DNA of 21,216 bases from a virus, in IMG/VR virus record IMGVR_UViG_3300006802_000720, positions 1 through 21,216 of that record. The stretch is one strand, 5' to 3'. Positions within the stretch are counted from its first letter, which is position 1. Every line of letters starts with the position of its first letter. This document shows, piece by piece, positions 1 to 21,216 of this stretch. The notes below the pieces were generated by a model. That model saw only the letters and a list, made by a program, of their open reading frames with translations. It was not told the origin of the DNA and searched no databases. The position numbers were made by a program, and so were the translations under genes.

Positions 1-67
1 CCTTGGAACATTTTTGAGAGGTGTTTGCAATCCAATCTCACGGTAAGAGCCGTTTCCTGGAGGTGTT
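1..67 (+). other. leader of terminase small subunit gene
   Basis: The 67 bases before the first gene hold no gene. A strong ribosome binding site, CTGGAGGTG, ends a few bases before the ATG at 68. I see no convincing promoter, and the window may begin inside a longer transcript. Confidence 0.5.
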
Positions 68-754
68 ATGGCTAGACGCGAAGGTGCCCGTGCCAGTGGG
101 GGCGTAGGCGCGAGAGGCCGCAAACCAGAGTCCCCGGTCAATCGGGTGCTGCGCGGCGCGGCGACGTTCAAGGAAATCGTGAAGTCAATGGTCATTCAGG
201 TCCCGGCCATCACTACTTTTCCTCCGCCTCCAGATATTCTGGCAGGCGAAGCGAAGAACGAATGGATCAGGATTACGACGATACTGCAAGAGCATCAGGT
301 CGAACTGTTGAATCCGCTGGAGCTCTCCATGCTGGAAGTCTATTGCACAGCTTGGGAGATCTACCGGCTGCGAGCGAAGCAGTGGCGGAACAGGAAGAAC
401 GACAAGACCGCCAACATGCTGAAGAACGCGACGGACAATCTGTACAGATACATGGACGCGATGGGGTTGACGCCCTATGCGCGCCTCAACATGCTGAACC
501 TTGACACTTTGAAGCAGCATCAACGTGCCAGCAATCCCACCGGAGACACCAATCATGGCCGCAGAGAGTTCGAAAAGAAAACAGAAGCAGAGAAAGCAGA
601 GCTTGCCAAGTTCGTCAAGTCGTCGAATCAAGTCGCCCGCAACTACAACGGCACCGGCCGACGCGGCAACCGCGCTCCCCTCTCCGCCCCCACGTTCGGC
701 GAAGCGCAGAACAAGGGTGGCAAGAACGACAAACGAGCGTGGAACGATTTCTAG
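68..754 (+). CDS. terS: terminase small subunit (P27-like)
   Basis: This 228-residue protein is the probable DNA-recognition subunit of the packaging terminase. It has a basic Gly/Arg-rich N-terminus, then a proline-rich stretch (about residues 50-57, PPPPDIL). A helical core follows with the pattern typical of P27-family small terminases: A-x-x-E-W-x-R-I near residues 62-69, then L-x-P-L-E-L-x-M-L-E-V-Y-C-x-A-W. The C-terminal ~65 residues are charged and low in complexity, and end in a short R-A-W-N-D-F tail. The start at 68 has a good GGAGG site. The large subunit follows directly, as expected for a terminase pair. The family call rests on pattern and position, not on a database search. 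Confidence 0.85.
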   Translation: MARREGARASGGVGARGRKPESPVNRVLRGAATFKEIVKSMVIQVPAITTFPPPPDILAGEAKNEWIRITTILQEHQVELLNPLELSMLEVYCTAWEIYRLRAKQWRNRKNDKTANMLKNATDNLYRYMDAMGLTPYARLNMLNLDTLKQHQRASNPTGDTNHGRREFEKKTEAEKAELAKFVKSSNQVARNYNGTGRRGNRAPLSAPTFGEAQNKGGKNDKRAWNDF

Positions 755-767
755 GTTTAGCGCTGAG

Positions 768-2549
768 ATGTTCTTGCGACCGGATGACCCGGCTACGCCG
801 CGTCGCATAGAGCTTGTCAACATCGCGTTGGACTATTGTTACGGGGTGCTGTCTGGCGATGTGATTGCGTGCAAGTGGATCAAGGCGGCGTGTCAGCGTC
901 AGTTGGACGATCTTGAGCACAGTTTGCGGGATGACCCCGACTTTCCGTACATCTTCGACGTTAACTCAGCCGGCAAGATCTGTGATTTCATCGAGCGTCT
1001 GTGTCACGTCAAAGGTTCGTGGGCGCGAGTGCGCAATCCGCACGAGAAGGCGCGTATCCGGCTGGAGCCGTGGCAGGTGTTCGGGCTTACCACGTTCTTC
1101 GGTTGGTTGCGGCGCGATACTTTGCTGCGGCGATTCCGCACCGTTTACGAAGAAGTGGCCCGCAAGAATGCCAAGACTACCAAGCTCGCCGGTGTAGGTC
1201 TGTATCTGATGGCGGCAGACAATGAACCTGGATCTGAAGTGTACTCTGCTGCTACTACTCGGGATCAAGCGACCATCGTGTTCGACACCGCCCGCATGAT
1301 GGCGGTCAAAGATCCGGAACTGTGCGCTCGCTTCGGCATCGAATTGTATCGCTTTCAGATAGGCATCCCCGGCAATGCCTGTCTCTTCAAGCCTTTGTCT
1401 GCGGACGGTCACACTCTGGACGGCTTGAATGTGCATGGCGGGCTGATCGACGAACTGCACGCGCACAAGAGCCGCGCTGTGTACGATGTGATTGACACTG
1501 CGACAGGATCCCGCGAGCAACCTGTGATGTGGAGCATCACGACGGCGGGATTTGATCTCGGGGGTGTCTGCTATGAGAAGCATGTCTACTCCAAGAAGGT
1601 GCTGAATGAAACGCTGCATCGGCACAACGGTCTTGGCTACAAGGTGGAGAGCGAGGGTATCCGCGACGACACGTGGTTTGCGTTGATCTATACGTTGGAC
1701 GACGGCGACTCTCCGTTTGACGAAGAAGTATGGCCGAAAGCCAACCCCAATCTGGATGTCTCCGTGTTCAGGCTTGACATTCGCCGCAAGGCGCAGGTCG
1801 CGCAGCGCGTGGCGTCGGCACTCAACAACTTTCTCACGAAACACATGAACGTCTGGTGCAATGCCAGCGAAGCCTGGATGGACATGCGCAAGTGGTTAGC
1901 TTGCGGGGATCCCACCCTGAAGGAGAGCGATTTTCTGGGTGAACAATGCTACGTCGGGCTGGACTTGGCCAGCAAAGTGGACATCGCAGCCAAGATGAAG
2001 GTCTTCTTTGAACACAAGGAGGACGGCATTCACTACTATCTGTTCGGCACTTACTATCTGCCGGAAGAGCGCATAGAGCTGGAGGAGACCGCCAGCTACA
2101 AAGGCTGGGCGCAGGAGAATCATCTGACAGCCACCCCCGGCTCCTCCATAGACATGGATCTCATAGAAGAGGATCTTCTGCGAGACACCAAAGCCTACTA
2201 CGTTCTCGGCGTGGGCTATGATCCGGCGCAGGCGACGCAGCTCGTTCAACATCTTGATGAGCATGGCGTGCCGATGGTGGAGGTGCGTCCTACGGTGTTG
2301 AACTTCTCAGAAGCAATGAAGGAATTCGAAGCGGCGACGTACGAAGGCCGCGTGCATCACAATGGAGATCCGGTGTTGACGTGGATGGTAGGGAACGTCG
2401 TTTGCAAGATGGATGCGAAGGACAATGTGTATCCCAGGAAGGAGCGCAACGAGAATAAAATCGACGGTGTAGTGGCGGCAATCATGGGTATCCGTTTGGT
2501 TTTGATAGGCGGCGGCGAGAACATCTACGAAAGCCGCGGGCCGCTTTAA
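768..2549 (+). CDS. terL: terminase large subunit (ATPase-nuclease)
   Basis: This is the packaging motor: an N-terminal ATPase pumps DNA into the prohead and a C-terminal RNase H-like nuclease cuts concatemers. From the ATG at 768 it is 593 residues. A Walker A-like loop R-K-N-A-K-T-T lies at 132-138, a Walker B-like I-D-E-L-H at 227-231 with catalytic candidate E229, and acidic nuclease candidates at D399 (G-L-D-L-A), D485 (G-Y-D-P-A) and D566 (K-I-D-G-V). The N-terminal pattern (A-C-K-W-I-K-A-A-C-Q-R then L-E-P-W-Q) matches the Terminase_1-type family. The frame stays open back to 525. An ATG at 555 has a good GGAG site and would add 71 basic, Ser/Pro-rich residues, but in that overlap the small-subunit frame has far higher GC at third codon positions. 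I therefore prefer 768, although its own ribosome binding site is weak. Confidence 0.92.
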   Translation: MFLRPDDPATPRRIELVNIALDYCYGVLSGDVIACKWIKAACQRQLDDLEHSLRDDPDFPYIFDVNSAGKICDFIERLCHVKGSWARVRNPHEKARIRLEPWQVFGLTTFFGWLRRDTLLRRFRTVYEEVARKNAKTTKLAGVGLYLMAADNEPGSEVYSAATTRDQATIVFDTARMMAVKDPELCARFGIELYRFQIGIPGNACLFKPLSADGHTLDGLNVHGGLIDELHAHKSRAVYDVIDTATGSREQPVMWSITTAGFDLGGVCYEKHVYSKKVLNETLHRHNGLGYKVESEGIRDDTWFALIYTLDDGDSPFDEEVWPKANPNLDVSVFRLDIRRKAQVAQRVASALNNFLTKHMNVWCNASEAWMDMRKWLACGDPTLKESDFLGEQCYVGLDLASKVDIAAKMKVFFEHKEDGIHYYLFGTYYLPEERIELEETASYKGWAQENHLTATPGSSIDMDLIEEDLLRDTKAYYVLGVGYDPAQATQLVQHLDEHGVPMVEVRPTVLNFSEAMKEFEAATYEGRVHHNGDPVLTWMVGNVVCKMDAKDNVYPRKERNENKIDGVVAAIMGIRLVLIGGGENIYESRGPL

Positions 2550-2562
2550 CGAGAGAGTTCTT

Positions 2563-2581
2563 CCCCGTACAATATGCGGGG
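2563..2581 (+). other. short hairpin after terL
   Basis: CCCCG at 2563-2567 pairs with CGGGG at 2577-2581. A U-G and an A-U pair extend the stem inward to 7 bp around a 5-nt loop. No U-rich tract follows, so it is a poor intrinsic terminator. It could protect an mRNA end or be incidental. Confidence 0.35.
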
Positions 2582-2601
2582 CCAAAATGCAAGGGGGGCA
2601 C

Positions 2602-2928
2602 ATGGCGCTCAAATCGGTTGCAGTGGTCGTCGCGAAGGTGGACACCGAGGATGGTTACAAAGCCGGTGATCCGGTTTCTTACACTACAGATCTGGGTACG
2701 AAGATCGACGAGACGAAGTATGAGCTCATCGATCTAGGCATGTTCGAGGAAGGCAGAATCGATTTCAGCACGAAAGAATACAACAAGCTGACGAAGACGC
2801 TGAAAGATCGCCCCGCAGTGGAAGACCCGGTGCAGACTTTGCTGGCTGTTCCCAAGTGGAGCAGTGATCAAACCGAACAGGCTCTGCGGTATATGCTGCG
2901 CGCTCTCTACCCGACGCGAGAGGTCTAG
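2602..2928 (+). CDS. hypothetical protein (108 aa)
   Basis: I do not recognise this protein. The ATG at 2602 follows AAGGGGGG at suitable spacing and is preferred over an in-frame ATG at 2587, which lies ahead of that site. The product starts with a short hydrophobic beta-like strand (A-L-K-S-V-A-V-V-V-A-K-V), followed by an acidic mixed region and a C-terminal helix ending Y-P-T-R-E-V. There is no signal peptide or membrane segment. It opens the accessory block between terminase and portal, and its stop is only 5 bases before the next start. It is probably expressed with the structural genes; its role is unknown. Confidence 0.7.
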   Translation: MALKSVAVVVAKVDTEDGYKAGDPVSYTTDLGTKIDETKYELIDLGMFEEGRIDFSTKEYNKLTKTLKDRPAVEDPVQTLLAVPKWSSDQTEQALRYMLRALYPTREV

Positions 2929-2933
2929 CATTC

Positions 2934-4145
2934 GTGGCAACGTGGCCGACGACAGCAAACGCGCAGAAGGTGGTGCCGAGTGCTGCCGCCGGGGTAGCTG
3001 TCACTCCAGTCGTAACGGCGTGGGCGAATTCATCGTGGTATGAAGTGACGTCCTCGATGCCGGTGAATGCGCTGATCACGGGCTGGTCGCTTAATCACGC
3101 CACAGCTTTTCAGTATGAGATTGACATCGGTGTCGGCGCCGCATCGAGCGAAGTTGTGGTAGCGACTTACGCCGGCAGCCATGAATCGAACGTCTGCCAT
3201 TCGCATCACCACGCCCCCATTCCGGTGCGCATTGCTTCGGGTTCACGTGTAGCTGTTCGGATTCGTAAGAGTGGGTCCAGCACCGCTAATCGTGCGTTCA
3301 AGTTGATGTATGTCGAAGATGACAGCAACCTTCCTTATGCCGCAGATGTCCCGGGGGTTGCTCCGTCCGCCGCAGCGGGGGCATCGGTCACACCGAGCGG
3401 CACAGCATGGAACGCTTCGAGCTGGGCTCAGCTTCATTCCGGGTTGACGGATGTCGTCGCGCTTGGGGTAGTCGTTGATATCGGAGCTGCCGCCGAGTTC
3501 GAGATTGAAGTTGGCATCGGCGCCGCGTCGAGCGAAGTTGGAATTGGAAAGGTAGTCAGTGCTCGCACCGCCACTGGCGGGGTCTCTTATTTTCTTCCTT
3601 TCGCGATTCCGATCAAATGTACGGGAACCAATAGGTTCGCAGTCCGCATCAGAAAGAGCGGGACAAGCACGACAGCATGGGGGATAAAACTTGCTTACGT
3701 CGATGCGGATAGTCTAGCGGCTGCGCAGAGCCTCTACTACACTACTGCAGACTTGAAGAAAGTTTCTCTGAAAGCTGACGTCTACTTGGGTGTCGTACTT
3801 AATGGAAATGGCACGGCTTGGGCAAACGGCGCATGGACACAGTTGATTGCCAGCACCGCTGAAGAATATTTTCTCGCGGCATTCATAGACAACTGGTGGT
3901 ACTCCAGCGGTATTGAGTATGAGATAGATGTCGGTGTCGGCGCCGCGTCGAGCGAAGTGGTGATCGCAACCTTCGCTGGGTATAACTCCGGAAATTGGGG
4001 ACGACCTCCACAATTGATGTTGTGGTTCTTGTTCGATTCGATCGCGGCCAGTTCTCGTGTCGCATTGCGAATTAGAAAATCTGGGACGACAACTGGTTCG
4101 ATTCTAGAAGGTGCGATCGCAGTCTATGAGGCTGACGAGCTATGA
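2934..4145 (+). CDS. three-module repeat protein, probable virion surface protein
   Basis: This 403-residue protein contains three divergent copies of a ~130-residue beta-rich module. Each copy carries a core G-A-A-S-S-E-V (starting near residues 68, 196 and 336) preceded by alternating E-I-D/E-V-G-x-G, and ends with R-x-A-x-R-I-R-K-S-G-(S/T)-(S/T)-T. The encoding DNA is also conserved: a 20-base block recurs at 3135, 3519 and 3939. The start is GTG at 2934 with GAGAGG ten bases upstream. There are no membrane segments or enzyme motifs. Composition (Ala, Ser, Gly, Thr, Val) and tandem beta modules suggest a head decoration or fibre protein, but this is inferred. A fourth copy forms the N-terminus of the next gene, which starts in a 4-base ATGA overlap. 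Confidence 0.8.
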   Translation: MATWPTTANAQKVVPSAAAGVAVTPVVTAWANSSWYEVTSSMPVNALITGWSLNHATAFQYEIDIGVGAASSEVVVATYAGSHESNVCHSHHHAPIPVRIASGSRVAVRIRKSGSSTANRAFKLMYVEDDSNLPYAADVPGVAPSAAAGASVTPSGTAWNASSWAQLHSGLTDVVALGVVVDIGAAAEFEIEVGIGAASSEVGIGKVVSARTATGGVSYFLPFAIPIKCTGTNRFAVRIRKSGTSTTAWGIKLAYVDADSLAAAQSLYYTTADLKKVSLKADVYLGVVLNGNGTAWANGAWTQLIASTAEEYFLAAFIDNWWYSSGIEYEIDVGVGAASSEVVIATFAGYNSGNWGRPPQLMLWFLFDSIAASSRVALRIRKSGTTTGSILEGAIAVYEADEL

Positions 4146-4377
4146 CTGCGATTTCACATTGGGTTTCTACCAATCACAAGCAGCTTGTTCTCCCCGACGC
4201 CAACACTGGAACGAGTGTTGATACGTCAGCGTCTGCGCAGGCGTTTGGTTCTTGGGTTGAGATGACTTCGGGGATTACGGGGGCCATTCTCATCGTCGGT
4301 TTTCAGGATCACCATAGCACGGTAATCGGCGATGCCATATATCTTGAGATCGGTACCGGCGCGGCATCGAGTGAAGT
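3135..4377 (+). repeat. four copies of a ~130-residue module across two genes
   Basis: Near-identical 20-base cores of the form GGCGCCGC(A/G)TCGAGCGAAGT lie at 3135-3154, 3519-3538 and 3939-3958. A diverged copy lies at 4358-4377. Copies two and three are identical over the core. Spacing is about 384, 420 and 419 bases. The first three lie in one gene and the fourth in the N-terminal part of the next, so duplication ran across what is now a gene boundary. Confidence 0.85.
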
Positions 4378-5869
4378 TACGGTAGCGCAAGCCTACTACG
4401 ATCATCAGTCGACTAATGATAATGGGGACCGTGGATTCTGGCGGCTCCCGGTTCCGGTCTTGGTTGCTACCAATACCCGCATCTCCGTAAGGCGAGCGAG
4501 GCAAAGTGCGGGCACGCACACCGGAGTAGTGAAGCTCATCTACTACCTGATGCCGCAGTACATTATCCCGGGAGGAATCGCTTCAGCAGAAAGTGTCCCG
4601 CAACCCACTGTTTCCCTTGGAACCGGAGGGCAGACGCTCCTGCCTTCGGCCATCGCCAGTGCGGAAGCGTTCGGCACGGCTAAGTTGAATCTTCAGGTTG
4701 TACCTTCGGCCATCGCTAGTGCGGAAGCGTTCGGCACGGCCAAGCTCAATCTTCAGGTGGCCCCGTCTGGCATCGCCAGTGCAGAAGCATTCGGCACGGC
4801 TAAATTGAACTTCACTTTGCTCCCTTCGGCGATCGCGAGCGCTGAAGCGTTCGGGGCGCATACGGTTTCCCCCGGCGGGGTTGTGGTACTGGCTTCCGGG
4901 GTCGCCAGTGCTGAAGCCTTTGGATCGCCGCAGCTCAATCTAAAACTGAATCCGTCGGCCATCGCCAGTGCAGAAGCGTTCGGTTCGGCTGTCATTGTTC
5001 CGGGGGGCGTGAGTCTTCTACCTTCTGGGATTGTGAGCGCCGAAGCGTTCGGCACGGCCAAGCTCAATCTCACCGTAGCTCCCAGCGCGATTGCTTCGTT
5101 GGAGGCGTTCGGCACGGCCAAGTTGAATTTCATCCTGTTTCCATCCGCAGTTGGAAGTGCAGAGGCTTTCGGGACTCCTAGTTTCAATTTGAAGATTGCG
5201 CCTTCGGGGATAGCGAGCGCTGAAGCATTTGGCAACGCTACTATCACTACCGGCACTCTTGTCATCTCTGCACAAGCGATCGCGAGCGCTGAGGCATTCG
5301 GAGCGCACACTGTTATTCCCGGCGGCATCTTCCTCGTTGCATCAGGGATTGCCAGCGCCGAAGCATTCGGGACCCCTGTCATCAGTCTCGGTGGTCTGGC
5401 CATTGTGCCTAGTGGGATTGCTTCTGCAGAGGCTTTCGGGGTTCTCACCCTGGCCCCCGGAGCGGTTAATATTCTGCCGACTTCAATAGGGAGTGCGGAG
5501 GTATTTGGAAGTTCTGCCGTAACTTCTAACTATGTTATTTTGCCGACCGGCGTGTCTAGCCTAGAGACGTTCGGAGACACTATAATAGTGCGCGGCGCGG
5601 TTATCATAACCTGTACAGGGATTGCCAGTGCTGAGAGCTTCGGAACCACGACCATTCTTGGGGGCTTGGTTCAATTTGGGAAGCTTCTCGCCAGTGCCGT
5701 TCGAGTGTTGCCGCGAATCGGCAGCTCTGTGCGAGCGGAGCCGCGAATCGTGGTGACGGACATGACCAACAGCCTGCGTGTCGGGGGCAGTGGTTCAGCC
5801 GAACCCCGAGTCGGGAGATTTACACTGAGAGCATTGCTTGCTTTGCTGGGAGGATCTAAAGTTGAGTGA
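4142..5869 (+). CDS. repeat-array protein: one surface module plus ~17 short repeats
   Basis: This 575-residue protein has three parts. Residues 1 to ~139 form one copy of the module found in the preceding protein (core G-A-A-S-S-E-V at 73-79). Residues ~140-508 hold about 17 tandem units of 20-23 residues with consensus (L/V)-x-P-S-G-I-A-S-A-E-A-F-G-T-x-x-(L/I); twelve units keep S-A-E-A-F-G exactly, and the first and last few are degenerate. The C-terminal ~65 residues are different: they repeat (S/A)-E-P-R-(I/V) and end in a hydrophobic helix (L-R-A-L-L-A-L-L). There is no signal peptide or enzyme motif. It is probably an elongated fibre-like or decoration protein, inferred from repeat architecture and its neighbour. 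The ATG at 4142 overlaps the previous stop. Confidence 0.8.
   Translation: MTAISHWVSTNHKQLVLPDANTGTSVDTSASAQAFGSWVEMTSGITGAILIVGFQDHHSTVIGDAIYLEIGTGAASSEVTVAQAYYDHQSTNDNGDRGFWRLPVPVLVATNTRISVRRARQSAGTHTGVVKLIYYLMPQYIIPGGIASAESVPQPTVSLGTGGQTLLPSAIASAEAFGTAKLNLQVVPSAIASAEAFGTAKLNLQVAPSGIASAEAFGTAKLNFTLLPSAIASAEAFGAHTVSPGGVVVLASGVASAEAFGSPQLNLKLNPSAIASAEAFGSAVIVPGGVSLLPSGIVSAEAFGTAKLNLTVAPSAIASLEAFGTAKLNFILFPSAVGSAEAFGTPSFNLKIAPSGIASAEAFGNATITTGTLVISAQAIASAEAFGAHTVIPGGIFLVASGIASAEAFGTPVISLGGLAIVPSGIASAEAFGVLTLAPGAVNILPTSIGSAEVFGSSAVTSNYVILPTGVSSLETFGDTIIVRGAVIITCTGIASAESFGTTTILGGLVQFGKLLASAVRVLPRIGSSVRAEPRIVVTDMTNSLRVGGSGSAEPRVGRFTLRALLALLGGSKVE
4561..5667 (+). repeat. tandem array of ~60-66 bp coding repeats
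   Basis: About 17 in-frame units encode the G-I-A-S-A-E-A-F-G repeat. Units around 4645-4800 are nearly identical at DNA level with a 60-base period (for example GCGGAAGCGTTCGGCACGGC at 4661 and 4721). Units toward both ends are more diverged, as expected if the centre has been expanded or homogenised recently. Copy number may vary between relatives and during assembly. Confidence 0.88.
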
Positions 5870-6182
5870 GAATACGCTCTACATCGACAACAGCAACAGG
5901 CTGGTCTTGGAGGGTCTTCAGGATGAAGATTCCGGTGCCTATCTGAACGCTGCAACGGTTGTCGCGACGCTATACGACGAAGACGACGTTGAAGTAGTGG
6001 GGCAGACATGGCCCTTGAATCTGTCTTACGTCGCTGCCAGCAACGGCGACTATCGTGGTACGTTGGACTACGATCTCCAGTTGACAGAGGATGCGCTGTA
6101 CTACGCGCACATCACTGCGACATCCGGTTCTCTTCAAGGCAGTTGGCGAATCGCACTACGAGCGGACTACAGAAGGAGTTAG
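5862..6182 (+). CDS. small phage structural protein candidate (106 aa)
   Basis: The preferred start is TTG at 5862, because GGGAGG (5848-5853) sits at ideal distance and no suitable ATG is near. This gives an 8-base overlap with the previous gene. The protein looks like one compact beta-sandwich: acidic strands (Y-L-N-A-A-T-V-V-A-T-L-Y-D), a central W-P-L-N-L-x-Y-V, then G-D-Y-R-G-T-L and a final R-I-A-L-R-A-D-Y-R. I have the impression of seeing this pattern in other siphovirus structural regions, always unnamed. It has no membrane segment. Its position beside the next gene suggests a small virion or assembly protein. Confidence 0.7.
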   Translation: MSENTLYIDNSNRLVLEGLQDEDSGAYLNAATVVATLYDEDDVEVVGQTWPLNLSYVAASNGDYRGTLDYDLQLTEDALYYAHITATSGSLQGSWRIALRADYRRS

Positions 6183-6184
6183 CG

Positions 6185-6592
6185 ATGGCGAATGCACTTT
6201 ATGATTTGGGACGCGAAGGTTTCCTTGGCGGAGACATAGACTGGGATGCTAACGACATCCGCCTGATTCTGATCGATGAAGCGGACGACACCATTGATCT
6301 GGCGGTGGACGATTTCCTGGATGATCGGGCGGCGGCGGCGCGTGTGGCGACATCCGGTGCGTTCGCCTCCAAGACCAAAACGGCCGGCGTCGCCGATGCA
6401 GCGGATGTCACACTCAGCGCAGTGACGGGCGATGTGTCCGAGTCCATCGACATCTACAAGCATACCGGCGTGGAGGGTACGTCTAACCTAATCGCGAACA
6501 TCGATACGGCAACCGGCCTCCCGGTGACGCCGAATGGCGGCGACATCACGGTGCAATGGGACAGCGGCGCGAACAAGATCTTCAAGCTGTAA
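6185..6592 (+). CDS. conserved phage protein, probable virion component (135 aa)
   Basis: The start at 6185 is set by AGGAG (6174-6178); the frame is open further upstream, but only as an overlap with the previous gene. The protein opens M-A-N-A-L-Y-D-L-G-R-E-G-F-L-G-G-D-I-D-W, has a middle I-R-L-I-L-I-D-E-A-D-D-T, and ends G-G-D-I-T-V-Q-W-D-x-G-A-N-K-I-F-K-L. This arrangement resembles a widespread family of unnamed phage structural-region proteins; I recall the pattern but cannot confirm it. It is mainly beta and soluble. The next gene starts on the last base of its stop codon (TAATG), so the two are probably translationally coupled. Confidence 0.78.
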   Translation: MANALYDLGREGFLGGDIDWDANDIRLILIDEADDTIDLAVDDFLDDRAAAARVATSGAFASKTKTAGVADAADVTLSAVTGDVSESIDIYKHTGVEGTSNLIANIDTATGLPVTPNGGDITVQWDSGANKIFKL

Positions 6593-6948
6593 TGCGCAGC
6601 GAGCAGATCACAATTCGGCGAGAAGGCACGCACGTTTTGTTGTTGAAGAACGGTGTGCTGTTCGCGGATATGCCGTGGGACAAGGCGGAACAGGTGGCTC
6701 GCGCCATCATGTCAAAGGCGCGGTCGGCCGAAGAGGAGGCGAAAGCTGATGCGATTGCACGCGATCATGCGATTCTCCTGCGGGCCGGTGTTCCGCTGGG
6801 CTTGACCAATGAGCCCCGGATACGCTCGATGGCCCACACCCTTGCGGCATGGAGCAGCGAGCTGCGACGCTACATGCCCGGAGGGATCAAGAGCCGAGAA
6901 GAGTTCGGCGTCCCAGCCATCATTCAACAGCCCCCGAAAGGAGTATGA
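6592..6948 (+). CDS. hypothetical protein (118 aa), helical
   Basis: The ATG at 6592 shares a base with the preceding stop. The product starts with a beta hairpin (I-T-I-R-R-E-G-T-H-V-L-L-L-K-N-G-V-L), followed by a long charged helix (M-P-W-D-K-A-E-Q-V-A-R-A-I onward). It then has a region ending R-R-Y-M-P-G-G-I-K-S-R-E-E-F-G and a proline-rich tail. There is no catalytic motif, signal or membrane segment. I do not recognise a named family. It is coupled to genes on both sides, and its stop overlaps a spare ATG just before the next real start. Confidence 0.72.
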   Translation: MRSEQITIRREGTHVLLLKNGVLFADMPWDKAEQVARAIMSKARSAEEEAKADAIARDHAILLRAGVPLGLTNEPRIRSMAHTLAAWSSELRRYMPGGIKSREEFGVPAIIQQPPKGV

Positions 6949-6949
6949 G

Positions 6950-7174
6950 ATGCGAACGATCGAAGAGATAGACGCCGAGCTGCAGAAGCTCGATGAAGTG
7001 GTAATGAAGACGCGTGCGCGTATGCGCGAATGCGCACGTGAGCGCGAGGATGTGCTGCGCCAGCGCGAAGTTGACCGGCTTGTTCAGGAACTGGAAGCCA
7101 AGACCGGCGGTCGTGTGCAGGTAGTTGCGCCGGCGGGGATTGCTTCCGCTGAACAGGTCAACGGGGTTCGCTGA
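6950..7174 (+). CDS. small coiled-coil protein (74 aa)
   Basis: The ATG at 6950 follows GAAAGGAG at good distance. An ATG at 6945 is in another frame and only forms an overlap with the upstream stop. Residues 1-50 form a strongly charged amphipathic helix, probably a coiled coil. The last residues, A-P-A-G-I-A-S-A-E-Q, closely resemble the repeat unit of the large array protein 1.5-2.5 kb upstream, and the coding DNA (GGGATTGCTTC) matches a unit there. It may be a portal-adjacent accessory or a short scaffold-like protein; its function is unknown. Confidence 0.72.
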   Translation: MRTIEEIDAELQKLDEVVMKTRARMRECAREREDVLRQREVDRLVQELEAKTGGRVQVVAPAGIASAEQVNGVR

Positions 7175-7176
7175 TT

Positions 7177-8502
7177 ATGGGCTTCCTACTCGCTGGCGGT
7201 AGCCGAAGTGCAGACGCGGGGGCGTTGATGAAGCGGGCGACGGTGGTTTCCGGTGGCCACCCTCAGGACCCCGTCATAGCGCAGATCCTCGGCATGTCCG
7301 GCATGACCTCGGCAGGGGTATCCGTGTCTGCGGAAACCGCCATGCGAGTAGGAGCCGTTTTCGCGGCTGTTCGGGTGATCGCGGAGACGATAGCCATGAC
7401 TCCTGTCGATCTCTACCGCAGGAGCGCAGATGGAAAAGGTCGCGCTCGAGCGACGGAGCATCGGCTGTATCGGACGTTGAAGTACAATCCGTCCAACGTG
7501 CTGAACAGTTTTCAGTGGCGCGAGATGATGGCGATGGTCACGGTGTTGACCGGGGCTTCTTATTCGCGAGTACGCATTGATCGTGGTACGGGGAAGACGC
7601 GGTTGATCTTCATTCCTCCGGGGTACATTCGTCCGTTCATGGTAGACGAAGATACCATTGCGTATGAGTACAGCCCGCAGAATGGTCAGCGTGAAATCCT
7701 AACTTCGGCGGAGCTACTGCGGGTTCCGTTCATGCTCAAGTCTCCCACGCAGGCGATGTCTATCATCGAGTCACAACGCGAGACCATCGCCAATGCTCTG
7801 GTGTCGATGGATTACGCTAACAAGAATCTGCGTAACGACGCCATTCCGCCGGCGATATTGGAGTACGACGGTTACTTCAAGGACAAGGAGAAGGGGCGTG
7901 AGTTCATCAATTGGTTCCAGGAGCAGACGAGCGGAAGCAACAAGGGCAAGCCGGTTGTGCTGGAGCACGGCATCAAGTTCACCAAGATTGCGTTGAGTCC
8001 GGAGGATCTTCAGTTTATTGAGCAGCGCAAGTTCAATGTGACGGATATCGCACGCATCTTTCGCGTGCCGCCGCACATGATCGCGGACATGGATCGCGCC
8101 ACCTTCAACAACGTGGAGCAGATGTCTATCGACTTCGTGCGGTACTCGATGCTCCCGTGGTTCAACAGATTCGAGATGGCGTTCAACACTACGCTTCTGT
8201 CGCCGCAGGAGCAGGAAGAGTACTTCTTCGAGTTCAACGTGGATGCGCTGCTTCGTGGTGATATCACCACAAGGTATCGTGCATACAGCATCGGGCGTCA
8301 GTGGGGTTGGTTGTCGCGAAACGACGTGCGCGAGCGTGAGAATATGGATCCGGTTGAGGACGGGGATGATTATCTTACCCCGACCAACATGACTGCGGAT
8401 TCCAGCAAGGACCCCGAGAAGGAGGAAGCGGGCGAAGAATCACAGCAACAGGGCGGCGGCGGAACCGGCGCGGCTCGTTTTCAATTGATATCCGGAGGAT
8501 GA
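7177..8502 (+). CDS. portal protein (HK97 type)
   Basis: This 441-residue protein is the likely portal, the ring at one head vertex through which DNA is packaged and ejected. The family pattern is clear: V-S-A-E-T-A-M-R-V-G-A-V-F-A-A-V-R-V-I-A-E-T-I-A near residues 50-73, then T-P-V-D-L-Y-R-R, a beta region with I-P-P-G-Y-I-R-P-F, and a helical stem with F-N-V-T-D-I-A-R-I-F-R-V-P-P-H-M-I. The C-terminus is acidic and Gln/Gly-rich. Its length is close to that of the HK97 portal. Protease and capsid genes follow, as in HK97. The ATG at 7177 lies two bases after the previous stop and has only a weak ribosome binding site, so coupling is likely. Confidence 0.95.
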   Translation: MGFLLAGGSRSADAGALMKRATVVSGGHPQDPVIAQILGMSGMTSAGVSVSAETAMRVGAVFAAVRVIAETIAMTPVDLYRRSADGKGRARATEHRLYRTLKYNPSNVLNSFQWREMMAMVTVLTGASYSRVRIDRGTGKTRLIFIPPGYIRPFMVDEDTIAYEYSPQNGQREILTSAELLRVPFMLKSPTQAMSIIESQRETIANALVSMDYANKNLRNDAIPPAILEYDGYFKDKEKGREFINWFQEQTSGSNKGKPVVLEHGIKFTKIALSPEDLQFIEQRKFNVTDIARIFRVPPHMIADMDRATFNNVEQMSIDFVRYSMLPWFNRFEMAFNTTLLSPQEQEEYFFEFNVDALLRGDITTRYRAYSIGRQWGWLSRNDVRERENMDPVEDGDDYLTPTNMTADSSKDPEKEEAGEESQQQGGGGTGAARFQLISGG

Positions 8503-8503
8503 T

Positions 8504-9178
8504 ATGGACGAAGAGTTCATGAAAGAGATGCAGCGCAAGTTCGGCGAAGACCTGGAGATGCGCTTCCTGGAAACCAAAATCGAAGTCAGGGAGGAGGAGC
8601 GCAATGGGATCACTGGCCCGGTCATGTTCGGCTATGCGGCTGTGTTCGACAAGTTGAGCGAAGACCTCGGAGGTTTTCGTGAACAGGTTGCCAAGGGAGC
8701 TTTTGCCGAAGCCATCTCCAATGACGATGTTCGGGCGCTCTTCAACCATGATCCAAACTACGTTCTGGGTCGGAGCAAGGCTGGAACGCTGCGCATGCAG
8801 GAGGACGATCACGGTCTCTATGTGGAGATCACCCCTCCGGACACACGCTATGCTCGCGATTTGCTTACGGCGATGAAGCGCGGCGACATCAATCAGATGT
8901 CCTTCAGTTTCAGAGTCAAACCGGGGGGACAGGACTGGGCGCGAGATGACAACGGTCAGGTAGTGCGCACGCTCAAGCGGGTTCGTCTGTTCGACGTTTC
9001 CCCTGTGACGTTCCCCGCATATCCGCAGACGGCCATTGCGCAGCGAAGCATGCAGGAATTCCTGAAGACTATCGTCCCCCCGGAACCGGATTTGTCTGAT
9101 CTGGATGTCCGGGCAAAGCAGCTCGACACGCTGGATCTGCAGACGAGACTGTTTCAGCAGAGGTTGAAGTCGCGGTAA
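8504..9178 (+). CDS. prohead maturation protease (HK97 type, S78)
   Basis: This 224-residue protein is a serine protease that removes scaffold segments from the immature capsid. Key motifs are A-L-F-N-H-D-x-N-Y-V-L-G-R with candidate catalytic H82, and Q-M-S-F-S-F with candidate nucleophile S133. The His-Ser spacing of about 50 residues fits the family. The core also shows G-Y-A-A-V-F-D near residue 43 and D-V-S-P-V-T-F-P-A-Y-P near the end of the catalytic domain, both typical. The last ~35 residues are a charged helix. GGAGG at 8494-8498 overlaps the portal stop region and directs the ATG at 8504. The capsid gene follows after the structured 88-base leader. Confidence 0.95.
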   Translation: MDEEFMKEMQRKFGEDLEMRFLETKIEVREEERNGITGPVMFGYAAVFDKLSEDLGGFREQVAKGAFAEAISNDDVRALFNHDPNYVLGRSKAGTLRMQEDDHGLYVEITPPDTRYARDLLTAMKRGDINQMSFSFRVKPGGQDWARDDNGQVVRTLKRVRLFDVSPVTFPAYPQTAIAQRSMQEFLKTIVPPEPDLSDLDVRAKQLDTLDLQTRLFQQRLKSR

Positions 9179-9187
9179 GGGTATTAG

Positions 9188-9245
9188 TTTCCGCAGCCGT
9201 TAGGTGTCCCGTCAAACGGCAACTGCGGGAATCAAGTGACGGGAC
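9188..9245 (+). promoter_or_regulatory. H-type RNA pseudoknot in capsid leader
   Basis: Two long helices interlock in the gap before the capsid gene. Stem 1 pairs 9191-9201 with 9215-9219 plus 9223-9228 (11 bp, with a CAA bulge at 9220-9222) and can extend by three pairs from 9188. Stem 2 pairs 9206-9214 with 9237-9245: nine perfect pairs, GTCCCGTCA with TGACGGGAC. The 5' arm of stem 2 lies inside the loop of stem 1 and ends directly beside stem 1's 3' arm, which is the order of a coaxially stacked pseudoknot. It ends 22 bases before the capsid start, just ahead of the ribosome binding site AGAGGAG at 9253-9259. The pairing is visible in the sequence; regulation or mRNA protection is inferred. 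Confidence 0.75.
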
Positions 9246-9266
9246 TTTAACAAGAGGAGTTAGACT

Positions 9267-10508
9267 ATGAGTGCAAGAATCGCAGAGCTGATCGATTCCC
9301 GCAATCGTCTGGTGGTCGAGATGCGGGGCATCGTCGACAAAGCGCGCAACGAAAAGCGCACTTTGAACGACGAGGAGAGCCGTCGCTACGACGAGATCTT
9401 CGCGGAACAGGACAAGGTGTCCAAGACGATCGAGGCGGAGGAGCGTACCGAGAAACTCGACAAGGAGATCGCGGAGCGTGCGGCGAAGAGCAACGTGCCC
9501 GACAAGACCGTGTCCAAGGTTTCGGAGGAAATGCGGGCCGTCTTCGGTCGCCGCGCCGACGAGCCGTACGACAAGGCGTTTCGGAGCTACATTCTGGGCG
9601 ATGAGTTCCGTGCGCTTCAGTCGGAACTGGATGTCAAGGGCGGCTTCGTTGTCACCCCCATGCAGTTCGTGCAGACCATGATCAAGGCAGTCGACGATCT
9701 GGTCTTCATTCGGGGTCTGGCCACGAAGTTCCAGGTTCCGACCGCCGAGGCGCTGGGCGCTCCGAGTCTGGATGCCGATCCGGATGACGGCACCTGGACG
9801 ACCGAACTGAAGACCGGCGCCGAAGACGATACGATGGCGTTCGGCCGGCGCGAGCTGCACCCGCGTCCGCTGGCGAAGCGTATCAAGATCAGCAACAAGC
9901 TGCTCCGGCAGGTCCCCGGCATCGAAGGCTTCGTCGTCTCGCGTTTGGCGTATAAGTTCGCCATCACCCACGAGAAGGCGTTCCTCACCGGCACCGGCGC
10001 CAATCAGCCCCTCGGTCTGTTCGTTGCCAGCAACGACGGCATTCCCACCAGTCGGGACATCAGCACGGACAACACGGCCACGGCGCTCACGATGAACGGT
10101 CTCATCAACGCCAAGTACGGACTGAAGGCGCAGTATCAGTCGCGGGCTCGCTGGCTGTTCCATCGCGACGCGATCAAGAACATCGCGAAGCTTCGGGACG
10201 AGTCTGGCGGCGCCGGCACCGGGTCGTATCTCTGGCAGCCGAGCAAGCAGGTCGGTGAGCCGGATGTGCTGCTCGGCAATCCGGTGATGATGTCGGAGTA
10301 CGTGCCGAACACCTTCACGGCCAGCCAGTACGTCGGCATGATCGCTGACTTCAGCAACTACTGGATCGCCGATGCGACCGATATGAGCGTGCAGCGTCTG
10401 CTGGAGCTGTATGCCGAGACGAACCAGATGGGTCTCATCGCCCGGATGGAGACGGACGGCATGCCGGTTCTCAGCGAGGCGTTCGTTCGCGTGAAGCTCA
10501 GCGCGTAA
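9267..10508 (+). CDS. major capsid protein (HK97 fold)
   Basis: This 413-residue protein is the main shell subunit. Residues 1 to ~105 are a charged coiled-coil segment typical of the delta scaffold domain of HK97-like capsid proteins, which the adjacent protease normally removes. The folded domain then begins with G-G-F-V-V-T-P-M-Q-F-V. It continues with K-R-I-K-I-S-N-K-L-L, A-F-L-T-G-T-G-A-N-Q-P-L-G and G-N-P-V-M-M-S-E-Y, all characteristic of the family. The start has a strong AGAGGAG site. Third codon positions are markedly G/C rich, consistent with high expression. The preceding pseudoknot and downstream terminator place it in a unit with the next gene. Confidence 0.97.
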   Translation: MSARIAELIDSRNRLVVEMRGIVDKARNEKRTLNDEESRRYDEIFAEQDKVSKTIEAEERTEKLDKEIAERAAKSNVPDKTVSKVSEEMRAVFGRRADEPYDKAFRSYILGDEFRALQSELDVKGGFVVTPMQFVQTMIKAVDDLVFIRGLATKFQVPTAEALGAPSLDADPDDGTWTTELKTGAEDDTMAFGRRELHPRPLAKRIKISNKLLRQVPGIEGFVVSRLAYKFAITHEKAFLTGTGANQPLGLFVASNDGIPTSRDISTDNTATALTMNGLINAKYGLKAQYQSRARWLFHRDAIKNIAKLRDESGGAGTGSYLWQPSKQVGEPDVLLGNPVMMSEYVPNTFTASQYVGMIADFSNYWIADATDMSVQRLLELYAETNQMGLIARMETDGMPVLSEAFVRVKLSA

Positions 10509-10548
10509 TCCTGACGTAGGAGGCCAACCAACTTTAGGAGACAGTGCA

Positions 10549-10992
10549 ATGATGAATCTCAGCAAGAACGTGAAGATCACCCAGATCTCCGGGGTCGCCG
10601 ATGGTGCGGCAGCCGCGACGGATCTGACGTCCGACATCATCGATATGTCGGGGTTCGAAGGGGTCATGTTCATCATCCCCTTCGGTCCCATCGTGGCCGG
10701 CGCAGTCACGGCGATTCGTGCACAGCAGGGCGCGGCATCCAACATGTCGGATGCAGCGGATCTGGAAGGCACGGGACAGACGATTGCGGACACCGACGAC
10801 GAGAAGACTTTCGTCATCGACATCCGCAACCCGGAAGAGAGGTACCTGCGGGTCATCGTCGATCGTGCCACACAGAACGCAACCGTCGGCGCGATCATCG
10901 CCATTCAGTACGGAGCGGCGAAGACGCCGACGAGTGCCGGCACCGATGTGACGATCGAAACGCATGCGTCCCCGGCGGAGGGCACTGCCTAA
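10549..10992 (+). CDS. probable head decoration protein (147 aa)
   Basis: The gene lies directly after the capsid gene and shares its transcript, which ends at the intrinsic terminator just downstream. This is the usual place for a decoration or cement protein. The sequence is beta-rich: D-M-S-G-F-E-G-V-M-F-I-I-P-F-G, A-I-R-A-Q-Q-G-A-A, then R-Y-L-R-V-I-V-D-R-A-T-Q-N-A and a disordered tail ending S-P-A-E-G-T-A. I recall similar unnamed proteins next to capsid genes in other phages but cannot check that. TAGGAG lies eight bases before the ATG at 10549; a second ATG follows at once. A decoration role is inferred from position, size and beta content. Confidence 0.8.
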   Translation: MMNLSKNVKITQISGVADGAAAATDLTSDIIDMSGFEGVMFIIPFGPIVAGAVTAIRAQQGAASNMSDAADLEGTGQTIADTDDEKTFVIDIRNPEERYLRVIVDRATQNATVGAIIAIQYGAAKTPTSAGTDVTIETHASPAEGTA

Positions 10993-11027
10993 TCGCAGTC
11001 TGCAGCGTGAAGATGTCCCATCAACCT

Positions 11028-11061
11028 GACCCCCTGACTAATCCTCAGGGGGTCTTGTCTT
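11028..11061 (+). terminator. intrinsic terminator after the capsid unit
   Basis: GACCCCCTGA (11028-11037) pairs perfectly with TCAGGGGGTC (11045-11054) around a 7-nt loop. It is followed by TTGTCTT, a moderate U-rich tail. It lies 35 bases after the decoration gene. No promoter is apparent before the next gene, so some read-through is probably needed to express the tail genes. Confidence 0.9.
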
Positions 11062-11077
11062 AGAAGGAGGCGAACAA

Positions 11078-11314
11078 ATGAAGCAAATCCGATTGAATAC
11101 CACGATGGCTGGCCCCGAAGGAGTCAAGCTGAAGGGCAGCGTCGTAACCGTGGATGATGAGACGGCTGCGCAGCTCGTCGCGGCGGGCGCACAACTGGTA
11201 GATGCGGCGGAGATGGTGGACGATTCGGAGACCGCCGAGGCTGCGCAGTCCGAACAGGCTACCGCCGCGCCGCAGCGCACCGGCTCCAAGCGGAAGAGTG
11301 CCGGTCGTCGTTAA
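11078..11314 (+). CDS. small hypothetical protein (78 aa)
   Basis: The start has a strong AGAAGGAGG site seven bases upstream. The first ~45 residues look like a small beta fold: M-K-Q-I-R-L-N-T-T-M-A-G-P-E-G, then K-G-S-V-V-T-V-D-D-E-T-A-A-Q-L-V-A-A-G-A. An acidic Ala/Glu stretch follows and then a basic Lys/Arg tail, so the charge is strongly split. Proteins of this size and pattern often sit between capsid and connector genes, but I cannot assign a role. It is the first gene after the terminator. Confidence 0.75.
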   Translation: MKQIRLNTTMAGPEGVKLKGSVVTVDDETAAQLVAAGAQLVDAAEMVDDSETAEAAQSEQATAAPQRTGSKRKSAGRR

Positions 11315-11338
11315 TCCTCACTTCACAAGGGGGCGGAC

Positions 11339-11917
11339 ATGAGCGGTATCATCGTCACAGTAGCGCCGACCAAGAAACCCTTGACGCTTGCGGAGGTCAA
11401 GGCGCATTGTCGGATAACTCACACCGACGAAGACATCTATCTGGATTCGCTGATAGACGCGGCTGCCAACCATGCTGAGTCTGTCACGAAGACGGCATTG
11501 ATGCAGCGAACGGTGAATTGGAACCTGGATTACTTTCCTTGCTTCACAATGGAGTTTCCGGTATCCCCCGTTCAGTCCGTCACCTTTGTGAAGTACAAAC
11601 ACCCGACTACGGGGGTGCTGACTACGCTCGATTCATCAGAGTATCTGACGGACACTATCAGTATGCCCGCCAGAATTCAGCCGGCATACGGCAAAGTTTG
11701 GCCGACAACTCGTGAAGAATTGAATGCCGTTAAGATCGAGTTCGTGGCCGGCTACAGTAACGCCAAGGATGTCCCTTTCAACATCCGACAGGCAATGCTA
11801 ATGATGATCTCGCATTGGTTTGAGAACCGCGAGACCACTATTTCAGGGACCATTATGCAGGAAGTGCCGCAAGGCGCGGCTATGCTGCTCCACACTGAGC
11901 GGGTCTGGGCATTATGA
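11339..11917 (+). CDS. head-tail connector protein (gp6-like)
   Basis: This 192-residue protein fits the HK97 gp6/phage connector family, which forms a ring beneath the portal. It opens with P-T-K-K-P-L-T-L-A-E-V-K-A-H-C-R-I, then D-E-D-I-Y-L-D-S-L-I-D-A-A-A and A-L-M-Q-R-T-V, the family's helical start. A middle P-V-S-P-V-Q-S-V-T-F-V-K-Y follows, and a C-terminal helix R-Q-A-M-L-M-M-I-S-H-W-F-E-N-R-E. The start is preceded by AAGGGGGC. It overlaps the next gene by four bases (ATGA), consistent with coupled production of connector parts. Confidence 0.9.
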   Translation: MSGIIVTVAPTKKPLTLAEVKAHCRITHTDEDIYLDSLIDAAANHAESVTKTALMQRTVNWNLDYFPCFTMEFPVSPVQSVTFVKYKHPTTGVLTTLDSSEYLTDTISMPARIQPAYGKVWPTTREELNAVKIEFVAGYSNAKDVPFNIRQAMLMMISHWFENRETTISGTIMQEVPQGAAMLLHTERVWAL

Positions 11918-12237
11918 GGGCGGGCGCGCTCCGGCATTTGGTGCAAGTTCAGTACCCTACCACTACGCGAGATGCGAATGGCGGGGTAACTCAGACGTGG
12001 ACGCTGCTCGCTACGCGATGGGCGGAGATAAAGGACCTCGGACATGAGCGCGAGGGGACTACAGGGGACAGGCAGAGAGCTGACGCGACGCATGAGATGA
12101 CAATTAGACACCTTTCGTCCCTCTCCCCTCGGCATCGGGTCGTCTATAACGGAATGACATTCAACATTGTGTCTGAGATCAACGATGATTTGCGAAATAG
12201 GATGCAAAAAGTGCTGCTCAAGCGGGTGGTAAGCTGA
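11914..12237 (+). CDS. head closure (head-tail joining) protein
   Basis: This 107-residue beta-barrel-like protein resembles the phage head-tail joining family (SPP1 gp16-like stoppers), which close the packaged head and bind the tail. Supporting patterns are an N-terminal M-R-A-G-A-L-R-H-L-V-Q-V-Q, a central W-A-E-I-K and H-E-M-T-I-R-H, then H-R-V-V-Y-N-G-M-T-F-N-I-V-S and a basic C-terminus. It starts inside the connector's stop and ends with TGATG shared with the next gene. Gene order connector, stopper, gp10-like, terminator is standard. Confidence 0.87.
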   Translation: MRAGALRHLVQVQYPTTTRDANGGVTQTWTLLATRWAEIKDLGHEREGTTGDRQRADATHEMTIRHLSSLSPRHRVVYNGMTFNIVSEINDDLRNRMQKVLLKRVVS

Positions 12238-12668
12238 TGGCCAAGGGCAGATTCGGCATGATGGTCGATGTTATCGGCGAAGAAAAGGTCATCGCTGCGA
12301 TAGATGCCCTGGAAAAGAAGCTGAAGAGGAAAATTTTGTCCAAGGCATTGCGTGCCGCGGCGAAAATTCAGCTTCGAGCAGCGCGTCAGATGGCCCCCGT
12401 TCGGACAGGAAGGCTTCGTGACAGTCTGAAAGTGCGTGTCGCGCAAGGAAGAAACAAGAAACGGGGCGGAAAAGTCATTAAGATGGGGGTCTACACGGGC
12501 AAAAAGACGGATCTCGGTATCACCGATGACACGTATTACCCCGCTTATTTGGAGTACGGGTCCAGCAAGATGCCGGCACAGCCGTTTATGAGGCCTGCTT
12601 TCGAGGCTTCGGCGGCAGAATCGAAACAGGCGGCGACGCAGATCATCAAACGGGAGCTGAAGCTGTAG
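12237..12668 (+). CDS. HK97 gp10-like tail/neck protein
   Basis: This 143-residue protein matches the HK97-gp10 family in size, place and pattern. It has an N-terminal helix pair with A-I-D-A-L-E-K-K-L-K-R-K, then A-A-R-Q-M-A-P-V-R-T-G-R-L-R-D-S-L, the family hallmark. A later Y-Y-P-A-Y-L-E-Y-G-S-S-K-M-P-A-Q-P-F-M-R-P-A-F is equally typical. It is very basic overall. The role is in head-tail joining or tail completion. It shares a base with the upstream stop and is followed by the tail terminator gene. Confidence 0.92.
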   Translation: MAKGRFGMMVDVIGEEKVIAAIDALEKKLKRKILSKALRAAAKIQLRAARQMAPVRTGRLRDSLKVRVAQGRNKKRGGKVIKMGVYTGKKTDLGITDDTYYPAYLEYGSSKMPAQPFMRPAFEASAAESKQAATQIIKRELKL

Positions 12669-12677
12669 GAGAAAACG

Positions 12678-13100
12678 ATGGCGGCGACCTTGCATGCAGC
12701 GTTGGTGGAGAAGCTCGGAGCAGATGCGTCTGTTGCGGCGCTTGTTTCTACGCGGATCTACCATCATCAGGCCCCTCAAGGGACGACTTTGCCATATATT
12801 ACGTTCTTTGTGGTGAGCAGCGAGCATGTACGATCGCTTGGTAGCCGCGTTCAGGTGGTTCGGCAGGTTGTTCAGATAGATTGCTGGGCGGACAACTCTG
12901 TTTCGTCTACCAATCTTCGAGAGGCGGTGCAGCTCGCATTGGACGCTTTTCGTGGCAGTATGGGTGCAACTGCCGCGCTGAGGGTCTTGGGGGCTTTCCT
13001 CCAGACCACTCGGGAGATGAAAGAGCTCCCTTCTGTTGGTGAAGAAACGGTGCTGTATCGTAGTTCACTTGACTTTGCAATCTGGCATGAGGAGGATTGA
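12678..13100 (+). CDS. tail terminator protein (DUF3168-like)
   Basis: This 140-residue protein has the pattern of the DUF3168 tail-completion family: an N-terminal helix, then V-S-T-R-I-Y-H-H-Q-A-P-Q-G-T-T-L-P-Y-I-T-F, a beta strand with V-Q-I-D-C-W-A, and a late helix L-R-E-A-V-Q-L-A-L-D-A-F. Such proteins form the ring that ends tail tube growth and docks to the head. It sits between the gp10-like and tube genes, as expected. The start has a GGAG site at 12668-12671. Its last codons contain the GAGGAGG site used by the next gene. Confidence 0.88.
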   Translation: MAATLHAALVEKLGADASVAALVSTRIYHHQAPQGTTLPYITFFVVSSEHVRSLGSRVQVVRQVVQIDCWADNSVSSTNLREAVQLALDAFRGSMGATAALRVLGAFLQTTREMKELPSVGEETVLYRSSLDFAIWHEED

Positions 13101-13102
13101 CG

Positions 13103-13486
13103 ATGGAAATCGGTACTGGTGCAACGATCACTTTTGCTTCGGGGTTTCTTGCGGAGATCCTCGACATCACCTGGAGCGGCATCGAAAGGATTTCAATTGA
13201 CAAGTCACACATGGGTTCCACGAATGCCAAGGAATTCATGCCCGGTGATTTGTTCGACCCCGGTGAACTCGAAGTCGAACTGCTCTTCGCGGCGGAAACC
13301 ACTCCTCCGTTCAACAGTGCGCCGGAAGCCATTACGGTTACGCTTCCCAGCGAGGGCACGGGGGGTACGTCAACTTGGGCCGCTCAGGGATTCATGACCG
13401 GCTTCGAGTTCAACGCTCCACTGGAAGATCGGCAGACGGCGACGGCGACGATCAAGATTTCCGGAGCCATCACCGTTACGGCGTAG
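13103..13486 (+). CDS. major tail tube protein candidate
   Basis: The ATG at 13103 is seven bases after GAGGAGG; an in-frame TTG at 13097 is too close to that site. The product has 127 residues and is almost entirely beta. Patterns include E-I-L-D-I-T-W-S-G-I-E-R, H-M-G-S-T-N-A-K-E-F-M-P-G, and F-M-T-G-F-E-F-N-A-P-L-E-D-R-Q-T-A-T-A-T-I-K-I-S-G, characteristic of small siphovirus tail tube proteins. It is compact for a tube subunit. Position directly upstream of the G/T chaperones supports the call. It likely polymerises as hexameric rings around the tape measure. Confidence 0.85.
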   Translation: MEIGTGATITFASGFLAEILDITWSGIERISIDKSHMGSTNAKEFMPGDLFDPGELEVELLFAAETTPPFNSAPEAITVTLPSEGTGGTSTWAAQGFMTGFEFNAPLEDRQTATATIKISGAITVTA

Positions 13487-13517
13487 TTCAACTCACAGCT
13501 CTGAGGAGGCCAAACCT

Positions 13518-13862
13518 ATGAGCAAAGACAATGATGTAACCGTGGGGGCGTTTGTATTCCGTCCCCTTGTTGACAAGCTGTACGTCAGGCAATTCTCGGG
13601 GGAAGAGTTCATTCGGTGGCAGGCATTGTCGCCAAAGGTGAACGGATCTGTTGCTGAGCAGATGGAGTTCCTCGCGACAGTGACAGAGATGGTGCTGTAC
13701 GAAATACCCGATGGGGGTCAGCCGCATAAGATCTGGACGAAGGAAGAGCTCCCTGCCATCTTGGAATGCTACCCTGTCCCGTTCTTGAAGCGCGTAGTGG
13801 TCACTGCTCTGGATGTCAGTGAACTGCGCAGTGATGCTGGCGCTGAGCTGGGAAAACAGTGA
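13518..13862 (+). CDS. tail assembly chaperone G
   Basis: This 114-residue protein is the zero-frame product of the G/T pair. It is mixed alpha/beta with D-K-L-Y-V-R-Q-F-S-G-E-E-F near residue 18 and an acidic C-terminal half, as in tail assembly chaperones that bind the tape measure before tube assembly. Its final sense codons contain a slippery heptamer in the correct register, followed by a strong hairpin, so a fraction of ribosomes should continue into the T frame. GAGGAGG lies eight bases before the ATG. Confidence 0.88.
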   Translation: MSKDNDVTVGAFVFRPLVDKLYVRQFSGEEFIRWQALSPKVNGSVAEQMEFLATVTEMVLYEIPDGGQPHKIWTKEELPAILECYPVPFLKRVVVTALDVSELRSDAGAELGKQ

Positions 13863-13897
13863 GCCAGCCGATGATCAGGTTCGCACATCGGCTGGCT
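13850..13897 (+). promoter_or_regulatory. programmed -1 frameshift signal
   Basis: The heptamer GGGAAAA (13850-13856) is read as ctG-GGA-AAA in the G frame, the required X-XXY-YYZ register. After a 5-nt spacer, AGCCAGCCGATG (13862-13873) pairs perfectly with CATCGGCTGGCT (13886-13897) around a 12-nt loop. The zero-frame stop (13860-13862) sits between the slip site and the hairpin. All parts are visible directly; only efficiency is unknown. Confidence 0.93.
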
Positions 13898-14209
13898 TTG
13901 CAGCTAGGTATCTGGGATGTTCCGGGGATGCTGCGGGCGATGCCGGCTACGACGCTGCGTGCGTGGATGGCATACTACGACAGGGAGCCGTTCGGCGAGC
14001 GGGTTATGGACATGCGCATTGGGCTGCTCATAGCGAACCTTGCCGCCATGTTTTCGCGAAAGCGGAAGCGATTCACTGCGCAGATGTTCATCCCGTGGCT
14101 GAAGGAACGCGGCGTTCCGGGTCGCCGCAAGAAGTCATTTGCGGAGATGCGTGCCGCGATGACAGCGTTCACTGCTGCGCATAATGCGAAGTTGGGGATA
14201 AGGAGCTAA
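13856..14209 (+). CDS. T extension of tail chaperone G-T (-1 frameshift)
   Basis: This is the downstream part of the G-T fusion. After 113 codons in the G frame, the ribosome slips back one base on GGGAAAA and reads from 13856 for 117 more residues, giving about 230 in total. The T part is helical and basic, with L-A-L-Q-L-G-I-W-D-V-P-G-M-L-R, then W-M-A-Y-Y-D-R-E-P-F-G-E-R and a later R-K-R-K-R-F. The W-x-A-Y-Y-x-x-E-P-F-G pattern is that of lambda T-like minor tail assembly proteins. A GTG at 13859 could start it independently, but no good ribosome binding site is present, which supports frameshifting. The tape measure gene follows two bases later. Confidence 0.88.
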   Translation, partial: TVSQPMIRFAHRLALQLGIWDVPGMLRAMPATTLRAWMAYYDREPFGERVMDMRIGLLIANLAAMFSRKRKRFTAQMFIPWLKERGVPGRRKKSFAEMRAAMTAFTAAHNAKLGIRS

Positions 14210-14211
14210 CG

Positions 14212-15474
14212 ATGGCTACCACTCTCGGTGAACTGGCAATTCTGGTGTCGGCTTCCACCGCTGCTTTCAATCAGCAGATGGGGGGGATCAAGGGTACGAT
14301 TGCCGGTTTTGCCGGGGGACTCAAGTCTTCTCTGGCTCCCCTTGCTACAGTTGCCGGACTGACTGCTCTGGTCACGAGTGCTGCGAATGCGGCAGACGAA
14401 TTCCGTGACATGTCCATACAGACGCAGCTCAGTACTGAGTTCTTGAGCCGCATGGACTATGTAGCCAAGCAGTCAGGAACCAGTATCGGCACGGTGACTT
14501 CTGCGATGAAGCGTATGCAGATGAGCATCGGTCGTGGGCTGAATTCTAAGAGTACGACTGAAGAACTGGCCAAGTTCGGGATCAACTTGCAGGAGATCGC
14601 ACGACTGGCTCCGGAGCAGCAGTTTTACAAGGTAGCTTCTGCCATCGCTGCTATCAAGAACCCGGCGCAACAGGCGGCAGTCGCCAGTAAGTTCTTCGGG
14701 AAGAGCTGGTCCAACATGCGGGAGCTTCTTCTCTTAGGAGAAGAGGGCATGAAGAGCGCCATGCAGACTGCCGACGATATGGGGCTTACCGTCACCCAAT
14801 CTCAGGCTGACATGGCGGATGCGTTCAACGATTCGATGGGTACGATGAAGGCGGCGCTTCAGGGTATGGGGCGCACACTTGGGTTGGAATTGCTGGATCC
14901 GATGACAAAAGTGGCGTCGTTTATCACGGGCGTAGTTACACCGGCAGTCAAGTACTTCATTCGCGGGATCAATGCGATAGGGACTTCCGTCGGCGGTATC
15001 GGCGCGGCGGCGACGCAACTGTTGACAGGGGATGTTAGCGGTGCGCTTACTACTTATAAGGAAGTTGCCACGGACGTCAAGGATATCATCCTCGGTGAGA
15101 TCAAGCCGGCGGCGGATGCGGTGCAGACTGCGACGGCACAGACTGGAGCAGCTTTGAGCGGGGTGTCTGCGGACATCGGGGATCTCACTGACGAAACCGC
15201 AGACGAAGTGGCTGACATGACTGCTGAGAAACTGCGGGAAAAGGTGACTGGTCTTGCTGAAGAGGCAGGTGCGGCGGTCAATAGTGTCGCAGGGGATACA
15301 GTTCCCCGCGCATTACGAGCTACTTCTGCAGATGTATCATCGGGCATGGTTGTCACGGAGCAGAAGATGACCAATGAGTTGTTGTCTAAGATGGTGGAAT
15401 TGACAACGAAACTTCTGGAATCTGTCAACGCGGGTGGAGGGGTTGCCGGCGGGGGCGTAGCGATCGCGGGGTGA
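14212..15474 (+). CDS. tape measure protein (short)
   Basis: This 420-residue protein follows the G/T genes and is the likely ruler for tail length. It begins L-G-E-L-A-I-L-V-S-A-S-T-A-A-F-N-Q-Q-M, a typical tape-measure start in which Phe-containing helices repeat. It is nearly all helical, with hydrophobic stretches near residues 28-60 and 235-280 that could insert in the host membrane on ejection. It ends in a Gly/Ala/Val-rich tail. At about 0.15 nm per helical residue, the tail would be near 60 nm, short for a siphovirus. There is no lysozyme or peptidase motif. AAGGAG precedes the ATG at 14212. Confidence 0.9.
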   Translation: MATTLGELAILVSASTAAFNQQMGGIKGTIAGFAGGLKSSLAPLATVAGLTALVTSAANAADEFRDMSIQTQLSTEFLSRMDYVAKQSGTSIGTVTSAMKRMQMSIGRGLNSKSTTEELAKFGINLQEIARLAPEQQFYKVASAIAAIKNPAQQAAVASKFFGKSWSNMRELLLLGEEGMKSAMQTADDMGLTVTQSQADMADAFNDSMGTMKAALQGMGRTLGLELLDPMTKVASFITGVVTPAVKYFIRGINAIGTSVGGIGAAATQLLTGDVSGALTTYKEVATDVKDIILGEIKPAADAVQTATAQTGAALSGVSADIGDLTDETADEVADMTAEKLREKVTGLAEEAGAAVNSVAGDTVPRALRATSADVSSGMVVTEQKMTNELLSKMVELTTKLLESVNAGGGVAGGGVAIAG

Positions 15475-15478
15475 TGTG

Positions 15479-16246
15479 ATGGCCAACATCGTAGACATCA
15501 TAGATGGCGCAGCCGTTGAGTCCACACTGGAGGGGTTCAAGGCGGAGCGCGTCTTCTTCCTGACTGAACTCGGGGGTAGTAACACCGGGCGTCTGTATCA
15601 GGCATTGATTGCGCAGGGTATTCCTCGCGTCGGCGATCCACACCCTGATATCCCAGGTATCAAGGTTCTGTCGGTCAAATCAGAGCCGTTGGAGAGGCAA
15701 CCTAATCAAGCCCGCGTGCAAGTGACCTACGGGGTCGAAGAGACGAAGACCGATCCCGAGTCTGAGGCCAATGGAATTACCAGCATCGAAGTAGATGCCA
15801 CGGCGCTTGCTGAAGAGACCCAAGTTGACATCAACGGCGAGTTCATGGTCAATAAGTACACGTCGTGGCAAACCGGCGGGTCCTTCTTACAGGCGTGCAT
15901 ACCCGTGCGCGTGAGCGTGTACCGACCGCAAATGACGGTGCGCATAAAGCAGAAGGCGCAGTCATTGCCGAAGGCGAAGATCCAGCAGTATCTCGGCACA
16001 GTCAATGCAGATCCTTGGTCTGGCTACCCTGCGGGGACGTGGCTTTGTACGGCGCTCAACGCTTCTTTCAGCAAGGGGCGGTGGGATATCGATTACAATT
16101 TCATCTATCGGGAGAATGGGTGGCAGGTCGTGGATCTGATTCAGATCAATGGGCGCATCCCCGAAGACGTCAGTGAAGGTAACGGTATAGCGCGGTTCAA
16201 TGTCTATCGCGCTGTTCCGTGGTCTCAGATTGGAGTGCGCTGGTAA
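15479..16246 (+). CDS. tail protein candidate, possibly distal tail (255 aa)
   Basis: The gene lies immediately after the tape measure, where distal tail or tip proteins are encoded. I prefer ATG at 15479; a GTG at 15476 would add one residue. The protein is soluble and beta-rich. Patterns include N-I-V-D-I-I-D-G-A, then R-L-Y-Q-A-L-I-A-Q-G-I-P-R-V-G-D-P-H-P-x-I-P-G-I, a middle V-R-V-T-Y-G-V-type strand, and a C-terminal W-L-C-T-A-L-N-A and Y-N-F-I-Y-R-E-N-G-W. I do not recognise a named domain. A distal tail role is inferred from position only. Its stop overlaps the next start by one base. Confidence 0.65.
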   Translation: MANIVDIIDGAAVESTLEGFKAERVFFLTELGGSNTGRLYQALIAQGIPRVGDPHPDIPGIKVLSVKSEPLERQPNQARVQVTYGVEETKTDPESEANGITSIEVDATALAEETQVDINGEFMVNKYTSWQTGGSFLQACIPVRVSVYRPQMTVRIKQKAQSLPKAKIQQYLGTVNADPWSGYPAGTWLCTALNASFSKGRWDIDYNFIYRENGWQVVDLIQINGRIPEDVSEGNGIARFNVYRAVPWSQIGVRW

Positions 16247-16680
16247 TGGCTGAGAAATACACTGGCCCAATCAAGATCCCCGCCGCGCCGCGCAAGGGCG
16301 AGGTGATCACTGCGGACTTCTTGCAAGGGATAGCCGGCGCACTGACCGGCACTACTGCGCCGTCGCGTGGTGTTCCGGCCCCCACGTCAGCCAAGCAGGC
16401 TGAGATTCACGGTGACATAGACGGAGTAGGAGATGTTCTTGAGTACTATGAAGAGAGCCGCGAAACTGAAGAGGTGCGGGTTGAAAACCCCAGCGATAGC
16501 TCTCAGTATGTCATTGTCGAGAATGTGCTGAAGGTTACGATGCGTGCCAGCGATGGCAAGCTGCTCATCCTCAACTTCGCCAATGATGCCGGTGAAGTGA
16601 CTACAGGTACGTCACCCCCCGATGCTGAGACTGGCGGGGGAGGTGGCGGTTCAACAGGATCATACGTTCAGTGTAACTAG
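16246..16680 (+). CDS. hypothetical tail-region protein (144 aa)
   Basis: The ATG at 16246 uses the last base of the upstream stop (TAATG). The open frame further upstream lies inside the previous gene and is ignored. The protein has an N-terminal proline-rich portion (T-G-P-I-K-I-P-A-A-P-R-K-G-E-V-I-T-A-D-F-L-Q), an acidic middle (Y-Y-E-E-S-R-E-T-E-E), and a beta segment with Y-V-I-V-E-N-V-L-K-V-T-M. A Gly-rich linker (six glycines near residue 132) and a short end follow. The tail-like linker and place suggest a virion component of the tail tip or fibre base. No family is recognised. Confidence 0.68.
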   Translation: MAEKYTGPIKIPAAPRKGEVITADFLQGIAGALTGTTAPSRGVPAPTSAKQAEIHGDIDGVGDVLEYYEESRETEEVRVENPSDSSQYVIVENVLKVTMRASDGKLLILNFANDAGEVTTGTSPPDAETGGGGGGSTGSYVQCN

Positions 16681-16689
16681 GAGGTCGTC

Positions 16690-17958
16690 ATGGCAACGAA
16701 GAGATGGGTGGGCGGCGCAAGGGCAGTCGCTCAGGTGGTGTCCGGATCCATTGACAGCGTGGATGCGACCCCTGCCAACAATACTTTCACGGTGACGATC
16801 GGGAATGTGGCGATCAGCGTGGCTGGAGTCACGAGCGCGGCGGCAACGGCGGCGGCTCTGGTAAGCGCGCTCAACGCCAGCACGCATCCGTACTTCGCCG
16901 CGATCACTTGGGCGAACCCGAGCAGCGGAACGATCACCGGGACAGCAGACACGGCGGGGGTCCCCTTCACCGCTACGCTATCCAAGAGCGGCGCGGGTAC
17001 GGGCACGGTTACGAACTTCAGCACATCCACGGCAGCAACCGGCCCCAATCATTGGGATCAGGCTGCGAACTGGAGTGACAACGCTGTGCCCGCTGACAGT
17101 GATGTCATATACATCGAGAGTGGACCGTCCATTTGTTGGGGCCTTGATCAGAATGCGTTGACGCTTAACGAATTGCATGTCCTCCAAACCTACACTGGTC
17201 GGATCGGGCTCAATCGTACGGTGTTTGCCACGAGTTCTGATGGTGCCACCACCAGCGATGCGGCTCCGGAGTATCGGGATCACTATCTGAAGCTCGGAGC
17301 TGATCTGATCACGATTGGCAACAATCTGAATTCCAGCGCCACGCCGAATGGCAGTTCCCGCATCAAGATCAACAACAATCAGAATGCCGCGTCTACTTGC
17401 ATCGTTTACAATACTGGTGCGAGTACAGCAGATGCCGGCGTGCCGGCGTTCAGATACCTCGTTGCGCATGCGAGCGCGGAGTTGTATGTGCAGTTCGCCC
17501 CTCAGGGGGTGGGGGTGGCGGCAGATGCACCGGGCGAGACGTCGACACTCAGCAAGATTCACATCTCTGACACGACGCAGACGTCTCGAGTGATCACCGG
17601 CGCGGGCACCACGCTGACCACCTGGATCCAGTCTGGTGGTACGAACCTGATGCAGCTTGCTGCGACGCTCACTACGTTGGAGTTGGCCGGGGGCATACTC
17701 ACTACGGAAGGCGACTACACCATCACCACGGCTACTGTTGCGGATGGTGAGCTGCGCGCCAATCAGATCAAGACGGCGGGCAATGCGTTCACTACGCTGA
17801 ATCTGTATGGGGGAACCTGTGACTTCCAGCGGAGCAGCCGTGCAAGGACCGTCGCTACGTTGAACCGGCGCAAGGGCACGCTGAAGGCGCATAGCGATGT
17901 GCTGACCATCACGACACGCAACCAGCCCGAGGATCTGTACACCGAATCGGTGACCTGA
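16690..17958 (+). CDS. large beta-rich tail fibre/spike candidate (422 aa)
   Basis: This protein is probably a surface or tail appendage protein. Residues ~15-110 form a small beta domain rich in Ala, Ser and Thr, with T-F-T-V-T-I-G-N-V and G-T-I-T-G-T-A-D-T-A-G-V-P-F. A W-D-Q-A-A-N-W-S segment follows near 120-128. The rest (~140-410) has short regularly spaced strands such as L-K-L-G-A-D-L-I-T-I-G and L-E-L-A-G-G-I-L, suggestive of a right-handed beta helix. There are no clear catalytic residues. AGGAGG lies before the ATG at 16690. The next gene begins one base after its stop. The fibre role is inferred from fold-like pattern and location between the tail and lysis genes. Confidence 0.72.
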   Translation: MATKRWVGGARAVAQVVSGSIDSVDATPANNTFTVTIGNVAISVAGVTSAAATAAALVSALNASTHPYFAAITWANPSSGTITGTADTAGVPFTATLSKSGAGTGTVTNFSTSTAATGPNHWDQAANWSDNAVPADSDVIYIESGPSICWGLDQNALTLNELHVLQTYTGRIGLNRTVFATSSDGATTSDAAPEYRDHYLKLGADLITIGNNLNSSATPNGSSRIKINNNQNAASTCIVYNTGASTADAGVPAFRYLVAHASAELYVQFAPQGVGVAADAPGETSTLSKIHISDTTQTSRVITGAGTTLTTWIQSGGTNLMQLAATLTTLELAGGILTTEGDYTITTATVADGELRANQIKTAGNAFTTLNLYGGTCDFQRSSRARTVATLNRRKGTLKAHSDVLTITTRNQPEDLYTESVT

Positions 17959-17959
17959 C

Positions 17960-19204
17960 ATGCCTGTTCGTCTCTCCCCCATCCAGCGTATCGTCGAGGT
18001 CGGCTGGCCGTCGGTCGGGGATCTATTTGTTTGCGGGGACTTCAATCGCTGGAATGACGACGCGACCCTCGCGACGTTGCTGCAATATAACAAGGCCACG
18101 GATACTTGGACGAAGCGCACGACTGGGTTATCTGGCAGCCCATGCAATTTTGCTGTGTTCAACAATCGTTTGTATGTTATCACCAGCCTGCGGATTCAAT
18201 ATTACGATCCGGCGACGCAGCAATGGGTGAACACAGCTATCACCACCTCATCCGGCGGCGATTTCTTTTCATATTGTTTGTGCGTGTTGGGCAGTGAACT
18301 CTACGCATTTGCACCTCTTCAGTTCTCTGGCCAATCCGGTGGTTCCTCGTATGTTATCAAAACCTCAGATGGAACTAATTGGTCGGCTGTCAGCGGGCAC
18401 GGCATCACTAATGGAGCGCGTCGATCACGAGCCGGTACCGGATGCATCTACTATTCTGGCAGCAACGGCAGCGCGCAGATCTTCGGAAAGTACGACGGCG
18501 TTACTTGGAGCACTTCTCAGTGGACCTTGTCATCAGCCACAAAGATCACATGGTTTGCAGAATCCTCATTGGGTGGCGTGTTGGTGACGGCAACTTCTAC
18601 TTTGAATTGGAATAACGGACCCTTAATAGATCCGGGGGGTACCTTCGGTCCCCAGAACCCGGATGGGTGCGCGTTTTTATGGAACCCTACGGGCGATGCA
18701 ATTGATGTCTGCGTTGGTGGTTTCAATGATTATGCAAACGGGCCTAATACCGAATACCAACAGCGCATGGCCACGACGTCATTCGGCTACTGTATTGAGG
18801 ACGTTCCGGGAGCTGCGGGGCGTGCTATCTTTGGCACCGGCGGTTCCTCGCCACCACGGCATGACATCATTACGCTGTTTCCTTTGAATGTTATCCCTGA
18901 AGATGGGGGCGTTGTGTGGGAGCTGTCGGTCGATGATACATTTTCTTCAAATCAAGGATACTGCTCTGGTGAAGTCTATTGCATGGAATGGTACGGGGAC
19001 ACGTTGCTGATCGGTGGAACACATACGGGCATCGGTTACAATCGGCCTACGGCGACGTGCCTGTCTACGGGTCAGCTTCGCGGTTTCAGCGCATTCGATG
19101 GTAGCACGCATGCAAAGGCTTTCAACAGCACTGGATCGCTGAATGGTTCTGGGGGAGTTCGTGGTATGATTCACATCAGAAAAGATGCAGGAAACTTAAC
19201 TTAG
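17960..19204 (+). CDS. propeller-like receptor-binding protein candidate (414 aa)
   Basis: This protein shows repeated blades of the form L-Y-V-I-T-S, then Y-D-P-A-T-Q-Q-W, then V-L-G-S-E-L-Y-A-F-A and T-S-D-G-T-N-W-S, resembling Kelch-like or beta-propeller proteins. It has aromatic-rich strands (W-F-A, W-E-L, W-Y-G-D-T-L-L-I-G-G) and about 11 cysteines, many for a phage structural protein. There is no signal peptide or membrane segment. Third positions and intergenic-like words look more AT-rich between about 18100 and 18960 than in the head genes, as often seen in exchanged host-range genes. Position as the last structural gene before lysis fits a receptor-binding or tail-tip protein. The function is not proven by any motif. 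Confidence 0.68.
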   Translation: MPVRLSPIQRIVEVGWPSVGDLFVCGDFNRWNDDATLATLLQYNKATDTWTKRTTGLSGSPCNFAVFNNRLYVITSLRIQYYDPATQQWVNTAITTSSGGDFFSYCLCVLGSELYAFAPLQFSGQSGGSSYVIKTSDGTNWSAVSGHGITNGARRSRAGTGCIYYSGSNGSAQIFGKYDGVTWSTSQWTLSSATKITWFAESSLGGVLVTATSTLNWNNGPLIDPGGTFGPQNPDGCAFLWNPTGDAIDVCVGGFNDYANGPNTEYQQRMATTSFGYCIEDVPGAAGRAIFGTGGSSPPRHDIITLFPLNVIPEDGGVVWELSVDDTFSSNQGYCSGEVYCMEWYGDTLLIGGTHTGIGYNRPTATCLSTGQLRGFSAFDGSTHAKAFNSTGSLNGSGGVRGMIHIRKDAGNLT

Positions 19205-19216
19205 CAGGAGGGTACG

Positions 19217-20005
19217 ATGGAAAATTTTCTCGCAATTTCTTCGCTGCTCAACGTGGGCTATGCCCTGTTCGCACTGCTCATCGTTCTGGTGTTCCTGATC
19301 TGGCTGGACAAGCGCATGGGGTTCAGCTTCAAGAGCTGGATCGAGAATCTGGACAGCGCCAGTTCCACGCCGGCGGAGCGTGCGGCGCTCGCTGTTTATC
19401 TCGGTCTGCGCATCATAGCGGTATGTCTGCTTATCGGCATGGTGCTGGGATGCACCCCCGCGCAGGCGCGCGCATTGAGCGATACGCGCTACGACGCTCA
19501 GATCGAGGATGCTGCCAAGAAGTACCTGCGTGGAGTCGATTGGAGATTGCTGAAGGCGCAGTATTATCAGGAGTCCAGGTTGAAGCCCGAAGCCGTGTCT
19601 CCTGTAGGCGCGGCGGGCATTGCGCAGTTTATGCCCCGCACTTGGTTGGAAGTCTCGCGTCAGCTCGGCTACGGTACAGCCTCCCCCCACGACACGCGCT
19701 ATGCGATCGAAGCTGGTGCGTTCTACATGGGGCAGATGCGGCACTTCTGGCGCAGCGCCGACACGGAGGTAAATCGGCATTCGCTGGCGATGGCGAGCTA
19801 CAACGCCGGTGCGGGCAATATTCGCAAAGCGCAACGCAGATGGGCGACGCATGCGTACAGCTATGAAAGCCTGTATGACTGGCATGTGGTGCTGCATGAT
19901 CACCTCCCCCGCGTGACTGGACGACACGCGAAAGAGACACAGACCTACGTCGTTCGGATCTGGGATTACTACAAGCGGCTGGTCGCAATGAGAGGAGCTA
20001 CGTGA
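19217..20005 (+). CDS. membrane-anchored lytic transglycosylase (endolysin candidate)
   Basis: This 262-residue protein couples an N-terminal membrane region to a C-terminal SLT-type transglycosylase domain that cleaves peptidoglycan. Hydrophobic segments lie at about 12-30 and 58-78. The second ends L-G-C-T-P-A-Q-A, which could be a signal peptidase I site (A-Q-A) or a weak lipobox. Catalytic-domain motifs are Q-E-S-R with candidate catalytic E119, G-I-A-Q-F-M-P at 134-140, and A-M-A-S-Y-N-A-G-A-G-N from 191. The ATG at 19217 has AGGAGG nearby. The first part alone resembles a small holin-like membrane protein, so this may be a holin-enzyme fusion or a secreted endolysin. Downstream genes are spanins, which supports a lysis role. 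Confidence 0.88.
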   Translation: MENFLAISSLLNVGYALFALLIVLVFLIWLDKRMGFSFKSWIENLDSASSTPAERAALAVYLGLRIIAVCLLIGMVLGCTPAQARALSDTRYDAQIEDAAKKYLRGVDWRLLKAQYYQESRLKPEAVSPVGAAGIAQFMPRTWLEVSRQLGYGTASPHDTRYAIEAGAFYMGQMRHFWRSADTEVNRHSLAMASYNAGAGNIRKAQRRWATHAYSYESLYDWHVVLHDHLPRVTGRHAKETQTYVVRIWDYYKRLVAMRGAT

Positions 20006-20331
20006 TGTTCTTCTCATGGCGTATATTGGCCCCCCTGCTTGCGCTTGTCGCAGTGCTAGGGGTCTTTATCTGGCAGCGCAGCACCATCATGGTTCTGCGT
20101 TCCGATCTTGATGCATCACGAGCGCAGATGCTGGTATGCAAGAGCGCCAACGACACATTGAAGGCGGCGGTCGAACACCAGAACACGGCGATCATCAACC
20201 TGCGGGATGAGAACCAAGAACTGTACGAAGCTGCGAAGCGACGAGTCAACGTAATCCTCAACAAGAAGTGGAAGCCCCCTGAGGCACATGGCGCTGAGGA
20301 GATGAATCGATGGATAGAATCGTACAAGTGA
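20005..20331 (+). CDS. i-spanin (Rz-like)
   Basis: This 108-residue protein has an N-terminal membrane anchor (about residues 6-23, I-L-A-P-L-L-A-L-V-A-V-L-G-V-F-I-W) and a long charged coiled-coil domain (about 28-80), the architecture of inner-membrane spanins. Its partner o-spanin gene begins inside its 3' end. The two disrupt the outer membrane after the wall is degraded. ATG at 20005 is preferred because GAGGAG at 19992-19997 fits it; a GTG three bases earlier is also in frame. The start overlaps the transglycosylase stop. Confidence 0.85.
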   Translation: MFFSWRILAPLLALVAVLGVFIWQRSTIMVLRSDLDASRAQMLVCKSANDTLKAAVEHQNTAIINLRDENQELYEAAKRRVNVILNKKWKPPEAHGAEEMNRWIESYK

Positions 20332-20645
20332 TGATTGCTGTCATCGGCGTCGCGCTGATTCTACTGTTGCTGACTGGCTGTGGTAGTCAGCCGACAACGA
20401 TTTCAATGCCGGTGGAGAAGCTCGTCCCTGTACCAGTTGCGCGACGGCCTCCCGTGGAACTGCTCACACGAGTTCCTCCCCCGGCTCCCATATTCATCGC
20501 ACCGTGCAACCCCAAGCTTGAACCGGATTGTCGAGCTACGAGCGCGTTGACCAAGGAAGGAGAAGATGAGTTGCGCCGATGGGTTGATGAGACCAATCAG
20601 AGGCTTGATGCGTGGAAAGCTTGGGGCGTGGAGGATACCCAATGA
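20310..20645 (+). CDS. o-spanin lipoprotein (Rz1-like)
   Basis: This 111-residue protein has a hydrophobic N-terminus ending in a lipobox L-L-T-G-C with candidate lipidated C24. A proline-rich segment follows (P-V-P-V-A-R-R-P-P and P-P-P-A-P near residues 40-60), typical of outer-membrane spanins. The gene overlaps the i-spanin gene by 22 bases in another frame, a known spanin arrangement. GAGGAG at 20296-20301 fits the ATG at 20310; an in-frame ATG at 20331 would give a shorter signal. It is longer than the smallest Rz1 proteins and has an extra helical C-terminus. Confidence 0.87.
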   Translation: MDRIVQVMIAVIGVALILLLLTGCGSQPTTISMPVEKLVPVPVARRPPVELLTRVPPPAPIFIAPCNPKLEPDCRATSALTKEGEDELRRWVDETNQRLDAWKAWGVEDTQ

Positions 20646-21031
20646 CAGAACGGAGACAGGCGGATGTGGATTTGCGAGAGATGCTGCAATCGTTGAATGA
20701 TACCGTTGCTAGCCTATCAGAGACCCTCGGAGATACGGAGTGGCATCGACTGAAGCGAGACTGGCCGGCGAAGATCATAGAGAACTGGCTTATCCCGGCT
20801 TTGGTGTTCGCGGCTTCGTGGTTCATCGCCTTTCGGGTGATGCAAGTGCAGTTTGAACAGCTCCAGCATAATCAGGCGGAGATGGTCAAGATCATAGACA
20901 ACCTCAAGGATGAAGTGGTGAACCTGCGTATCAAAGACGCCAACCATGAATCTCGCATGGATGAAGCCTGGAACCGGCTATACCACATCGAATCCCAACA
21001 TGACCAAGACGAAAAGGCGAAGCGACGATGA
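20642..21031 (+). CDS. single-span membrane protein, holin candidate (129 aa)
   Basis: The ATG at 20642 overlaps the o-spanin stop (ATGA) and has TGGAGG upstream. The protein has a charged N-terminal helix, one membrane segment at about residues 49-68 (W-L-I-P-A-L-V-F-A-A-S-W-F-I-A-F), then a coiled coil to the end with many Gln, Glu, Lys and His. One-span membrane proteins beside spanins can be holins or antiholins, but the long cytoplasmic or periplasmic coiled coil is not diagnostic. The call is inferred from location and topology. Confidence 0.75.
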   Translation: MTERRQADVDLREMLQSLNDTVASLSETLGDTEWHRLKRDWPAKIIENWLIPALVFAASWFIAFRVMQVQFEQLQHNQAEMVKIIDNLKDEVVNLRIKDANHESRMDEAWNRLYHIESQHDQDEKAKRR

Positions 21032-21216
21032 CAGAACAGACCGAAGTGGTAAGCATGAAGTCGCGCACACAGATTGCGCGTGTCGGATTGCTGGTGTCCG
21101 CCGTGCTGAGTGTCGTGCCGCTAGTGCACGCACCACCGGAAGGATCCATGCCGTTGCTAACCGGATCATTGTGGCTATGGGGCGCGGTGCTGGTGTCGTG
21201 TGTTGGCGGGGGCGCA
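21028..21216 (+). CDS. membrane protein, truncated by the window end
   Basis: An open frame starts at 21028 (ATGA overlap with the previous stop) and runs off the window after 63 residues. The visible part has a polar N-terminus and two hydrophobic segments, about residues 17-33 (A-R-V-G-L-L-V-S-A-V-L-S-V-V) and 45-62 (L-L-T-G-S-L-W-L-W-G-A-V-L-V), divided by a short Pro/Gly loop. A small two-span protein in a lysis cassette is a reasonable holin candidate. The real length and C-terminus are unknown. Confidence 0.6.
   Translation, partial: MTEQTEVVSMKSRTQIARVGLLVSAVLSVVPLVHAPPEGSMPLLTGSLWLWGAVLVSCVGGGA

Follow-up and report, generated by a model that had tools for sequence, protein, structure and literature searches.

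Compact pseudoknots occur among riboswitches, SAM-II and preQ1 being examples, and the pseudoknot of the E. coli rpsO operator involves the region where the ribosome loads. In T4 gene 32 mRNA, RNase E cuts at position -71, upstream of the leader pseudoknot, and the RNA 5' of this site decays rapidly (PMC3014915). The T4-type gene 32 pseudoknot, which is about 28 nt long and stands 5' of UUAAA/UAAA repeats to which gp32 binds cooperatively (PMC535899, PMC3014915), was described in 2010 as perhaps the sole viral pseudoknot engaged in autoregulation of translation (PMC3014915). As in T4-type gene 32, a predicted pseudoknot lies 5' of a phage mRNA ribosome binding site in the window, by which we mean the whole 21,216-base stretch of viral DNA analyzed here.

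The head genes of the window stand in the standard order of portal (phrog_12), head maturation protease (phrog_80), and major capsid (phrog_10), and 88 nt (positions 9179 to 9266) separate the protease stop codon from the capsid ATG. The portal gene is preceded by a 575-amino-acid open frame (4142 to 5869) containing many tandem repeats of the PSAIASAEAFGTAKLNL type. The initial annotation had placed two interlocking helices in the 88-base gap, stem 1 (S1) with 11 pairs, or 14 if extended, and stem 2 (S2) with 9 pairs, and had described a 4-nt first loop, helices with no gap between them, and an end just before the capsid ribosome binding site. All of these features were recovered. Direct reading gave an S1 of 11 pairs with a 3-nt bulge, an S2 of 9 perfect pairs, a 4-nt loop 1 (L1), and an L2 of 0, with S2 ending 6 nt 5' of the Shine-Dalgarno sequence AAGAGGAG and 21 nt 5' of the ATG at 9267 (Table 1); both inverted repeats were picked up by a repeat finder as well. 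Three outer pairs, one of them U-G, could extend S1 to 14 pairs, in which case loop 3 would be reduced from 8 to 5 nt. In addition, TGCGGGAATC (9224 to 9233), which straddles the S1 3' arm and loop 3, could pair without a mismatch along 10 bases with GATTCCCGCA (9293 to 9302), within the start of the capsid coding region; this possible competing helix is absent from the computed optimum.

TABLE 1 Positions of the features in the window and of the conserved leader elements in relatives
Feature	Sequence	Position	Strand	Basis or remark
Source DNA (window)		21,216 bases	one strand	virus record IMGVR_UViG_3300006802_000720
Head maturation protease gene (upstream cistron)		8504..9178	+	phrog_80, E 8e-62
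Possible outer S1 extension, 5' side	TTT	9188..9190	+	pairs with GAA 9229-9231
S1 5' arm	CCGCAGCCGTT	9191..9201	+	direct reading, interlock scan
Loop 1 (4 nt)	AGGT	9202..9205	+	direct reading
S2 5' arm	GTCCCGTCA	9206..9214	+	direct reading, repeat finder, interlock scan
S1 3' arm	AACGG-caa-CTGCGG	9215..9228	+	bulge 9220-9222; direct reading, repeat finder, interlock scan
Loop 3	GAATCAAG	9229..9236	+	direct reading, geometric model
S2 3' arm	TGACGGGAC	9237..9245	+	direct reading, repeat finder, interlock scan
Shine-Dalgarno region	AAGAGGAG	9252..9259	+	outside pseudoknot; direct reading
Major capsid gene, HK97 type		9267..10508	+	phrog_10, E 3e-65
R1 element, L075		708-764		before HK97-type capsid gene, uncultured phage
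R1 element, L078		1893-1948		before HK97-type capsid gene, uncultured phage
R1 element, L082		1927-1980		before HK97-type capsid gene, uncultured phage
R1 element, L370		5889-5943		before HK97-type capsid gene, uncultured phage
R1 elements, about 20 further loci				before HK97-type capsid genes, uncultured phages

A custom scan for pairs of interlocked helices with short loops and this geometry, scored by stacking energy, gave the window leader a value of -44.3 (outer S1 extension included), versus -30.6 for the best shuffle, and none of 20,000 dinucleotide shuffles was at or below the observed value. In the same scan, the leader ranked first among 994,442 bases of phage loci searched on both strands, with a GC content of just 51% in a set in which many places were far GC-richer. 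The ordinary nested fold of the leader was not unusual (z = -1.2) because the nested optimum retains just the extended S2 hairpin, and the signal therefore resides in the interlock.

Loop spans were estimated with a crude A-form phosphate model, the deep and shallow labels of which appear to be swapped relative to textbook usage; the conclusion on stem 1 length was the same whichever groove assignment was applied. By this estimate, loop 1 needs 4 to 5 nt to cross 9 bp and has 4, the lower limit, and loop 3 needs 5 to 6 nt to cross 11 bp and has 8. Across 14 bp, loop 3 would need 6 to 7 nt and would have only 5, which is too short, and the 14-pair S1 was rejected for the closed pseudoknot. In this model, then, the 11-pair S1 is feasible as an H-type pseudoknot, and the extension is incompatible with a closed knot; the caution in the initial annotation that a short loop must span a long stem 1 holds for the 14-pair extension and not for the 11-pair form.

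Alternatively, the window RNA may form a single stem: the extended S2 hairpin, or else S1, would be an ordinary hairpin between cistrons, with the interlock a by-product. The nested optimum is such an extended S2 hairpin (-24.6 kcal/mol, using part of an S1 arm), loop 1 is at the lower length limit, and conservation of both stems is seen in no homologue of the window. The shuffle result and the first rank in 994 kb of phage DNA count against this explanation, as does the match of the window in position and topology with a family of covarying knots that occupies this gap in relatives, and we consider a single stem improbable. Positions 9191 to 9245 are probably an H-type RNA pseudoknot lying between the protease and capsid cistrons, in the leader of the major capsid gene, and the RNA presumably folds into this knot in cells.

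The covarying family emerged when relatives of the window capsid were collected and their leaders (67 leaders of related HK97-type capsid genes after dereplication) were scanned for interlocked helices. A conserved H-type pseudoknot, small at about 55 nt, was present in 15 of the 24 gaps that were 75 nt or longer and in none of the 43 shorter ones; this count includes one leader assigned by eye (L067) and excludes four with unmeasured gaps, among them L102, which has the element. The family consensus is GGCAnUCCGC-L1-S2-GCGGAYGCC-n-GGUGUYC-n-S2', with a looser S1 form of RGCRnUCCGC / GCGGAYGCY. A covariance model, R1, was built from stem 1 and the sequence with stem 2 left unpaired, so that stem 2 could be tested separately. 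Members of the R1 family score 26 to 64 bits, except for the divergent L067 (14.7 bits). The stem 2 arms of members paired with their own partners at a mean of -18.5 kcal/mol, compared with -9.6 for the partners of other members and -10.0 for shuffled partners. Pair counting over both helices gave 98.9% paired cells, with 42 cells changed on both sides, a result reached in none of 500 shuffles, and slid controls were 30 to 49% paired; the stem 2 arms in this alignment had been chosen as paired, so stem 2 is tested more fairly by the comparison of own and other partners. In the clearest case, L370 differs from L075 and L078 by compensatory changes in both helices while the rest of the block is nearly invariant (stem 1, G-C to A-U in columns 27 and 46; stem 2, G-C to C-G in columns 40 and 71). 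Covariation in the R1 family is strong, and stem 2 is confirmed without selection.

Whole virus records had one strong R1 match each, and weaker second matches were at noise level. Matches of 13 to 31 bits at loci that had been preselected by a degenerate form of the motif (e.g., L164, L173, and L161) were taken as chance. In L291, which belongs to the same record as L200, the element (1501 to 1556) precedes not a capsid gene but a major tail protein gene (1575 to 2036; phrog_158, E 4.7e-8). A signal-peptide-like start region or a small open reading frame follows the element in L145, L147, and L073; in L145 (1023 to 2600) and L073 (1794 to 3236), the frame begins in signal-peptide-like fashion (MKKKHVFGILIAV... 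and MKRTSFITLAFVALALVFAMPVMA..., respectively) and continues into the capsid. Cultured phages gave no convincing match to the L082 and L075 elements, and Streptomyces phage Chymera, the nearest cultured capsid relative, has a 56-nt gap with just a GC-rich hairpin by eye. A search with R1 of 369 bacterial genomes of the class of the Marinobacter bin, run with no positive control, returned no matches and carries little weight. The loop 3 motif in the form GGUGUUC is complementary to GAACACC, a stretch that many bacteria have in the platform region of their 16S rRNA; the complementarity may be chance. In Rfam 15, nothing reached the gathering threshold in the window, in keeping with the initial annotation, which had matched the knot to no named RNA family, or in 15 loci with the conserved element. 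No description of an R1-type element was found in the open literature searched, which was mostly without subscription journals and without supplementary files, and the R1 family is apparently an undescribed pseudoknot.

The window knot and the R1 family share the H-type topology, long stems, an absent or short junction loop, and a location in the same gap between the head protease gene and a related major capsid gene. In both, stem 2 ends near the Shine-Dalgarno sequence, the start codon coming 21 nt after stem 2 in the window and 18 to 24 nt after it in many members. In contrast to the family, the window has neither the S1 consensus RGCRnUCCGC / GCGGAYGCY nor GGUGUYC in loop 3, which reads GAATCAAG and is short (8 nt versus about 10 to 18 nt), and its S1 is longer and carries the 3-nt bulge. 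With the R1 model, the window leader scored 5.5 bits, which is noise compared with the 26 to 64 bits of members. GGTGTCC does occur in the window, at 9203 to 9209, but there it runs across loop 1 and the S2 5' arm; GGCAA and GGTGTCC stand in swapped places relative to the family, and a circular permutation of R1 was therefore considered. A permuted covariance model, R2, did not report the window leader at E values up to 10, and the permutation was rejected. The window knot is not an R1 member and at most works like one.

No detectable homologue of the window sequence was found. An exact 15-mer from the window had 37 matches in viral contigs, none of them with the S2 partner, which is consistent with chance. 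Neither the leaders of protease relatives nor that of the single portal relative contained a window-like knot. L001, the closest capsid relative (62% identity), has no pseudoknot in its leader, indicating that the element is dispensable in related phages. In L066, L071, and L120, the capsid ribosome binding site follows directly on an intrinsic-terminator-like hairpin and T-run in the gap (48 to 77 nt), which leaves scant room for a promoter in between. Alignment of relatives' leaders, the check proposed in the initial annotation, thus revealed a covarying family in other phages, but the nearest relative is without a knot and the family model fails on the window. The H-type reading remains the best reading of the sequence in view of the covarying H-type knots in the same gap of independent relatives, and the support that these relatives lend to the window knot is indirect.

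No sigma-70-like promoter was found in the window gap or in the gaps of relatives, so the capsid message probably derives from a longer transcript. A strict test placed intrinsic-terminator-like hairpins directly 5' of the R1 element in L102 and L126, and similar hairpins precede it by eye in L067, L069, L070, L072, L073, and L082; the short U-rich linker left between hairpin and element is a possible cleavage site. The window has no upstream terminator. Such hairpins in or near the gap of several relatives, together with the compact, conserved cis-acting form of the R1 element, could suggest a put-like antiterminator, in which the folded RNA would alter RNA polymerase so that it reads through late-operon terminators. 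The terminators observed are upstream of the element and not downstream, the position is not promoter proximal, and close relatives with the same gene order do not have the element; this explanation is very unlikely. A ligand-sensing riboswitch that times capsid expression seems more doubtful still: compact pseudoknots such as SAM-II and preQ1 provide precedents, and the R1 family has conserved unpaired bases (GGUGUYC), but no Rfam 15 match was obtained, no conserved alternative fold hides the Shine-Dalgarno sequence, and we know of no precedent for metabolite input to a capsid gene.

Our preferred reading, held tentatively, is that the window knot is a 5' boundary or stability element that raises the expression of abundant structural genes. 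The long late transcript would be cut, or would decay, in single-stranded RNA upstream of the knot, the rigid knot would then shield the newly formed 5' end of the capsid message, and ribosomes would load at the open Shine-Dalgarno sequence 6 nt past the knot. As a result, the capsid message would be stabler and better expressed than the protease or portal message; both the processing upstream of the knot and its positive effect on expression are presumed here. The boundary element fits best because the capsid cistron has a stable knot at its 5' border, no promoter is found, and the family is used with both capsid and tail genes, whereas simple occlusion is unlikely because the Shine-Dalgarno sequence is outside the knot. 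The initial annotation had offered 5'-end protection, pacing of translation, and ligand or coat-protein sensing as candidate roles. Since the R1 copy of L291 precedes a major tail gene, what the genes behind the element share is that they encode an abundant virion protein, and sensing by the capsid protein alone becomes less likely. Against a boundary element, the conserved GGUGUYC of R1 exceeds the needs of a plain barrier, the window has neither the terminator nor the R1 consensus, and L001 is without any such element.

The sequence-specific conservation in the R1 stem 1 and GGUGUYC is typical of a recognition site and would be expected of a translational operator, at which a phage or host protein would bind the knot and block or trap the ribosome at the nearby Shine-Dalgarno sequence, as T4 gp32 does. 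The 6-nt distance between the knot and the Shine-Dalgarno sequence and the precedent of a phage leader pseudoknot acting as an operator (PMC535899, PMC3014915) agree with this explanation. However, capsid-only autoregulation does not fit the copy before the major tail gene, no candidate RNA-binding protein was identified, and in several R1 members the knot is 40 to 50 nt from the start codon, so that an operator, while conceivable, is unlikely.

Taken with the boundary reading, these results raise the possibility, to be held with reserve, that uncultured tailed phages have an undescribed class of H-type knots with a conserved GGUGUYC third strand, serving as a 5' element that boosts or times production of those virion proteins that are most abundant (major capsid and sometimes major tail), and that the window knot, independently evolved or very divergent, replaces it in the same position. 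The knots in capsid leaders suggest that these viruses set the amount of their main shell protein by RNA structure. Given a covarying knot in diverse phages, such control of capsid dosage may be widespread among these tailed phages, which bears on how one operon yields hundreds of capsid proteins and few portals; the R1 element is well defined and easily tested in reporters.

The E. coli rpsO operator, which responds to ribosomal protein S15, likewise has a pseudoknot in an mRNA translational operator (PMC3014915), but the Shine-Dalgarno sequence of the window is outside the knot and no Rfam relation was seen. Compared with T4-type gene 32, the window has no UUAAA or UAAA in the stretch from the knot to the capsid ATG (9246 to 9266 reads TTTAACAAGAGGAGTTAGACT), its stems are longer, and the gene is that of the capsid. 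In both, the leader of a phage mRNA contains an H-type knot, which precedes the Shine-Dalgarno sequence and the gene for an abundantly made protein (PMC535899, PMC3014915). With its RNase E cut upstream of a leader knot, T4 gene 32 provides a precedent for a boundary element, and it also supports the operator explanation (PMC3014915, PMC535899).
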